From positions 62,001 through 126,000 of the forward strand of contig JAHDPL010000007.1 of the NCBI GenBank assembly GCA_018434355.1: a DNA stretch of 64,000 nt, written 5' to 3'. The DNA comes from Sporomusaceae bacterium. GTDB lineage: Bacteria > Bacillota > Negativicutes > UBA1444. Positions 1 to 64,000 of the stretch are shown one piece after another. A program made the position numbers and the translations under genes. Numbering within the stretch: position 1 is the first letter of the stretch; the number at the start of each line of letters is the position of its first letter. The notes below the pieces were generated by a model. It was not told the DNA's origin. It saw only the letters and a program-made list of their open reading frames with translations, and made no database searches.

Positions 1-141
1 CGTCAGGCGTTGAAACGGTCCGGTTCGAAAAATGAAATGGTCAGCACTTTTCTGGCGATACTGGAACTGATCCGTCTGCGCCGGATCCGCGTGCAGCAAC
101 CGGAACAATTCGGACCGATCATCATGGTATGGAGGGAATAG
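1..141 (+). CDS. scpA: Segregation and condensation protein A, C-terminal end (5' truncated by window)
   Basis: An open frame enters from the left edge and stops with TAG at 139-141. Only 46 residues are visible. They are Arg-rich and end in an EQFGPIIM...WRE tail, like the winged-helix C-terminus of the kleisin ScpA, which bridges the SMC heads with ScpB. The identification rests mostly on position: the next gene, six bases downstream, is clearly scpB, and scpA-scpB is a standard Firmicutes pair. Confidence 0.75.
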   Translation, partial: RQALKRSGSKNEMVSTFLAILELIRLRRIRVQQPEQFGPIIMVWRE

Positions 142-147
142 CCGAGC

Positions 148-687
148 ATGTTTTACCAACATCTAAAAGGGCCGATGGAAGCGATGCTGTTTGCGTCCGG
201 CGATCCGATGCCTGCCGAACGGTTGTCGGCGTTGCTGGATATTCCGATCGAACATGTCCAGGCGATGTTGCTGGAGTTGAAAGAAGATATGGAGCAACCG
301 GGACGCGGCCTTTGTCTGGTGCAAGCGGCCGGCGGCTACCAGATCTGCACCCGGCCCGAATTTTCCTCAGTCGTTGAAAAACTGGCTGTTCACCAGGACC
401 CGAAGCTTTCGCCGGCGGCGATGGAGACGTTATCGATCATCGCTTTCCGGCAGCCGGTCACCCGTCAGGATGTCGAGTATATCCGCGGCGTCCAGTCAGA
501 TGGGGTGATCAACACACTGATCGAACGCAAGTTGATTAAAGAAGTGGGACGTAAGGAGACGATCGGGCGACCGATTTTATTTGGCACAAGCGAGGAGTTT
601 CTTAGTTGCTTCGGCCTGAATAGTCTGGATGAGTTGCCGGCATTGCCGGAAGCGGCGGCGGAAGAAGCCGGACTGGGTGAGGCATGA
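148..687 (+). CDS. scpB: Segregation and condensation protein B
   Basis: This 179-residue protein has the normal ScpB length, with two winged-helix domains. The family signature is visible around residues 85-140 as SPAAMETLSIIAFRQPVTR followed by VEYIRGV, with GRP...LFGTSEEFL after it. ScpB dimers bind the ScpA kleisin and regulate the SMC condensin ATPase during chromosome segregation. The ATG at 148 lies just after the scpA stop. The 3' end overlaps rluB by four bases (ATGA), so translation is probably coupled. Confidence 0.95.
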   Translation: MFYQHLKGPMEAMLFASGDPMPAERLSALLDIPIEHVQAMLLELKEDMEQPGRGLCLVQAAGGYQICTRPEFSSVVEKLAVHQDPKLSPAAMETLSIIAFRQPVTRQDVEYIRGVQSDGVINTLIERKLIKEVGRKETIGRPILFGTSEEFLSCFGLNSLDELPALPEAAAEEAGLGEA

Positions 688-1424
688 GCAGCGAGCGCCT
701 GCAAAAAATCATCAGTGCTGCCGGAGCTGCTTCGCGCCGTCAGGCAGAAACGATGATTCAGGCTGGCCGGGTTACTGTAAACGGAAAAATTGTCTCCGAA
801 CTTGGCGCCAAAGCAGACTGGCAGACCGACCGGATTGAGCTGGACGGTGAACCTCTGCTGCGGGCGGCTCCGGTTTATCTGTTGCTGAACAAGCCTTATG
901 GCGTGATCACATCGTTGAGTGATCCGCAAGGACGCAAAACCGTTGCCGATTTGGTCACTCTTGCCGGGATCTCTGACCGGGTTTATCCGGTGGGAAGACT
1001 TGATTATGATACGGAAGGTTTGCTGTTACTGACCAATGATGGAGAACTGACCCAGGGTCTGTCTCATCCGAAGTTTGAAATCGAAAAGGAATATCAGCTG
1101 GATGTTGAGCAGAAACCCTCGCCTGACGTGCTGAAAAAACTGGAGCAGGGCGTGATGTTGGCTGACGGAATGACGGCTGCAGCGAAGGCTTTTGCGCCGG
1201 TGTTGGCCGAAAACGGTTTCTGGCGATTTCGAATCGTCATTCATGAAGGTCGGAACCGTCAGGTCAGGCGGATGGCCGAATCGGTCGGGCTGGTGGTCCG
1301 ACGGCTGAAACGTGTGCGGTACGCGTTTTTGACGCTGAATGGTCTGGCGACGGGCGCATTGCGTCATCTGACGGCAGAAGAAGCGACTCGCTTGCAGGAA
1401 TTGGCGCGAAACCAACGCGAATAA
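684..1424 (+). CDS. rluB: 23S rRNA pseudouridine synthase (RluB/RsuA family)
   Basis: The 246-residue protein begins with an S4 RNA-binding domain (residues 1-60, ERLQKIISAAGAASRR). The RsuA/RluB-type catalytic domain follows, with the motif GRLDYDTEGLLLLTNDG near residues 104-120; D107 is the expected catalytic Asp. The conserved IHEGRNRQVRRM block is near residue 190. The family isomerises a uridine in large-subunit rRNA (position 2605 in E. coli for RluB). Next to scpB it matches the usual scpA-scpB-rluB order. RluB versus another RsuA subfamily member is not fully resolved. Confidence 0.93.
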   Translation: MSSERLQKIISAAGAASRRQAETMIQAGRVTVNGKIVSELGAKADWQTDRIELDGEPLLRAAPVYLLLNKPYGVITSLSDPQGRKTVADLVTLAGISDRVYPVGRLDYDTEGLLLLTNDGELTQGLSHPKFEIEKEYQLDVEQKPSPDVLKKLEQGVMLADGMTAAAKAFAPVLAENGFWRFRIVIHEGRNRQVRRMAESVGLVVRRLKRVRYAFLTLNGLATGALRHLTAEEATRLQELARNQRE

Positions 1425-1486
1425 TCTTTTTTTACTGTAAAGACGATATTATTGTAGCAATGTAGCAATGAAGGAGTGGATCGGAT

Positions 1487-2782
1487 ATGGCAGCAGCATT
1501 CGGCATCGAAAAAGCAGGGCGTTTGGCTGGCACGGTTGCGGTGCCTGGCGACAAATCGCTGTCGCATCGGAGTATCATGCTGGCAGGATTGGCGGATACA
1601 CCGGTTGAGGTACACAATTTTTTGGCCGCCGAGGATTGTCTGTCCACTGTTTCGTGTATGCGGGCAATGGGCGTATCGGTTGAAATTGAACCGAATGGCA
1701 CGGTGCTGGTAAAAGGCAAGGGGTTGTATGGCCTGAGTGAACCGGACGATGTACTGGATGCCGGGAATTCGGGGACAACGATTCGCCTGCTCAGCGGACT
1801 GCTTGCCGGACAATCATTTTTTTCAGTGCTGACTGGTGATGATTCGCTCAGGCGTCGACCGATGGCGCGAATTATCACGCCATTGTCCCAGATGGGCGCG
1901 CGGTTGATGGGACGTGAAAAATCGCGTTATGCGCCGATTGCTATTGAAGGAACGGGCAGTTTGCAGGGAATTGAATATAGGATGCCGGTGGCTAGCGCCC
2001 AGGTCAAATCTGCGCTGATGTTCGCCGCCCTTTATGCCGGTTCGCCGACGACGATCAGTGAGCCGTATTTGTCGCGCGACCATACCGAAAGGATGTTTGC
2101 CCAGTTTGGCATCCAGATTCGGCGGCAGGATCTGTCAGTTACCGTAAACCCTGTTAACTCGCTCAATGCGCCCCAAATTGTCGAAGTGCCGGGAGATTTC
2201 AGTTCAGCGGCGTTTCTGTTGGTTGCGGCGACGATCATTCCTGACAGTGAACTTACCCTGACCAATGTCGGCGTCAACCCGACCCGTACGGGTTTGTTGG
2301 ATGTTCTGCGCCAGATGGGGGCAAACATCGAATTAATGAACCAGCGGTTCAGTGGTGAAGAACCGGTGGCGGACCTACGGGTACGTTCGGCCAAGCTTCA
2401 AGGCGTATCGATCGGCAGGGAGCAGATTCCCAGATTGATTGATGAAATTCCGATTCTGGCGGTTGCCGCCTTGTTTGCCACAGGCGAGACATTGATCCAG
2501 GGTGCGGAAGAGTTGCGGGTCAAGGAAACGGACCGCCTGCTGGCGATGGCTACCGAGCTGAACCGAATGGGCGGCGTTATTGAAGAACGGCCCGATGGGC
2601 TGCTGATTCAGGGAAATGGAAGGTTGAACCCGGCGGAATGTCGGACCTATGGCGATCATCGGGTGGCGATGTCTCTGGCGGTGGCCGGCATGGCCCATGC
2701 CGGAGCGACGCTGGACGATGCAAATTGTGTCAATATATCGTTCCCCGGTTTCTTTGAAGTCATGAAAGGTTGTTGTAAATGA
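1487..2782 (+). CDS. aroA: 3-phosphoshikimate 1-carboxyvinyltransferase (EPSP synthase)
   Basis: The 431 residues match the family length. Visible signatures are the N-terminal PGDKSLSHRSIMLAG lysine/serine loop (shikimate-3-phosphate binding), DAGNSGTTIRLLSG near residue 90, and the C-terminal ELRVKETDRL and YGDHRVAMS motifs. The enzyme transfers the enolpyruvyl group of PEP to shikimate-3-phosphate, the sixth step of the shikimate pathway. The ATG is preceded by GAAGGAGTGGATCGGAT, which contains a good ribosome-binding site. The gene overlaps cmk by four bases. The 62-base gap after rluB shows no clear terminator. Confidence 0.97.
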   Translation: MAAAFGIEKAGRLAGTVAVPGDKSLSHRSIMLAGLADTPVEVHNFLAAEDCLSTVSCMRAMGVSVEIEPNGTVLVKGKGLYGLSEPDDVLDAGNSGTTIRLLSGLLAGQSFFSVLTGDDSLRRRPMARIITPLSQMGARLMGREKSRYAPIAIEGTGSLQGIEYRMPVASAQVKSALMFAALYAGSPTTISEPYLSRDHTERMFAQFGIQIRRQDLSVTVNPVNSLNAPQIVEVPGDFSSAAFLLVAATIIPDSELTLTNVGVNPTRTGLLDVLRQMGANIELMNQRFSGEEPVADLRVRSAKLQGVSIGREQIPRLIDEIPILAVAALFATGETLIQGAEELRVKETDRLLAMATELNRMGGVIEERPDGLLIQGNGRLNPAECRTYGDHRVAMSLAVAGMAHAGATLDDANCVNISFPGFFEVMKGCCK

Positions 2783-3456
2783 AGCAAAATGTCATTGCCA
2801 TTGATGGGCCGGCTGGCGCCGGAAAAAGTACCGTCGCTAAAATGGTGGCGGAAAAATTAGGCTTTGTTTATATAGACACAGGCGCCATGTACCGGGCGGT
2901 GACCTGCAGGGCCCTCGCCGAAGGGATTGAACTGACCAACCATGCCGCAATTTCAGAGTTGGCGGGGCGGATTAACGTCCGGTTCAATCGGGATGAAGCA
3001 GGACTTCAGGTTTTGGCTGACGGGGATGATGTGACGGAAGCGATCCGGACGCCGGAAGTCACGGCGGCGGTTCCTCTCGTTTCCCAAGTCGCCGCTGTCA
3101 GGCAAGCGATGGTGAGATTGCAGCAGGAAATGGCGGCGACGGGGGCGGTGGTTCTCGATGGACGCGATATCGGCAGCGTTGTTGTGCCGGATGCATGCGC
3201 AAAAATATTCCTGACGGCTTCTGTCGCCGAACGGGCGCGGCGACGCTGGCAGGAAATGAAACAAAAAGGTTATGAACAGGATCTGGTTGCGTTGCAACAG
3301 GAGATAGAGCAGCGTGACCGGCAGGACCAGGAGCGTGAGCTGGCGCCGCTTATCCAGGCAGAGGACGCTGTGTTGCTGGATACTACCGGAATGCCGATCG
3401 AAGCCGTCGTGTCAGGGATTGTGACAATTTATCAAACGCGGTGCGGGCATGTATAG
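2779..3456 (+). CDS. cmk: Cytidylate kinase
   Basis: The 225-residue protein carries the P-loop DGPAGAGKSTVAK at residues 9-21, then IDTGAMYRAVT and the DGRDIGSVV motif. It ends with the arginine-rich lid (RARRRWQEM...). It phosphorylates CMP/dCMP to the diphosphate. It starts on the ATGA overlapping the aroA stop and overlaps the downstream acyltransferase by eight bases, in the aroA-cmk-plsC order common in Clostridia and Negativicutes. Confidence 0.97.
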   Translation: MKQNVIAIDGPAGAGKSTVAKMVAEKLGFVYIDTGAMYRAVTCRALAEGIELTNHAAISELAGRINVRFNRDEAGLQVLADGDDVTEAIRTPEVTAAVPLVSQVAAVRQAMVRLQQEMAATGAVVLDGRDIGSVVVPDACAKIFLTASVAERARRRWQEMKQKGYEQDLVALQQEIEQRDRQDQERELAPLIQAEDAVLLDTTGMPIEAVVSGIVTIYQTRCGHV

Positions 3457-4069
3457 CATTATTTACTTTATTGTCTGGATTCCCTGTTGGTTTTTGTTCC
3501 GTGTATTATTGCGCTGGCAGGTCAGTGGATTAGAAAACGTGCCGGCAGGCGGCGCGATTATCGCGCCAAATCATCAGAGTTTCTGGGATATTCCGCTGGT
3601 GGGAATCGCCCTGCGGCAGCGACGGGTTCATTTCATGGCCAAAAGTGAGCTGTTTCAGAATCCGTTTTTCGCCTGGGTCATTCGGACTCTGTTGGCGTTT
3701 CCGGTCAAACGCGGCGCACCGGATCGCTCGGCCATCCGCCATGCGATCGAAAAATTGCAGGTTGGCGATTTGGTAACGATTTTTCCGGAAGGAACCCGCA
3801 GCAAGACAGGTATTCTAGGGGCGCCCGAACCAGGATTGTCGCTGATTGCGGCAAAAGCTGACGTTCCCGTCGTGCCGGTTGCGATCAGCGGAACCCGTGA
3901 AATATTCAGTAGTGCCTGCTTATTTCCTCAGATTAATATTCATTTCGCCGAACCGATTTTGCTCGGCGCACTTCAGGGTTCGGCAGCAGGCGCGAAAGTT
4001 GATGTCGGTATTGTTGTCATGGAAAAAATTTCAGCGGTATTAGCGCAAAATAAAGAAATGAAGAAATAG
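3449..4069 (+). CDS. plsC: 1-acyl-sn-glycerol-3-phosphate acyltransferase
   Basis: This is a 206-residue membrane-associated acyltransferase. A hydrophobic N-terminus (residues 1-22) is followed by the catalytic NHQSFWD box (H42 and D47 of HX4D) and the substrate-binding FPEGTRS motif at residues 112-118. It acylates lysophosphatidate to phosphatidate in phospholipid synthesis. It is the last gene of the scpA-to-plsC run. No terminator hairpin follows; the gap to the next gene contains a possible sigma-H promoter. Confidence 0.93.
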   Translation: MYSIIYFIVWIPCWFLFRVLLRWQVSGLENVPAGGAIIAPNHQSFWDIPLVGIALRQRRVHFMAKSELFQNPFFAWVIRTLLAFPVKRGAPDRSAIRHAIEKLQVGDLVTIFPEGTRSKTGILGAPEPGLSLIAAKADVPVVPVAISGTREIFSSACLFPQINIHFAEPILLGALQGSAAGAKVDVGIVVMEKISAVLAQNKEMKK

Positions 4070-4088
4070 AAAAAATTGTTTGTTAACT

Positions 4089-4118
4089 GCAGGAATTCTC
4101 TTTGGTCGTGGAGTATAT
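4089..4118 (+). promoter_or_regulatory. Possible sigma-H-type promoter (weak)
   Basis: The segment gcAGGAatt, 12 bases, then ggaGTATat resembles the sigma-H consensus RnAGGAwww-N11/12-RnnGAATww with one mismatch in the -10 core (GTAT for GAAT). It sits about 70 bases before the orphan gene at 4190. It is much weaker than the matches at 6402, 40624, 46866 and 59932. Confidence 0.35.
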
Positions 4119-4189
4119 AACAGATGGAAAACTTATTGGCCTAATTTTTGAATAATTGTATTTATATACAGGAAGAGGTTGGTCTATCG

Positions 4190-4654
4190 TTGTCTGAGCA
4201 TATGGAACGATTGCAAAAAATGGATGCGTTTTGGGACTACGCCGGATTCAAACCTTGGCAAGGTCATGGGATGGAAGGCGTTTACAGGCGGGTGACGTTT
4301 GTCAAGGACGGCTTTTTGGGCAAAGTCGCCGAGTTTTTTTCTGATGATTACATTCTATGGTCTCATCGTGGTGTGCAGGATGAAGAACGGATACTAAAAC
4401 AGTGGAAAGCGGAGACGGATGTCATGAAACACCGTTTTCTGCTTTTGTCGGCGGAATCAGCGCAGTCTCCCAGAACCAGGAGCATCTGGCTCGGCTTGGG
4501 GGGATTTGTCGAGGTCCTGCGCTATCGCGCAGGGTCGCCGGTTCCGGCAAAATTCCGGGACCTGGCGTTTCTAGTCGACAAAGGTCTCGAATATGCAGCA
4601 AAGGAGGGTGGCGTGCCAGAAGGAACTGAGAGGGGAGGCGAAGTTGCGTTATAG
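4190..4654 (+). CDS. Hypothetical protein (154 aa)
   Basis: I do not recognise this family. The frame is open from a TTG at 4148. A better start is the TTG at 4190, which has GGAAGAGG eleven bases upstream and gives a product beginning LSEHMERLQKMDAFWDYAGF. The protein is soluble-looking, rich in Trp and aromatic residues, without signal peptide or membrane segment. It lies alone between plsC and the cstA-like transporter and has no obvious partner. Codon use resembles its neighbours, so there is no sign of recent transfer. Confidence 0.6.
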   Translation: MSEHMERLQKMDAFWDYAGFKPWQGHGMEGVYRRVTFVKDGFLGKVAEFFSDDYILWSHRGVQDEERILKQWKAETDVMKHRFLLLSAESAQSPRTRSIWLGLGGFVEVLRYRAGSPVPAKFRDLAFLVDKGLEYAAKEGGVPEGTERGGEVAL

Positions 4655-4717
4655 TTGTTTCTTGACCAAAGTTTACGCAGTTTTATTTTTATTTAATTTG
4701 GTTGGAGGTGTTTATCT

Positions 4718-6334
4718 GTGTTAGCAACGATGTTTATTGTGGCCATTGTTTTCTTCGGCGTGGCGTACATGACCTATGGCCAATGGCTGAAAAAAACCTT
4801 TGCCCTGGATCCCAATAAGGAAACTCCTGCTACCTGCCTTTATGACGGGATTGATTATTGCCCGACTCACCCGGCCGTTCTGATGGGCCACCACTTTGCC
4901 TCGATCGCCGGCGCCGGACCGATTGTCGGACCGATTGCCGCGGCATCCATCTTCGGTTGGTTGCCTGCCTACATCTGGATTCTGATCGGCTCGGTGTTCT
5001 TCGGCGGCGTACACGATATGGGCGCCTTGGTCGCTTCACTGCGCCATAAGGGCCTGTCGGTCGGCGAAGTCGTTTTCGAATGGATCGGACCTGCCGCCAA
5101 AAAATTGTTCCTTGTGTTCACCTGGTTGGCGTTGACCCTGGTTATCGCCGTATTCCTCGAGCTGTCGGCGCAGACGTTTGCCGCCGACCCGGCCGTAGCG
5201 TTTTCCGGCCTGATCTATATCGTCATTGCAATGATTTTTGGCTGGCTGGTTTACCGGATGGGCCTGAATCTTTTGTATAGCACGATTATCATGCTGCCGG
5301 TCGTTATCGGCGCGGTATTCTATGCAAACGCTTCGCCCTGGGTTATGTCTTCCTTCAAATTCAGCGTAGAGTTCTGGCGGATCGCGTTGGTATTCTATAT
5401 CTTCGCCGCTTCGGTTCTGCCGGTATGGTTGCTGCTGCAACCGCGCGACTACCTGGCATCCTTCCTGCTGTACTTCTCGGTAGGTATCGGCACGATCGGC
5501 ATGCTGTTCATGACTGGCGTGGATACCGCTAAATTCCCGATGTTCACCAGCTTTAGCCCCAAAGAAGGTCTGTATCTGTGGCCTCTGCTGTTTATCACGG
5601 TCGCCTGCGGCGCGATTTCCGGTTTCCACTCTCTGGTCGGCAGCGGTACGACCTCCAAGCAGATGCGTAAAGAAACCGATGCTCTGCCGGTTGGTTACGG
5701 CGCGATGTTGATCGAAGGCGTTGTTGCAGTTATCGCACTCGGAACTCTGATTTTGGCCGGCGGCATGATGAAAGGCGGCCCGACCGTCGTTTACGGCGCA
5801 GGCATCGGCAAAATGGCCGGCTTGATCGGAATCGACCCCAAAGTTGGAACATCGATCGGTTTGTTGGCCCTCAATTCGTTCATTCTGACCTCGCTTGACA
5901 CCGCAACCCGTATTGCCCGCTATCAGTTCCAGGAACTGACCGGAAATCGGGTTGACCGTTATACTGCGACTGCAGTCGGCGTGGCAATTGCGTTGGTATT
6001 GCTGTTCTGGAAAACCGGCAACACCCCGGCCTGGCTGCTCATCTGGCCGGTATTCGGCGCAGCGAACCAATTGGTTGCAGCCATGGCTCTGCTTGCCATC
6101 GGCACCTGGGTTATCCGTTGCCTGCACAAACCGGCGAATTTCATCATGATCCCGATGTTGTTCATGCTGGTTACTACGTTTGCCGGTCTGGGTCTTTTGA
6201 TCAAGGATAACCTGACCAAACAACCGCTATTGGCAATCATATCGGCAGTCTTGTTGATCATGGCATTTTTCCTGGTCAAAATGGCCTGGGCTGCGATCAA
6301 CAAACCGACCGACAATCTCTGCAAAGTAGACTAA
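4718..6334 (+). CDS. cstA: CstA-type carbon starvation / peptide or pyruvate transporter
   Basis: The 538-residue protein is highly hydrophobic with about 14-16 predicted membrane segments. It shows CstA family blocks: an early FGVAYMTYGQWLKKTFALD, then GHHFASIAGAGPIVGPI near residues 57-72, GGVHDMGALVASLRHKG, and GFHSLVGSGTTSKQ in the second half. CstA proteins import peptides or pyruvate in characterised bacteria. The substrate here is unknown, but alanine dehydrogenase elsewhere in the window also makes pyruvate. The GTG start has GGAGGT upstream. A strong terminator follows, so it is probably transcribed alone. Confidence 0.9.
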   Translation: MLATMFIVAIVFFGVAYMTYGQWLKKTFALDPNKETPATCLYDGIDYCPTHPAVLMGHHFASIAGAGPIVGPIAAASIFGWLPAYIWILIGSVFFGGVHDMGALVASLRHKGLSVGEVVFEWIGPAAKKLFLVFTWLALTLVIAVFLELSAQTFAADPAVAFSGLIYIVIAMIFGWLVYRMGLNLLYSTIIMLPVVIGAVFYANASPWVMSSFKFSVEFWRIALVFYIFAASVLPVWLLLQPRDYLASFLLYFSVGIGTIGMLFMTGVDTAKFPMFTSFSPKEGLYLWPLLFITVACGAISGFHSLVGSGTTSKQMRKETDALPVGYGAMLIEGVVAVIALGTLILAGGMMKGGPTVVYGAGIGKMAGLIGIDPKVGTSIGLLALNSFILTSLDTATRIARYQFQELTGNRVDRYTATAVGVAIALVLLFWKTGNTPAWLLIWPVFGAANQLVAAMALLAIGTWVIRCLHKPANFIMIPMLFMLVTTFAGLGLLIKDNLTKQPLLAIISAVLLIMAFFLVKMAWAAINKPTDNLCKVD

Positions 6335-6351
6335 CGATCGTTTGCTGACGC

Positions 6352-6388
6352 AAAAATCCGGAAAGGGCTTGCCCTTTCCGGATTTTTC
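6352..6388 (+). terminator. Intrinsic terminator after cstA-like gene
   Basis: A 16-17 bp perfect inverted repeat, AAAAATCCGGAAAGGG and its complement, closes on a CTTG-type tetraloop. It ends in a T-run interrupted only by one C. It starts 18 bases after the stop codon. Confidence 0.95.
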
Positions 6389-6401
6389 TTTGTGTTGTTC
6401 G

Positions 6402-6431
6402 GCAGGAGAGTTTGATAATATAGGCGAATTT
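6402..6431 (+). promoter_or_regulatory. Sigma-H-type promoter for moxR/VWA operon
   Basis: gcAGGAgag, 12 bases, then ggcGAATtt matches the sigma-H consensus RnAGGAwww-N11/12-RnnGAATww at all core positions. Expected transcription start is near 6438, about 38 bases before the moxR ATG. The upstream terminator separates it from cstA. The same element with the same spacing occurs before motA. Confidence 0.7.
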
Positions 6432-6475
6432 CATCATATAGAAAATCAAACGTGTGAATCAAAGGTTGGGTTAGC

Positions 6476-7438
6476 ATGCGTGACGTAGATCTTGCTTTTT
6501 GGCGGCAGGCTTTTGAAGCGGAGAATTATATCTGCGAGGACGAGTTGTTGATTACAGTTTCCCTTGCCTTAAAACTCGGTCGTCCCTTGTTGATCGAGGG
6601 CGCGCCCGGTGTTGGCAAAACTGAGATTGCCAAAGTCTTGGCCCGGGTGCTCGAGACTGAGTTGATCCGTTTACAGTGCTATGAGGGTCTTGATGAAAGC
6701 AAAGCTTTGTATGAATGGAATTATCAGGGACAACTGCTCAAGATCCAGATGATGCGTGAAGCAAGCGGCAATCCGTTAAAAGAAGAAGAGATTTTTTCTG
6801 CGAAATACCTGCTGGAACGCCCGCTGCTCAAAGCAATCCGCGCGGAGCGACAGGTTGTGCTGTTGATTGATGAGATCGACAAAACAGATCAGGAGTTTGA
6901 AGCGTTTCTCTTCGAAGTCCTGTCCGATTTCCAGGTTTCAATCCCGGAACTTGGCACCGTCAGGGCTCGTCATTTGCCTGTCGTCGTACTGACCAGCAAC
7001 CAGGAACGCGAGTTGTCGGATGGACTGAGGCGACGCTGCGTCTATCTGTACATTGATTATCCATCGCCGGAAAAAGAGCAGGAGATATTGCGCTGCAAGA
7101 TTCCCGCCGCAGGGCATCGGCTGATATGGGAAATTGCAACGACAGTTCATTATTTGCGTTATGAGCTTGATTTGGAGAAGCCGCCCTCCACTTCGGAAAC
7201 ATTGGATTGGGCCAAGATTCTTGCCGAATGGAAGATTGAAAAACTAGACCCGCAGACGGTTCGCCAAACGCTGGGAATATTGCTGAAAAACCATCAGGAT
7301 ATGACAACCTTCCATCATAAAATAGGCGTTGAAGGATTGTGCGCCATGTTGCGCAGCGCCTGGGACGGCGCCGACCTTGCCGCCAAAGGCGATTCTTTGC
7401 TGGCCCGGGCAATAAAAAAAAAGAGCCTTCTGCCGTAA
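6476..7438 (+). CDS. MoxR-family AAA+ ATPase
   Basis: The 320-residue protein has Walker A GAPGVGKTE (residues 41-49), Walker B VVLLIDEIDK (near 122-131), the sensor-1 region VVVLTSNQERELSDGLRRRC and a C-terminal lid. This is the MoxR/CoxD type that acts with a VWA-domain partner in cofactor insertion or protein remodelling. The partner is the next gene. Transcription probably starts at the sigma-H-like promoter. The last codons run through an A9 tract that contains a frameshift heptamer leading into the VWA frame (see findings). Confidence 0.93.
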   Translation: MRDVDLAFWRQAFEAENYICEDELLITVSLALKLGRPLLIEGAPGVGKTEIAKVLARVLETELIRLQCYEGLDESKALYEWNYQGQLLKIQMMREASGNPLKEEEIFSAKYLLERPLLKAIRAERQVVLLIDEIDKTDQEFEAFLFEVLSDFQVSIPELGTVRARHLPVVVLTSNQERELSDGLRRRCVYLYIDYPSPEKEQEILRCKIPAAGHRLIWEIATTVHYLRYELDLEKPPSTSETLDWAKILAEWKIEKLDPQTVRQTLGILLKNHQDMTTFHHKIGVEGLCAMLRSAWDGADLAAKGDSLLARAIKKKSLLP

Positions 7439-7452
7439 CTGCATTCTTGCGG
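7414..7452 (+). other. Candidate -1 ribosomal frameshift signal (slippery A_AAA_AAG plus hairpin)
   Basis: Nine consecutive A (7414-7422) are read in the moxR frame as AAA AAA AAG, which contains the classic -1 heptamer A_AAA_AAG ending at 7423. A short hairpin follows after nine bases: CCGTAA (7433-7438) pairs with TTGCGG (7447-7452) around an eight-base loop, with one G-U pair. A -1 slip moves the ribosome from moxR directly into the VWA frame and bypasses the moxR TAA. The VWA frame has no convincing start of its own. Transcriptional slippage on the A9 run would give the same fusion. Confidence 0.5.
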
Positions 7453-8325
7453 ACCCCTTGGCAGTTTCTCAAGCGAGTGGCTGTCGCCAAACCCAATCAT
7501 AAAGCGATTTTCGGTATTGCCTGTCGCGACTTCGCCTTGCAGCTGCAGCAAGGAGCGCCCCAGAGCGGGGGGGAAGGAACGCACGAGGAGCGAACGCAGC
7601 GACCTGCGACACCGACTGAACTGGAAAGGATTAATCCAGCCGACTTGCCTGGCATCATCCGCAGATTGCGGCGGGTGTTTCGCAATTTGCGGGTAGTTCC
7701 GTCGCGGCGCAGCAAAACAGATCCGGCAGCGCAAGTGCTTGATGTCAGGAAGAGTATCTTGCGCAGCCTGCGTTATGGTGGAGACTGGATTCCGTTTGCT
7801 TTCCGCCGTCGCAAGCTGCGCCAGCCCAATCTGGTCGTCTTATGTGATGTTTCGGCCTCGATGATACAGCACGTTGGGTTTACGGTTCCGCTGCTGTTTG
7901 CGCTTTCCCACAGCACTGCCAAAATCAATGCGTTTGTTTGTGCCGGCGATCTGGAACCAGTCACTTCCTATTTCAAACACACGCAGGATTTTTCGGTAGC
8001 CGTTGACCGATTGTTGCAAGAAACCAGACAAGTCGGACGCGGCACTCAATTGGCCCGTTCGTTTCAACAGTTGTTGCAACAACCTGACCTCCGACTTACT
8101 TCGTCAACCTGTCTGATTGTTGTAAGCGATGCGGAAACGATCGAACCGGACGAATGTGTCAGGACGCTGAAACGGCTTGCCGGTCGTGTCCGTAAAGTGC
8201 TTTGGCTGAACACCCAGCGTCGAGGTCTCTGGAACAAGGCGGTCGTTGGGGAACTGCGCCGTCATTGCAGCATGGAGGTTTGCACGTCGCTGAACCATAC
8301 AATTCGTTGCCTGAACAGACTTTAG
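7447..8325 (+). CDS. VWA domain protein, CoxE type, short N-terminus
   Basis: The C-terminal half is a CoxE-like von Willebrand A domain with the MIDAS motif CDVSASM, a later GRGTQLARSF and LIVVSDAETIEPDE. It is preceded by the typical Arg-rich stretch (RRLRRVFRNLRVV). Such proteins pair with MoxR ATPases. Relatives usually have about 150 extra N-terminal residues, which are missing here. The start is uncertain: in-frame TTG (7447) and GTG (7477) lack a good ribosome-binding site, and the frame stays open back into moxR. Translation may instead come from a -1 frameshift, giving a MoxR-VWA fusion. About 292 residues if started at 7447. Confidence 0.75.
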   Translation: MRTPWQFLKRVAVAKPNHKAIFGIACRDFALQLQQGAPQSGGEGTHEERTQRPATPTELERINPADLPGIIRRLRRVFRNLRVVPSRRSKTDPAAQVLDVRKSILRSLRYGGDWIPFAFRRRKLRQPNLVVLCDVSASMIQHVGFTVPLLFALSHSTAKINAFVCAGDLEPVTSYFKHTQDFSVAVDRLLQETRQVGRGTQLARSFQQLLQQPDLRLTSSTCLIVVSDAETIEPDECVRTLKRLAGRVRKVLWLNTQRRGLWNKAVVGELRRHCSMEVCTSLNHTIRCLNRL

Positions 8326-8339
8326 TATCTTTTTTAATC

Positions 8340-8368
8340 TTGCCAGGGGCATTTTCAAGTGGTAAGAT
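8340..8368 (+). promoter_or_regulatory. Sigma-A promoter for the small lipoprotein
   Basis: TTGCCA (8340-8345) and TAAGAT (8363-8368) are separated by 17 bases, and a 38-base leader precedes the ATG at 8406. Confidence 0.6.
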
Positions 8369-8405
8369 AACACCGTTTGAAAAAAAGAACCTGGAGGAAT
8401 GGTCT

Positions 8406-8756
8406 ATGCGAAAGAAAATGTCCCTGTTTCTGGTCCTGGTGTTTTCCCTGGCGCTTCTGTTGACTGGTTGCGGCGATTCCGCAGCGAAACAGGAAGCAAA
8501 CAAACTGACAGCCGGCAAAGAGTACACTTTTAAAGTTTCTTCTTATGCCGCAAAAGACGAAGCAACCGCGAAAAAAATGGTGGAACTGATCCGTTCGGAG
8601 AATGACTCGGTGCTTGGCAAGATGACTATGGACAAGGTAATCGATGGGATGGACGATGGCGCCAAAGTTACTGTAGTATCGCAACAGGCCAATATCGTCA
8701 AAGTGAAATATAAAGGCGCCGAACTCTATGTTTTTGCCGATCATTTAAAACCCTGA
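8406..8756 (+). CDS. Small lipoprotein (116 aa)
   Basis: The ATG at 8406 follows CTGGAGGAATGG, a strong ribosome-binding site. It opens a classic lipoprotein signal: MRKKM, a hydrophobic core and the lipobox LLTGC, with the lipidated Cys near residue 22. The mature part is Lys-rich with repeated acidic/basic helices and ends in a beta-rich VTVVSQQANIVKVKYKG...YVFADHLKP that resembles an SH3-like fold. I cannot assign a function. The frame is open upstream into the VWA gene, but that extension has no start signal. It has its own promoter and is followed by a terminator. Confidence 0.8.
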   Translation: MRKKMSLFLVLVFSLALLLTGCGDSAAKQEANKLTAGKEYTFKVSSYAAKDEATAKKMVELIRSENDSVLGKMTMDKVIDGMDDGAKVTVVSQQANIVKVKYKGAELYVFADHLKP

Positions 8757-8778
8757 CCGTCACGACCTGAATCAACAA

Positions 8779-8809
8779 GAGTGTGTCCCGCTACGGGGCG
8801 CACTCTTTT
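8779..8809 (+). terminator. Intrinsic terminator after lipoprotein gene
   Basis: An 11-bp stem (GAGTGTGTCCC paired with GGGGCGCACTC, two G-U pairs) with loop GCTAC is followed by TTTT. The T-run overlaps the -35 box of the ispH promoter. Confidence 0.8.
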
Positions 8810-8836
8810 GCGTTTCAGGCCGAAAATCGCTATAAT
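8808..8836 (+). promoter_or_regulatory. Sigma-A promoter for ispH-S1
   Basis: TTGCGT (8808-8813), 17-base spacer, perfect TATAAT (8831-8836). The ispH ATG is 28 bases further on, behind GGGAGGT. Confidence 0.8.
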
Positions 8837-8864
8837 ATACAAAGACTCACTTTGGGAGGTTTGC

Positions 8865-10838
8865 ATGGAAGTCTTGCTTGCCCGGAACATGGGTTTTTGT
8901 TATGGCGTCCGTAGGGCTGTCGATATGGCTTTTGCGGCTGAAACCGGATCGACGGATAAAAAACTGGCCACACTGGGCCCTTTGATTCACAATCCGCAAA
9001 TGATTGCAAAACTGGCAACCCGTGGAGTGACTGTCATTGATTCCCTATCGGAAGCTGCGGGCAGAACCGTTTTGATCCGTTCACATGGCGTAGGGCCGGA
9101 AGTCTATGCCGAGGCAGCCCGCTGTGAGATTGCACTGCAGGATGCGACCTGTCCCCATGTGAAAAAAGCGCAGCAGGCCGCGCGCCAATTTGCTGACCGC
9201 GGTTTTCGGGTAGTGGTAGCCGGCGAAAAGAACCACCAGGAGGTTAAGAGTATTTTAGCCTGGGCCGGTCCGGACGCAATCGCGGCGGAAACCCCGCAAG
9301 ACATTGCCGACTACCCGGCTGTCGATAAAATCGGGCTTGTGTCGCAGACAACACTGGAGCGGGAAACTTTTGAGGCGATCAAGGCGGAGTTGGCTCCCAA
9401 AGCGACAGTATTTGAAGTGGCGCCGACCATTTGCACAGCTACCGAAGAGCGGCAGCAAGCAGCCCGTTTATTGGCGGAAACTGTTGAAGTCGTCGTAGTG
9501 GTCGGCGGTCGAAACAGCGCCAATACCAGGCATTTGGCGGACGTCTGCCGCAAGGCCGGCGTGCGAACTTATCATGTTGAAACTGCCGGGGAGTTGGATT
9601 TGGCCTGGTTTTCCGGTGTGACAAGAGCAGGGATAACAGCCGGCGCTTCGACACCGGACTGGATAATTGAGGAGGTTAAGCAAAGAATGGAAAACATGGA
9701 ACAAGTGACTCTGGAAAAGCAGGATCGGTTATCGCAGGGGGCGGTATTGGCTGGAAAAGTAGTCGGGATCAATAAGGATCTCGTATTTGTCGATATCGGA
9801 CAAAAATCGGAAGGCTTTATCACCTTGGCTGAACTCGCCTGGCCTACGCCGACTGATGCGAATGAAGTCGTCAAAATCGGTCAATTGCTGAATGTATTGG
9901 TTGTGGAACCCGAAACGGCGGAAGGTTCTGTTCGTTTGTCAAAGCTGCAGGCGGATCGTCTGCTGGCTTGGGATCGCATGGAAGAATCCCTGAAAGATGG
10001 CGAACCGCTCGATGTTGTTGTCAGCGGAGCTGTAAAGGGTGGTCTTTCGGTAAGCGCCTTCGGCATTCGCTGCTTTATGCCTGCTTCTCAGATCGATACG
10101 GCTTTTGTCGAAGACTTGACGCCGTTTGTCGGTCAGACGCTGACGGCGCTGCCGATCGAGGTCGACAGGGACAAGCAACGGGCAGTTTTTTCCCGCCGGG
10201 CATTGCTGGACCAACAACGGCAAAAAGCGGAATTGGAAGCGATCAAAAAATTGGCGCCGGGACAAGTCCTTGACGGGGTAGTGCGTCGACTGGCTTCGTT
10301 CGGTGCGTTTGTCGATGTGGGCGGTATCGAGGGTCTGGTTCATGTTTCCGAGATGGCCTGGCATCGGGTCAAAGACGCCGCAGATCTGCTGAAAGTTGGC
10401 GATGAAGTGCGCGTTCAGGTCTTGAAGGTCGACGATGAGCTGCGCAAAGTATCGCTGGGCATGAAACAGTTGCAGCAAGATCCCTGGCATAAAGCTGTCA
10501 GTGAATTTGCCGAAGGGACGACAGTCGCCGGCAAAGTGACCCGGACCTCTAAGTTCGGCGCCTTTGTTGAATTGGCTGCCGGCGTGGAGGGTCTGGTTCA
10601 CATTTCCGAGTTGTCTGATCGCCGGGTGGCTAATGCTGAGGAAATCGTGCAAGTCGGGCAGAAGGTGTCGGTTAAGATTCTCAGTGTAGATCCGGTTGCC
10701 AAACGGATCAGCCTGAGTATGGTCAAAGCGCAGGAAGACGCTGACCGTCAGGAATACGCGCCGTTCCTCGGTGGATCTGCTTCGCTTGGCGCGACGATTG
10801 GCGATAAACTGGGACATCTGTTCAAAAATAGGGAGTAA
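8865..10838 (+). CDS. ispH: IspH (HMBPP reductase) fused to four S1 RNA-binding repeats
   Basis: The ATG at 8865 behind GGGAGGT gives 657 residues; an upstream extension has no start signal. Residues 1-280 are 4-hydroxy-3-methylbut-2-enyl diphosphate reductase, last step of the MEP isoprenoid pathway. The 4Fe-4S cysteines C12, C96 and C190 are present, with H42, H74, H124 and E126 of the active site and NSANT near 217-221. Residues about 290-620 form four S1 repeats, the last two with clear FGAFV...GLVH(V/I)SE signatures. This fusion is known in Clostridia and Negativicutes, where the S1 part is annotated as ribosomal protein S1-like. The IPP isomerase follows immediately. Confidence 0.96.
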   Translation: MEVLLARNMGFCYGVRRAVDMAFAAETGSTDKKLATLGPLIHNPQMIAKLATRGVTVIDSLSEAAGRTVLIRSHGVGPEVYAEAARCEIALQDATCPHVKKAQQAARQFADRGFRVVVAGEKNHQEVKSILAWAGPDAIAAETPQDIADYPAVDKIGLVSQTTLERETFEAIKAELAPKATVFEVAPTICTATEERQQAARLLAETVEVVVVVGGRNSANTRHLADVCRKAGVRTYHVETAGELDLAWFSGVTRAGITAGASTPDWIIEEVKQRMENMEQVTLEKQDRLSQGAVLAGKVVGINKDLVFVDIGQKSEGFITLAELAWPTPTDANEVVKIGQLLNVLVVEPETAEGSVRLSKLQADRLLAWDRMEESLKDGEPLDVVVSGAVKGGLSVSAFGIRCFMPASQIDTAFVEDLTPFVGQTLTALPIEVDRDKQRAVFSRRALLDQQRQKAELEAIKKLAPGQVLDGVVRRLASFGAFVDVGGIEGLVHVSEMAWHRVKDAADLLKVGDEVRVQVLKVDDELRKVSLGMKQLQQDPWHKAVSEFAEGTTVAGKVTRTSKFGAFVELAAGVEGLVHISELSDRRVANAEEIVQVGQKVSVKILSVDPVAKRISLSMVKAQEDADRQEYAPFLGGSASLGATIGDKLGHLFKNRE

Positions 10839-10843
10839 GCAAG

Positions 10844-11920
10844 TTGACGACTCGACAATCACGAAAACTCGACCATTTGAGGCACACGCTGGAATTGGCG
10901 GATGGACCGGCGGACAGCGGTTTTTCCGATATCACGCTGATCCACAATTGCCTGCCGGAGCTGAAACTGGAGGAGGTTTCCCTGGAAACCGATTGCGCCG
11001 GGATGCGCTTGTCGCATCCCGTGATTATCAATGCGATGACCGGCGGCGCTGCCGGTCTGACCGCAGTCAATGCGCGTCTGGCCGAAGTGGCGTTCCGGAC
11101 CGGGGCGGTCATGGCGGTGGGGTCTCAGTTTGTGGCCTTGCAGCAACCGGAGGTGGCCGAGTCGTTTCGTATCGTGCGCCAGGTCAATCCAGACGGATTG
11201 ATTTGGGCAAATATCGGCGCTTATGCTACCGTGGACCAGGCGCGGCAGGTCGTGGACATGATTCGGGCCGATGCGTTGCAGGTGCATTTGAATGCGGCGC
11301 AGGAAATCAGTATGCTGGAGGGGGACGCCGATTTTTGCGGTTGGTTGCGGCGCATAGAGCAAATGGTCCGCCAACTGTCGGTACCGGTCATTGTGAAAGA
11401 AACCGGTTGCGGCATGGGCATGGAGCAAATCCGCATGTTGTCGTCTCTCGGCGTTGCAGCAGTCGATATCGGCGGAGCAGGCGGCACCAACTTCCTGGCG
11501 ATTGAAAACTCCCGGACCGGTCAAAAACTGTCGCAGGATTTGCTAGCCTGGGGCATTCCCACCGCAATCAGCGCGTTGGAGGCGAGTGAAGTTTTGCCGC
11601 CGACAACGGATCTGATCGTTTCAGGTGGCGTGCGTACGCCGCTTGACGCAGCAAAGGCGCTGGCAATCGGCGCAGCGGCAGTCGGCATTGCAGCTCCGCT
11701 GTTGCGGTTGACCGAGCAGTCCGGTGTTGCGGCGGCGGTTCTTTGGTTGGAGCAGTATTTGAAGACGTTGAAAAAACTGTCGTTGCTGTTGGGACGACGT
11801 TCGGTGGCGGAGTTGCGGAGCCAGCCGATGGTGATCGGCGGTAAAGCATCTGACTGGCTGTCGGCGCGAGGCATCTTGGTTGATAAATACGCGCGGAGAA
11901 ATCCGGCAGGGGAGAGATGA
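10844..11920 (+). CDS. fni: Isopentenyl-diphosphate delta-isomerase, type II (FMN-dependent)
   Basis: The 358-residue TIM-barrel protein begins TTG-encoded MTTRQSRKLDHLRHTL, with GGGAG eight bases upstream. Family blocks include VIINAMTGGA near residue 65, MAVGSQ, HLNAAQE near residue 150, VIVKETGCGMG near 185-195 and VDIGGAGGTNF. These contribute FMN, NADPH and substrate binding. It interconverts IPP and DMAPP, so it works directly after IspH, its upstream neighbour. The stop overlaps the ATG of the next gene. Confidence 0.96.
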   Translation: MTTRQSRKLDHLRHTLELADGPADSGFSDITLIHNCLPELKLEEVSLETDCAGMRLSHPVIINAMTGGAAGLTAVNARLAEVAFRTGAVMAVGSQFVALQQPEVAESFRIVRQVNPDGLIWANIGAYATVDQARQVVDMIRADALQVHLNAAQEISMLEGDADFCGWLRRIEQMVRQLSVPVIVKETGCGMGMEQIRMLSSLGVAAVDIGGAGGTNFLAIENSRTGQKLSQDLLAWGIPTAISALEASEVLPPTTDLIVSGGVRTPLDAAKALAIGAAAVGIAAPLLRLTEQSGVAAAVLWLEQYLKTLKKLSLLLGRRSVAELRSQPMVIGGKASDWLSARGILVDKYARRNPAGER

Positions 11921-13233
11921 ACATGTCGGCAGGAGCGATCATATCGGCGGTTCAACCGGCAGGCAAAGCTGAGCGGGCCGGACTCGTCCCCGGCGATGAG
12001 ATATTGCGGATCAACGGCGAAACGGTTCAGGATTTGATTGACTTAAGTTTTGCGCTGGCCGAGGAAAAAATTGAGCTCGAAGTAAAGAAACATTCTGGTG
12101 AAATCGTCCGTATGCAGATAAAAAAGAAATTGGATGAAGCCTTGGGATTCGAGTTTGAGAGCGCCGTGTTTGACCGGGTGCGAACCTGCGCAAACAAGTG
12201 CCTTTTTTGTTTTGTCGACCAAATGCCGTCAGGCTTGCGCGATACTTTGTATGTCAAAGATGACGATTACCGGTTGTCCTTTTTGTATAGCAACTTTGTC
12301 ACGCTCACCAACCTGACGGAAGCCGACTTTCAGCGGATTCGACGACTGCACTTGTCGCCGCTCTATATTTCGGTGCATACGACGGATGGAACGTTGCGCG
12401 AGCGCCTGCTCGGTACGCCGCGCGCCGCAAAGATAATGGAACAACTTCGTCGGTTCGCTGAAGCAGGCATAGAGATGCATACGCAAGTGGTGCTATGCCC
12501 GGATCACAATGATGGCGAACAGCTGACAAAGACAATCCTCGAACTGGCGGAGTTGCGACCGGAAATCTTGTCGCTGGCAATCGTACCGGTCGGCTTGACC
12601 CGCTTTCGGACAAGTTGTCAACCGCTACGCAGCTTTACAGCAACTGAGGCGGCGGCTATTGTCAGAGAAGTGAATGGTTGGCAACAAAAATTCCGGGCCG
12701 AAACTGAGAACTCTTTCGTCTATCTTTCAGATGAGTTTTACTTGAAAGCGGGACTGCCGATTCCTGCCGAAGAAATCTATGACGGGTATCCACAGCTGGA
12801 AAATGGCATCGGTCTGGTTCGCAGTTTTTTGTCAGATTGGGATGCAACTGGCGGATGCGGCGCTCTGGAGTCTTCTTCGGATCGTCCATCAGGCCGCACT
12901 GTAATTATCAGCGGTACTGCTTTTGCTCCGACATTAGCCGAACTATTGCGATCCTGGGCGCCTGCAGCCCGGGTGGAAGCCGTAGTCAACCGGTTTTTCG
13001 GTCCGGCGGTAAATGTCAGCGGTTTGTTGACAGGCGGCGATATCGCCGCGCATGTCCGTGCATTGGACGAGTCGCCGCAGCGACTGATCATACCGTCCAC
13101 GACATTGCGAAAAGGTGCGGCGGTATTTCTTGACGGGATGACACTGGAAGAACTTGAACGGATCGTGGATGTCCCGGTACTGGTCGTGGATGGCGGATCG
13201 GCGCTGAGGCAAAGCTTGGCGATGGAGGGATGA
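11917..13233 (+). CDS. DUF512 family PDZ / Fe-S (radical-SAM-like) protein
   Basis: The 438-residue protein starts with a PDZ-like domain (residues 5-70; AISAVQPAG...GLVPGDEILRINGE). It then shows a cysteine cluster CANKCLFCFVDQMP near residues 88-101 (CX3CX2C), as in the DUF512 family, followed by a barrel-like region (LYISVHTTDGTLRERLLG) and a C-terminal domain. The function of DUF512 proteins is not established. They commonly sit beside der/engA in Clostridia, as here with one gene between. ATGA overlap with fni and with the following cobO suggests one operon. Confidence 0.92.
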   Translation: MNMSAGAIISAVQPAGKAERAGLVPGDEILRINGETVQDLIDLSFALAEEKIELEVKKHSGEIVRMQIKKKLDEALGFEFESAVFDRVRTCANKCLFCFVDQMPSGLRDTLYVKDDDYRLSFLYSNFVTLTNLTEADFQRIRRLHLSPLYISVHTTDGTLRERLLGTPRAAKIMEQLRRFAEAGIEMHTQVVLCPDHNDGEQLTKTILELAELRPEILSLAIVPVGLTRFRTSCQPLRSFTATEAAAIVREVNGWQQKFRAETENSFVYLSDEFYLKAGLPIPAEEIYDGYPQLENGIGLVRSFLSDWDATGGCGALESSSDRPSGRTVIISGTAFAPTLAELLRSWAPAARVEAVVNRFFGPAVNVSGLLTGGDIAAHVRALDESPQRLIIPSTTLRKGAAVFLDGMTLEELERIVDVPVLVVDGGSALRQSLAMEG

Positions 13234-13763
13234 AGTTGACTAAAAAAATGGGATTGCTGCAAGTGTATACCGGAGATGGCAAAGGCAAGACCACGGCCAG
13301 CCTCGGACTGGCCTTGCGGGCGATCGGGCATGGCATGAAAGTCTGTATGATCCAGTTCATGAAGAATAGCGATATTTACGGTGAAGTCCGTCTGGCTGAA
13401 AAAATGCCCGGCTTGACGATTATTCCGGTCGGCCGGCATGATTTTGTCAATTTGAAAAATCCTGAACCGATTGATATCGAGCTGGCTGCGGCAGGCTGGG
13501 AAAAAGCAAAGCATATTATTGGATCGAAACAATATGATATAGTAATACTTGATGAAATTAATGTCGCCTTGTCTTGCGGGGTGTTGGACAAAGCTGCTGT
13601 GGTGCCATTCTTGTCGACAGGCAAGGGAGTCGTCGAAGTGGTGGCGACAGGCTGCTGGGCGCCGCAGGAATTAATCGATGTTGCTGACCTGGTGACGGAA
13701 ATGAAGAACATACGGCATCCTTATTCCAAGGGTGTCGATAGTCGTGAAGGGATTGATCATTAA
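13230..13763 (+). CDS. cobO: Cob(I)yrinic acid a,c-diamide adenosyltransferase
   Basis: The 177-residue protein has the CobA/BtuR P-loop TGDGKGKTTASLGLALRA at residues 14-31, an early MIQFMKN, VILDEINVALSCG in the middle (Walker-B-like) and a C-terminal RHPYSKGVDSREGIDH. It transfers the adenosyl group of ATP to the cobalt of corrinoids, for synthesis or salvage of coenzyme B12. No other cobalamin genes are in the window, so it may serve salvage. It overlaps the upstream stop by four bases and der follows at once. Confidence 0.94.
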   Translation: MKLTKKMGLLQVYTGDGKGKTTASLGLALRAIGHGMKVCMIQFMKNSDIYGEVRLAEKMPGLTIIPVGRHDFVNLKNPEPIDIELAAAGWEKAKHIIGSKQYDIVILDEINVALSCGVLDKAAVVPFLSTGKGVVEVVATGCWAPQELIDVADLVTEMKNIRHPYSKGVDSREGIDH

Positions 13764-15086
13764 ATGGCAAAACCAATCGTAGCCATTGTCGGACGCCCCA
13801 ACGTGGGCAAGTCGACCTTATTCAACCGGATTGCTGAGAAACGGGTTTCGATCGTCGACGATACTCCCGGTGTAACCCGCGACCGAATTTATGCCGATGC
13901 CGAATGGACCGGGCATGAATTTGCCTTGGTTGATACCGGAGGCATTGACTTCAACGAGGCCGACGAACTGTTACCGGCTATGCGGAATCAGGCAAAGCTG
14001 GCGATGGAGGAAGCCGACGTCATTTTGTTTGTTGTGGACGGAAAAGTGGGAATTACCGATGTCGACCAAATGATCGTGTCGATGCTGCGGACAACCAAAA
14101 AGCCGGTAGTGTTAGCTGTTAACAAAGTCGACAATCTCAAAGGCGTGACTGACAGTTACGAGTTTTACGGGCTGGGACTCGGCGAGCCGTTTGCCGTGTC
14201 CGCTATCAACGCGCTGAATCTAGGCGATTTGCTGGATGCGATCGTTCAAGCTTTGCCGGAGGAAGCGCCGGTTGAAGATGAACCCGACACCATCCGCGTG
14301 GCGGTCGTCGGACGACCGAACGTCGGCAAGTCATCACTGGTCAACGCACTACTTGGGCAGGAACGCGTTGTGGTAAGCAATATTCCCGGTACGACCCGCG
14401 ATGCGGTCGATACCTATTTCAAACAAGACGGGGTTACCTTTATCTTTGTCGATACCGCCGGTATGCGGCGGCGCGGCAGGATTGACGCGGCGCTGGAACG
14501 TTACAGCGTAATCCGCAGTTTGCGGGCGATCGACCGGGCCGATGTGGTGTTGATGCTGATTGATGCAGTGGATGGGGTTACCGAGCAAGACAAGAAAATT
14601 GCCGGTTATGTCCATGAATCGGGCCGCGCTTCGGTGCTGGTGGTGAATAAATGGGATCTGTTGCCCAAAGACGGTAAAACATCGCTGCGCTACACCGAAA
14701 CGCTACGGCATGAGCTTGGTTTCATGCAATATGCGCCAGTGGTGTTCTTATCGGCGTTGACGAAACAACGAGTCACCCGGATTCCCGAGGTCGTGAAATT
14801 TGTTGCCGAACAGCACGCGATGCGCGTTTCGACCAGCCTGCTGAATCAAGTGGTGCGGGATGCGGTCGGCATCAACCCGCCGCCGTCTGACCGCGGCCGC
14901 AAACTGAAGATATTCTATGCGACACAGGCAGCGGTTCGCCCGCCAACGATCGTATTTTTTGTCAACGATCAGGAACTGATGCATTTTTCCTATTTGCGAT
15001 TCTTGGAAAATAAACTCAGAGAAGCGTTCGGCTTTGAAGGTACACCGCTGAAGCTGGTTGTACGGCCGCGGCAGCAGGAGGAATAG
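13764..15086 (+). CDS. der: Ribosome-assembly GTPase Der (EngA)
   Basis: The 440-residue protein has two tandem GTPase domains, the Der hallmark. The first P-loop GRPNVGKST is at residues 10-18, with DTPGVTRDR and NKVD. The second GRPNVGKSS is near residue 180, with DTAGMRRRG and NKWD. A C-terminal KH-like domain ends near RPRQQEE. It is essential for 50S subunit maturation. Its ATG abuts the cobO stop, and plsY follows after three bases; der-plsY is a common Firmicutes order. Confidence 0.98.
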
Positions 15087-15089
15087 TAA

Positions 15090-15689
15090 ATGGAACTGGC
15101 TGGAGTCATTCTGGCAAGTTATCTGCTTGGTTCGTTGCCGTTTGGTCTTTGGATCGGCCAATGGCTGTACAATGTCGACCTGCGTGAACATGGCAGCAAA
15201 AATACCGGCGCGACCAATGCTTACCGCGTGTTGGGACGCTGGCCGGCGTTGTTGGTGTTTCTCTGTGACACGGCCAAAGGGATGGCCGGTGTCTATCTTG
15301 GCACAGTCTTGCTCGGCAATCCGTTTGCCGAAGTCATGGGCGGAATTGCTGCGATCAGCGGTCATAACTGGTCTGTTCTGCTTGGTTTCAAAGGCGGTCG
15401 CGGCGTTGCCACCGGTTTGGGCGTGATAGCCCTGCTGGCGCCTAAGGTGACGGTGATTGTTTTTGCAGTTTGGGCGATTGTAGTATTTTTGACCAAGTAT
15501 GTGTCATTGGCTTCAATTATCGCGGCGGCGCTGGTGCCGCCCTTGATGTGGTTTTTTGGCGCAGGGACCGAAATTCTGTTGTTTGGCGTGGCGGCGGCAA
15601 CCTTTGTCATCGTTCGGCATCGGCCCAATATCGAGCGGTTGCTGCGCGGCGAAGAACTAAAGATCAAGGCGGCGGAAAAGAAGTCCTAG
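15090..15689 (+). CDS. plsY: Acyl-phosphate:glycerol-3-phosphate acyltransferase
   Basis: This 199-residue integral membrane protein has five or more membrane spans. The PlsY signatures are LGSLPFGLWIG near residue 10, HGSKNTGATNAYRVLGR (residues 35-51), GHNWSVLLGFKGGRGVATG near residues 91-109 and a C-terminal RHRPNIERLL. It transfers acyl groups from acyl-phosphate to glycerol-3-phosphate, the first step in phospholipid synthesis, upstream of PlsC. GGAGGAATAG precedes the ATG. Confidence 0.97.
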   Translation: MELAGVILASYLLGSLPFGLWIGQWLYNVDLREHGSKNTGATNAYRVLGRWPALLVFLCDTAKGMAGVYLGTVLLGNPFAEVMGGIAAISGHNWSVLLGFKGGRGVATGLGVIALLAPKVTVIVFAVWAIVVFLTKYVSLASIIAAALVPPLMWFFGAGTEILLFGVAAATFVIVRHRPNIERLLRGEELKIKAAEKKS

Positions 15690-15725
15690 GAGGAACCGGG
15701 TGAAGATTACAGTGAGGCAAAACTG

Positions 15726-16943
15726 ATGCGTATTGGCGTATTTACAATGACAGTAGTCGCTTTATTGTTGCTGCTGGCGTCTCTCAACGGCTATTGGCTC
15801 AGTCGTCTGTTGCGCACAGAACGCCGTCGCGGTTTCCGGTGGGTATATGCCTTGTTAACCGTGACAAGCGCCGCCGCATATCTGGGAATCCGGGTCGCCG
15901 GTCAGTTTGACGGAGCCAGTGCGTTCTCCCTATTATTTTATTTCGGACCGTTCTGGACAGTATTGCAGTTGCTGTTACTGTTGGCCTGGCCGGTTTCAAA
16001 ACTATTGACCATGATACTGCGGCGTTGGAGCACGCTGGATCATCCAACCGACAAAACGCCAACTTCGCTTGGAAAAGAAACGGACCAACCGTTGTTGACC
16101 CGTCGGGCGTTTTTGTCGTATGCCGCGATGGCGCCGCCGATCGCCATGACCGGGATCAATACGCTGGGGCTGGTCGATGCAGAGGTCAGCGTAGTATTGC
16201 GCCGGATGGAGTTTGCTTACGCCGGTCTGCCGCCCCAATTGGATGGCCTGAAAATCGCCCATATGACCGATGTTCATATCGGGCCCTATATATCGGAACG
16301 TGATATCGGCAAGATGACCGCCTTGTTGCGGCAGGCAGAGCCAGATTTGCTCGCGATTACAGGCGATCTGGTCGATGACGTCAAAAAACTGCCGGCTGCG
16401 CTGGCTGTGATGAAACCGATGATTGCTGACTTGCCGCTCGGCACCTGGTTTTGCATGGGAAATCACGAGCATCTGCGCGGCGCAGCGCCTATCCGCAACA
16501 TTTTGCAGCAATATGGCATCAACATACTGGATAATCAACACCGCCAGCTAGCCTTTAACGGCAGCAAGTTTTTTGTTGCCGGAGTCGATTACCCGATGAA
16601 TGTCGATGCAGCGGCCCGACGCAGCATGGCCGAAAAATATCTCGATGCGGCCTGCGCCCCGATTGCAGCGGATGAATTCACGTTGCTGCTGGCGCATCAT
16701 CCCGATTTTTTGCCAGGCGCTTTCCGGCGGCAGGTTGACTTGACGCTGGCAGGGCATACGCATGGCGGGCAAGTCGGTTGGGGCGGGCGCTCGATGTTCG
16801 ATTTTCTTTACCCATACATGCGCGGCGTTTACCAGCAGCGGCAGAGTTTTGGTTTCGTCAGTAGCGGCGCTGGTCATTGGCTGCCCTTCCGGCTGAATTG
16901 TCCGCCGGAAGTCAGTTTGATTACATTGAAACGGAACACTTGA
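15726..16943 (+). CDS. Membrane-anchored metallophosphoesterase (YkuE/YaeI-like)
   Basis: The 405-residue protein has three or four N-terminal membrane spans (residues 1-105) and then a calcineurin-like phosphoesterase domain. Metal ligands are visible as MTDVHIG, ITGDLVDD, GNHEHLRG, LLAHHPD and GHTHGGQV, in the canonical order. The active site is probably extracytoplasmic. Substrates of this subfamily are not settled; lipid or cell-wall phosphates have been proposed. The TTGACA box of the next promoter overlaps its stop codon. Confidence 0.9.
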   Translation: MRIGVFTMTVVALLLLLASLNGYWLSRLLRTERRRGFRWVYALLTVTSAAAYLGIRVAGQFDGASAFSLLFYFGPFWTVLQLLLLLAWPVSKLLTMILRRWSTLDHPTDKTPTSLGKETDQPLLTRRAFLSYAAMAPPIAMTGINTLGLVDAEVSVVLRRMEFAYAGLPPQLDGLKIAHMTDVHIGPYISERDIGKMTALLRQAEPDLLAITGDLVDDVKKLPAALAVMKPMIADLPLGTWFCMGNHEHLRGAAPIRNILQQYGINILDNQHRQLAFNGSKFFVAGVDYPMNVDAAARRSMAEKYLDAACAPIAADEFTLLLAHHPDFLPGAFRRQVDLTLAGHTHGGQVGWGGRSMFDFLYPYMRGVYQQRQSFGFVSSGAGHWLPFRLNCPPEVSLITLKRNT

Positions 16944-16969
16944 CAATACGTTCAAGTTTTCACTATAAT
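16940..16969 (+). promoter_or_regulatory. Sigma-A promoter for riboswitch-controlled binding protein
   Basis: TTGACA (16940-16945) and TATAAT (16964-16969) are both perfect consensus, with an 18-base spacer. The -35 box overlaps the upstream stop codon. Transcription would start near 16976, giving a leader of about 308 bases. Confidence 0.85.
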
Positions 16970-17065
16970 CAATAGCGTTGGATCTCTACCGACCCGAACT
17001 GAATACAGTCAGTCCATGTGAAGTTTGCGGAACAGTAGGCGTATTGCCGAAACGGAACCGTAAAT

Positions 17066-17165
17066 GAATGGAACTCTGGAGAGCCCCTGCCGAATGAGCA
17101 GGGCGCCGAAGGGGCAAACCGGTCGTTTGACCGGTGAAACTCTCAGGCAAAAGGACAGAGCAGAA
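17066..17165 (+). ncRNA. Glycine riboswitch aptamer (single, tandem type-2-like)
   Basis: The leader shows the conserved glycine-aptamer core: ACTCTGGAGAG, GCGCCGAAGGGGCAA, then AACTCTCAGGCAAAAGGACAGAG, with CTCTG/CAGAG closing P1. It resembles the second aptamer of the tandem switch at 40676. The 90 transcribed bases upstream do not show a standard first aptamer, though a degenerate one cannot be excluded. It lies between a consensus promoter and an intrinsic terminator, so it probably controls transcription of the binding protein at 17284. Confidence 0.93.
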
Positions 17166-17202
17166 GGTATGGCTTTTCTTGCCATGCTATTGTTTTGTCG
17201 CC

Positions 17203-17237
17203 AGAGTCAGATCATTTGATTTGACTCTTTTTATTTT
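17203..17237 (+). terminator. Riboswitch expression-platform terminator
   Basis: AGAGTCA pairs with TGACTCT, extended by ATC/GAT, and is followed by TTTTATTTT. It lies 40 bases after the aptamer and before the coding region, as expected for a glycine on-switch. A second small hairpin, ATGGC/GCCAT, lies at about 17168-17185 and may take part in switching. Confidence 0.75.
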
Positions 17238-17283
17238 GGGTTGTTGAGTGGCCGACAAAAGGGAAGAGAGAGGGGATTTTACG

Positions 17284-18450
17284 ATGAACAGAAAAGGAAT
17301 GATTCTGGCGGTAGTTATGGTTATGCTATTGATGGGGGCGGTATTGTCAGGCTGCGGCAAAAGCGCCGATACCAATACTGTGAAAATTGGACTACTGAAC
17401 GAAATGACCGGCGGCAATGCAACGTTTGGCACCTCTTCAGCCAATGGCGCAAAAATGGCGTTTAAAGAAGCTAATGCCAAAGGTGGCGTATTGGGAAAAC
17501 AAATTGTTGCCGTAATCGCCGATAATAAAAGCGAACCATCGGAAGCTGCCAATGCAATGACCAAACTGGCGATGCAAGATGGCGTGGTCGCAGTAACCGG
17601 CGGTTTTGCCAGTTCCAACGCGATTGCCGCTTCCAGTGTGGCGGAGTCGGCCAAAGTTCCGTTCCTGGTGGTTGGCGCGACCAATCCGAAAGTGACGGTG
17701 GACGACAAGACGAAAAAAGTGAAGGACTATACGTTCCGGGTTTGCTTTATCGACCCGTTTCAGGGAACAGTCGGCGCAAACTTTGTCCTGAACACGCTGA
17801 AACTGAAAAAGGCTGCGATCATGGTCGACAGCAGCAGCGATTACAGCAAGGGCTTGGCTGCCTTCTTCCGTGAAGCTTTTGTCAAAGGCGGCGGTGCGAT
17901 CGTTGCTGAGGAAGCTTATCTGCAGAAAGACCAGGACTTCAAATCGGTGCTGACCAAACTTAAATCGATGAATGCCGAAGTGCTTTACGTACCCGGTTAT
18001 TATGAAGAAGTAGGCAAGATCGTCAAGCAGGCCAGAGAAATGGGAATCAATGCGCCGGTAGTCGGCGGCGACGGATGGGATTCGCCCAAACTGGTTGAGA
18101 TTGGCGGCGCGGCATCACTGAACAATACCTATTTTACCAACCATTATTCGGTGGAGGACAATAGTCCGGCATCGAAGGCGTTTGTCGACGCTTACAAAAA
18201 GGAATATGGCCAGACGCCGGATGCACTTGCAGTATTGGGTTATGATGCGGCCAATCTGTTGATTGATGCAATCAAACGGGCAAACAGCCTCGACAAGGCC
18301 AAGATACAGGCAGCCTTGGCAGCCACCAAAGCGTTTCCGGCGATTACCGGCGCCACCACGCTGAACGCCACGCATGATGCAGTAAAAAGTGCTGTTATCA
18401 TCGAGATGAAAGACGGAAAACAGATTTATAAAGCAACAGTCAAGCCATAA
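17284..18450 (+). CDS. Amino-acid-binding lipoprotein (LivK/Peripla_BP_6 family), orphan
   Basis: The ATG at 17284 behind GAGAGAGGGG gives 388 residues with a lipoprotein signal (MNRKGM, hydrophobic stretch, lipobox VLSGC). The mature protein is a branched-chain amino-acid-type ABC binding protein: VKIGLLNEMTGGNATFG at the start, VAVTGGFASSNAIAAS and AVLGYDAANLLIDAI later. No permease or ATPase genes follow; a terminator comes 43 bases after the stop. Control by a glycine riboswitch suggests that glycine or a glycine-related compound is the ligand. That is inference, since the family also binds other amino acids. Confidence 0.92.
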   Translation: MNRKGMILAVVMVMLLMGAVLSGCGKSADTNTVKIGLLNEMTGGNATFGTSSANGAKMAFKEANAKGGVLGKQIVAVIADNKSEPSEAANAMTKLAMQDGVVAVTGGFASSNAIAASSVAESAKVPFLVVGATNPKVTVDDKTKKVKDYTFRVCFIDPFQGTVGANFVLNTLKLKKAAIMVDSSSDYSKGLAAFFREAFVKGGGAIVAEEAYLQKDQDFKSVLTKLKSMNAEVLYVPGYYEEVGKIVKQAREMGINAPVVGGDGWDSPKLVEIGGAASLNNTYFTNHYSVEDNSPASKAFVDAYKKEYGQTPDALAVLGYDAANLLIDAIKRANSLDKAKIQAALAATKAFPAITGATTLNATHDAVKSAVIIEMKDGKQIYKATVKP

Positions 18451-18492
18451 GCAGTTTTTGACAAAAAACAGGAATAATATTAACAAATGGCG

Positions 18493-18530
18493 AAAAGAGA
18501 TGCAGGGGTATACCCTGTGTCTCTTTTTTT
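18493..18530 (+). terminator. Intrinsic terminator after binding-protein gene
   Basis: AAAGAGATGCAGGG pairs with CCCTGTGTCTCTTT around a GTATA-type loop, with a single T-T mismatch, and ends in seven or more T. Confidence 0.92.
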
Positions 18531-18560
18531 CCTTGTGCGTCCGCATGCAAGAAGGAGGCC

Positions 18561-20981
18561 ATGATGAAATCGACTTTTTTTATCGGCATCGTGAATAACA
18601 TCACATTGCTGCTTGTTTTGGGTTTCCTGTATTCCGTGAGCATTCGACGCTGGGACATTCGGACGTTCAAGGGACAGTGCGTGGCAGGACTGCTGTTCGG
18701 CCTGGTGGCGATGATCGGTATGGTTGTGCCGGTGAATTATTCTGACGGACTTATTTTCGACGGACGCACCATTTTGCTTGGCACGGTCGGTTTGTTCGGC
18801 GGCGGGCTGGCGGCGGCAGTTGCCGTTGTTATGACAGGCCTGCTAAGGATTTGGCAAGGCGGTGTCGGGTTGCCGATGGGCCTGGCAACCATTGTTTCTG
18901 CTGCGGCCATCGGAGTTATTTTTCACTATTTGCGGCCAAGATATGTTTGGCTGACCAATATGGGGCCGCTTTATGTTTTTGGATTATTGATTCACGTCAT
19001 GATGCTGTCTTGTACGGTTTTTTTGCCAGAGTCAATACGCTGGAAAGTGCTGGCGGATATTTCTCTGCCGGTATTGCTGGTGTATCCGATTGCTACCATG
19101 CTGTATGGTCGATTGATTGTCGAGCTGGAAGCGGGCAATGATGCTGCCGAGCAACTGCGAAACAGCCAACAGCTTTATCAGGCGCTGGCCGAGTCGTCGA
19201 CGGCAGGGATCGGACTACGCGATGAAACCGGGCGTTTTACTTATGTCAACAAGACAATGGCAACGATGCTGGAAGCGGTTGATCCCAATCAATTGCTCGG
19301 ACTATGTTATATTGATTTCGTTCATCCGGAAGACCGCGAAGAGAGTCTGCGCCGGATCCAGTCAAACCAACTCGGTACTGTCGCCAGCAGACGCGAGCAT
19401 CGTCTGGTGAGTCTGAACGGAAATGTTGTCTGGGTTGAATCAACCGGGGTGCCGATTCTTCGGAACGACAGAAAATACATTATGGGAGTGTTCCACGACT
19501 GCACCGCCCGTAGGCGAATGGAACAGACACTGCGGGAGAATGAAGAACGTTACCGGGCGGTGATGCAACAATCGAATGAATCGATTTTGCTTGTGGATAT
19601 AGAAACAAGAAGGATTTTGGAAGTCAATCCGCACTGTGTGGAGACGTTTGGCTATAGTGAAGCGGAATTGCTGACTATGACGACGTACGATCTGGTGGCG
19701 GATACGCGGGAAAACATCGATCGCCGTTCATATGAAATCAGTCATGGACATGGCGTCAACGAACAACTGATTCATATACGTTGCAAAAATGGAAAAATTC
19801 TTGATGTCGAGCGGTCGGCAACGGTTATCCAATATGGCGGCAAGCATGTATTTATGTTTGCAAACCGCGATATTTCGGCCGAACGCAAACTGCAGGCGTT
19901 GATACTGCGAGATGTCGCGATGGCGGCAGGCGTCCAGAAGGATTTGTTGCCGCGAGGATTTGACGACTTGCTGGTATCGGTGGATACGATTTATGAACCG
20001 CATCATCTGGTTAGTGGCGATTTCTATGACTTTGTCTGGAGCGAAGACCACAAGCGTCTTTCTGGGTTTATTCTGGATGTTTCCGGTCATGGGGTTTCCA
20101 GCGCCTTGCAATGTATTGCCGTCAGCACCTATTTCCGTGATATTCTGAACTCACCGATGAGCCTTGACGCCAGGTTGAAATGGGTTAATCGCCATGTTCT
20201 GCGTTATTTTACCCATGAGACATTTGCTGCCGCATTGGGGTTCGAGTTTGATTTCAGTCGCCGCACGCTGACGTTTGCCACTGCCGGGATTTACGGTTTT
20301 CTGACGTCGGCCCAGGCGTTGCCCCAGTTGGTGAAACGACCGGGATCGCTGCTGGGAATTTTGGATGATCCCGAATATACCGAATGGACTGTGCCGATAC
20401 AAGCCGGTGATACCTTTTACTTCATGAGCGACGGGCTGTTTGACGTCGTGTCGCGTGACGCGGAATTGCCGAGCGGCCAATATTCACAGACTCTCAGAAT
20501 GTTGCGTGATATTGCGGCAAGTCCGAGTCGGCGCGACGATTGTTCGGCGGTTTGCGTACGTATCAACGATCAACCGCGGTTTCCGGTGCGTCTCGAGTTT
20601 CATCGTTACGGCGAGTATAATCGAATTCGCAGCCGGATTCGCGATTTGTTGCAGAGTGTTTCACCCGAACATGCTCCCCGGATTGAAATCGCGATTGGCG
20701 AAGCGTTGGCGAACGCCTTGCGCGAATCGATGGATGTGCGGGTAAAATTAAGTTTGTGCGGGCGGCGATTGATGGTCCGTATCAGTGATGGCGGCGGCGG
20801 TTTTGACGGGAGGCAGCGGGTGGCTGCATTTCAGGCGGCTGACATGGAAACGGAATTTATGGATCGACTTTACTCGGAAGGCGGTCGCGGCATTTTAATC
20901 ATGTTGGCATGGATGGACGAGGTCATATACAATCGCAAGGGAAACGAAGTGTTGCTGGTGAAAGTGATCGAGTTAGCCTGA
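18561..20981 (+). CDS. 5TM-PAS-PAS-PP2C(SpoIIE)-HATPase signalling protein
   Basis: The 806-residue protein has an N-terminal five-span sensor domain (residues 1-190; YSDGLIFDGRTILLG fits the 5TM-LYT type) and two PAS domains (about 200-320 and 330-450). A SpoIIE/RsbU-type Ser phosphatase follows (about 455-680) with SGDFYDF, LDVSGHGVSS and MSDGLFDVV metal-binding motifs. The C-terminal RsbW-type HATPase (about 690-800) has N-box GEALANAL. It combines the phosphatase and anti-sigma kinase halves of a partner-switching module. A STAS antagonist partner is not adjacent. It overlaps the next, similar gene by TGATG. Confidence 0.9.
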   Translation: MMKSTFFIGIVNNITLLLVLGFLYSVSIRRWDIRTFKGQCVAGLLFGLVAMIGMVVPVNYSDGLIFDGRTILLGTVGLFGGGLAAAVAVVMTGLLRIWQGGVGLPMGLATIVSAAAIGVIFHYLRPRYVWLTNMGPLYVFGLLIHVMMLSCTVFLPESIRWKVLADISLPVLLVYPIATMLYGRLIVELEAGNDAAEQLRNSQQLYQALAESSTAGIGLRDETGRFTYVNKTMATMLEAVDPNQLLGLCYIDFVHPEDREESLRRIQSNQLGTVASRREHRLVSLNGNVVWVESTGVPILRNDRKYIMGVFHDCTARRRMEQTLRENEERYRAVMQQSNESILLVDIETRRILEVNPHCVETFGYSEAELLTMTTYDLVADTRENIDRRSYEISHGHGVNEQLIHIRCKNGKILDVERSATVIQYGGKHVFMFANRDISAERKLQALILRDVAMAAGVQKDLLPRGFDDLLVSVDTIYEPHHLVSGDFYDFVWSEDHKRLSGFILDVSGHGVSSALQCIAVSTYFRDILNSPMSLDARLKWVNRHVLRYFTHETFAAALGFEFDFSRRTLTFATAGIYGFLTSAQALPQLVKRPGSLLGILDDPEYTEWTVPIQAGDTFYFMSDGLFDVVSRDAELPSGQYSQTLRMLRDIAASPSRRDDCSAVCVRINDQPRFPVRLEFHRYGEYNRIRSRIRDLLQSVSPEHAPRIEIAIGEALANALRESMDVRVKLSLCGRRLMVRISDGGGGFDGRQRVAAFQAADMETEFMDRLYSEGGRGILIMLAWMDEVIYNRKGNEVLLVKVIELA

Positions 20982-23431
20982 TGGCAACGAACGGGGATGG
21001 TGATCAAGTGTTAAGCGACACCCCTGATCCTAAATTCGCAGTTCAACAGGGAACTCCGTTTGTCCGTTCGTTGCTGAACGCTATCCCCATGCCAATCTTC
21101 TACAAAGACAGACTTGGGCGGTATCTCGGCGTAAATCAGGCATTTGAGCGGTTTTATGGAAAAACCGACCAGGAAATGGTCGGTAAAACGGTGTTCGATG
21201 TGGCGCCTCCGGAATTTGCTGAGATATACCATGCAAAAGACCAGGAGTTCTTTATTAATCCCGGTCTGCAAATCTATGAGGCGAATTTAAAAAATGTCCA
21301 AGGCGTGCTGCATGATGTGGTTTTCCACAAAGTGCCGTTTTATGCGGATGATGGCATAGTAGCCGGAATGATCGGTGTGATCGTCGATATTACCGAACAG
21401 AAACGACTGGAACGTGAAGCACAGCGGCGCGGCGAAGTTCAGGCCGTATTGCGGGAGATTTCCGAGACAACGGTGTCGCCTCTGGAAATGCAAGAAATTT
21501 ATGTTTTGGTGCATCGGTTGATTTCCAGGGTTTTACCGGCGGAAAACTTTTATATTTCGATGCTTGATGAAGAGCTGTCGTTGGTCAGGTTCCCCTACTG
21601 TGTCGGCAAGGCAAGTGTTTTGCCGACCGAACGACCGACCGGAAATGGACTGACCGAATACATCGCCCGTACTGGTCGGGCTGTTCATTTGACCCCGCTG
21701 GAAATTGAGCAACTGCAAATGGAAGGGCAACTTGATCCGGAACAGTCGCCGCCGATGGAATGGCTGGGGGCGCCGCTTGTTGACCTGAATGGGAAAATAT
21801 TCGGGCTGGTTGTTGTTTATCAGATGGAGCAAATTGGTCGCTTTGCTTCGGAGGACCTGGAAGTCTTAATAATCATTGCGGCACAGTTTTCCCTGGCAAT
21901 GCAGCGGAGAAAAGCCGCTGAAGAACTGTTCGAAAGCGAAGCGCGCTATCGGGCGCTGGTCCATCAGGCACCAGAGGCACTGTTGCTCTGCGATCCCCAT
22001 ACTGGCGAGATTGTTGAAGCCAATGCCCGGTTTACTGAACAGTTTGGCTATGATATCGGGCGGGATGGTCCGCTAAATGCGTATAATCTGTTGGAAGCGC
22101 CTAGGACTGAGATTCGTGAAACCATGGACGCGGCGATAAAAACCGGAATTGTGCCGGTGCAACGGCGGTTGGCCCGGCATCGAAATGGATCGCTGGTCCA
22201 TCTGGAGCGTTCGGCGTCTTTGGTGCGCTATGGTAAACGACAATTACTGCTGGTGACGATACGGGATGTATCCGAAGAGGTCCGGAGGGAGCAGTCCTTT
22301 ATTCGCGAAGCGCAACTGGCTTCCCGGGTTCAATCGGCATTGCTGCAAAATCCGGCAAAGTCGCCCTGGCTCGAGGTTGTGACGATCTATCAACCACAGG
22401 GATTTGTCGGCGGCGATTTGTATTTTCTGGATTGGCGATATAACGGGTCATTATTGCGGGGATTTTTGATGGATACCGCCGGACATGGGCTGGGAACGGC
22501 GTTGCATACTTCGGCATTGCATCTGTTGCTCAGGGAAATCAACGAACAGGATTTACCGTTGTCTGAACAAGTCGCCTGGCTCAATCGTCGCGCCAGCCAG
22601 TATTTTGATGAAGCCTCGTTTGCGGCGGCACTAGTTTTTGAAATCGATCTGACGCTACGTAAACTGCGGTGGGTATGCGCCGGGATTCCCGATATCAGGG
22701 TTGCAACAGCCGATGTCCGGGGGATCATTGCCCGTTCGGGAATGTATCTGGGAATAAGACCCGAGGAGATTTTTGAGGTTCACGAATTGGCGCTGCGGAA
22801 AGGTGATTCATTTTACTTCCTGACAGACGGACTGACGGATCGGATCGGTTTGCAGACCGATTTACCGTTTGATCGGTTTAACGCGATGGTAAAATATATC
22901 GAGACATTGGCCAGATCACCGGAACGTCGCGATGATGCGACGGCGATTTGCATTAAAGTAAAAGCTTTGCCGGAACGAACTGACCCCGGGAATGCTTGGC
23001 CGCGAGTCATGGATTTCAATGGATACGGCGACTACCAGCGTTTTCGCAGCGAAATAAGCTGTATTGTCGCTGCCGAAACCGGGACGAATCATTCGATACA
23101 GGAAGTGGCTGTCAATGAGGCGTTGGCGAATGCATTGGAGTGCCGAGACGGGATTGCTCGTCAGCACAGGGTAAGATTGCGCTTTCATCGAATTGGCCGC
23201 TGGTTTATCGTACGGGTCAGGACGACGCGGATGGGGTTTGCCGGAAATGCGATGCTTCGCCGGTTACGGGCAACCCCTGACAAGTATTTTTCTTTTGGCG
23301 AGGATGTAGGGATGGGGCGTGGCCTGCCAATCATGCTGTCAACCGCTGACCGCATGGTTTACAATGATGAAGGAACGGAGTTGCTACTTGGCTGGAAGCT
23401 AGGGGAAACAAAGATTGCAAAAGGGGAGTAA
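20981..23431 (+). CDS. PAS-GAF-PAS-PP2C(SpoIIE)-HATPase signalling protein
   Basis: The ATG at 20981 shares bases with the upstream stop; the 816-residue protein is cytoplasmic. The order is PAS (about 25-140; AIPMPIFYKDRLGRYLGVN), GAF (about 160-310), PAS (about 320-430), SpoIIE-type phosphatase (about 455-665; GGDLYFLD, MDTAGHGLGTAL, LTDGLTDR) and HATPase (about 690-816; N-box NEALANAL, then GRGLPIM). It is a soluble relative of the upstream protein; the C-terminal halves align, so the pair probably arose by duplication. Both might act on the same STAS target. Confidence 0.9.
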   Translation: MATNGDGDQVLSDTPDPKFAVQQGTPFVRSLLNAIPMPIFYKDRLGRYLGVNQAFERFYGKTDQEMVGKTVFDVAPPEFAEIYHAKDQEFFINPGLQIYEANLKNVQGVLHDVVFHKVPFYADDGIVAGMIGVIVDITEQKRLEREAQRRGEVQAVLREISETTVSPLEMQEIYVLVHRLISRVLPAENFYISMLDEELSLVRFPYCVGKASVLPTERPTGNGLTEYIARTGRAVHLTPLEIEQLQMEGQLDPEQSPPMEWLGAPLVDLNGKIFGLVVVYQMEQIGRFASEDLEVLIIIAAQFSLAMQRRKAAEELFESEARYRALVHQAPEALLLCDPHTGEIVEANARFTEQFGYDIGRDGPLNAYNLLEAPRTEIRETMDAAIKTGIVPVQRRLARHRNGSLVHLERSASLVRYGKRQLLLVTIRDVSEEVRREQSFIREAQLASRVQSALLQNPAKSPWLEVVTIYQPQGFVGGDLYFLDWRYNGSLLRGFLMDTAGHGLGTALHTSALHLLLREINEQDLPLSEQVAWLNRRASQYFDEASFAAALVFEIDLTLRKLRWVCAGIPDIRVATADVRGIIARSGMYLGIRPEEIFEVHELALRKGDSFYFLTDGLTDRIGLQTDLPFDRFNAMVKYIETLARSPERRDDATAICIKVKALPERTDPGNAWPRVMDFNGYGDYQRFRSEISCIVAAETGTNHSIQEVAVNEALANALECRDGIARQHRVRLRFHRIGRWFIVRVRTTRMGFAGNAMLRRLRATPDKYFSFGEDVGMGRGLPIMLSTADRMVYNDEGTELLLGWKLGETKIAKGE

Positions 23432-23434
23432 AGT

Positions 23435-24484
23435 TTGCTGCTTTATTATATTTCCGGGTTCGGTTTTGGGCATCTGACAAGGTCGTTGGCGGTATTGGAA
23501 GCGCTGTTGGAGCTGAAGCCCGATTTGCGACTGGTGTTGCGTTGCCATCCCGGACAGTTTGGCTTTGCCGGCGAGTATCTGAGCCGGTATAACGCCCGAG
23601 TCGAATTGACGCCCTTTGTATCACAGTTTCAAATCGCATTTGACGAAGCAAACTGGTGTATTGATAATGTGCTGACGCGCCAGGCGGTACTGCGATGGGT
23701 GGCAGAACTGCCGCAAAGCGCAGTGACTGAACTGGCGCGGCTTCCTGCCGGGATTCGGGCTGTGGTTTCGGATATCGTGCCGGAAGCGTTTGCTGTGGCA
23801 AAACAGGCGGGCCTGCCGGGAATCGGTGTTTCCAACTATACTTGGTATGAAGTGGCCGCGGGATTTTGCGCCATCAACGAGATCGAACCCTTGCGGACAA
23901 TGTATGAACAGGCTGACTTGCTGCTGAACTATGAACTGTCGACAGGAGATGCGATCCCAATCCGATCGAGGATTCCGGTAGGACTGATTTGCCGGCCGTT
24001 CAACGACAGGCGCATAGCCGAAATTCGCAACCGTTACAAACAGCCGGAACGGCCATTGGTTTTTCTCAGCGTTGGTGGAGTGTTGAGTCTTGAAAGAATC
24101 GGTTTATGCGGAGATTTTGACTATTTATATACGCGAGGAATCAATCCACCGGCAGGGATCATTGCGCACTCGATACCGCCGGAAGCCGCGGATACGCATA
24201 ATTATCTCGCGGCTTGCGATGCTGTGATTACAAAATGCGGCTGGTCAACGGTTGCAGAAGCGTTGTTGGCTCACAAACCTCTGTTTGTCGTAAAATCGGC
24301 AAATGGCTGGGCGGAGGAAATGGCGATTCTATCGCGGTTGCGTGACTGGCGCGCTGCGACGGAAATCGACGCCGACCAACTGCCGGATATTAAATGCCAG
24401 GCAATTGTTCCGCAGCAACATCGGTTTGCGAATCATGTCAACGCGGTAGCGACGAGTATCTTGCAACATAGTGGTCTTGGCTGA
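23435..24484 (+). CDS. GT-B glycosyltransferase-like protein
   Basis: The 349-residue protein starts at a TTG with GGGGAG upstream. An N-terminal nucleotide-sugar-enzyme-like motif, YYISGFGFGHLTRSLAVLEAL, resembles MurG/GT28 and the N-terminal domain of L-arabinokinase-type proteins. The C-terminal part has FLSVGG, then DAVITKCGWSTVAEALLAHKPLFVV, the GT-B donor-binding region. Donor and acceptor are unknown. It follows the second PP2C-HATPase gene after three bases, so it may be regulated with it, but a functional link is not evident. Confidence 0.75.
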   Translation: MLLYYISGFGFGHLTRSLAVLEALLELKPDLRLVLRCHPGQFGFAGEYLSRYNARVELTPFVSQFQIAFDEANWCIDNVLTRQAVLRWVAELPQSAVTELARLPAGIRAVVSDIVPEAFAVAKQAGLPGIGVSNYTWYEVAAGFCAINEIEPLRTMYEQADLLLNYELSTGDAIPIRSRIPVGLICRPFNDRRIAEIRNRYKQPERPLVFLSVGGVLSLERIGLCGDFDYLYTRGINPPAGIIAHSIPPEAADTHNYLAACDAVITKCGWSTVAEALLAHKPLFVVKSANGWAEEMAILSRLRDWRAATEIDADQLPDIKCQAIVPQQHRFANHVNAVATSILQHSGLG

Positions 24485-24531
24485 AACCGACAAATCCTCG
24501 ACGGCGAAAGAAAGGAAAGGTGGCGGAGCGA

Positions 24532-24999
24532 ATGGACAAATTCATCAAGATTGCCAATGAAGAAGCGTTGAATGGTGCACTGGCGAACGACGGCGGACCG
24601 TTCGGCGCTGTAATTACAAAGGATGGCGAAGTGATATCGCGTGGCCACAATGAAGTGCTGAAAACCAACGATCCGACCGCCCACGCGGAAATGGTGGCGA
24701 TCCGAAGAGCTGCGCAAGCCCTGGGCAGTTATGACTTGTCCGGCTGCGAGATTCACAGCTCCTGTGAACCGTGTCCGATGTGTTTGTCGGCAATTTATTG
24801 GTCCCGAATTTCGACGGTCTATTTCGGTTGCACCAAAGAGGATGCAGCGGCAATTGGTTTTGACGACAATGCGATTTATGAATACATCAAAAATCCTGCG
24901 CAGTTTCAGTCGGAGCTTCGGTTGGTCCCGACGGATCGGGAGGCTTGTCTGAAAACGTTTGAACAATGGTTGACCAAACAGGATAAAGTGATTTATTGA
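24532..24999 (+). CDS. guaD: Guanine deaminase (CDA-fold, GuaD type)
   Basis: The 155-residue protein is a cytidine-deaminase-fold enzyme. Zinc and catalytic motifs are TAHAEMVAIRRA (HAE) and SCEPCPMCLSAIYW (PCXXC). The GGPFGAVI and FDDNAIYEYI blocks resemble Bacillus GuaD, which converts guanine to xanthine. A tRNA adenosine deaminase is less likely because the GuaD C-terminal segment is present. The ATG at 24532 has AAAGGTGGCGGAG upstream; a GTG at 24520 in the same frame is an alternative start. Confidence 0.88.
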   Translation: MDKFIKIANEEALNGALANDGGPFGAVITKDGEVISRGHNEVLKTNDPTAHAEMVAIRRAAQALGSYDLSGCEIHSSCEPCPMCLSAIYWSRISTVYFGCTKEDAAAIGFDDNAIYEYIKNPAQFQSELRLVPTDREACLKTFEQWLTKQDKVIY

Positions 25000-25023
25000 A
25001 CGAAAGTTGAAACGGGGGCGAGG

Positions 25024-26004
25024 ATGATGTTGTTGCCGCGAAAACTCTTCTTCCGAGCGTGCCTATGGTTTATCTTCGTCTGCGTGTTGACGACGGGAAG
25101 CGCTTTAGCGGGGAAAACGTCGGGCAATTCGTCTTCCGAGCAGGAAACAAGGCGGATCATCGACTATTTGACTGCGGCGGCGCCGGAAATCGCTCAGATG
25201 GCTCGTAGCAACCCCAACAATAAACTGGTGATTGCGATTGAACAAATCCCTGATCCTGTAGCGGCAAATCCGATCGACCAGCAGTATTATCGGGTTTATG
25301 TCGGTTTTAATGTCGAGGATGGCGGGCCGGGACATCGTTCTCGCTGGGCTACGTTTTTGGTCAATTCTCGCTATACGGACATCCTTTGGCAGAACTATCT
25401 GGTCGATGAAGCATATGTCCCGCTGGCGGATTGGCAAAAGTACATATTCCCCAACCGCAAGCAGGATGAAAATGATTGGATGTGCATACCGCTTCTGCGG
25501 GCCGGTCCGATTGAGCCGACCAGCTCGATAACCGATTTGAACCGAATTTTTGGTGCACGGAATGTTTCCAGACGTGTCGCCTATGGACCGGAAGGAATTG
25601 AAAAATACGATGTGACAGTGGTGTATGGCAGTACGGCTGATGAAATTGTCGTGTATTGGCAGGACAACATTTACGGCGCAAGGCCTGAGAGAGTTTCGTT
25701 CCGACATCAACAGGGGCGCTGGCGGACGATATTTGCGATAAAACCGGGAACCGGAATTGGCGAACTGAACAGAATCAATGGTCGTCCATTCGAGTTTTTT
25801 GGGTTTGGCTGGGATTATGGCGGGAATATTGTGAATAACTGGAGTGGCGGCGTTCTAGCCGTTGTGCGCGGCTTGTCGGTGAAGCTGGCAGCGAGTCGTG
25901 AATTGCCACGCGAGTATTATGGCGACAGATATCTGCGATCGGACTTGCCGAGTCTGCAACCGGATGCAGCGCTGGTTGAGCGGATTGACGTGCAATTGCG
26001 TTAG
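25024..26004 (+). CDS. Hypothetical secreted protein (326 aa)
   Basis: I do not recognise this family. The product begins with a Sec signal peptide (MMLLPRKLFFRACLWFIFVCVLTTGSALA, cleavage likely after ALA). The mature part is about 297 residues, soluble and aromatic-rich, with many YxxY and DNIYGARPE-like segments and no membrane anchor. GGGGCG precedes the ATG. It sits between guaD and a GAF gene in a same-strand run and may be cotranscribed, with no functional hint from the neighbours. Confidence 0.7.
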   Translation: MMLLPRKLFFRACLWFIFVCVLTTGSALAGKTSGNSSSEQETRRIIDYLTAAAPEIAQMARSNPNNKLVIAIEQIPDPVAANPIDQQYYRVYVGFNVEDGGPGHRSRWATFLVNSRYTDILWQNYLVDEAYVPLADWQKYIFPNRKQDENDWMCIPLLRAGPIEPTSSITDLNRIFGARNVSRRVAYGPEGIEKYDVTVVYGSTADEIVVYWQDNIYGARPERVSFRHQQGRWRTIFAIKPGTGIGELNRINGRPFEFFGFGWDYGGNIVNNWSGGVLAVVRGLSVKLAASRELPREYYGDRYLRSDLPSLQPDAALVERIDVQLR

Positions 26005-26033
26005 AGCTTGAAAAAGTGACAGGAGGCGTTCGC

Positions 26034-26555
26034 GTGGGTATGTCCGACCCCTTGTATTCCCTGCTCAAGGATGTTTCGCTCGAATTGATGCGGCATAGCC
26101 GCTTGCAGGACTTGTTGCCTGACATTGTCCGTCGGGCTCAGGAATTTGTCGGCGCAGATTTGGCGTATCTGGCGTTGCGTGACGAATATGAAGATGTAAT
26201 GCGGGTTGCTTTTTATCGCGGGACGATCCGCGAGTTGCCTGTGGATTATGTCATTCGGATCGGCGAGGGGATCAGCGGCCAGGCATGGGCCAGCGGTCGC
26301 ATTGTGGTGACGGATGATTATCATCGCTATTCGTTCCGATTGCCTGCGCCCTATTGGGGCGATATGAAAGAAACATTGGCTGTTCCGCTGTTTGTCAATA
26401 AATCGGTGTGGGGAGTCTTGATTCTGGCCCATACCGGACCGGAGAAAACATATTCCGCCGCTGAGCTGGAAGGATTGGAACAGTTGGCGACCTTTGCGGC
26501 TATTGCGATCGAAAATGCCAAGATTGTCGACGGCAGTATTGAACCGGGGCCTTGA
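26034..26555 (+). CDS. GAF domain protein
   Basis: The GTG at 26034 has a perfect AGGAGG seven bases upstream and gives 173 residues. Nearly the whole protein is one GAF domain: AQEFVGADLAYLALRDEY, GEGISGQAWASGRIVVTDDYHRY, ETLAVPLFVNKSVWGVLILAHT. No output domain is attached. GAF domains bind small ligands or mediate dimerisation. The next gene begins at or just past the stop, so it may be a sensory partner of the ferredoxin-ASKHA protein; that is only inferred from position. Confidence 0.85.
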   Translation: MGMSDPLYSLLKDVSLELMRHSRLQDLLPDIVRRAQEFVGADLAYLALRDEYEDVMRVAFYRGTIRELPVDYVIRIGEGISGQAWASGRIVVTDDYHRYSFRLPAPYWGDMKETLAVPLFVNKSVWGVLILAHTGPEKTYSAAELEGLEQLATFAAIAIENAKIVDGSIEPGP

Positions 26556-26557
26556 AG

Positions 26558-28393
26558 ATGAACGGCGAAAGGGGCTTGCCTACTCAGATGGAACCCCAGC
26601 AAATAATTGAACTGACGATTATGGACGGTCGGCAGGAACGGCGCATCACTGCGGCAACAAATCAAACCCTGCTTGACAGCTTAAAAAAGAGTGGGATTTA
26701 CGTCAATGCGCCCTGCGGCGGCCGCGGAACTTGCGGTAAATGCAGAATCAAACTGGTCGACGGCAAGTTATTGGTTGCAAATGAAGGAGAATCGGAGGCG
26801 CGTTTGGTTGAACCAGGCGAGATGGCGCTAGCCTGCCGTGCTACTGTACTGGAATCATCTTGCATCGACATTAGTGCATTGACGGAACAAGGTTTTGCCG
26901 GAAACACGGAGATGAACTTTCAACAGTCGATGCCAACTGACAACGGTTTGGAAACAGTCAGGTTCGTCGCGACGCCGGGCACGTGGGATGCCGGCGGCAG
27001 CATCAGTGAGTCGGTTTGTCAGGCGCTGGAACGAAGACTGTCGTTTTCCACCAAGGCACTGCGTCAGTTATCCCGCTGGATGGCGGAGTCTTTGCAGCAA
27101 CGCTTCACTGCGCCGGATTCCACTGCGCCGATTTGGTTGACGATTCGTGATAACCGGGTGTTGCACGTCCGCAGAGCAGAAAAAACGCCGTTGCTTGGCA
27201 TCGGCGTTGATATTGGCACTACGACGATTGCTCTCTCGCTGGTTGATCTGGAAACAGGCGCCTTGGTGAATAGTATGACGCTGCTCAATTCGCAGCGCCA
27301 GTTTGGCGCTGATGTGATTTCGCGGATTCAAAAAGTCGCAGAGGGGTTCGGCGATGCTTTACAGCAGCGCCTGCGCACTGACATTGCCGATGGCGTTACG
27401 GCGCTTTGCCGTCAGGAGACGGAAGCGGTGGTGCAGCTGGTGATTGCAGGCAATCCGACGATGTTGCATCTGCTGCTTGGACTGCGACCGGATTCGCTGG
27501 CGGTTCACCCGTTTACTCCGGTGACCAGTTCGCAACTGTCGCTGAGTACAGCGGAGTTGTTCGGCGCGTTTCCGGTCGAGTGTGAAGCGGTGCTGCTTCC
27601 TGCACTTGGCGCCTATGTTGGAGCCGATCTCGTGTCTGGCTTGCTGCACTGCCGTATCGATAGGCTGGACCAGGTGACAGTGTTGATCGATCTGGGGACA
27701 AACGGTGAGATGGCGATCGGCTATGCCGGACGGGTTCTCTGCACATCGACGGCCGCCGGGCCTGCCTTTGAAGGCGCCAATATCAGCTGTGGCATGGGCA
27801 GTGTGCCAGGGGCGATTTCCCGGTTTGACATACAGGATGGCAAGATCGAGATTCGGACGATTGGTGATGAGCCGCCGCTAGGTATATGCGGCAGCGGCGT
27901 GGTCGACATTATCGCGGCAGGATTGCGGGAAGGAATGATTGACAGCACCGGACGCCTGCAGCTTGCTTCCGACAATCCAGACTGTATGATTGTAGGAAAA
28001 ATGGCAAACGGCGAAGCAATCGTATTCACGCAAAAGGATGTCCGTGAATTTCAATTGGCAAAGGCAGCGATCCGGTCTGGGCTGGAAATCCTGTTACGGG
28101 AATTTGGCTGTTGCTGGTTGGATGTGGCTGCTGTCTATATCGCCGGTGGATTCGGCGCCCGGATCGACGTGGACAGCGCTGTTGAGGTCGGTCTGTTGCC
28201 TGTGGAACTTAGGGGAAAGATTCAGGCGGTCGGCAACAGTGCGCTGGCCGGAACAGTGGAGTATCTGGTGTATCGGGACCGGCGCGAAGCAGTAGCAAGA
28301 TTGCTGGACACTGCTTCCTGCATCGATTTATCACGGCATCCGCTATTTAACGACTTGTTTATCGCGCAGTTGGACTTTGTACTGCCAGAATAA
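26558..28393 (+). CDS. 2Fe-2S ferredoxin / ASKHA-ATPase protein (RamA-like corrinoid activase, DUF4445)
   Basis: From ATG 26558 the protein has 611 residues; a TTG two codons earlier is also possible. Residues about 18-110 form a 2Fe-2S ferredoxin domain with C53, C59, C62 and C93. A middle linker region leads to an ASKHA (acetate/sugar kinase-Hsp70-actin) domain: GIGVDIGTTTIALSLVDL near residue 215, TVLIDLGTNGEMAIG and a late VYIAGGFGARID. Proteins of this layout reductively reactivate corrinoid proteins of methyl-transfer systems using ATP. No corrinoid protein or methyltransferase is in the window, so the partner is unknown. Confidence 0.88.
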   Translation: MNGERGLPTQMEPQQIIELTIMDGRQERRITAATNQTLLDSLKKSGIYVNAPCGGRGTCGKCRIKLVDGKLLVANEGESEARLVEPGEMALACRATVLESSCIDISALTEQGFAGNTEMNFQQSMPTDNGLETVRFVATPGTWDAGGSISESVCQALERRLSFSTKALRQLSRWMAESLQQRFTAPDSTAPIWLTIRDNRVLHVRRAEKTPLLGIGVDIGTTTIALSLVDLETGALVNSMTLLNSQRQFGADVISRIQKVAEGFGDALQQRLRTDIADGVTALCRQETEAVVQLVIAGNPTMLHLLLGLRPDSLAVHPFTPVTSSQLSLSTAELFGAFPVECEAVLLPALGAYVGADLVSGLLHCRIDRLDQVTVLIDLGTNGEMAIGYAGRVLCTSTAAGPAFEGANISCGMGSVPGAISRFDIQDGKIEIRTIGDEPPLGICGSGVVDIIAAGLREGMIDSTGRLQLASDNPDCMIVGKMANGEAIVFTQKDVREFQLAKAAIRSGLEILLREFGCCWLDVAAVYIAGGFGARIDVDSAVEVGLLPVELRGKIQAVGNSALAGTVEYLVYRDRREAVARLLDTASCIDLSRHPLFNDLFIAQLDFVLPE

Positions 28394-28438
28394 CTGATGC
28401 AAAATAATTGCGAAGTGCGCACAGGGAGCTGGTGACTG

Positions 28439-29770
28439 ATGAAAACTCCCGAATCCCGAGCCAAATTGCCGGTGCGGTTGATCAAGCGAATCGCGGTTTC
28501 GCAAAAACTACGGGCAGATTTGCTGCTGAAGTTGACCGAACAGCGAAAACGCTTGGATAATTTAATTGAGGGTAGTATGCTGGCTACCTGGGAATGGAAT
28601 GTCCAGACCGGAGAAACTCGTTTCAATTCGTATTGGGCCAAAATCATCGGCTATTCATTGGAGGAGATATCTCCGGTATCGATTGAAACTTGGGTTCGCT
28701 TTGCTCATCCGGATGATTTGAAAAACTCCAATGAGCTTTTGCAGAAGCATTTTGCCCGGGAAACAGAGTTCTATAGCTGTGAATCCCGCATGAAACACAA
28801 GAACGGCTCCTGGGTCTGGATTCGCGACACTGGCCGTGTTGTCGAATGGACTGCCGACGGGCAACCTTTGATGATGTTTGGCGTGCATGTCGATATTACT
28901 GCAGAAAAACAACGTAGTGAGCAACTGGAGCGCTTTTTTTCGGTTAACCTTGATTTGCTGTGCATCGCGGATACAAGCGGCAATTTTTTGAAAGTGAATA
29001 AGGCGTGGGAAGATATCTTGGGCTATTCGGTCGAAGAACTTATGGAACAAAGATTTCTCGACTTTGTCCATCCGGATGATATTGAAACAACCCTGTTGCA
29101 GATGCAAAAATTGGCGGATCAGGACGCAGTATTGAATTTTGTCAACCGTTACCGTTGCAAGGACGGTTCCTATCGTTATATCGAATGGCGTTCACATCCT
29201 TATGGAACGACGATATACGCTGCAGCCAGGGATATCACCGAGCATGTCGAAACAGAAAAGCGGATCCGCGAGATTTCGATCCGCGATCCGCTGACAGGCA
29301 TTTTCAATCGGCGTTATATTTATGAACGACTGGAAGAATTGAGGGCCGAGCACGAACGAACCGGCAAGGCATTTGCAATTAGCATTTTGGATATTGATCA
29401 CTTTAAGCATATCAATGACCAGCACGGACATTTGGCAGGCGACCATATTTTGAAGGAATTCGCCCGCGCTATCGGCGGTCATCTGCGTCCGTACGACTTG
29501 CTGGGGCGCTTCGGCGGTGAAGAGTTCATCGTGGTTCTGCAGAATACCGATAGTGTGCAAGCAAACCAAATCGTTGAACGGATTTTGTCTGCGATCCGGG
29601 CTCAGAGTTTTGAATACGAAAGGCAATTGATCCGGTTTACATTCAGCGCTGGGGTGTCGGGTAGCTGTGAGGAGTCTGAAGGAGCAAACAGTGTCGAATC
29701 GTTAATCGGCAAGGCGGATGCACGGCTCTATGAAGCCAAGCGCACCGGCCGCAACAAAGTCGTCGGTTGA
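28439..29770 (+). CDS. PAS-PAS-GGDEF diguanylate cyclase
   Basis: The 443-residue cytoplasmic protein has two PAS domains (about 35-165 and 168-275, each with the PAC-like WIRDTGRVVEW and YIEWRSHPYG ends). A GGDEF domain follows (about 285-443) with the active-site motif RFGGEEFIVVL. The signature is intact, so c-di-GMP synthesis is likely. The start ATG follows AGGGAGCTGGTGACTG. It ends seven bases from the stop of the convergent GGDEF-EAL gene on the other strand, with no clear terminator between them. Confidence 0.92.
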   Translation: MKTPESRAKLPVRLIKRIAVSQKLRADLLLKLTEQRKRLDNLIEGSMLATWEWNVQTGETRFNSYWAKIIGYSLEEISPVSIETWVRFAHPDDLKNSNELLQKHFARETEFYSCESRMKHKNGSWVWIRDTGRVVEWTADGQPLMMFGVHVDITAEKQRSEQLERFFSVNLDLLCIADTSGNFLKVNKAWEDILGYSVEELMEQRFLDFVHPDDIETTLLQMQKLADQDAVLNFVNRYRCKDGSYRYIEWRSHPYGTTIYAAARDITEHVETEKRIREISIRDPLTGIFNRRYIYERLEELRAEHERTGKAFAISILDIDHFKHINDQHGHLAGDHILKEFARAIGGHLRPYDLLGRFGGEEFIVVLQNTDSVQANQIVERILSAIRAQSFEYERQLIRFTFSAGVSGSCEESEGANSVESLIGKADARLYEAKRTGRNKVVG

Positions 29771-29777
29771 AGGCGGC

Positions 29778-31997
29778 TTATTTATTCGCCAGCCAGTGCC
29801 TGAAGTCGCTGGATGTCAGCGGCTGACTGACGGAATAGCCCTGAATCGTATTGCACCCAAAGGAATTCAGCAGTTCGCGTTGTTCTGCGGTTTCTACTCC
29901 TTCGGCTACTACCGAGATTCCCAACTGCTGAGCCAGGGAAATGATTGTTGCAGTGATGGTTCGGGTGCTTTGCTCGTGATGAATCTTGCTGATGAAAGAC
30001 TGATCGATCTTGAGCGTGTGGATTGGCAGTTGCTGGAGGTATGTCAGGGATGAATAGCCAGTGCCGAAATCATCAAGGGCGGTTCGGATTCCCATTGAGC
30101 GCAATGCTTCCAGCTTTTCCACGTTCGTTTCAAAAGCTTGGATCAATACACTCTCTGTGATTTCCAGTTCAAGCGCCGAAGGCGGCAGCCCGGTTTCAAC
30201 CAATACGGCGGCGACGCTTTCGACAAAATTGTCCAGGGACAACTGTTTGACGGACACATTGACACTGACTGACAGTGTATCGTGTCCGGCATCATGAAGT
30301 TCGCGACAGAAACGGCAAGCAGTGCGCAGGCCCCAGTCACCGAGTTCGTTGATCAGACCGGTTTCTTCCGCTACCGGGATAAACTGCAACGGGGAGATCA
30401 TTCCCCGTTCGGGGCAGCACCAACGCATCAATGCTTCCATGCCGACGAGGCGGCCGGTTTTGGTGTCAATCTGTGGTTGATAACGCATGTGAAAATGCTC
30501 TTTGGTTTTGACTGCCGACCGCAGACGGTTTTCAAGCGCAATTTTTTCCAGTACGGAATCTTGCATGGATTGTTCAAAAAAACGATATGCGGAGCGGCCG
30601 GTGGCTTTGGCTACATGCAAAGCGGTATCGGCTTTGCGCAACAAATCGTCAAGGCCGCTGCCGTCTTTGGGGAAGAACGCGATGCCAATACTGGCGGAAA
30701 GGTAGTATTGATGCCCCTGACAGGTGAACGGGGTGTTGAAAAGGTTGATCAATCGTTGTGCATAGGCTTGGATGAAAGCTTGACGGTTGGTGTTGGTCAG
30801 TACGACGATAAACTCGTCGCCGCCGATTCGCGCCAGGATGTGCGATGATCCTACGGCCATCGCCAATTGTCTGGCCACATCTGCAATCAGTGCATCGCCG
30901 CAAGCGTGACCCGAAGAGTCGTTGATCAGTTTGAAGTTGTCCAGATCGATGAATAGCAGAGCGCCACTGGCTTGGTCTAGAATCGATTTCTCAGCCAGAA
31001 GCAGTTCCAACCTGCGCCGGTTGGGCAAACCGGTAAGAGCGTCGAAATATGCCAGATGATAGATTTTGTCTTCTTGCAGCTTGTGAGCTGTGATGTCGGT
31101 CAATGATCCGGCGACTCTAAGTACATTTCCGTTTTCATCGCATAGCGCCTTGCCGCGGGCATGGACCCAGACGTATTTGTTATTCAGATCGCGCACCCGG
31201 TATTCAACATCGTAGTGCGGCGACATTGAGCGGGTGTAAGAATCAAAAGCGGCGGTGATCAGCGGCCTGTCATCGGGATGAACCAGTTCCAGCCACGTTC
31301 TTCGTTGAAATGGGGTATCGTGCGGTATGCCGAAGCGATTCATCCAGTGAGTCGAAAAAGTCAGGTCATCTGTCGCATAATCGACTTCCCAGATGGCGTC
31401 AACAGAGGCATCCATCGCTAAGCGATAGCGTTGCTCGGTGAAGTTCAGTTTCTGCGAGTTGTCCTTCAACTCGGCGACTTGCTGCGCCAGAGCCTCTTCC
31501 GAGGCAGCCAGTTGCTGGTACATGGAAGCCAGTTCTTCATGGGCCGCTTTCAGTTTTTCGTTATTCTGCTGCAAGTCTTCCAAGAGTTGCCGACGTTCGG
31601 TGACATCGCGCAAGATGGCAATTACATTGCGTTTGGGCGGGATATCAATCCGGTACAGGCTGACTTCGGCAAAGAAAAGCGAGCCATCTTTTTTACAATG
31701 CTGCCATTCAAATGATTGCGGTTGTCCTGCAGCCGCCGCCGCCAGCAGGCTGTGCATTTTGGCGAAGGAGGCAGTGCCATCGGGCTGCAATGGCGGCGAC
31801 CACTCATCAATCGAATGACCGATGATTTCATCGCGAGAGAGGCAGAAAAGTTCCCGGATATGATGGTTGCAGTCGGTTACGGCTGCTCCGTCGAATATAA
31901 AGATGCCGTCATTGGCGAATTCAAACAGGGTGCGAAACTTGATTGCACTTTCGCGTAACGCAGCAGCGGTGCTACGGACCGAATCAGGAGTGGGCAT
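29778..31997 (-). CDS. PAS-PAS-GGDEF-EAL c-di-GMP turnover protein
   Basis: The ATG at 31997 on the minus strand has GGGGAGGT upstream (739 residues); the frame is open a few codons further. Two PAS domains (about 15-135 and 190-305) are joined by a coiled coil (residues about 135-185, Gln/Leu-rich). A GGDEF domain with ARIGGDEFIVVL and an EAL domain with MEALMRW, NVSVKQ, ELEITESV and ALDDFGTGYSSL follow. Both active sites look intact, so it may make and break c-di-GMP. It overlaps the upstream glycosyltransferase gene by 14 bases. Confidence 0.93.
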   Translation of the reverse strand: MPTPDSVRSTAAALRESAIKFRTLFEFANDGIFIFDGAAVTDCNHHIRELFCLSRDEIIGHSIDEWSPPLQPDGTASFAKMHSLLAAAAAGQPQSFEWQHCKKDGSLFFAEVSLYRIDIPPKRNVIAILRDVTERRQLLEDLQQNNEKLKAAHEELASMYQQLAASEEALAQQVAELKDNSQKLNFTEQRYRLAMDASVDAIWEVDYATDDLTFSTHWMNRFGIPHDTPFQRRTWLELVHPDDRPLITAAFDSYTRSMSPHYDVEYRVRDLNNKYVWVHARGKALCDENGNVLRVAGSLTDITAHKLQEDKIYHLAYFDALTGLPNRRRLELLLAEKSILDQASGALLFIDLDNFKLINDSSGHACGDALIADVARQLAMAVGSSHILARIGGDEFIVVLTNTNRQAFIQAYAQRLINLFNTPFTCQGHQYYLSASIGIAFFPKDGSGLDDLLRKADTALHVAKATGRSAYRFFEQSMQDSVLEKIALENRLRSAVKTKEHFHMRYQPQIDTKTGRLVGMEALMRWCCPERGMISPLQFIPVAEETGLINELGDWGLRTACRFCRELHDAGHDTLSVSVNVSVKQLSLDNFVESVAAVLVETGLPPSALELEITESVLIQAFETNVEKLEALRSMGIRTALDDFGTGYSSLTYLQQLPIHTLKIDQSFISKIHHEQSTRTITATIISLAQQLGISVVAEGVETAEQRELLNSFGCNTIQGYSVSQPLTSSDFRHWLANK

Positions 31998-33150
31998 TTT
32001 CGACCTCCCCAAGCGATGATTGTTTGGTTGATGTTGCCTGACGGCTTAAAAAATCCAATAGAGTTTCGGCAATAGCAACGGTCCCAGCTAAGGGAGGAAT
32101 TGTCTTGCTGTTGGCTGTTTCGAATGGTTGAGCCAGCCGCATCGCTTCAGTCGCCTTAGCGGCTTGGACCGGATCCGGGCAGAAAAATCCGAGCCGCGAT
32201 TCACTCACGAAGCCGATGTTTCCTTCTTCCTGCAGCCCGACCGCGCCGGTCAGAATGAGCGGTTTGCCCAGTGTCGCCGTTTCCATGATCGTGCCGGGAC
32301 CGGCTTTGGTGACAATGACATCGCAGGCTGACATTAGGACTTCCATGTTGTCGACAAATTGGTAAATTCGGCTGCACTCCGGCACGATGCGCCGGGTCAG
32401 TTTTTCGTAAAGCCGAACGTTGCGACCGGTTACGACCAGCAGACTGCATTCAGGACAATACCGTTCAAATTCTTCGACCAGTTTTGATACCTGTCCGCCG
32501 CCAGCCCCGCCGCTGGTTAACAGCACAGTAAAGCGATTGAGTGGTAATCCTAACAACTGGCGCGCCGTATGTCTGTCCGGTAATGGAGCAAGAAACCGGG
32601 GATGTACAGGAAACCCGGTTAATTGGAGTTTGTTCTTGGCGATGCCAAGTTGCAAAAGTCGGCTGACAGCCTGTGGCGTAGGCAACAGAAAATGGTCGGC
32701 TCTGTCGGAGGCCCAGGAGGCATGGATGCTGACGAGGTCTGTGACTACGGTCACAATAGGCCAGATGGCTGAAGTTTCGTCGCGATAATCGCACATCGGG
32801 CGGACTGCAAGCGGATGAATCACCACTACCAATTCCGGCTTGAATCCTTCGATTGTCTGATGAATATGAGCGCGGGCAAATTGATATAAAAATTTTGAGG
32901 CAAGGTTCATGAAGCCGGTAAAATTGGCCAATCGATACATTAGATTGTACAGCCAGATGCTTTTGGCAGAGAAAAATGCATAAATCTCTGGCGCGTTACG
33001 AATGCCGGGCAGGCGGCTGGCCCTTAGCAAATCAACCATTTCAAAACGGATTTCCGGATCGAGACTGGTAAGGCTGGCGGCGATGGCGTTGGCAGCGCTG
33101 CGATGGCCGCCGCCGGTATCTGATATGATAAACAAGATGCGTTTGCTCAT
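31984..33150 (-). CDS. MGDG-synthase-like glycosyltransferase (UgtP family)
   Basis: The 388-residue protein is a GT28/GT-B enzyme with the N-terminal MGDG-synthase motif ISDTGGGHRSAANAIAASL, a hydrophobic membrane-association stretch near residues 60-95 and a C-terminal donor site (TVLLTSGGAGGGQVSK, CDVIVTKAGPGTIMETATLGKPLILTG). Relatives transfer glucose or galactose to diacylglycerol. It is transcribed leftwards with the PAS-GGDEF-EAL gene, whose start lies inside its 3' end, so translation is probably coupled. Glycolipid synthesis as the precise role is inferred. Confidence 0.88.
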   Translation of the reverse strand: MSKRILFIISDTGGGHRSAANAIAASLTSLDPEIRFEMVDLLRASRLPGIRNAPEIYAFFSAKSIWLYNLMYRLANFTGFMNLASKFLYQFARAHIHQTIEGFKPELVVVIHPLAVRPMCDYRDETSAIWPIVTVVTDLVSIHASWASDRADHFLLPTPQAVSRLLQLGIAKNKLQLTGFPVHPRFLAPLPDRHTARQLLGLPLNRFTVLLTSGGAGGGQVSKLVEEFERYCPECSLLVVTGRNVRLYEKLTRRIVPECSRIYQFVDNMEVLMSACDVIVTKAGPGTIMETATLGKPLILTGAVGLQEEGNIGFVSESRLGFFCPDPVQAAKATEAMRLAQPFETANSKTIPPLAGTVAIAETLLDFLSRQATSTKQSSLGEVENAHS

Positions 33151-33237
33151 GAAAACGACCCTTTCGCAAGATATTGCCGTATCATTTTACCATATCCCGT
33201 TGTCCAGTCGATATAGATATACCGGCAAAATGGCGCG

Positions 33238-33266
33238 TTGCAGGGGCTGGAGTGAAATGATAGAAT
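33238..33266 (+). promoter_or_regulatory. Promoter before YbjN gene (sigma-A type; also partly sigma-H-like)
   Basis: TTGCAG and TAGAAT are 17 bases apart, a fair sigma-A promoter. The same bases also read gcAGGGgct-N11-ataGAATaa, a sigma-H match with one core mismatch. Transcription would start near 33273, ahead of the gene at 33304. Confidence 0.45.
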
Positions 33267-33303
33267 AAGACGCAAACGGTGATGAACAGCGGGAGGTAGG
33301 GCA

Positions 33304-33777
33304 ATGGGACGGGTGTTTGATTCCGTGGTCGCTTTTTTGCAGGAAGATGATTGGCGTTACGAGGAAATTCCCGGTGAATTGGCGATCCGCTTCAGTTTTT
33401 CCGGCAAAAACGCACGTTATGAGTGTTTTGGCCAGGCAAACGAGGATCATGAGATTTTTGTCTTTTATTCGATTGTGCCAATCCGTGTTGCTGAAGAACA
33501 ACGCCAAACCATCGCCGAATTATTGGCGCGGATCAACTATGGCTTGAATATCGGAAATTTTGAGCTGGATATGAATGACGGGGAAATTCGTTATAAGACC
33601 AGTATCGATGTCGAGGGCGGCGAACTGACCAGGCGAATGGTTGAAACGTTGATTGCGGTGAATATTTCTACGACTGACCGATATTTTGCCGCGTTTACCG
33701 ACGTGCTTTACGCAGGCGTTGCGCCGCTGGAAGCCGTGGGTAGAATCGAACGGCCCGATCCTTCCACCAGAAACTGA
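33304..33777 (+). CDS. YbjN-domain protein
   Basis: The 157-residue soluble protein has the YbjN (sensory transduction regulator) pattern. An alpha-beta N-terminus (FDSVVAFLQEDDWRYEE) is followed by strands with YECFGQANEDHEIFVFYSIVPIRV and the helix ETIAVNISTTDRYFAAFTDVLY. The fold is related to type III secretion chaperones, and biochemical function is undefined. GGGAGGTAGGGCA precedes the ATG. It is the first gene of a run with REC-HDOD and two EAL-HDOD proteins, so a role in that signalling group is plausible. Confidence 0.8.
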   Translation: MGRVFDSVVAFLQEDDWRYEEIPGELAIRFSFSGKNARYECFGQANEDHEIFVFYSIVPIRVAEEQRQTIAELLARINYGLNIGNFELDMNDGEIRYKTSIDVEGGELTRRMVETLIAVNISTTDRYFAAFTDVLYAGVAPLEAVGRIERPDPSTRN

Positions 33778-33816
33778 CCGCAGGATGGGTTCACGAAATG
33801 CAGAGGTGGGTTTGAT

Positions 33817-34980
33817 ATGGCGAAAAAGTTATTGTTGGTCGATGACGAAGAAAATGTATTGCGGGCCCTGGAACGGATATTTGTTCCGGCGGGGTATCAA
33901 GTTTTTGCGGCAACCGGCGGCGAAGCTGCGTTGGCGATTTTGATCAATGAGAAAGTCGATTTGGTGATCAGCGACATGCGCATGCCGGGCATGGACGGAC
34001 ATCAGTTTCTCAAGCAGGTCCGCTCATTGTACCCGACGACCATGCGGGCGATTCTCAGCGGTTTTGCCGAGGGCAAGGATGTGATCAATTGCCTGCGCGA
34101 CGGTTCGGCCCGGATGTATATATTAAAACCGTGGGATAATGCCAAACTGTTGGCTGAAGTGGAAAAATTGTTGCATTTGGGAGAATTGTTTTCGCGGCGG
34201 CAGTTGCTGGAGGTTTTTAACAATCTGCGGGATCTGCCGACGGTGCCGGAGCTATATTCGCGTGTCAGTGCGTTGATCGAGAACGAGTCTGGCGTCGAAG
34301 AAATCGCCCATGTCGTGGAACAGGACCAGACTGTGGCCGCCAAACTATTGCAGGTCGCGAATTCAGTGTATTATAACATGAGCACCGGTTCGGTCAGGCA
34401 GGCCATCGTCTATATGGGGTTGACCAATCTTAAGACGGTCGTGTTGGGGTTGACGGTCCTTAAGCAACTTGACGGGATGCATGGCGGATTTTTTTCCAAA
34501 GATGTTCTATGGGATCATGCCGACCGGGTCAATCGGATGACCCACACCATCTTTGAACGCTGTCTCGGTCGTGCGATGAAAGATAGCGAAGCAACGGCAG
34601 GCTTGCTTCATGACATCGGTCGTATTCTACTGTTGAAAGATTATGCGCAGCCTTATGCCGGAGTGTCACGGTCGGTATTCCAAAACAAGGCGACAACGTT
34701 TCGCGATACCGAACGCAGCCTGATGGGCATATCGCATGATGAGGTCGGCGGATTTTTGCTGAACTGGTGGAGTTTGCCGCATCCGATTGTCGAGGCCGCC
34801 ATGTTTCATCATGATCCTTTGAATGCGGCGGTTTTGAACCGAGAAGTGGTCGCGGCGGTACATGTTGCCGACTATTTTGCCTGGAAACAGAAAAAAGCGT
34901 TTGTAATGCCGAAATTGGAACCGGTAGCGCTGGAATTGTTGGGGACCGATCTTGCGACCTGCGAGGGATTGTTGTTGTAA
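33817..34980 (+). CDS. Response regulator with HDOD output domain
   Basis: The 387-residue protein has a CheY-like receiver (residues 1-122; acidic D9/D10, phospho-acceptor D53 in ISDMRMPGMDG, conserved K in ILKPW). An HDOD domain follows (about 140-340; LLQVANSVYYNMSTGSVRQAIVYMGLTNLK), then an HD-like segment with GLLHDIGRILLL. HDOD proteins are HD-phosphodiesterase relatives that usually lack catalysis and act in regulatory networks. It lies directly upstream of two EAL-HDOD genes, so the three HDOD proteins form one cluster. Confidence 0.9.
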   Translation: MAKKLLLVDDEENVLRALERIFVPAGYQVFAATGGEAALAILINEKVDLVISDMRMPGMDGHQFLKQVRSLYPTTMRAILSGFAEGKDVINCLRDGSARMYILKPWDNAKLLAEVEKLLHLGELFSRRQLLEVFNNLRDLPTVPELYSRVSALIENESGVEEIAHVVEQDQTVAAKLLQVANSVYYNMSTGSVRQAIVYMGLTNLKTVVLGLTVLKQLDGMHGGFFSKDVLWDHADRVNRMTHTIFERCLGRAMKDSEATAGLLHDIGRILLLKDYAQPYAGVSRSVFQNKATTFRDTERSLMGISHDEVGGFLLNWWSLPHPIVEAAMFHHDPLNAAVLNREVVAAVHVADYFAWKQKKAFVMPKLEPVALELLGTDLATCEGLLL

Positions 34981-35019
34981 TTTAAGGAACCAATCCGTAG
35001 CAGAGGAGCGAGTGCAAGT

Positions 35020-36240
35020 ATGGACGTTTTTCTGGCCCGGCAGCCGATTTTTGACCGGAATATGAATGTTTACGCTTATGAACTGCTATTTCGTCGCGGC
35101 GGCGGGCAAAACTTTTATGATTCTCCGGACGAGGAACAAGCGTCGACCGAAGTATTGACCAACGGATTCTTTTCCATGGATATTTTGCAGGTGGCTTCCG
35201 GTAAACGTGTTTTTGTCAATTTCACGCAGGAGCTCCTGTTATCGGGTTTAGCGCATTTGTTGCCAAAAGAATTGCTGACCGTTGAAATTCTCGAGACGGT
35301 AGAACCATTACCTGCAGTCGTACAGGCTTGCAAAAAACTGGTTGAAGCTGGATATTCATTGGCGTTGGATGACTTTGTCTTTGCGAAGAAATTCCAACCA
35401 TTCATCGAGCTGGCGGACATTATCAAGGTCGATTTTCTAAACTCCACCAAATATCAACGGGAGCGACTCGTGCGTGCGCAAGTGCCCGCCAAAGTCAAAA
35501 TATTGGCGGAAAAAGTCGAAACGCAAGTGATGTTTGAAGAAGCGACAGCTTTGGGGTGTGCTTATTTTCAAGGCTATTTTTTTAGCAAACCGGTTATTTT
35601 AAAAGGGAAGAACATAGCACATTCCCAGATAGCCCGGTTACAGTTGTTACAAGAAATCCAAGAAGCCGACCTGGACTGGGCAAAATTGGAGGAGATTTTT
35701 CGCCGTGAAGTCGGATTGTCCTATAAATTGCTGAAATATATCAATTCACCGGTGTTTGGTCTACGAGGGCAGGTATCGTCCATTGCACAAGCGATGGCTC
35801 TGCTTGGTCAACGCGAGATGAAAAAATGGCTGATGTTGGTGGTGTTTCGGTCTCTGGGCGAGCAAAAAACGGACGAGATTATGGCAACGGCGGTAATTCG
35901 GGCCCGCTTTGGCGAACTGCTTGCGCAGAGGATTTCTTTGCCGGTTTCGCCTGCAATGGTGTTTCTTACCGGAATGTTTTCGTTGTTGGATGTATTTTTG
36001 TGTAGTCCGATGGATGAAATCGTCCGCGAGATCCAGATCGATGAAAAGATTCGTGCGGTGCTTGTCGGAGTCCCTGGGCCTGCGACGGAACTGCACCGAT
36101 TGTTGCTCTCTTATGAACGGGGTGATTGGCTGTCGGTCGATAATCAGGCTGCTTTGTTCGGGCTGCGGGGCAGTGATATCGCCAAGGCATATAGCGAATC
36201 GTTGACATGGTACAATCAATTTTCTGCCGTAAACGTCTGA
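35020..36240 (+). CDS. EAL-HDOD protein 1 (YuxH-like)
   Basis: The 406-residue protein joins an EAL-like domain (residues 1-205) to an HDOD domain (about 205-400; LSYKLLKYINSPVFGLRGQVSSIAQAMALLG). The EAL part keeps YELLFR, VEILETV, LDDFVF, IKVDFLN and LAEKVET, but has VNFT for the usual NxS segment and lacks GTGYSSL after DDF. Hydrolysis of c-di-GMP is therefore doubtful and binding or protein interaction is more likely. GAGGAGCG precedes the ATG. It is paralogous to the next gene. Confidence 0.9.
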   Translation: MDVFLARQPIFDRNMNVYAYELLFRRGGGQNFYDSPDEEQASTEVLTNGFFSMDILQVASGKRVFVNFTQELLLSGLAHLLPKELLTVEILETVEPLPAVVQACKKLVEAGYSLALDDFVFAKKFQPFIELADIIKVDFLNSTKYQRERLVRAQVPAKVKILAEKVETQVMFEEATALGCAYFQGYFFSKPVILKGKNIAHSQIARLQLLQEIQEADLDWAKLEEIFRREVGLSYKLLKYINSPVFGLRGQVSSIAQAMALLGQREMKKWLMLVVFRSLGEQKTDEIMATAVIRARFGELLAQRISLPVSPAMVFLTGMFSLLDVFLCSPMDEIVREIQIDEKIRAVLVGVPGPATELHRLLLSYERGDWLSVDNQAALFGLRGSDIAKAYSESLTWYNQFSAVNV

Positions 36241-36391
36241 AAAAGAAAAATGCGTCGCTTGCGGCAAGAAAGCAGGAAATACGAACAGACAGCGCGAACA
36301 AATAGCGTCAGGAAGAAATTATCAGAACAATAGAGGATTTAACCCGGCTGGACATGATGCACATAGATGCGCATATATGGAGGGATTGGAA

Positions 36392-37609
36392 ATGGAAGTT
36401 CATGTTGCAAGACAACCGATATTTAACGTAGACAAGAAGGTCATCGGCTATGAACTTTTATTCCGCAATGGGACCGGCGACTTTTTTCCCGGTTCGGATA
36501 GGGATCAAGCCACCGCAGATGTCATCAACAGCAGCTTCTTTCTCAAGATTGTCGATGATTTGGCGGGCGGCAAGAAGGCCTTCGTAAATTTCACGCCCCG
36601 TCTGGTTAAACAGGAAATGATGACAATCTTGCCGGCAAAAGTATTGGCGGTCGAATTTTCTGAGACAGTGGACGCAGACCCGGATGTGGTTGCGGCCTGC
36701 CGGCATTTGAAAGAAAAAGGCTATATGGTTGTATTGGATGATTTTGTCTATCATAAGGCATCGGCGGAGATTCTTAAACTGGCGGATATGGTCAAAGTGG
36801 ATTTCATTAAGACCAAAGAAGCTGAACGCAAAGCGATTGCCGCACAGTTGGCGCCGATGGGCGTCTCCCTGCTAGCCGAAAAAGTCGAAAGCTATTTTGA
36901 TTTCAAGCAGGCCAAAGATTTCGGCTATCAGTATTTTCAAGGCTATTTCTTCGGTCGACCGGAAATCTTTACCGGGCGAGATATCCCCGGCTATACCGTA
37001 AACTATCTGAACATGCTGCGGGAAGCCAGCCGGATGGAAATCGACTTTGATAAAATGGAGCAGATTTTCCGCCGCGATGTGGCATTATCGTTTAAATTGC
37101 TCAAGTTTATCAATTCTTCTTTCTTTGGCGTACGTAACAAGATTTCTTCCGTGCGTCAGGCGCTGGTTATGCTGGGGCGTAAGGAAATTCTCAAGTGGAT
37201 TTCGCTTCTGGCGCTGCAGAATATTGCCCAGGAGAAGCCGGATGAAGTTGTCGTTCTGTCTTTGATTCGGGCCCGTTTTGGTGAACTGCTGGCGTTTCAA
37301 ATGGGCTGGAGCAAACGTAGCAACCAGGCGTTCCTGGTCGGTTTATTCTCGTTGGTCGATGCGATGTTGGACCGCCCGATGACCGATGTGTTGCGTGAAT
37401 TGCCACTGGAAGACGATATCGTCGTAGCATTGCTGCGGGGAGATAACGACCTGGGCCAATTGCACATCATGGCGCGGCATTATGAAAAGGCCGAATGGGA
37501 AGAGTTTTCGGCGATGGCGCAAAAGATCGGCATCCCCGAACAGGATGTGGCAAAGCTTTATCGGCAGGCATTGGAGTGGGCGCAAGGCCTGTTTGTCTTA
37601 TTGTCCTAA
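36392..37609 (+). CDS. EAL-HDOD protein 2 (YuxH-like)
   Basis: The ATG at 36392 follows GGAGGGATTGGAA and gives 405 residues. Architecture and length match the upstream gene: the EAL-like part has YELLFRNG, VNFTPRL, VEFSETV, LDDFVYH and VKVDFIK; the HDOD part has LSFKLLKFINSSFFGVRNKISSVRQALVMLG. The GTGYSSL segment is again missing. The two proteins align along their length, consistent with tandem duplication. A 152-base gap separates them, without a confident promoter. A hairpin follows the stop. Confidence 0.9.
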   Translation: MEVHVARQPIFNVDKKVIGYELLFRNGTGDFFPGSDRDQATADVINSSFFLKIVDDLAGGKKAFVNFTPRLVKQEMMTILPAKVLAVEFSETVDADPDVVAACRHLKEKGYMVVLDDFVYHKASAEILKLADMVKVDFIKTKEAERKAIAAQLAPMGVSLLAEKVESYFDFKQAKDFGYQYFQGYFFGRPEIFTGRDIPGYTVNYLNMLREASRMEIDFDKMEQIFRRDVALSFKLLKFINSSFFGVRNKISSVRQALVMLGRKEILKWISLLALQNIAQEKPDEVVVLSLIRARFGELLAFQMGWSKRSNQAFLVGLFSLVDAMLDRPMTDVLRELPLEDDIVVALLRGDNDLGQLHIMARHYEKAEWEEFSAMAQKIGIPEQDVAKLYRQALEWAQGLFVLLS

Positions 37610-37623
37610 TTTCTGCGGTTATT

Positions 37624-37656
37624 GAAAACCTTCTTCGTGTGGGAGAAGGTTTTCTT
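37624..37656 (+). terminator. Probable terminator after EAL-HDOD 2
   Basis: GAAAACCTTCT pairs perfectly with AGAAGGTTTTC (11 bp, nine-base loop). The stem's own 3' T-rich strand is followed only by TT, so termination may be partial. Confidence 0.65.
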
Positions 37657-37693
37657 GTAAACTTTTTGGAATCAATTCGTTACATAATGTAAA
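37656..37693 (+). promoter_or_regulatory. Possible upstream activator sites for the sigma-54 ald promoter
   Basis: The segment holds TGTAAA at 37656-37661, the near-perfect palindrome TTACAT-A-ATGTAA at 37680-37692 and a second TGTAAA inside it at 37688. These resemble half-sites of the TyrR box (TGTAAA...TTTACA), but in a different arrangement. The distance of about 145-180 bases upstream of the sigma-54 promoter suits an enhancer. Confidence 0.4.
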
Positions 37694-37836
37694 ATTTTAA
37701 TGACAAAAACGAAAACTTAAAATTCCAATTTGCATGGCTGCTTGGTGGGCTTTTGGCTAATAAGTGAATTCGGTATGCGCTGTCAGTAGCTGTAATATCT
37801 AGGATGCAACGATTTTGTGAACCCCTCGGTTATTGG

Positions 37837-37853
37837 TTGGCATGGTTTTTGCA
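37837..37853 (+). promoter_or_regulatory. Sigma-54 promoter of ald
   Basis: TTGGCATGGTTTTTGCA matches the -24/-12 consensus YTGGCACG-N4-TTGCA with one mismatch (T for C). The spacing between the invariant GG and GC elements is correct. Transcription would begin near 37865, about 40 bases before the ald ATG. A sigma-54 activator gene directly follows ald. Confidence 0.85.
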
Positions 37854-37906
37854 CTGTTTCTTTATGGAAGGAACACCCTTCACATGAAGAACGGAGGCAG
37901 ATTGGC

Positions 37907-39022
37907 ATGATTATTGGTGTAGTCAAAGAAATTAAAAACAATGAGAACCGGGTTGCGTTGACCCCTGCGGGAGCAGAAGCTTTCCGGGCGGCAGGGCATC
38001 AGGTATTGGTGGAAACCGGCGCAGGAGTGGGCAGTGGTTTTGCCGATGAAATGTACGTGAGTTATGGCGCAAAAATCGTCGCGGACAAGAAAAATTTGTT
38101 TGATAGCGCCGAGATGATCATGAAAGTCAAGGAACCGCTGGAGCCGGAGTACGACCTGTTCCATGAAGGACAACTATTGTTCACCTATTTGCATCTGGCG
38201 CCGGAGCCGGAACTGACTCGTGCCCTGCTAAAGGCGAAAGTGACCGGGATTGCCTATGAAACAATCGAGGGTGTTAACCGCAGTTTGCCGCTATTGATTC
38301 CGATGAGTGAAATCGCTGGACGGATGGCGACGCAGGTCGGCGCTCATTTTCTGGAAAAACATGAAGGCGGCAAGGGTGTTTTGCTTGGCGGAGTACCGGG
38401 TGTCGCGCCGGCGCAGGTCGTCGTCATCGGCGGCGGAATCGTCGGAACCAATGCAGCGCGAATTGCCAGAGGCATGGGCGCCAGGGTAGCGATCATCGAC
38501 AGTTCGGCTGAACGACTGCGCCAATTGGATGACTTGTTCCAGGGTACCGTGATGACAATCAGCTCCAATTCCTACAACATTGCCGAGTGGACCCGCAAAG
38601 CCGACCTGCTGATCGGCGCTGTATTGATTCATGGCGCCAAGGCGCCAAAACTGGTGACAGAAAACATGGTCAAGACAATGGAAGCCGGTTCCGTCATCGT
38701 GGATGTGGCCATTGACCAAGGCGGCTGCGTGGAGACCTGCGACCATGTGACCACGCATAGCAATCCGACATTCATCAAGCATGGAGTCGTTCATTATTCG
38801 GTTGCCAACATGCCTGGTGCGGTAGCCCGGACTTCGACCTTGGCGCTGACGAATGCCACTTTGCCATATGCGCTGCAGATTGCCGGTCGTGGCTGGAAGG
38901 CCATGGCAAAAGAAAACCCCGGTTTTGCCAAAGGTATCAATGTCACTCAGGGTCACCTGACTTATCAGGCGGTGGCTGATGCACTGAAACTTCCCTACAC
39001 CGAGCTGACCGGCTTGCTGTAA
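37907..39022 (+). CDS. ald: Alanine dehydrogenase
   Basis: The ATG at 37907 (GGAGGCAG upstream) gives 371 residues, the usual length. Signatures: [22 protein letters not shown] at the N-terminus (substrate Arg and Lys), HLAPEPELT near residue 93, the Rossmann motif [21 protein letters not shown] near residues 170-190 and [11 protein letters not shown] near residue 300. It catalyses NAD-dependent alanine to pyruvate plus ammonia. The leader carries a sigma-54 promoter and possible activator sites. The activator gene starts 35 bases after the stop, suggesting alanine- or amino-acid-responsive control. Confidence 0.97.
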
Positions 39023-39057
39023 ACAGTTTTGGACGTCACCGCGAGAGGGGACGTCGC

Positions 39058-40617
39058 ATGGAAACCATACGCCTAAAGCTGCCAAACGTTGACCGGGTCG
39101 GACTGGTGCTCGATATCTCTGAGGTATTGGCAGCCCGTAAAATCAATATTATTTCAATGGAAGTGGAGCCGAATACTGCCTACCTGGAACTGGAACCGAT
39201 GGCTACGGCGGTTCGGCAGGAGGTAGTGTCGGCTCTGCTTGCTATTCCACAGGTGTTGGATGTCGTATTGATCGATTTGATGCCGCATCAGGTCAGGACG
39301 GAACAACTGAAGGCGGTGATGACCTCTGTAAGCGAGGGGATTGTGGCGATCGATGCAGCCGGCGTAGTTACTCACTATAATCCGGCAGCGGAACGGATTT
39401 TGCATTTGCCGCGTCAGCAAATCGTCGGTCATCTGCTGACGGAGCATTTGCCGGCGGATTTGCCATTGATGGAAACGTTGCGCAACGGGTCCGCCTATAA
39501 CAACCGCGAGATCGTGCTGCAAAAGACAAAGAGCCACTATCTGGCCAGCGGACGGCCGATTTTTGACCAGTCGGGCCGGATTATCGGAGCTGTTTCCGTA
39601 CTGAAGGATATCAGCGAAGTTCGCGAACTGGTCCAGTCGGTGACCGGACAGTTGCCTGCGGCGTTTCATCGGATTGTTCATGAAAGCAACGTAATGAAGC
39701 GGACACTGGCGATGGCCCGCACAATTGCCCGCGGTGATTCGACCGTGCTGCTGCGGGGAGAAACCGGCACCGGCAAGGAGTTATTCGCCCGGGCGATTCA
39801 TGAGGCTTCGCCGCGTGCTTCCCGCATGTTCGTGCCAATCAATTGCGCGGCGATTCCTGACCAGTTGCTGGAAAGTGAATTGTTTGGCTATGAAGAAGGG
39901 TCTTTTTCCGGCGCGGCCCGCGGCGGGAAAAGAGGCTTGTTTGAATATGCCGATGGCGGAACGATCTTGCTGGACGAGGTGGGAGAACTGTCCAGCACGT
40001 TGCAGGCTAAGCTTTTGCGCGTGCTGCAGGACGGAAAAATCCGCCGGGTCGGCGGTACGATGGAAATCGACGTCGATGTTCGGGTGATGGCGGCCACGCA
40101 CCGCAACTTGGAAGATTTAATGTCCCGGGATATGTTTCGCGCAGATCTTTATTATCGGCTGAACGTTATTCCATTGTATCTGCCGCCGCTACGCGAACGA
40201 CCGGAAGATATCCCTCTGTTGGTGGATTTTTTTCTGCGGCGCTTTGCCGTTCGCGCGAAAAAGCCATCGCCGCTGATCGGGGAAGCTGCCATGGCAAAAT
40301 TGATCCGCTATCAATGGCCAGGCAATATCCGCGAACTGGAAAATGTGCTGGAGCGGGCTGTCAACCTGGTCGATGGTCCGGCTATCCTGGCCCATCACAT
40401 CCAGGTGCAGGACAACATCGCGCCGATTACCCAATTGCAGAAGCCGCTCGGTTTATTCCGGTTGGAAGAATCGGTGGCTGAGGCCGAACGCGAGGCGTTG
40501 TTGCAGGCGGTGCAGCATCACCGTTCATCACGGCGATTGGGAGAGGCACTGGGTTTGTCGCACACCGCCGTATTGAAAAAGCTGAAAAAATATGGCATTG
40601 TATTTCCAACGAAGTAA
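39058..40617 (+). CDS. ACT-PAS sigma-54-dependent activator (TyrR-like)
   Basis: The 519-residue protein has an ACT domain (1-75, amino-acid sensing), PAS (about 85-190), an AAA+ sigma-54 interaction domain (about 205-435; Walker A GETGTGKE at 234-241, Walker B GGTILLDEVGE at 300-310) and a TyrR-type helix-turn-helix (about 475-515; SSRRLGEALGLSHTAVLKKLKKYGI). The sigma-54 contact loop reads GSFSGA (281-286) instead of GAFTGA; the core G-x-F-x-G-A survives, unlike in TyrR itself, so sigma-54 activation is plausible. It most likely regulates ald. A GAGAGGGGACGTCGC ribosome-binding region precedes the ATG. Confidence 0.92.
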   Translation: METIRLKLPNVDRVGLVLDISEVLAARKINIISMEVEPNTAYLELEPMATAVRQEVVSALLAIPQVLDVVLIDLMPHQVRTEQLKAVMTSVSEGIVAIDAAGVVTHYNPAAERILHLPRQQIVGHLLTEHLPADLPLMETLRNGSAYNNREIVLQKTKSHYLASGRPIFDQSGRIIGAVSVLKDISEVRELVQSVTGQLPAAFHRIVHESNVMKRTLAMARTIARGDSTVLLRGETGTGKELFARAIHEASPRASRMFVPINCAAIPDQLLESELFGYEEGSFSGAARGGKRGLFEYADGGTILLDEVGELSSTLQAKLLRVLQDGKIRRVGGTMEIDVDVRVMAATHRNLEDLMSRDMFRADLYYRLNVIPLYLPPLRERPEDIPLLVDFFLRRFAVRAKKPSPLIGEAAMAKLIRYQWPGNIRELENVLERAVNLVDGPAILAHHIQVQDNIAPITQLQKPLGLFRLEESVAEAEREALLQAVQHHRSSRRLGEALGLSHTAVLKKLKKYGIVFPTK

Positions 40618-40623
40618 ATTTCG

Positions 40624-40652
40624 GCAGGATTTTGTTTAACAGTGCAGAATTA
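40624..40652 (+). promoter_or_regulatory. Sigma-H-type promoter for the gcv operon
   Basis: gcAGGAttt, 11 bases, then gcaGAATta matches RnAGGAwww-N11/12-RnnGAATww at every defined position. Transcription would begin near 40659, just before the tandem glycine riboswitch. Confidence 0.7.
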
Positions 40653-40675
40653 ATCCTAAGACAAGTTAATACCGG

Positions 40676-40851
40676 GAATGATGGTTGTGGAAGAGACCGC
40701 TTCAGCGGCGCCGAAGGGGCAGGCTAACCTGGCAAACTCTCAGGCAAAAGAACCGCAATCGGACCGGACTCTGGAGAGAACGCCGCCAAGGTCGGACGGC
40801 GTCACCGATGGGGAGCCCGTCAGGGCAAATCTCTCAGGTAGACAAGACAGA
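40676..40851 (+). ncRNA. Tandem glycine riboswitch (two aptamers)
   Basis: Aptamer 1 (about 40676-40758) contains GGCGCCGAAGGGGCAGG and AAACTCTCAGGCAAAAGAACC, with TTGTGG/CCGCAA closing P1. Aptamer 2 (about 40764-40851) contains GACTCTGGAGAG, an extended variable arm (GCCGCC...GGCGTC), CACCGATGGGGAGC and AAATCTCTCAGGTAGACAAGACAGAG. A terminator follows directly. Tandem glycine aptamers before gcvT are the classic arrangement that turns on glycine cleavage when glycine is abundant. Confidence 0.97.
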
Positions 40852-40884
40852 GACAGGGGAAGAGTTGCTTTTTCCTGTCTTTTT
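40852..40884 (+). terminator. Glycine riboswitch terminator
   Basis: GACAGGGGAA pairs with TTTTCCTGTC (two G-U pairs) around GAGTTGCT and is followed by TTTTT. Its 5' arm begins at the end of aptamer 2, so glycine binding can compete with terminator formation. Confidence 0.88.
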
Positions 40885-40911
40885 CTATTTCTAACAAGAG
40901 GAGGGGTTGAC

Positions 40912-42012
40912 GTGGCTGAACCGCGCAAGACAGCGCTGTATGATTCTCATGTGGCACTAGGCGCCCGGATGGTTGATTTCAATGGTTGGTGGTTGCCTGT
41001 TCAGTATGCCGGGATATTGGAAGAGCACCGGTCGGTACGCGAACGGGCAGGTTTGTTCGATGTTTCGCATATGGGCGAAATCCGGGTGGTCGGCAAGGAC
41101 GCCGAGGCGTATATGCAAAAGTTGGTGACGAATGATGTCGCCAGCTTGCAGCCCGGCAAGGTTCGTTATTCGCCGATGTGCTACCCTCATGGCGGTACGG
41201 TGGATGACATTCTGATTTATTGTATTGCGAACGATGAGTTTTGGCTGGTTGTCAATGCTTCGAACAAAGACAAGGACTTTGCCTGGATGAACCAGAACGT
41301 GGCAGACTTTGCAGTGCAGCTGATTGATGAGTCCGATTCAACGGCGGAGGTTGCTTTGCAAGGCCCTCTTTCGGCTGCGATTCTTGAAAAAGCTTCTGCG
41401 GCGGATGTATCGGGGCTGGCCTATTATGAGTTTTGGCCGCGCTGGAATATTGCCGGCGCGACGGTGCTATTGTCGCGAACCGGATATACTGGCGAGGACG
41501 GATTCGAGATTTATTGCCATCCTTCCGAAGTGACACAGATATGGGATGCGCTGCTGGCCGCCGGAGCGGAATTCGGCCTGCAACCCGCCGGACTTGGTTG
41601 TCGTGATACATTGCGGTTTGAAGCCGCGATGCCGCTGTACGGTCACGAACTGTCAGCCGAGATTACGCCACTGGAAGCGGGACTCGGCAAGTTTGTCGTT
41701 TTTGAGAAAAACGATTTCAACGGCAAGCAAGCGTTGCTGGAACAACGCGAAGCAGGACAGGGCAGGAAACTGATCGGGTTTGCCATGACGGAGCGTGGAG
41801 TGGCCAGGGCCGGATACCCTTTGCTCCATGAGGGAAAGGTCGTAGGCTTTGTGACTTCAGGTTCCGTAGCGCCCAGCCTGGGTGAAAACTTGGGCATGGC
41901 GTTGGTGGATCGCAATATTGGATCTGTGGGAACGGAAATTGCCGTTGAAATCAGGGAAAAACCGGTCGCTGCAAAAATTATCGCCAGACCATTTTATCGA
42001 AGGAGGATTTGA
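40912..42012 (+). CDS. gcvT: Glycine cleavage system T protein (aminomethyltransferase)
   Basis: The GTG at 40912 behind GAGGAGGGG gives 366 residues. The frame is also open back through the riboswitch, but that part is leader RNA. Conserved blocks are [41 protein letters not shown] and [18 protein letters not shown]. GcvT releases ammonia from the aminomethyl-lipoyl group on GcvH and makes methylene-THF. It is first of the operon gcvT-gcvH-gcvPA-gcvPB-lipM. Confidence 0.97.
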
Positions 42013-42014
42013 AA

Positions 42015-42404
42015 ATGCTGATTCCAAACAATTTGAAGTATTCCAAAGAACATGAATGGGTGCGGGTCGAAGGCAACAATGCTGTCGTGGGGATTTCTGA
42101 TTATGCCCAGTCGCAGTTGGGCGACATCGTGTTTGTCGAGTTGCCGGAGCTGGGAGCGACAGTCACTGCAGGAAAACGATTTTCGGTCGTCGAGTCGGTG
42201 AAGGCCGTATCGGACATCTTTTCACCGGTCAGCGGAAAAATAGTTGCAGTAAATGACGGGTTGAACGATGCACCGGAAAAAATCAACCAAGCCCCTTATG
42301 GAGAAGGCTGGATTGCGGTTATTGAAATGTCCGACAGCAGCCAACTGGCAGAGTTGATGGATGACACTGCCTATGCGGATCAGGTGGCGAAAGGGGGACA
42401 CTAA
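42015..42404 (+). CDS. gcvH: Glycine cleavage system H protein
   Basis: The ATG at 42015, two bases after gcvT and behind AGGAGGATTTG, gives 129 residues. The lipoyl-bearing lysine is K63 in [10 protein letters not shown], and the HEWVR and [10 protein letters not shown] blocks are present. It shuttles the aminomethyl group between P, T and L proteins. The lipoyl group is probably supplied by the LipM-like enzyme at the end of the operon. Confidence 0.98.
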
Positions 42405-42405
42405 G

Positions 42406-43758
42406 GTGACCCGCTGGAGTTATTTGCCGCACACATCGCAAGACAGGCTTGCCATGCTGGAAACGATCGGTGTTGCCGGAGTGGAAGAACTGTTTGCCGA
42501 TATTCCGCAGGAAGTGCGCTTGCGTCGTCCACTTCGATTGCCGCCGCCGCTATCGGAAATGGAGCTGCGGGAACACCTGCAGACACTGGCGATGAAAGAC
42601 CGGGACTATGAACAAACGCTATGTTTTCTTGGTGCGGGAGCATACGACCACTATATTCCCAGCGTGGTGGGGCATATTGTTGGCCGCAGTGAGTTTCTGA
42701 CCGCCTATACCCAGTATCAACCGGAGATTGCACAGGGATATCTGCAGGCTCTCTGGGAATACCAGAGTTTGATCTGCCTGTTGACCGGCATGGAAATGGC
42801 GGTGACTTCGCTATATGACGGGGCAACGGCTATGGCCGAAGCGGCGATGATGGCCTGCGGAATTACCGGTCGCAACGAGGTGCTGGTTTCACGGACGGTG
42901 CATCCGCATTGGCGCGATGTCTTGGCAACCTACGCAAGGGATCGCGCGATGAAAATCTTGACGGTTGATTATCTCGACGGTGTAAGTAATCTGACGGAAC
43001 TATCCCGGTTGGTTAACGACAACACAGCTGCCGTAATCTGTCAGACACCGAATTTTTTCGGCTGTCTGGAAGATTTGCGCGGTATCGGGGATATCGCGCA
43101 AAAACAGGGAGCTTTAATGATCGCGGCAGTGAATCCGATTTCATTGGGTGTGCTGGAAGCGCCAGGCGCCCTGGGCGCCGACATTGTGATAGGGGAAGGA
43201 CAGTCGATGGGTCTGCCGTTGTCATTTGGCGGGCCATACATCGGGTTTCTGGCAACGCGCGACAAATGGCTGCGCCGCACGCCGGGCCGCATCGTCGGTC
43301 AGACTGTGGACCAAGACGGGACCCGCGGTTTTGTGCTGACCATTCAGGCACGCGAGCAACATATCCGTAGAGACAAGGCAACGTCAAACATTTGCTCCAA
43401 TGAAGCTCTCTGTTCGCTGGCGGTCGCAGTGTATCTCTGCGCGCTGGGCAAGCAAGGCCTGCGTCAGGTCGCGGAGCTCTGCCTGCAGAAAGCGCATTAT
43501 GCGCGGCGGACAATCACGCAGCTTCCCGGCTTCAGTCCCGTTTTTGACCAACCGTTATTCAATGAATTTGTCGTCCGTTGCCCGATATCGCCGCGCGAAA
43601 TCAATGAAGAGCTGCAGGAGGCCGGCGTGGTTGCCGGACTTGACCTGGGACGCTATTATCCCGAACTGGCGGGCTGTATGTTGACGGCCGTGACAGAAAA
43701 ACGGACGCGTGAAGAGATCGATTTACTGGCAGGATTGCTGAAAGAGGTGTCGGCATGA
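42406..43758 (+). CDS. gcvPA: Glycine dehydrogenase (decarboxylating) subunit 1
   Basis: The GTG at 42406, behind AAAGGGGG, gives 450 residues. It corresponds to the N-terminal half of the P protein, which is split in Gram-positive-type bacteria. Conserved segments are [48 protein letters not shown] and a late [16 protein letters not shown]. With GcvPB it forms the PLP-dependent glycine decarboxylase. It overlaps gcvPB by four bases. A frame extending upstream into gcvH lacks a start signal. Confidence 0.97.
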
Positions 43759-45218
43759 GAAGTTCCGCCGCTTTGATTTTTGAATTGAGTCGACCGGGGC
43801 GACTGGCGCTTGATTTGCCGCAACCGGATGTGCCGGAGCAGCAGCTGGAAGACCTGATTCCTGCCGCTTATCTGCGCAGTGAGCCTGCGGCACTGCCGGA
43901 GGTCAGCCAGCTTGATCTAGTCCGGCATTTTACGGAACTGTCGCAACGGACTTTTGGCGTCGATTCGGGGTTTTACCCATTAGGATCTTGCACAATGAAG
44001 TACAATCCGAAAGTCAATGAAGATGTTGCCGCGTTGCCGGGCTGGACAGGGCTGCATCCTTTGGAAGGTTTTCGTGACACGCAGGGCGCTTTGCAGCTGA
44101 TGTATGAACTTCAACAGATGCTTGCAGAAATTTCCGGTATGGATGCGGTGACGTTGCAGCCGGTTGCAGGCGCTCATGGAGAATTGACCGGGTTGAAACT
44201 GATCCGGGCCTATCACCGCAGTCGAGGGGAAGAACACCGCATCCGCGTGATCGTACCGGATTCGGCGCATGGAACGAATCCTGCAACGGTAAGCGTCTGC
44301 GGCATGGAAACCGTCGAAATAAAATCACATCCCGATGGCGCGATCGACCTGGATGCACTTAGGGCCGCAGTCAATTCCGATACTGCGGCGCTGATGCTGA
44401 CCAATCCCAGTACGTTGGGTCTATTTGAAAAGAACATCTGCGCAGTGACAGAAATCGTTCACGCCGCCGGTGGTCTGGTATATTACGACGGGGCTAATGC
44501 CAATGCGATAATGGGCCTGACCCGGCCGGGCGATATGGGATTTGACGTGATCCACTTCAACCTGCACAAAACTTTCAGTACGCCGCATGGCGGTGGGGGA
44601 CCCGGCGCCGGACCGGTTGGCGTAAAGAAGATTCTCGAACCGTTCTTGCCGATTCCAGTGGTTACGCAAACGGCGGACGGGAGTTACTGTTTCGCCGAAG
44701 ACAGGCCATTGTCAATTGGCCGGATGCATAGTTTTTACGGAAACTTCGGGATTCTTGTCCGGGCTTACGCATATATTCTGACGATGGGCGCGGACGGACT
44801 GCGTCAGGTCAGCGAAGATGCGGTGTTGAACGCAAATTATTGCCTGGCCCGGCTGCGTGATGTTTACCATGCGCCATTTGTCAGACACTGCATGCATGAA
44901 TGCGTTCTGACATCACAAAAGCAGAATGCCAAAGGGATCCGGACGCTGGATATCGCCAAACGATTGCTGGATTACGGGGTTCATCCGCCAACCATCTATT
45001 TCCCGCTGATTGTAGCGGAAGCCTTGATGATTGAACCGACCGAAACGGAAAGCAAAGAAAACCTGGACGCGTTCGTCGAGATCATGCGTCAGATTGCACG
45101 TGAGGCTGAAGAAAATCCTGCGTTAATTATTCAGGCCCCAACGACAACAGTTGTAGGACGTCTGGATGAAGCGGCTGCAGCGAGAAAACCGAACCTGCGT
45201 TGGAAGCCGGCCGGATAA
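43755..45218 (+). CDS. gcvPB: Glycine dehydrogenase (decarboxylating) subunit 2
   Basis: The 487-residue protein is the C-terminal half of P protein. It has [14 protein letters not shown] near residue 75, [23 protein letters not shown] and the PLP-lysine motif [18 protein letters not shown] near residues 268-285. It completes the glycine decarboxylase with GcvPA. The dihydrolipoyl dehydrogenase (L protein) is not in the window. The stop overlaps the next start (TAATG). Confidence 0.98.
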
Positions 45219-46048
45219 TGACGATGCCGAGCTGGCGATTGCTACAAGATTACCCTGCATCTGCCGCCTGGAACATGGCGGCAGATGAGGCTATGCTGAT
45301 CAGTTGCGGCTGTGAAACCGGTCGGCCGACGCTGCGATTTTATGGCTGGAATCCCCCGGCAGTCAGTATCGGCTATTTCCAAAGACTTGCCACGGAAATC
45401 GACCAGGACGTTTGTCAAAAGCTTGGCATTGACATCATCCGGCGATTGACCGGCGGCAGGGCGGTACTGCATGAACATGAATTGACGTACAGTCTGGTGG
45501 TCCGGGAAGACGAACCCTACGTTCCATCTACGGTAACCGAATCGTATCGCTTTTTTAGCCGGGCGATCATCAATGGATTGGCGAGACTGGGGATTGCTGC
45601 CGAGATGAAGTCGCCGGAGACGCACAAAGGGAAGCCGCGGACGCAGGCCTCAGCCGCCTGTTTTGACGCGCCGTCACATTATGAGGTCACCGTTGCCGGC
45701 AGAAAACTGGTGGGCAGTGCACAGGTTCGCCGCGATGGCGTTTTGTTGCAGCATGGTTCCATCCTGTTGTCTCTGCAGCCGGAACGGATGGCTGCGGTCT
45801 TGCAGTCAGCGCAAACTGAACGCGACGATATGCTGGCGCAGGAACTGGCGGAAAAAGCAATCGGACTTGACGAAATCCTTGGCAGATCAATCGATCCGGT
45901 AACTGTGGCGAATGCAATTCTCGCAGGATTTGAAGAACAATGCGACTTGCGATTCGAGTCTGGTTTGTGGACTGATTCGGAAATGGACTATATCGACGAA
46001 TTGATCAAACAAAAATATGGCGTTAAAGCATGGAATTTTCGACGTTAG
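45218..46048 (+). CDS. Lipoate-protein ligase family, LipM-like octanoyltransferase
   Basis: The ATG at 45218 shares the gcvPB stop; a second ATG lies two codons on. The 276-residue protein has the RRLTGGRAVLHEHELTYS motif at about 75-92 and SAACFDAPSHYEVTVAGRKLVGSAQ at about 145-169, where C148 matches the catalytic Cys of Bacillus LipM and K163 is the conserved lysine. LipM transfers octanoyl from ACP to GcvH. Cys at this place argues for octanoyltransfer over an ATP-dependent ligase. Its location in the gcv operon fits lipoylation of GcvH. Confidence 0.88.
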   Translation: MTMPSWRLLQDYPASAAWNMAADEAMLISCGCETGRPTLRFYGWNPPAVSIGYFQRLATEIDQDVCQKLGIDIIRRLTGGRAVLHEHELTYSLVVREDEPYVPSTVTESYRFFSRAIINGLARLGIAAEMKSPETHKGKPRTQASAACFDAPSHYEVTVAGRKLVGSAQVRRDGVLLQHGSILLSLQPERMAAVLQSAQTERDDMLAQELAEKAIGLDEILGRSIDPVTVANAILAGFEEQCDLRFESGLWTDSEMDYIDELIKQKYGVKAWNFRR

Positions 46049-46049
46049 T

Positions 46050-46079
46050 TTGACAAGAACCCGTGTTGTCGTGTATAAT
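46050..46079 (+). promoter_or_regulatory. Sigma-A promoter for rpsU-yqeY
   Basis: Perfect TTGACA (46050-46055) and TATAAT (46074-46079) with an 18-base spacer, just after the lipM stop. Confidence 0.88.
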
Positions 46080-46137
46080 TCTGCTGGTAAGAACCCGTTA
46101 CACTCCCCGAAGGCTGATGTGGAGGGAGGGAGAACAA

Positions 46138-46314
46138 TTGTCGGAAGTCCATGTAGGAAAGAATGAAACATTGGATAGCGCGCTGCGCCGGTTCAAACGC
46201 TCCTGTCAGAAAGCCGGGGTATTGGCTGATGTACGCAAACACGAACACTATGACAAACCGAGCGTGAAGAAGAAGAAAAAGTCCGAAGCTGCACGCAAGC
46301 GGAAGTTCAAGTAA
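46138..46314 (+). CDS. rpsU: 30S ribosomal protein S21
   Basis: The TTG start at 46138 behind GGAGGGAGGG gives 58 residues, the exact S21 length, beginning [20 protein letters not shown] and ending with the Lys/Arg-rich tail [15 protein letters not shown]. An upstream extension of the frame has no start signal. S21 helps initiation on the 30S subunit. rpsU-yqeY is a widely conserved pair; yqeY begins 16 bases later. Confidence 0.97.
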
Positions 46315-46329
46315 TTCGGAGGAATTGCG

Positions 46330-46779
46330 ATGACACTCAGGGACCGGTTGACAGAAGACATGAAACAGGCGATGAAGGATAAGGAAGCAGGCAAACTGAA
46401 ATTGTCTGTCATTCGTATGGTCCGATCCGCTGCTAAAAATGTCGAAATCGACCGGCGAAAAGAGCTTGACGACAACGAGCTGTTGGATGTTGTGGCCAAA
46501 GAAGTCAAAATGCGACGTGATTCACTGGACGAATTCCGCAAAGCGGGGCGCCCGGAGCTGCTGGCTACATTGGAGCAGGAAATTGCTATTTTGATGGAGT
46601 ATTTGCCGGAACAGATGAGTGAAACGGAAGTCCGCGCCTTGGTTACGCAGGCGGTTGCTGATGCACAGGCGGCAAGCGCTAAAGACATGGGGAAAGTGAT
46701 GGCTCTTTTGATGCCAAAAGTCAAAGGCCGGGCGGATGGGAAACTCGTAAACTCAATTGTCAAAGAGTTGTTAAGTTAA
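46330..46779 (+). CDS. yqeY: YqeY/GatB-like domain protein
   Basis: The 149-residue protein is the YqeY family, related to the C-terminal tRNA-binding domain of GatB. It shows MKQAMKDKEAGKLKLSVIRMVRSAAKN, EEVKMRRDSLDEFRKAGR and a final DMGKVMALLMPKVKGRADGKLVN. The function is not firmly known; tRNA-related roles are inferred from GatB. GGAGGAATTGCG precedes the ATG and a strong terminator follows the gene. Confidence 0.95.
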   Translation: MTLRDRLTEDMKQAMKDKEAGKLKLSVIRMVRSAAKNVEIDRRKELDDNELLDVVAKEVKMRRDSLDEFRKAGRPELLATLEQEIAILMEYLPEQMSETEVRALVTQAVADAQAASAKDMGKVMALLMPKVKGRADGKLVNSIVKELLS

Positions 46780-46802
46780 TAAGTCATCGATGTTTGAAAT
46801 TC

Positions 46803-46836
46803 AAAAAACCGGCGTTCCGAGGGACGCCGGTTTTTT
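46803..46836 (+). terminator. Intrinsic terminator after rpsU-yqeY
   Basis: A 13-bp stem, AAAAAACCGGCGT with ACGCCGGTTTTTT, around an eight-base loop, ends in TTTTTT. Confidence 0.95.
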
Positions 46837-46865
46837 ATACTCTCTGCAGGTTTTGCTTTTGTAAA

Positions 46866-46894
46866 ACAGGAATGTTTGTCCGGACAGCGAATAT
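46866..46894 (+). promoter_or_regulatory. Sigma-H-type promoter for nfeD-floA
   Basis: acAGGAatg, 11 bases, then agcGAATat matches RnAGGAwww-N11/12-RnnGAATww at all but one peripheral position. Expected start near 46901, about 60 bases before the nfeD ATG. Confidence 0.7.
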
Positions 46895-46963
46895 AGAAAT
46901 ATAGTATTTCAGATAAGCATTGTGTCATAAGTGTCAAATGAATGGAATTTGAGGAGCGGTGGC

Positions 46964-48268
46964 ATGAACGGCAGGCAAAGAATGATATCTCTATGCATGA
47001 TCTTTATGTTCGCTAGCGTGCTGACGGCCGGCTTGTCTGTAGGAAGTGCGGCAACAGCTCCGTTGGTAGTGGTTGGCATTCGCGGTGAAATTGACGCAGG
47101 ACAGACTGCATTGATCTTCAAAGCGATCAATGAAGCAACTGCCCAAAAAGCTGGCGCATTGCTGGTGGAAATTGAAACATTTGGCGGTCAGGTTGATGCG
47201 GCGGTCAAAATTCGTGACATGATCAGTGATTCAAAGCTGAAAACTATATGTTACGTCAAGAATCGAGCCTGGTCGGCTGGAGCGCTGGTTGCGATTTCGC
47301 ACCGGCATATTGCGATTGCGCCTGGCGGAACGATCGGTGCGGCAGAGCCGATTCCGACGACTGAGAAGACTGTGGCGGCGGTGCGGGCTGAATTTTCAGC
47401 TACGGCGTCAAAAATGGGACGTAATCCCCGGGTGGCGGAAGCAATGGTGGATAAGTCGCTGGGCTATGAGAAGTATGCAGCACCTGGGAAAATCCTGTCG
47501 CTGACAGATTCACAGGCGATGGAAGTCGGTTATGCCGATTTGATTGCAGCAGACCGAGCTGCGGTGTTGAAGCATTTTGGGTTGCAGGATGCGCTGGTTG
47601 TGGAAGTGCAGGGAGGTTGGCCGGAGCGAATTGCCGGCTGGCTGTCTGATCCGGTCGTAAAATCTGCATTGGTTGGGATTATCTTTCTGGCTGTAATGAC
47701 GGAAGTCAAAACGGCAGGAACCGGAGTCGCCGCCTTGATTGGTCTTGTTGCGACGGCGATGTTTTTTGGTTCGCAATGGGTTACCGGGGTCGCGACATGG
47801 GTCGAAGTATTGCTGTTTTTGGCGGGACTTATCTTGCTGGCAATTGAATTTTTCGTTCCAGGATTTGGTTTGTTTGGCATCGCCGGAATTGCCAGCATCT
47901 TGCTGAGCCTGTTCATGACACTTGGCGGCGGCGTTTCCGCCCTGAGCATCATGGCCTCGGGGACAGTGGCCGCAGTGGTGGCGTTCTTGCTCTTGTTGAA
48001 GTATCTGCCGTCTTCCGGATTTTGGAAACGTCTGGTCTTGCGCAACGAGTTGAGGACGGAACAGGGGTATACTGCCAGCGAAGACCTGACCCAACTGATT
48101 GGACAGGAGGGTGTGGTTCTGACCTTGCTCAGGCCGGCAGGGGCGGTCCGGATTGGGGAAAAGGTGTTGGACGTGGTTTCCGAAGGTCGGTTCATCGAAC
48201 CCGGTATCAGGGTAAAAGTGCTCGGGGTCCAGGGAAACCGGGTCGTGGTCCGGGCGATTGAAGATTGA
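46964..48268 (+). CDS. NfeD family membrane-bound ClpP-class serine protease (long form)
   Basis: The ATG at 46964 behind GAGGAGCGGTGGC gives 434 residues. A signal/anchor (residues 1-32) precedes a ClpP-like domain with NRAWSAGALVAIS (catalytic Ser) and GTIGAAEPI. About five membrane spans follow (about 220-350), then a C-terminal OB-fold NfeD domain (GQEGVVLTLLRPAGAVRIGEKVLDVVSEG). Long NfeD proteins pair with flotillin-like proteins; floA follows 31 bases later. The pair probably shapes membrane microdomains. Confidence 0.93.
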   Translation: MNGRQRMISLCMIFMFASVLTAGLSVGSAATAPLVVVGIRGEIDAGQTALIFKAINEATAQKAGALLVEIETFGGQVDAAVKIRDMISDSKLKTICYVKNRAWSAGALVAISHRHIAIAPGGTIGAAEPIPTTEKTVAAVRAEFSATASKMGRNPRVAEAMVDKSLGYEKYAAPGKILSLTDSQAMEVGYADLIAADRAAVLKHFGLQDALVVEVQGGWPERIAGWLSDPVVKSALVGIIFLAVMTEVKTAGTGVAALIGLVATAMFFGSQWVTGVATWVEVLLFLAGLILLAIEFFVPGFGLFGIAGIASILLSLFMTLGGGVSALSIMASGTVAAVVAFLLLLKYLPSSGFWKRLVLRNELRTEQGYTASEDLTQLIGQEGVVLTLLRPAGAVRIGEKVLDVVSEGRFIEPGIRVKVLGVQGNRVVVRAIED

Positions 48269-48299
48269 AGCATGTTAACGAAGTGAGGAGGAAAGTATT

Positions 48300-49298
48300 A
48301 TGGTAACAACACTTGTCGGTAGTTTGATCATTTTGGTGGCTTTTTTTATCGGGGTGGCGATATTCCTGCACTTCGTGCCGCTCGGACTGTGGATTTCAGC
48401 CATGGCGGCAGGGTCCAGCGTAGGAATCTTTACTTTGATCGGTATGCGTTTGCGTAGGGTTCCGCCGGGACAGATCGTTATGCCGCTGATCAAGGCAAAC
48501 AAAGCCGGTCTCAATATCAATGTCAATCAGTTAGAGGCGCATTATCTGGCCGGCGGCAACGTCGACCGAGTCATCGATTCGATGATTGCGGCGGCCAGGG
48601 CGCAGATCCCCCTGTCACTGGAGCGTTCTTGCGCGATTGACCTTGCTGGCCGCAATGTGCTGGAAGCGGTCCAGATGAGCGTAAATCCTCGCGTGATCGA
48701 GACACCGGTGGTATCGGCAGTTGCCAAGAACGGCATTGAACTGAAGGTCAAGGCCCGGGTTACGGTGCGGACCAATATCGACCGATTGGTCGGCGGCGCC
48801 GGTGAACAGACCATCATTGCCCGTGTTGGCGAAGGGATCGTCACCAGTGTCGGTTCAGCCGTCGACCATAAAGACGTGCTTGAGAATCCTGATCATATTT
48901 CTCGAACAGTATTGTCCAAAGGGCTCGATGCCGGTACCGCTTTCGAGATTCTGTCGATCGATATCGCTGATGTTGATGTGGGGCGCAATATTGGCGCGCA
49001 ACTGATGACTGACCAAGCGGAAGCAGAGAAGAAAGTCGCTCAGGCGAAAGCCGAAGAACGCCGCGCAATGGCTGTGGCACATGAACAGGAAATGCGAGCC
49101 CGTACCCAGGAGATGCAGGCAAAAGTTGTTGAGGCGCAGGCGGAGGTGCCCCAGGCATTGGCCCAGGCGCTGCGCGAGGGGAAACTTGGCGTCATGGATT
49201 ATTACAACATGAACAATATCCTGGCTGATACAGGGATGCGCGAGAATATTGCCAAATCGAGTCCGGTTTCGATTAAACCTGAAGAACCGAAACGTTAG
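48300..49298 (+). CDS. floA: Flotillin-like protein FloA
   Basis: The 332-residue protein has two short hydrophobic segments at the N-terminus (residues 5-55) that anchor it, an SPFH domain (about 60-220) and an Ala/Glu-rich coiled-coil tail (about 230-300; [20 protein letters not shown]). Length and sequence match Bacillus YqfA/FloA, a scaffold of functional membrane microdomains. GAGGAGGAAAG precedes the ATG. Expression appears tied to the sigma-H-type promoter before nfeD. Confidence 0.96.
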
Positions 49299-49307
49299 GA
49301 GCTCATT

Positions 49308-49721
49308 ATGGACATCGGGTTATTTATTGTCCTGATGATTGTGGTTTATGTGGTTCCTGAACTGCTTAAACGACTGAAAAAGAAAAAGCCTTATCAGTAC
49401 CCCGACTTTCCGGCTCCAATGCCGCCAACTGGTCAATATCCTTCACCTCCCGGCATTCCCGGCGAATTGTCACGCGGCATGAAGCCGCCGCCGATGCCGC
49501 TATATGCAGTGCAGGAAGAAGGCACTGCCGGCGACGAAGGCGATCCGGACTGGGGAGTTAAGATGACTGCACCGGTTAGCGAAATCGCCGGAGCAGAAAT
49601 TGAGCCCCAATCCGTTTGGAGAATGGACCCCAGTCAGGCGATGCAAGGACTTGTGTGGGCTGAAATCATTGCACCGCCACTAGCCTTACGTCACCTTCGA
49701 CAACACAGGGGGAGGATTTGA
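49308..49721 (+). CDS. Small membrane-anchored Pro-rich protein downstream of floA
   Basis: The 137-residue product has one N-terminal membrane span (about 3-18), a basic stop-transfer (KRLKKKKPYQ), a proline-rich stretch (PAPMPPTGQYPSPPGIPG) and a short C-terminal segment. I do not recognise a family. It begins nine bases after floA with its own AGGAGC site, so it is cotranscribed and may act with FloA/NfeD at the membrane. Confidence 0.7.
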   Translation: MDIGLFIVLMIVVYVVPELLKRLKKKKPYQYPDFPAPMPPTGQYPSPPGIPGELSRGMKPPPMPLYAVQEEGTAGDEGDPDWGVKMTAPVSEIAGAEIEPQSVWRMDPSQAMQGLVWAEIIAPPLALRHLRQHRGRI

Positions 49722-49722
49722 C

Positions 49723-50163
49723 ATGACTGAATGCAGAAGAGGGGAAGGCGCTGATTGCGAGGCTTTTGAAAAAAAAGTCCGTACAATTCTGGCGCTAAAA
49801 ACAATTGCAATTGTTGGCATGTCACCGCAGGAAGATCGACCGAGTTACCGGGTGGGAAAATATTTGATTGAACATGGGTATGATGTCATACCCGTGCGTC
49901 CGGGCGGCGGAGAAATATTGGGGCGCGCCGTTTTTGCCTCAGTTAGTGAAATTCCGCGATCTGTCGATATAGTTGATGTATTTCGCCGCTCCGAGGATTG
50001 CGAAGAGATTGCCCGCGATGCAGTTTCCATCGGCGCCCGGGTGCTTTGGCTGCAAGAAGACATTGTGAGTCCTTCGGCAGAACAAATTGCAGTCGATGCC
50101 GGGTTGTTGTTTGTCATGGATACCTGTATCAAGAAAATGCATGCCAAATATATCGGCGATTGA
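49723..50163 (+). CDS. CoA-binding domain protein (YccU-like)
   Basis: The 146-residue protein has a single Rossmann-type CoA-binding domain: KTIAIVGMSPQEDRPSYRVGKYLIEHGYDVIPVRPG, ASVSEIPRSVDIVDVFRRSEDCEEIARDAVSIGARVLWLQE and a late CIKKMHAKY. The function of stand-alone members is not settled. It starts one base after the previous stop, behind GGGGGAGGATTTGAC. Confidence 0.88.
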   Translation: MTECRRGEGADCEAFEKKVRTILALKTIAIVGMSPQEDRPSYRVGKYLIEHGYDVIPVRPGGGEILGRAVFASVSEIPRSVDIVDVFRRSEDCEEIARDAVSIGARVLWLQEDIVSPSAEQIAVDAGLLFVMDTCIKKMHAKYIGD

Positions 50164-50216
50164 AAGGGTTAATGGAGGATGGTTCCCGTTAGCGGGGTAA
50201 GGCAGGAAAAGACAAA

Positions 50217-52409
50217 ATGAGATTGTGGAACCAAATCGATTCATTTTTTACCGAATCGGCGATTGCGCGGCAACATTCGCCGATTCGAAAAATTGTGTTG
50301 TTCTTGCTTTTTTTTGTTTTGAACACGGTGCTGTTATCGATTGATTTTTTGCCGGATAAAGTATCCCTGAGTCTGGGGCAGGTCAGCGACCGTGATGTTG
50401 TTGCGCCCAGAACAGTTTCTTTCGTCGATGAACCACGGACCCGAAAACTAGAAACCGAAGTGGTCGCCAGCGTGGCGAATGTTTACGATCTGGATACGAG
50501 TGCGGCGGCAACGGCTGAAGATGATGTCAGCCGGATTTTTCGTTCTGTGCGTTCGGTCCTGACTGACAAACAGCTCGCCAGGCCGGAAGAGAAAATAGGA
50601 AAACTGCGCAGTCTGCTGACTGGATCGTTGCCTGAACCCATTCAGGCATCCTTGTTGACTTTTTCTGCGGCCGAACTGGAAGCGCTGGAAGAAAATTCAC
50701 GGACGATCCTGCGCAAATATCTATATCGCGGCATCCGCGATGAAGAAGTCGACGCTGTCCGCAAACAAGCAGCTGTCGATGTCGAACGTCTGGGTTGGGG
50801 TGAAAAAGGCGCGGCGGTGGTTCTCGGCATTACACAACCGCACCTGAATCCCAATTTTGTTCTCAACACGAAAGAAACCGAACAACGCAAACGTGCAGCG
50901 TTGAAAAGCATCGAACCGGTTCGGATCACCGTGAAAATCGGACAGATAGTCGTGCGCAAAGGCGATGTGGTGACGGAAGAACAATTACAGATGATGGGCG
51001 AACTAGGGCTGCATCGCGGCCAAGTCGGCCTCGAACGCATATGGGGACTTGCACTGTATGTTCTACTGATGATGGGGATGCTACTGGCTTACTTTTATAA
51101 ATTTGTCCCCGACATTTTTATGGATGATCGCCGACTGTTGCTGGTTGGTCTGGTTGTCTTACTCACGCTGGTTATCGGGCGTATCGGCCATTTTTATTCG
51201 GACTTTGTCACGCCGATGGCGGTCGGACCTCTGTTGACGGCGATCCTTGTCGGCCCACGGGCTGCCTTGGCGCTATGCGTGATTGCCTCATTGCTGTTCG
51301 GCCTGATTGCCGAATCGAACCTTCGGACCATTTCCTTTGTTATGATCGGCGGAGCCGTCGGTGTTTATAGCGTGGCGCAGATTACCCAGGGGTACAGCCT
51401 GGTGAGGGCAGGACTGTGGATTGCTCTCGCCAATGTGATTACGATTTTGTGCACCGGTTTGATTGACGGGATTGAATTGCGGCAAATCTTCAGTGAAGCG
51501 GCGATGGGGGCAATCGGTGGGGTTGCCGCCGCCATTTTGTCAATTGGATTGCTGCCTTATCTGGAACAGGCGTTCCGAATCACGACGTCAGAAAAATTAT
51601 TAACGCTGGCCAGGCCGAATCATCCCTTATTGCAGCGACTGCTGCTGGAAGCGCCGGGGACCTATTATCACAGCATTTTGGTGGGAAATCTTGCCGAGAC
51701 CGCAGCGGACAAGATCGGCGCCGACCCGATCCTTTCCCGTGTTGGTGCTTATTATCATGACGTTGGCAAAATCCAACGCCCCTATTTCTTCGTCGAGAAC
51801 CAGGCGAACATGGAGAATCCGCACGCTAAGCTTTCACCGAGTCTTTCGACGATGATCGTCACTTCGCATATTCGTGATGGACTGGAATTTTGTCGCGAGT
51901 ATAAATTGCCGGAGGCTGTGGCCGATATTGTCGGCCAGCATCATGGGACTTCGCTTGTATCCTATTTCTACAAACAAGCGGCAGAAGGCGAGCATAGCGA
52001 GTGCATCATCGAAGAAGATTTCCGCTATGAAGGACCTAAGCCGCAGACCAAAGAAGCGGCATTGATCATGTTGGCAGACGGTTGCGAGGCGGCTGTCCGT
52101 TCTATTGCCAAACCCAACATGAGCCGGATCGAAAATACGGTGCGGCGGGTGATCAATGAACGTTTGCGCGACGGACAACTCAATGAATGCGATCTTACGT
52201 TGCGCGACCTCAACATGATCGGCGATGTGTTCATCCGTGTTTTGTGCAGTACCTGCCATTCGCGGATTGAGTACCCGGCGGAAGCAATCCGTGAACTGGA
52301 AAGGAGACGACCGCGCAATGGAAATGGAAATAAATGTTCAACCGGAAAATCTCTCGTTGCCGTTGAAAGCAAAGGAAACGGTGCAGAGCGTTCTGCAACG
52401 AACGGCTGA
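50217..52409 (+). CDS. 7TM-HD family phosphohydrolase (YqfF/PgpH-like)
   Basis: The 730-residue protein has an N-terminal span, a large extracytoplasmic domain (about 45-270), seven membrane spans (about 275-465) and a cytoplasmic HD domain with YYHDVGKIQRPYFF and GHHGTSLVSYFY ligands. Listeria PgpH degrades c-di-AMP; the same activity is likely here. The frame ends 92 bases inside ybeY with a low-complexity Asn/Gly/Lys tail (RRPRNGNGNKCSTG...), longer than the usual C-terminus. It heads the yqfF-ybeY-cdd-era-recO block. Confidence 0.93.
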   Translation: MRLWNQIDSFFTESAIARQHSPIRKIVLFLLFFVLNTVLLSIDFLPDKVSLSLGQVSDRDVVAPRTVSFVDEPRTRKLETEVVASVANVYDLDTSAAATAEDDVSRIFRSVRSVLTDKQLARPEEKIGKLRSLLTGSLPEPIQASLLTFSAAELEALEENSRTILRKYLYRGIRDEEVDAVRKQAAVDVERLGWGEKGAAVVLGITQPHLNPNFVLNTKETEQRKRAALKSIEPVRITVKIGQIVVRKGDVVTEEQLQMMGELGLHRGQVGLERIWGLALYVLLMMGMLLAYFYKFVPDIFMDDRRLLLVGLVVLLTLVIGRIGHFYSDFVTPMAVGPLLTAILVGPRAALALCVIASLLFGLIAESNLRTISFVMIGGAVGVYSVAQITQGYSLVRAGLWIALANVITILCTGLIDGIELRQIFSEAAMGAIGGVAAAILSIGLLPYLEQAFRITTSEKLLTLARPNHPLLQRLLLEAPGTYYHSILVGNLAETAADKIGADPILSRVGAYYHDVGKIQRPYFFVENQANMENPHAKLSPSLSTMIVTSHIRDGLEFCREYKLPEAVADIVGQHHGTSLVSYFYKQAAEGEHSECIIEEDFRYEGPKPQTKEAALIMLADGCEAAVRSIAKPNMSRIENTVRRVINERLRDGQLNECDLTLRDLNMIGDVFIRVLCSTCHSRIEYPAEAIRELERRRPRNGNGNKCSTGKSLVAVESKGNGAERSATNG

Positions 52410-52797
52410 TTTGCTGGAATTGGGACCTGATGTGGAAATCAGTGTAATGCTGGTCGACAATGAGACAATCCGCACGCTGAACCGTGATTATCGCGACAAA
52501 GACGCAGCGACTGATGTCTTGTCGTTTCCTATGGAAGAAGATTTGCCTGATGAAACAGCGCCGCAGATTATCGGAGGGCCTACGGAACGAATGTTGGGGG
52601 ATCTGGTGATCTCAGTGGAACGGGCGGTCGAACAGGCGGCGGAATATGGTCATGCGGTGGAACGGGAACTGGCATTTTTGACTGTGCACGGCTTGCTGCA
52701 TCTGTTGGGCTATGATCATGAACAGGGACCGGCGGCCGAAGCCGAGATGCAGGCTGAGGAAAAGAGGATCCTGTCGATATTGGGGATTGGGCGATGA
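52318..52797 (+). CDS. ybeY: Endoribonuclease YbeY
   Basis: The ATG at 52318, behind GGAAAGGAGACG, gives 159 residues. The signature is the zinc motif HGLLHLLGYDHEQG near residues 123-136, with RDKDAATDVLSFPM earlier. YbeY is a metal-dependent RNase for 16S rRNA maturation and rRNA quality control. The gene lies partly within the reading frame of the upstream HD protein, in another frame, and overlaps cdd by four bases. Confidence 0.96.
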   Translation: MEMEINVQPENLSLPLKAKETVQSVLQRTADLLELGPDVEISVMLVDNETIRTLNRDYRDKDAATDVLSFPMEEDLPDETAPQIIGGPTERMLGDLVISVERAVEQAAEYGHAVERELAFLTVHGLLHLLGYDHEQGPAAEAEMQAEEKRILSILGIGR

Positions 52798-53216
52798 TGG
52801 GGGAACAGGCGCTGCAAGATTCATTGCACCGGCAGGCGTTGGAAATCCGGCAACGCGCGTATGTGCCGTATTCCCATTTTGCGGTGGGGGCGGCGGTTGA
52901 AGCGACGAGCGGCAAAATTTTCAGCGGCTGCAATGTGGAGAACGCGTCTTACGGATTGACGGTCTGCGCGGAACGGATTGCGATATTTAGTGCGGTTGCC
53001 GCCGGAGAAACCCGGCTGCTGCGGCTGGCGGTTGTGGCGGACAGTCCGGAACCGGTGGCGCCATGCGGCGCATGCCGCCAAGTGATGGCCGAATTTGGCG
53101 TCAAGCAGATATTCATGTATAATACAGCAGGCCAATGCAAAATGGTAGAGTTGTCAGACCTGCTGCCCTATGCGTTTGGCCCGCAACAGATGAAAGGGGC
53201 TGCCGCAAGTGAATGA
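52794..53216 (+). CDS. cdd: Cytidine deaminase
   Basis: The 140-residue protein has the zinc-deaminase motifs CNVENASYGLTVCAERIA (catalytic CAE) and PCGACRQV near residue 85. It deaminates cytidine and deoxycytidine for pyrimidine salvage. The ATG overlaps the ybeY stop; a second ATG is adjacent. It overlaps era by eight bases. cdd between ybeY and era is the usual Firmicutes position. Confidence 0.96.
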   Translation: MMGEQALQDSLHRQALEIRQRAYVPYSHFAVGAAVEATSGKIFSGCNVENASYGLTVCAERIAIFSAVAAGETRLLRLAVVADSPEPVAPCGACRQVMAEFGVKQIFMYNTAGQCKMVELSDLLPYAFGPQQMKGAAASE

Positions 53217-54123
53217 TACGGTAAAACATTATAAATCGGGTTTTGTCGCCGTGGTAGGCCGACCCAACGTCGGAAAATCGACATTGCTGAATCAAATCAT
53301 CGGACAAAAGATTGCGATTGTTTCGGATACGCCGCAAACTACGCGCAACCGAATTCTGGGCATTCTCACCCAGCCGGATGCGCAGATTTTGTTTTTGGAT
53401 ACGCCGGGGATTCACAAACCGCAGCATAAGTTAGGCGAGTACATGGTCAACAGCGCTCGCAGCGCCCTGCGGGAAGTCGACCTGATCCTGTTTGTTTCCG
53501 ATGTGACCGAATCGGTGGGGCCGGGCGAACGATTCATCCTTGATATGCTGAAAGAGGAACAGACTCCGGTTATCTTGGTGTTGAACAAAGTAGATCTGGT
53601 GGCCAAAGACAAATTGCTGCCGATTATCAGCCAATATTCGGCTTTCCGTGATTTTGCCGCAATTGTCCCGGTTTCGGCGCTGGCCGGTGCCAATATGGAC
53701 CGGTTGTTGTCGGTGATCAAGGAAATGTTGCCGGAAGGGCCGCAATACTATCCCGAAGATGAAGTGACGGACCAACCAGAACGGGTTGTCGCCGCCGAAT
53801 TCATCCGGGAAAAGATTTTTCGCCTGACGCGCGAAGAAATCCCCCACTCGACAGCGGTCGAAGTGGAAGAGATGAAGACAAGACCGAATGGCGACGTTTT
53901 TCTGAGGGCGACAATCTATGTGGAACGGGAATCGCAAAAAGGAATCATCATTGGCGCCAAAGGGGCGATGCTGAAAGAAATCGGGCAACAGGCCCGGCTG
54001 GATATGGAAAATATCTTCGGCAGCCGATTTTTTGTCGATTTGTGGGTCAAGGTCAAAAATGACTGGCGCAACAAGGAAGGCAGCCTGAGAATGTTTGGTT
54101 ATGACAAGAACGATCATCGATAG
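53209..54123 (+). CDS. era: Ribosome-assembly GTPase Era
   Basis: The 304-residue protein starts at a GTG overlapping cdd. GTPase motifs are [12 protein letters not shown] (G1), DTPG (G3) and NKVD (G4), followed by a C-terminal KH domain (GIIIGAKGAMLKEIGQQAR, residues about 245-263). It binds 16S rRNA near its 3' end during 30S maturation. It is the fourth gene of the yqfF-ybeY-cdd-era block. Confidence 0.98.
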   Translation: MNDTVKHYKSGFVAVVGRPNVGKSTLLNQIIGQKIAIVSDTPQTTRNRILGILTQPDAQILFLDTPGIHKPQHKLGEYMVNSARSALREVDLILFVSDVTESVGPGERFILDMLKEEQTPVILVLNKVDLVAKDKLLPIISQYSAFRDFAAIVPVSALAGANMDRLLSVIKEMLPEGPQYYPEDEVTDQPERVVAAEFIREKIFRLTREEIPHSTAVEVEEMKTRPNGDVFLRATIYVERESQKGIIIGAKGAMLKEIGQQARLDMENIFGSRFFVDLWVKVKNDWRNKEGSLRMFGYDKNDHR

Positions 54124-54152
54124 TTGGGCCCCGGCGCGCGAAGGAGATGACC

Positions 54153-54767
54153 ATGGGTAAGGTTTCCAAATATTTTTTGAACGGGGTTATCGTGCTGGTG
54201 CCGATTGCCATCACCCTGTTCGTTGTGATGCAGCTATTCAGCTTTACCGAATGGCTGGTCGGCCGATTTTTGCCTCCTTACATGAAGTTCCCCGGCGTTT
54301 CGATGTTGGTGATGCTGACCGCGATCGTCCTGATCGGTTTGCTGTCGACCCATTGGGCGTTGCAGTGGCTGTTGGCCTGGGGCGAAAGGATGCTGAACCG
54401 CATTCCGGGTGTCAAGTTCGTTTATAACAGTGTTAAACAGCTCTCTTCCGCCATGCTGGAGTCAAAGAGCCTGCTGAAGAATCCGGTGTTGGTTCCTTTT
54501 CCCTATCCCGGAGCTTATTCGTTGGGGTTTATCAGTTCGGAGCTAAGTGAAGGATTGGCGGAAAAATTACCGGAAGATCATGTCTGTGTTTTTGTGCCGA
54601 TGAGTCTGAATCTGACCGCCGGTTTCAACATATTTGTTCCCCGCGCTGAAATCCGGCCACTTGACGTAACCAGTGAAAGCGCGTTACAGTATGTTTTGAC
54701 GGCAGGCAGCATTATGCCGAAAAAATGTGTTGTCGATGAGTCTGATATGAGGGGTGAACGGACATAG
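54153..54767 (+). CDS. DUF502 family membrane protein
   Basis: The ATG at 54153 lies six bases after GAAGGAG, better placed than the ATG two codons earlier. The 204-residue protein has two N-terminal membrane spans (about 8-30 and 45-75) and the DUF502 blocks NRIPGVKFVYNSVKQLSS and VFVPMSLNLTAGF. The function is unknown. It sits in the era-recO interval, separated from era by 29 bases, so cotranscription is likely. Confidence 0.9.
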   Translation: MGKVSKYFLNGVIVLVPIAITLFVVMQLFSFTEWLVGRFLPPYMKFPGVSMLVMLTAIVLIGLLSTHWALQWLLAWGERMLNRIPGVKFVYNSVKQLSSAMLESKSLLKNPVLVPFPYPGAYSLGFISSELSEGLAEKLPEDHVCVFVPMSLNLTAGFNIFVPRAEIRPLDVTSESALQYVLTAGSIMPKKCVVDESDMRGERT

Positions 54768-54784
54768 ACGGTCCTGCGCATAGT

Positions 54785-56119
54785 ATGAACGCCCTGGCAG
54801 GCATTGTTTTTTTGTTGGGGCTGAATGGCTTTTTTGTCGCATCTGAATTTGCGTTGGTGAGAATTCGCCAGACACGGCTGGAGGAATTGGCCCAGCGTGG
54901 TGACGGCAGGGCGGTTTTGGCGCTGAAAATGATTAGCAGGCTCGATTCTTACCTGGGCGCGGTCCAACTGGGCGTCACCATTGCATCTCTCGGGCTGGGC
55001 TGGTTGGGTGAACCGGCGGTGACAGCTTTGATTCAACCGTTGGTCTATCATTATTTTCCGGGTTCGAATCTGTTGTTGCATTCCTTATCCTTGATCATTA
55101 GTTTCGCGATCGTTACTTACGTTACCGTTGTGCTTGGCGAATTGATTCCCAAGTCATTGGCTATGCACAAAACGGAAAGCATATTGTTGTTTGTCGTCTG
55201 GCCTTTGTATCTGTTTCATATGCTGGGTTGGCCGATTATTGTGTTGTTTGAGCGTTCGGCAAAGAGCCTGCTCAACCTGTTTGGCATCCAACCAGCCAGC
55301 GTGAGCGACATTGCCCACTCAGAAGAAGAGTTGCGAATGATCGTTAGCGCCAGCCGGCGGGGCGGCGTTTTGGACCAGATGGAAAGTGAATTGATTGATA
55401 ACGTATTTGATTTTGCAGATCGGTTGGCGCGGGAAGTGATGATTCCACGCCGTGACATGGTCTGCCTTTTTATTGACGAACCCTTTGAGGATAATCTGAA
55501 AACGGTGCGAGAATCGGCGCATACCCGTTATCCGCTTTGCTGCGAAGACAAGGATCACGTTTTGGGCATGGTCCATATCCGCGACTTGATGAATTATATG
55601 GAAAAACGGGTGGAGAATCCCGATCTTACTGCCGTGATGCGGGAAGTACTGATGGTGCCGGAAGGGATGTCGGTCGCGAAATTGTTGCAATTGATGCGTC
55701 ATCGGCGGATTCATCTGGCGGTGGTCGTAGACGAGTATGGCGGAACGGCCGGATTGGTTGCGCTGGAAGACGTGATCGAAGAGATCGTCGGCACGATTCA
55801 GGATGAGCATGATAAAACGGAAGAGCCGGAAATCCAGCGGATGCCTGACGGTTCGTACCAACTGGACGGCGGCGTATTGCTTGATGATGTCTTGAAATTG
55901 CTGAATATCAAGTTGGATGATCATGAGGAAGATACCGTCGGCGGCTATATTTTCGGTTTGCTTGGCCGTCAGCCGAACAAGGGAGATGCGGTTTTTATCG
56001 GTGATTATAAATTTAAGGTGCTGAAAACGGAAGGATTCCGTATCATGCGAGTGCTGGCTTCTTCTGCGACGGTGACCATGCAGGACGGCAAGAACTCCGA
56101 TTTGGGGAGCGCCTTGTAA
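54785..56119 (+). CDS. CNNM-CBS-pair transporter-associated protein (HlyC/CorC family)
   Basis: The 444-residue protein has an N-terminal CNNM/DUF21 domain with four spans (residues 1-170), two CBS domains (about 210-335; MIPRRDMVCLF, LAVVVDEYGGTAGLVALEDVIEEIVG) and a C-terminal CorC_HlyC domain. Members are linked to magnesium or other cation homeostasis rather than true haemolysis. No strong ribosome-binding site is visible before the ATG. It overlaps recO by one base. Confidence 0.93.
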   Translation: MNALAGIVFLLGLNGFFVASEFALVRIRQTRLEELAQRGDGRAVLALKMISRLDSYLGAVQLGVTIASLGLGWLGEPAVTALIQPLVYHYFPGSNLLLHSLSLIISFAIVTYVTVVLGELIPKSLAMHKTESILLFVVWPLYLFHMLGWPIIVLFERSAKSLLNLFGIQPASVSDIAHSEEELRMIVSASRRGGVLDQMESELIDNVFDFADRLAREVMIPRRDMVCLFIDEPFEDNLKTVRESAHTRYPLCCEDKDHVLGMVHIRDLMNYMEKRVENPDLTAVMREVLMVPEGMSVAKLLQLMRHRRIHLAVVVDEYGGTAGLVALEDVIEEIVGTIQDEHDKTEEPEIQRMPDGSYQLDGGVLLDDVLKLLNIKLDDHEEDTVGGYIFGLLGRQPNKGDAVFIGDYKFKVLKTEGFRIMRVLASSATVTMQDGKNSDLGSAL

Positions 56120-56880
56120 TGACGCAACAGCAGTATGTGACAGAAGCATTGATTCTTTCGGTGAGGGACATGGGAGAAGCGGACCGCCTGGCGGTGGTTT
56201 TTTCGCGCGAACATGGCAAGTTGTCTGCGGCAGCTTATGGAGCGCGCCGGCCGCGTAGTCGGCTGGCCGGTTCAGTGCAGAGTTTTTCACTGGTCGAGGT
56301 TTCCTTGATGCCAGGGCGCAATCTGGAAACCATTGGCCAATGTGAAGTGAAACGCAGTTTTCGTGAGTTGCGCGATGACATCACTCTGATGACCTATGCG
56401 GCTTTTTTAGCTGAATTGGTCAGCGAACTATGGCCCGACCGGTCGCCTGAGCCATCGGCCTATGATGTCTTGCTGGGGAGCTTTACGTTATTGTTGGAAC
56501 GCAATCCCCGTCTGGTCTCGCTGGCAGGCGCCTGGCAACTGTTGGCACTAGCCGGCTTTCATCCGGAGTATGAACGCTGTGTGACTTGTGGACAGGTACT
56601 GGCTTTACCGGCGTTTTTTGACGCCTGCGCCGGGGGCGGCGTTTGTCCGGCCTGCGAACACTCGGAATTGCAGCCTCTCGATGATGCGGTTTGCGGTTTT
56701 ATCGACAAGTTGCTGAATGTAAACTGGAAACAACCGCCGCAGTTTAAGGTGACAGGAGCTACGTTGCTGCAGGCGGAAAAAATGTTGATTGAATTCATTG
56801 CCCATCGGATTGAACGACCGCTCAAATCTGTGCGGTTCATTCAGATGATGAAGGGGACGGAACGTTTGGAGGAGCGGTGA
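56119..56880 (+). CDS. recO: DNA repair protein RecO
   Basis: The 253-residue protein has the N-terminal OB fold (VTEALILSVRDMGEADRLAVVFSREHGKLSAAAYGARRPRSR) and a C-terminal zinc motif CVTCGQ...CPACEH near residues 155-180. RecO loads RecA onto SSB-coated DNA with RecR. The ATG overlaps the upstream stop (TAATG) and its own stop overlaps the next start (TGATG). Confidence 0.96.
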   Translation: MTQQQYVTEALILSVRDMGEADRLAVVFSREHGKLSAAAYGARRPRSRLAGSVQSFSLVEVSLMPGRNLETIGQCEVKRSFRELRDDITLMTYAAFLAELVSELWPDRSPEPSAYDVLLGSFTLLLERNPRLVSLAGAWQLLALAGFHPEYERCVTCGQVLALPAFFDACAGGGVCPACEHSELQPLDDAVCGFIDKLLNVNWKQPPQFKVTGATLLQAEKMLIEFIAHRIERPLKSVRFIQMMKGTERLEER

Positions 56881-57227
56881 TGGCGTCAAACATGATAACT
56901 GTGAATCTGGAACAAGGGATGCCGACGGTGGAGCAGGCAAAACAACGATTGAGCGCCGAACTGGGCCGGGCCCGTGCCTCCGGAGCGAAAGCGGTAAAGC
57001 TGATTCACGGATATGGGTCCAGCGGAGTAGGCGGCAAGTTGCGGATTGGTATCCGGCAGTTTTTAGCAGCAAAAAAACGCCAGAACACGATCCGTTTGTT
57101 TGTGGTCGGCGAGGACTGGGATATTTTTCATGCCGATTCACGCCAGTTTCTTGAAAACTGTCCGGACTTGTCGCGTGATCGGGATCTGGGGCAGGGCAAT
57201 CCGGGCATTACCTTGGTGCTATTGTAA
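56880..57227 (+). CDS. Small Smr-domain-like protein
   Basis: The ATG at 56880 shares the recO stop; a GTG one codon earlier is possible. The 115 residues resemble a single Smr domain: TVEQAKQRLSAELGRARASGAKAVKLIHGYGSSGVGGKLRIGIRQFL, matching the HGxG...G pattern of MutS2/SMR nucleases. It lacks the MutS2 ATPase. Stand-alone Smr domains can nick nucleic acids, but activity here is inferred only from the motif. It is translationally coupled to recO. Confidence 0.85.
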   Translation: MASNMITVNLEQGMPTVEQAKQRLSAELGRARASGAKAVKLIHGYGSSGVGGKLRIGIRQFLAAKKRQNTIRLFVVGEDWDIFHADSRQFLENCPDLSRDRDLGQGNPGITLVLL

Positions 57228-57270
57228 CCGCAGCTGGCTCTGACAAACGAATGACGAAGGGGACAACAGA

Positions 57271-58056
57271 GTGGCGCGAATTCTCATAGTTGACGATTCG
57301 CCGACGATCCGGCGGATGTTGCATGATATCCTGGCTAAGGCGGGACATGAAATTGTCGGCGAAGCAAATACCGGTGTCAAAGGATACCTGGAATATGTCC
57401 GCTGCAAGCCGGATCTCGTAACAATGGACCTGGGCATGCCAACAATGAATGGTTTGACTGCCATGTCAAAAATACTCGCGCCATATCCAGATGCACGGTT
57501 TGTAGTAATCAGTGCGGTGGAAGAAAAAGCGGTCGTTCTGGAAGCGTTGCAACGGGGTGCGCGGAGTTTCTTGCTAAAACCGTTTTCGGAACAGCAAGTA
57601 TTGGAGACAGTGTCCTCTGTGTTGAAGCAGACTGTTTCCACCGGTGAATTTCGCGAAAAAGTTCGCCGGCATCGCCGCGCCCATTTTGGCGAAACAGAGG
57701 ACAGCCCGCTGATCGAAGAAGTTCATTCTCCATTTGATATGGAAAAAGCAGCCGATGGATCTTTGCATGTCGTGATTCATCCGAGCCTGTCGCTTGCCAG
57801 TCTGGCTGCTTTGAGCATAGAAGTCAAGGCGTTTTGCGCTTCAGAGCGACCGGGTGTCCGATTTAATCTGGCAGAAGTGCCGAAACTCGATCGGTCGGTT
57901 TTAGCAGCGTTGGATTCGTTTATGGTTGAGTTGCACCAAAATTGCGGCGGGGTAAAAGTGCTCGCAGGCAATGAAAAGCTCATCCTCCAGGTGAAGGATG
58001 AGCAGTCTGCAACCGCAAAATTATCGTTTTTCTCGCTATTGCTTGATGAGCTGTGA
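57271..58056 (+). CDS. Response regulator with C-terminal STAS-like domain
   Basis: The GTG start (GAAGGGGACAACAGA upstream) gives 261 residues. Residues 1-122 are a CheY-like receiver with D8/D9, phospho-acceptor D53 (TMDLGMP) and the conserved Lys in LLKPFS. After a basic linker (about 125-160) comes a STAS-like fold (about 165-255; LHVVIHPSLSLASLAALSIEVKAFC, PKLDRSVLAALDSFMVEL). The S in DRSVL lies near where anti-anti-sigma proteins carry their phosphorylated Ser. It could be a partner for the PP2C-HATPase proteins at 18561 and 20981, but this is inference. Confidence 0.8.
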   Translation: MARILIVDDSPTIRRMLHDILAKAGHEIVGEANTGVKGYLEYVRCKPDLVTMDLGMPTMNGLTAMSKILAPYPDARFVVISAVEEKAVVLEALQRGARSFLLKPFSEQQVLETVSSVLKQTVSTGEFREKVRRHRRAHFGETEDSPLIEEVHSPFDMEKAADGSLHVVIHPSLSLASLAALSIEVKAFCASERPGVRFNLAEVPKLDRSVLAALDSFMVELHQNCGGVKVLAGNEKLILQVKDEQSATAKLSFFSLLLDEL

Positions 58057-58061
58057 GGGGA

Positions 58062-58364
58062 TCAGACCAGTTTCCAGCCTTCGATCGTCAGGCTTTTCAT
58101 CCAGAGGAACCGCCACAGCGAAATGCTGAAATTGCCTGGAATGTATAATGATTTTGGCAGATAGACATTAATTGTATCGACGACAACATGGTTGTACCTG
58201 TCCAGGTCAGCTTCCGGTGGTTTGCCCAGTCGCACGGACGGGCCTACGTTGACTTTGCATCAACCGATCATCGAGTTGCGGGTTTCAACCAATTGGACCG
58301 AGTCGGAATGTTCGGCGATATATTGTTGCGCTGCCGGAGTAATCGTGATTTCAAGTTTTGCCAT
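58062..58364 (-). CDS. Selenoprotein candidate with in-frame UGA next to Cys (Sec-Cys motif)
   Basis: On the minus strand an ATG (58364) behind a perfect AAGGAGGTG opens MAKLEITITPAAQQYIAEH and reaches an in-frame UGA at codon 35 (58260-58262), followed by a Cys codon (MIG-U-C-KVNVGP). The frame continues for 64 more codons in sensible protein sequence and stops at UGA 58062-58064, 100 residues in all with Sec. A hairpin lies 16 bases after the UGA. The layout resembles a family I recall annotated as CC/Se motif (seleno)proteins. The function is unknown; redox is a guess from the U-C pair. The alternative is a nonsense-mutated gene. Its stop lies six bases from that of the convergent REC-STAS gene. 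Confidence 0.75.
58224..58243 (-). promoter_or_regulatory. Candidate bacterial SECIS hairpin
   Basis: Read on the minus strand, GCCCGTC pairs with GAC(T)GGGC around loop CGTGC: a 7-bp stem with one bulged T on the 3' side and GU in the loop. It starts 16 bases after the in-frame UGA, within the usual range for SelB-binding hairpins. The known E. coli SECIS bulges its U on the 5' side, so the geometry is not identical. Confidence 0.5.
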
Positions 58365-58403
58365 TGCAATGCACCTCCTTGTGGCGAAACATTCTTGATT
58401 ACT

Positions 58404-58432
58404 ATTGTACCTTAGATTTTATCCGGAAACAA
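58404..58432 (-). promoter_or_regulatory. Promoter for the selenoprotein candidate
   Basis: On the minus strand TTGTTT (58427-58432) and TACAAT (58404-58409) are 17 bases apart, 40 bases before the ATG. Confidence 0.55.
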
Positions 58433-58458
58433 TCCGGTCGAACGAAAGGAGAAGCGGC

Positions 58459-59166
58459 ATGAAACTGAGAAGTGCTTGGATCAAAAATATTTGCCTGATA
58501 ATGTTTGGGTTAGTGTTGTTGACCTCGGGGCTGCAAGCGGCAGAGGCGAGTCCGGTCGTGATCGTGCCGATGCAGTTGCAGCAAGGCAGTCTGGTTTCAG
58601 TAAGAATCCCGCAATTTGATGGCGGAATGCCTGGTGAAGCTATGGCGATGTTCAATGAACGCTATCGTCAGGTAGTTCTGCAACGCCTGCGCGAGTTTGA
58701 ACCAATTGCCTATGAGACTCGTCTGATGCCGCAATTGCCTGCAGCTGTCAAGAACGCCCTGATGTTCATGGCTGAATATGAAGTGTTTCGCAGTGATGCG
58801 ACGATTGTCAGTCTTACGCAAAAGGTTTATCAATTCACCGGTGGAGCGCATGGCATGACCTGGCAGACCGGCCATACGATCGATATTGTGAATGCCAAGC
58901 AACTGTTGCTGCCTGAATTGTTCGCAGCAGGGAGCGATTATGCCGAACGTTTGAACCGGTTTGTCCGCGAGCAGGGGGCGGCAAGAAATTTGCCGATGTG
59001 GGAATTTAAGGGCGTTGGAGTCAAATCTGCGTTTTATCTGAATGAAGACGGGGTTGTGCTTTTTTTCCAGCCGTATGAAGTGGCGCCTTACAGCGAAGGC
59101 GTCGTCCACATGCTGATTCCCTATCGTCTATTGGCAGATATTTTACGACCGGAGATTCTTCGCTAG
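58459..59166 (+). CDS. Secreted DUF3298/DUF4163-like protein (RsiV-type domain)
   Basis: The ATG at 58459 behind GAAAGGAGAAGCGGC gives 235 residues with a signal peptide (KNICLIMFGLVLLTSGLQAAEA). The mature part resembles the DUF3298 extracytoplasmic domain seen in RsiV-like proteins: FNERYRQVVLQRLREFEP, YQFTGGAHGMTWQTGHTIDI and FYLNEDGVVLFFQPYEVAPYSEG. There is no transmembrane anchor or anti-sigma domain, so this is a free secreted version. The function is unknown. The following gene starts immediately. Confidence 0.85.
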   Translation: MKLRSAWIKNICLIMFGLVLLTSGLQAAEASPVVIVPMQLQQGSLVSVRIPQFDGGMPGEAMAMFNERYRQVVLQRLREFEPIAYETRLMPQLPAAVKNALMFMAEYEVFRSDATIVSLTQKVYQFTGGAHGMTWQTGHTIDIVNAKQLLLPELFAAGSDYAERLNRFVREQGAARNLPMWEFKGVGVKSAFYLNEDGVVLFFQPYEVAPYSEGVVHMLIPYRLLADILRPEILR

Positions 59167-59820
59167 ATGAAAAACTATTCGATCATTCTGTTTGACTTGG
59201 ATGGAACGCTGACCGACCCGCAGGTGGGGATAACCAAATCGGTGCAGTATGCACTGGGGCGCATGGGGATCGAAGCGCCTTCACAGGAAAAATTGGTTCA
59301 CTTCATTGGTCCGCCACTGGCAACATCTTTCCGAGAATTCTACGGTATGGATCAGGCGCAGGCGGCGCAGGCGGTTCAGTATTATCGCGAATATTTCAGC
59401 CAGACCGGGATTTTTGAGAATGCGGTTTACGTCGGAATTCCAGAATTGCTGGGCAAACTGCGTTCTGCTGGAAAAACTTTGGCAGTTGCCACCTCTAAGC
59501 CTCATGTTTTTGCACATCAGATATTACAGCATTTTTGCCTGGCGGACTTTTTTGCCTTTGTCTCTGGTAGCAACCTGGACGGGACGAGGGTGGAAAAAGC
59601 CGAAGTCATAGAGTATGCCATGAAGAATCTTTATGTGTCATGTCCAGGAGACGTGCTGATGATTGGCGATCGCAAACATGATATTATCGGCGCCAAGCTC
59701 AACCGTGTCGATTCACTCGCCGTCAGCTACGGCTATGGCAGCAGGGCTGAATTGTCGTCAACTGGGCCAACTTATCTTGTTGATAAGGTCGAGGAGATTC
59801 TTGCGTATACGCTGCGTTGA
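59167..59820 (+). CDS. HAD-family phosphatase (phosphoglycolate phosphatase-like)
   Basis: The 217-residue HAD hydrolase has motif I FDLDGTLTDP (residues 9-18, Asp nucleophile and acid/base), motif II VATSKP (near 107), the conserved lysine in RVEKAEVIEYA and motif IV MIGDRKHDIIGAK. The cap domain (residues 15-90) is of the Gph/pyrophosphatase type. Substrate cannot be told; phosphoglycolate or a nucleotide phosphate is likely. It follows the previous stop without a gap. Confidence 0.9.
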   Translation: MKNYSIILFDLDGTLTDPQVGITKSVQYALGRMGIEAPSQEKLVHFIGPPLATSFREFYGMDQAQAAQAVQYYREYFSQTGIFENAVYVGIPELLGKLRSAGKTLAVATSKPHVFAHQILQHFCLADFFAFVSGSNLDGTRVEKAEVIEYAMKNLYVSCPGDVLMIGDRKHDIIGAKLNRVDSLAVSYGYGSRAELSSTGPTYLVDKVEEILAYTLR

Positions 59821-59931
59821 AAGCAGCATCTTTTTTGTCCAGGTTATTTTTCAAAAACGGTTCAGTTTCTGGCTGTTTTTGTCGATAACAAATTTGCAGG
59901 GAATTTTTTCAAAGAGGGTATTCCTGCGTGG

Positions 59932-59961
59932 GCAGGACTTCGTTTGTCTGTCGGCGAATTA
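59932..59961 (+). promoter_or_regulatory. Sigma-H-type promoter for motAB
   Basis: gcAGGActt, 12 bases, then ggcGAATta matches RnAGGAwww-N11/12-RnnGAATww with one peripheral mismatch and the same spacing as the element before moxR. Transcription would start near 59968, about 47 bases before the motA start. The 194-base gap shows no other clear promoter; a sigma-D-type flagellar promoter was looked for and not found. Confidence 0.65.
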
Positions 59962-60014
59962 TTTGATTGGGCAAAGGATTGCTGTGAGCTCGCGGCGGGA
60001 TAGGGGGAATAAAT

Positions 60015-60797
60015 TTGGAGATTTCGACAGTTGCCGGCATGATTGTCGGGTTGTTGGCCGTTGTTGTTGGTATGGCGATGAAAGGAGCGCCACCGGAAGT
60101 ATTGATCAATCCGGCGGCGGTTCTGATTATTTTCGTCGGTACGTTTGGCGCGTTGCTCAATGCTTTTCCAATGGAAATTATCAAGAAAATGCCGATTTAT
60201 TTCAAGTTGCTGATTAAGAAGCCCCAGTTGATGCATGCGGATGAACTGGTCAAAATCATGGTCGGGTTTGCCCAGACGGCGCGCCGTGAAGGCTTGCTTG
60301 CCCTGGAAAACAGCCTGAATGAAGTCAAGGATCCGTTTTTGCGTGGCGGCATGACGATGGTTATCGACGGGATGGACGGGGCCTTTGTGCGTGATGTTTT
60401 GGAACTGGATATCGCGCTGATGGAAGAACGGCACCGGACCGGCGCATTGATTTTCTCACAGGCCGGCATGTATGCGCCGACTCTAGGCGTACTTGGCGCG
60501 GTTATCGGTTTGATTGCGGCGCTTGGCAACATGGCGGATATCGATGCACTGGGGCATGCGATTGCAGCTGCCTTTGTCGCCACGATGTTCGGTATTTTTA
60601 CCGGTTATGTCATGTGGCATCCGTTTTCGAATAAATTGAAACTGATGTCCAAAGAAGAAGTCGAGCTTAAACGAATGATGGTGGAAGGTATACTGTCGTT
60701 GCAAGCCGGCGACTCCCCCACGGCAATCGAAGCGAAACTTATCGTATTTTTGCCGACCGCTAAACGGAAATCTCTCAAAGGGGCCGAGGGGAGTTGA
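60015..60797 (+). CDS. motA: Flagellar motor stator protein MotA
   Basis: The TTG start (GGGGGAATAAAT upstream) gives 260 residues with four membrane spans (about 5-25, 35-55, 150-170, 185-205) and a large cytoplasmic loop. Conserved blocks are INPAAVLIIFVGTFGALLNAFP, the loop segment ARREGLLALEN and the conserved Pro segment YAPTLGVLGAVIGLIAALGNM. With MotB it forms the proton- or sodium-driven stator. Other flagellar genes are outside the window. Confidence 0.95.
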   Translation: MEISTVAGMIVGLLAVVVGMAMKGAPPEVLINPAAVLIIFVGTFGALLNAFPMEIIKKMPIYFKLLIKKPQLMHADELVKIMVGFAQTARREGLLALENSLNEVKDPFLRGGMTMVIDGMDGAFVRDVLELDIALMEERHRTGALIFSQAGMYAPTLGVLGAVIGLIAALGNMADIDALGHAIAAAFVATMFGIFTGYVMWHPFSNKLKLMSKEEVELKRMMVEGILSLQAGDSPTAIEAKLIVFLPTAKRKSLKGAEGS

Positions 60798-60803
60798 TCG
60801 GTT

Positions 60804-61601
60804 ATGGGTCGTAAACATGCGGAACATCACGAAGAACATGCGGATGAGACCTGGCTGGTCCCCTATGCGGACCTGTTGACCTTGTTGTTGGCGCTGTTCA
60901 TTGTGTTGTTTGCGATGGGCAAGACCGATGAAAAAAAACTCGGTGAAATGGGCAGATCGTTTCATATCGCATTTGGCGGCGGGGCAGCCACCTTGATGCC
61001 ATACAATCAGACGGCGCCGCAATTGGTACCGATCGATAGTCCGCCGCCGTCGGAAAACCGGATGAACAAGGAAGTCATGAGTCCGCCGCAATCCGCCGGA
61101 GAAACCCAAGCTGCGCTGCGGGAAACAGTACAGCTATTGCAGGTCAAAGAAGCGGTGGATCGATATATCAAATTGCAGGGATTGGGCGGGGAACTGGAAG
61201 CCCAGCTGATGGAAGACGGACTGCGGATTCGGATCAAGGATTCCGCTTTGTTTGCATCAGGCCAGGCCGAACTGTTTCCAGAAGCTCAAAAACTGGGCGG
61301 TGAGATTGCCAAGCTGCTCAGCGGATTGCCGCAACAGATCGTTGTTGCTGGACATACCGACAATGTTCCGATTAATACCGCCATGTTTCCGTCCAACTGG
61401 GAACTGAGCGGCATGCGAGCGGTAAACTTCATGCGTTTTCTGTTTTCAGTAGAGCCGACGTTGAAGCCGGCAAATTTCAGTGCTGTCGGTTATGGCGAAT
61501 ACCGACCGGTGTTGCCCAATACAAATGATGAGGCCCGCGCAAAAAACCGGCGGGTCGAGGTGTGGATCATCCGTAGCCAGCGGCAAAGTCAAGCCCGATA
61601 G
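60804..61601 (+). CDS. motB: Flagellar motor stator protein MotB
   Basis: The 265-residue protein has a single N-terminal span with the ion-binding Asp (WLVPYADLLTLLLALFIVLFAMGK, near residues 17-40), a plug/linker region and a C-terminal OmpA-like peptidoglycan-binding domain (VVAGHTDNVPI, FSAVGYGEYRP, NRRVEVWI). It anchors the stator to the wall. It is coupled to motA by a six-base gap, and a terminator follows. Confidence 0.95.
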   Translation: MGRKHAEHHEEHADETWLVPYADLLTLLLALFIVLFAMGKTDEKKLGEMGRSFHIAFGGGAATLMPYNQTAPQLVPIDSPPPSENRMNKEVMSPPQSAGETQAALRETVQLLQVKEAVDRYIKLQGLGGELEAQLMEDGLRIRIKDSALFASGQAELFPEAQKLGGEIAKLLSGLPQQIVVAGHTDNVPINTAMFPSNWELSGMRAVNFMRFLFSVEPTLKPANFSAVGYGEYRPVLPNTNDEARAKNRRVEVWIIRSQRQSQAR

Positions 61602-61631
61602 CAAATCCAGTGTTTCTAGGTGCAGAGTTCG

Positions 61632-61657
61632 ACCGCAGCTTGACTGCGGTTTTTTTG
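61632..61657 (+). terminator. Intrinsic terminator after motAB
   Basis: ACCGCAG pairs with CTGCGGT around CTTGA, followed by seven T. Confidence 0.9.
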
Positions 61658-61691
61658 TTGCCTTAAGAGGACTTGCGCCGCCGGGGTTGTC

Positions 61692-61720
61692 TTGAGAATA
61701 TTGCTAAAAACCCTTATAAT
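61692..61720 (+). promoter_or_regulatory. Sigma-A promoter for htpX
   Basis: TTGAGA (61692-61697), 17-base spacer, perfect TATAAT (61715-61720); the htpX start is 51 bases downstream. Confidence 0.75.
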
Positions 61721-61771
61721 ATACATTGTAGGCCGAAATGGCCCGCAAATATGTTGGAGGTGTATAAAAAC

Positions 61772-62635
61772 GTGAATGCCTTAAAAACGACCGTATTGCT
61801 GGCTGCTCTGACCGGCCTGCTGATTGCGGCCGGGAGTTTCTTTGGCGGGACACGCGGCATGACTATCATGTTTATCGTGTCTATGCTGATGAACTTTTTT
61901 AGCTATTGGTATAGTGACAAGATCGTCCTAAAAATGTATGGGGCTCAGGAAGTCGATATGCAGACTGCCCCCAACCTGGTCGGGATGGTGGCTAATTTGG
62001 CGCGCAAAGACAACCTGCCGATGCCGCGGGTTTATATCATTGATACAGATGCCCCTAATGCTTTTGCAACAGGACGGGACCCGGAACATGCCGCCGTGGC
62101 GGTAACGACTTCATTGATGCGTGGACTGACCGAAGCGGAATTAGAAGGTGTCATGGCGCACGAACTCAGTCACGTCAAAAACCGCGATACGTTGATCAGT
62201 ACGATGGTATCTTCGCTTGCCGGAGCAATTACCATGCTGGCGAATATGGCGCAGTGGGCGGCGATCTTCGGCATGGGCAGAAGCGATGACGAAGATAATG
62301 GCGGCGGACTTGTCGGTTCACTGTTCATGATTATCCTGGCGCCGCTGGCCGCTGCCTTGATTCAGTTTGCCATCTCGCGTTCACGCGAGTACATGGCCGA
62401 CGAATCAGCCGGGCGACTGACCGGTCAACCGATGGCGCTGGCTTCGGCGCTGAAGAAAATCGAGTATTATGCCCAGCATAGGATGATGCCGGAAGCAACC
62501 CCTGCCACAGCGAACCTGTTTATCATCAATCCGTTCGCCGGGTCCGGCGCCTGGCTGACCAGCCTGTTCAGCACTCACCCGGCCACCGAGGCACGGATAC
62601 AGAAATTGCAGGAATTGGCGCGCACTATGCGCTGA
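61772..62635 (+). CDS. htpX: Zinc metalloprotease HtpX
   Basis: The GTG at 61772 behind TTGGAGGT gives 287 residues, the family length; a frame extension upstream covers the promoter and is not coding. Membrane spans lie near residues 5-25 and 30-50, plus two later hydrophobic stretches (about 145-170, 185-205). The active site is VMAHELSHVKNRD (HEXXH near residue 130), with the third ligand in the SREYMADE segment. HtpX degrades misfolded membrane proteins. It is a stress-type gene with its own promoter. Confidence 0.95.
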   Translation: MNALKTTVLLAALTGLLIAAGSFFGGTRGMTIMFIVSMLMNFFSYWYSDKIVLKMYGAQEVDMQTAPNLVGMVANLARKDNLPMPRVYIIDTDAPNAFATGRDPEHAAVAVTTSLMRGLTEAELEGVMAHELSHVKNRDTLISTMVSSLAGAITMLANMAQWAAIFGMGRSDDEDNGGGLVGSLFMIILAPLAAALIQFAISRSREYMADESAGRLTGQPMALASALKKIEYYAQHRMMPEATPATANLFIINPFAGSGAWLTSLFSTHPATEARIQKLQELARTMR

Positions 62636-62652
62636 TTGCCGGATTGCCTGCG

Positions 62653-62684
62653 GACGGCTCTCTGCTTCGAGACAGAGGGCCGTC
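62653..62684 (+). terminator. Probable terminator after htpX
   Basis: GACGGCTCTCT pairs with AGAGGGCCGTC (11 bp, one G-U pair) around a ten-base loop. It is followed by only TTT, so efficiency may be modest. Confidence 0.65.
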
Positions 62685-62730
62685 TTTGTTCAGGCGAACC
62701 GGCGAATAATAAACGAGGAGGAGCGATATT

Positions 62731-63495
62731 GTGAAGTATGTCCGGTTTTTGTGGAAAAATGAAGTTGCGTGTGGCATTTTGTCGGGTGATCGCATCAATA
62801 TTCTGCAGGGAGATATATTTTCGGAACATACGCCTACTGATCATATCGTTGGCCTGAATGAAGTGAAACTGCTGGCGCCATGCAAGCCGAGCAAAGCGGT
62901 GTGCATCGGATTGAACTATCGCGACCATGCCGAAGAAATGAAATCGGAATTACCGAAAGAACCGCTGATGTTTCTTAAACCGTCCTCCGCTTTGAACGAT
63001 CCGGATGGTGAAGTTTGTTATCCTTCCATATCAAATAACCTTCACCATGAAGCTGAGCTTGCCGTTGTCATCGGCAAGACGTCAAGACATGTAAAGGCAG
63101 CGCAGGCCGATGAATATATTTTCGGCTACACTTGCGCCAATGATGTCACTGCGCGAGATATTCAGAAAGGCGATGGACAATGGACCCGTGGCAAGGGGTT
63201 TGACACTTTTTTGCCGCTGGGACCTTGCATCGAAACTGAACTGGACCCGCATACGCTGGAGATAAAAGGCTGGGTCAACGACGAACTGCGACAGTCTTCC
63301 AATACGAACAACCTGATTTTTTCGGTACCGTATTTGGTGGAGTTCGTCAGCAAAGTCATGACACTCTACCCGGGAGATGTCATATTAACCGGGACGCCTT
63401 CCGGGGTTGGTCCTATGCAGGTCGGCGACAAGGTGACTGTTGAAATCGCCGGAATTGGCTCTTTGCAGAACCATATTGTGGCGGAATGTGAATAG
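62731..63495 (+). CDS. Fumarylacetoacetate hydrolase (FAH) family protein
   Basis: The GTG start (ACGAGGAGGAGCG upstream) gives 254 residues. FAH-fold signatures are VCIGLNYRDHAEEM, FLKPSSALNDPDGEV, the metal-ligand segment HHEAELAVVIGK, CANDVTARDIQKGDGQWTRGKGFDTFLPLGP and the late GDVILTGTPSGVGPM. Such enzymes hydrolyse or decarboxylate acylpyruvate-type compounds, including oxaloacetate; the substrate here is unknown. It is followed after 16 bases by a peptidase gene. Confidence 0.93.
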   Translation: MKYVRFLWKNEVACGILSGDRINILQGDIFSEHTPTDHIVGLNEVKLLAPCKPSKAVCIGLNYRDHAEEMKSELPKEPLMFLKPSSALNDPDGEVCYPSISNNLHHEAELAVVIGKTSRHVKAAQADEYIFGYTCANDVTARDIQKGDGQWTRGKGFDTFLPLGPCIETELDPHTLEIKGWVNDELRQSSNTNNLIFSVPYLVEFVSKVMTLYPGDVILTGTPSGVGPMQVGDKVTVEIAGIGSLQNHIVAECE

Positions 63496-63511
63496 GAATA
63501 GGAGAGATAGC

Positions 63512-64000
63512 GTGGGACAAAAAACGGATCCAATGTTGAGTTGGCTGAAGGAAATTTCGGAAGTTCCCGGTCCGTCCGGGTTTGAGCGCAGGGTGCGGGA
63601 CCTGATGACCCGAAGATTGGCGGGACAGTGTGAAGTGCTGGAAGACCGGATCGGTAGCGTGATATTCAAGAAACAAGGTAGCGTCGACGGGCCGATCGTA
63701 ATGTTGGCTGCTCATATGGACGAAATCGGTTTTCTGGTGAAGACGGTGACTAAAGAGGGATTTCTGAAATTTGTCACGCTGGGTGGTTGGTGGGAGCAAG
63801 TCATGCTCGGCCAACGGGTTACTGTAATGTCCCCCAAAGGCGATATCCCAGGGATTATCGGTTCAAAACCGCCGCATGTTTTGTCGGCGGATGAACGAAA
63901 AAAAATGGTTACCAAGCGAGAAATGTATATCGATATCGGCGCTTCGGATAAAAAGGATGCAGAAGAACGGATGGGAGTGACTCCTGGCGTGCCAATCGTC
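63512..64000 (+). CDS. M42 family aminopeptidase (3' truncated by window)
   Basis: The GTG at 63512 (GGAGAGATAGC upstream) opens a frame that runs to the window end without a stop (163 codons). The N-terminal M42 signature is clear: LKEISEVPGPSGFERRVRDLM, then VMLAAHMDEIGFLVK, in which the His and Asp are zinc ligands, and GWWEQVMLGQRV. The insertion domain is beginning at the right edge. M42 enzymes (glutamyl aminopeptidase/endoglucanase annotation) are cobalt- or zinc-dependent tetrahedral aminopeptidases. The remaining 180 or so residues are outside. Confidence 0.92.
   Translation, partial: MGQKTDPMLSWLKEISEVPGPSGFERRVRDLMTRRLAGQCEVLEDRIGSVIFKKQGSVDGPIVMLAAHMDEIGFLVKTVTKEGFLKFVTLGGWWEQVMLGQRVTVMSPKGDIPGIIGSKPPHVLSADERKKMVTKREMYIDIGASDKKDAEERMGVTPGVPIV

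Follow-up and report, generated by a model that had tools for sequence, protein, structure and literature searches.

Can an interval that ordinary gene calling leaves empty encode a selenoprotein, and what would such a protein do? The question was raised by a minus-strand frame in the stretch of 64,000 nucleotides analysed here (the window; contig JAHDPL010000007.1 of a Sporomusaceae bacterium). The original prediction proposed a Shine-Dalgarno sequence, an ATG, a UGA at codon 35 followed directly by a Cys codon, and 64 further sense codons; all of these elements are in place (Table 1). Its claim that ordinary ORF calling misses the gene also holds.

Table 1. Features of the candidate selenoprotein gene and its upstream region (window coordinates)
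Feature	Position	Strand	Description and basis
Probable CC/Se motif family selenoprotein gene	58062..58364	(-)	100 codons, Sec = codon 35, final UGA = stop; NF041239, 68.8 bits
UGA probably read as selenocysteine, codon 35	58260..58262	(-)	Aligned with the sole Cys column kept in 37/37 family members
Cys36, TGC	58257..58259	(-)	Directly 3' of Sec; sole Cys of the product
Probable bSECIS hairpin	58224..58243	(-)	Fold, codon conservation, covariation; encodes the PSVRLG block
Shine-Dalgarno sequence AAGGAGG	58374..58380	(-)	9 nt 5' of the ATG at 58364; from sequence
Promoter-like TTGTTT-N17-TACAAT	58404..58432	(-)	Putative; by eye from sequence

A UGA-containing gene and its family

The frame 3' of Cys36 stays open for 64 more sense codons and closes with a UGA at 58064-58062. 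Sec35 and Cys36 are adjacent and represent the only residues of their kind in the protein. The gene is solitary, with a convergent response regulator on one side and a divergent gene on the other. A functional link with these neighbours was considered and rejected, since genes in such orientations form no operon with it. The Rfam search at the locus returned nothing relevant; an AdoCbl-II match at E 2.8, outside the gene, is a chance hit.

We found that the read-through product matches one NCBIfam model, NF041239 ("CC/Se motif family (seleno)protein"), at 68.8 bits over positions 2-91 of 91, i.e., above the curated cut-off of 40 bits. The Cys-Cys/Sec motif family named in the original prediction thus exists; a 2026 review counts it with the predicted selenoproteins and gives it, for Moorella thermoacetica, as a hypothetical protein (PMC13188914). 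Around 97 family copies were detected in 36 of 100 sampled relatives of the same class, with Cys or UGA at the Sec column, as had been anticipated for homologues at position 35, and roughly half of them contain one in-frame TGA. On the phylum scale, the family occurs in 74 of 299 genomes, mostly with one TGA, and an alignment of 37 diverse members shows the Sec/Cys column to be invariant. The window gene is the sole UGA-bearing family copy in its genome. A DNA-pattern search recovered four loci in genome contigs and none in viral contigs, thus giving no sign of phage carriage. At the other extreme of copy number, one genome (G086) encodes at least 10 CC/Se copies (L046, L060, L061, L064-L066, L070, L084, L101, L102), and the family may dominate its selenoproteome. 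In seven genomes of the phylum sample (G143, G176, G212, G245, G319, G342, G365) there are matches to the family that carry two TGA codons in frame and are possible two-Sec members.

The simplest alternative is that the codon-35 UGA is a real stop ending a 34-codon peptide, with the downstream similarity being the decayed tail of a pseudogene; ordinary gene callers would indeed end the gene at this codon. The comparison with the same-genus orthologue (L113/L047), which is 63% identical and carries a UGA at the same codon, argues strongly against it. In both same-genus genomes 65 codons of open frame follow the UGA. Over these codons dN/dS between the two genes equals 0.16 at a dS of about 1.6, and identity is lowest at third codon positions (48%) and reaches 86% at second ones. 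Judged from this substitution pattern, the codons 3' of the UGA are under purifying selection, in line with the conservation expected of a translated frame by the original prediction, and the UGA itself is unchanged between two genes whose silent sites are close to saturation. The same in-frame UGA in about half of the homologues, the conserved SECIS codons described below and the full set of Sec genes in the genome likewise speak against a short peptide, which we regard as extremely improbable. A second Sec at the terminal UGA was also considered and rejected: the same-genus orthologue has TAA at that place, hence the last UGA of the window gene is a true stop.

The four genes that Sec insertion calls for, selA, selB, selC and selD, had been named in advance as something to look for in the same genome, and all were found. 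The selA gene (533 bits) adjoins selB, whose product scores 355 bits, over the cut-off; a tRNA-Sec with a UCA anticodon (selC) is encoded, and selD has an in-frame UGA of its own in the UxxK context, which is listed for SelD selenoproteins (PMC13188914). Among relatives with the family, 15 of the 17 that have Sec copies encode SelB, vs 3 of the 19 with Cys copies only (Fisher p 3e-5). SelB was missing at the strict threshold from G073 and G090, both of which have Sec copies, possibly due to their draft assemblies.

Taken together, homology, the full Sec machinery, the UGA placed over a conserved Cys, purifying selection on the codons that follow it and conservation of the hairpin at the RNA level make it nearly certain, as far as sequence can tell, that the overlooked gene is a genuine selenoprotein gene. 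Chance is excluded by the homology, the purifying selection and the codon conservation across relatives. A gene skipped by standard callers is thereby confirmed. The CC/Se family, as well as this type of recoding and of SECIS, is already known, and the window gene adds a member.

The hairpin downstream of the UGA

The 7-bp hairpin with a bulged U and GU in its loop that had been described 16 nt after the UGA is present. It reads GCCCGUC-CGUGC-GAC-U-GGGC, with the U bulged on the 3' side and the loop CGUGC. Its 5-nt loop, 7 bp with a bulge, spacing of 23 nt and core energy of -8.6 kcal/mol, obtained on folding as the prediction had suggested, fall within the published bSECIS limits for loop size, G in the loop, spacing (16-37 nt) and energy. 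The TGA-plus-hairpin pattern occurs once in the window genome. The stability of the hairpin is unremarkable, both against shuffles (z -0.55) and against synonymous recodings (p 0.29), and single-gene stability was dropped as a sole SECIS test because it is uninformative.

More informative are the codons of the PSVRLG block that the hairpin encodes. In Sec copies Ser is TCC in 42 of 43 cases, Val is GTG in 42 of 45 and Arg is CGA or AGA in 35 of 40, while Cys copies use mixed codons for the same block; the Sec copies sharing these codons come from deeply different subfamilies. In other classes the loop region of the corresponding stretch (e.g., CCTGCCGTGTATGTAGG) again contains CCGTG. Position 3 of the Pro codon and position 1 of the Leu/Trp/Arg codon pair as GC, AU or GU, even across differing amino acids. 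Across 31 distinct Sec hairpins 98.4% of cells are paired, and the covariation score (0.157 vs 0.100 +/- 0.012) was reached in 0 of 500 shuffles, with all slid controls scoring lower. As related sequences can exceed shuffles without any structure, we place most weight on the contrast between Sec and Cys copies: 89% of cells are paired and 21 of 46 hairpins are complete in the former, compared with 54% and 0 of 43 in the latter. The in-gene hairpin is therefore most likely, on these sequence comparisons, a bSECIS directing UGA to selenocysteine. The keeping of hairpin codons in Sec copies and their loss in Cys copies constitutes a natural experiment, in which an RNA signal can be seen as able to shape a protein motif. 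This near-invariance of hairpin codons, restricted to Sec copies, goes beyond what the first reading of the locus had noticed.

Several subgroups depart from the main pattern. Five loci (L088, L097, L099, L106, L110) form a subgroup that adjoins acetyl-CoA acetyltransferase/CoA-transferase-like genes; after the UGA its Sec copies have another hairpin (GTAAC...GTTAC), a departure recorded for L097, L099 and L106. The VUSGG subgroup (L060, L063, L066, L067, L077, L078) has about 18 extra nt between the UGA and the SECIS, which can form a stem of their own (GCGGG...CCCGC) and perhaps keep the effective UGA-SECIS spacing. Two Cys copies, L061 and L084, retain most SECIS codons (CCG TCC GTA CGG and CCG TCC ATG CGA, respectively), looking like recent Sec-to-Cys switches.

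In the proposed mechanism, SelB with Sec-tRNA-Sec would bind the hairpin 16 nt after the UGA, and UGA 35 would be decoded as Sec; this step is an established bacterial mechanism, which we infer for this organism. At the terminal UGA, which has no such hairpin, translation would stop. The product would be a 100-residue single-domain protein with a predicted IscA/SufA-like fold.

Predicted fold and the order of Sec and Cys

The read-through product matches Pfam Fe-S_biosyn (PF01521) at 14.5 bits, below the gathering score of 26.3, and is not assigned to this family. Aligned by hhalign with an IscA/HesB set that took in clostridial HesB-like selenoproteins, the CC/Se profile reached a probability of 97.4% (E 1.4e-11) over its full length; the reversed and column-shuffled control profiles gave 2% and 0.3%, respectively. 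An AlphaFold2 (AF2) model built from four sequences (pLDDT 78.7, pTM 0.71) is weakest at about residues 30-32, beside the Sec loop. With this model, the top eight Foldseek hits are all SufA, IscA or Fe-S biosynthesis entries (E 8.8e-4 to SufA), and structure comparison gave Z scores of 9.5 to IscA and 9.0 to SufA. Searching PDB sequences with the family profile yielded no genuine match. The profile comparison and the predicted fold thus point to the CC/Se family as a distant relative of the A-type Fe-S carriers, a kinship that the first reading of the locus did not foresee. Sec35 aligns with the first cluster-ligand Cys of these carriers, but the set of three ligand cysteines is not present: the window protein and its clade have Sec35 alone and lack the C-terminal CGC. 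Some paralogues (L062, L083, L086, L087, L101) have CGxCxxC or CC at the C-terminus, recalling the A-type C-terminal ligands.

The order of Sec and Cys, a further point beyond the first reading, distinguishes the window protein from most of its close relatives, which have Cys-Sec-Gly. The Sec column corresponds to the second Cys of Cys-Cys members; in the window protein Sec at this second position is kept, the first Cys is replaced by Gly and a Cys follows. The resulting Gly-Sec-Cys is shared with the same-genus orthologue and L048. These three form one clade (support 100/99) with Sec only, spanning two taxonomic families. The same motif also appears elsewhere in the tree (L107/L108), and several other members over the NF041239 cut-off likewise have neither a Cys-Cys nor a Cys-Sec pair. 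On the tree, built on 101 columns, the Sec/Cys label changes about 17 times, with at least 7 changes forced by well-supported branches.

Candidate roles and comparison with known systems

All operon evidence stems from paralogues. Close ones with a CUG motif (L026, L027, L032/L111, L044, L045, L059, L070) end [NiFe]-hydrogenase operons, following the genes for cytochrome b and the HupD protease, both over their cut-offs. Two radical SAM genes directly precede the L112 copy, NirJ2 (over cut-off) and an AhbC-like one that scored below its cut-off. The VUSGG subgroup has ArsR regulators as neighbours, together with a SaoE-like permease whose score did not reach the cut-off. No family copy is linked to the uptake hydrogenase operon of the window genome; that the window gene serves this hydrogenase in trans is speculation.

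Based on the fold and the paralogue neighbourhoods, handling of a metal, a metallocofactor or sulfur is the best inference: the Sec-Cys pair would bind or transfer a thiophilic metal, a metalloid or a sulfur/selenium species for metalloenzyme maturation. We consider this metal- or metallocofactor-handling role, drawn from the model and the sequences, to have somewhat under an even chance of being right. Its main rival is a thiol/selenol oxidoreductase with no metal role, in which Sec35 and Cys36 would run a selenenylsulfide cycle, as thioredoxin reductase does with its C-terminal Cys-Sec pair. In its favour are the adjacency of the two residues, with no others of their kind in the protein, and the many selenoproteins that have thiol-oxidoreductase homologues or contain redox motifs (PMC13188914). 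Yet the neighbouring Cys is not a family-wide trait, as many copies have a lone Sec or Cys (GUGGP, VUSGG), the predicted fold is that of metal or cluster carriers rather than of thioredoxin, and the paralogues lie by hydrogenase, NirJ and ArsR genes. Purely redox function is thus rather unlikely. Of the small redox protein read as Gly-Sec-Cys that was originally envisaged, the motif stands and the redox role stays conjectural.

A true [Fe-S] A-type carrier, delivering clusters in the manner of IscA and ErpA, has the homology and the predicted fold in its favour. Escherichia coli hydrogenase small subunits need both of these A-type carriers (PMC3283652). No PF01521 proteins were found in 21 Negativicutes genomes, i.e., the window genome and 20 relatives, where a substitute would be useful, and some paralogues (L083, L086, L087) have C-terminal Cys clusters, e.g., CGxCxxC. 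Against it stands the lack of the C-terminal CGC ligands in the window protein and its clade. Cluster delivery is accordingly less probable still than a redox function, and the window protein probably falls outside the classical [Fe-S] carriers.

Joining the handling of metals with the findings on the hairpin gives a wider, tentative reading, which we hold less firmly than the metal role itself. The CC/Se family would be a selenium-dependent branch of the A-type superfamily whose task, in bacteria without classical IscA/SufA, is the handling of metallocofactors or metal(loid)s. PSVRLG, the most conserved protein block of Sec copies, would be set largely by the SECIS hairpin, not by protein function, and would decay after a change of Sec to Cys, and the window clade would have shifted its partner Cys from before to after Sec. 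For a catalogued family listed as a hypothetical protein (PMC13188914) this provides a functional lead.

Three known systems come closest to the window protein. IscA, SufA and ErpA (PF01521) resemble it in profile homology, predicted fold and the aligned first ligand; it differs in having Sec for Cys, no C-terminal CGC and a sub-cut-off Pfam score. The HesB-like selenoprotein family TIGR01911 belongs to the same superfamily by profile comparison and has Sec at the same position, and its GUGGP motif is shared by some CC/Se paralogues, e.g., L101. It is nevertheless a separate family, which does not match the window protein and, as searched, has no match in the window genome or 39 other Negativicutes genomes. 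With NF041239 the window protein shares a full-length match over the cut-off and Sec at the same column; what sets it apart is Gly-Sec-Cys in place of Cys-Sec-Gly or Cys-Cys, and a gene that stands on its own.
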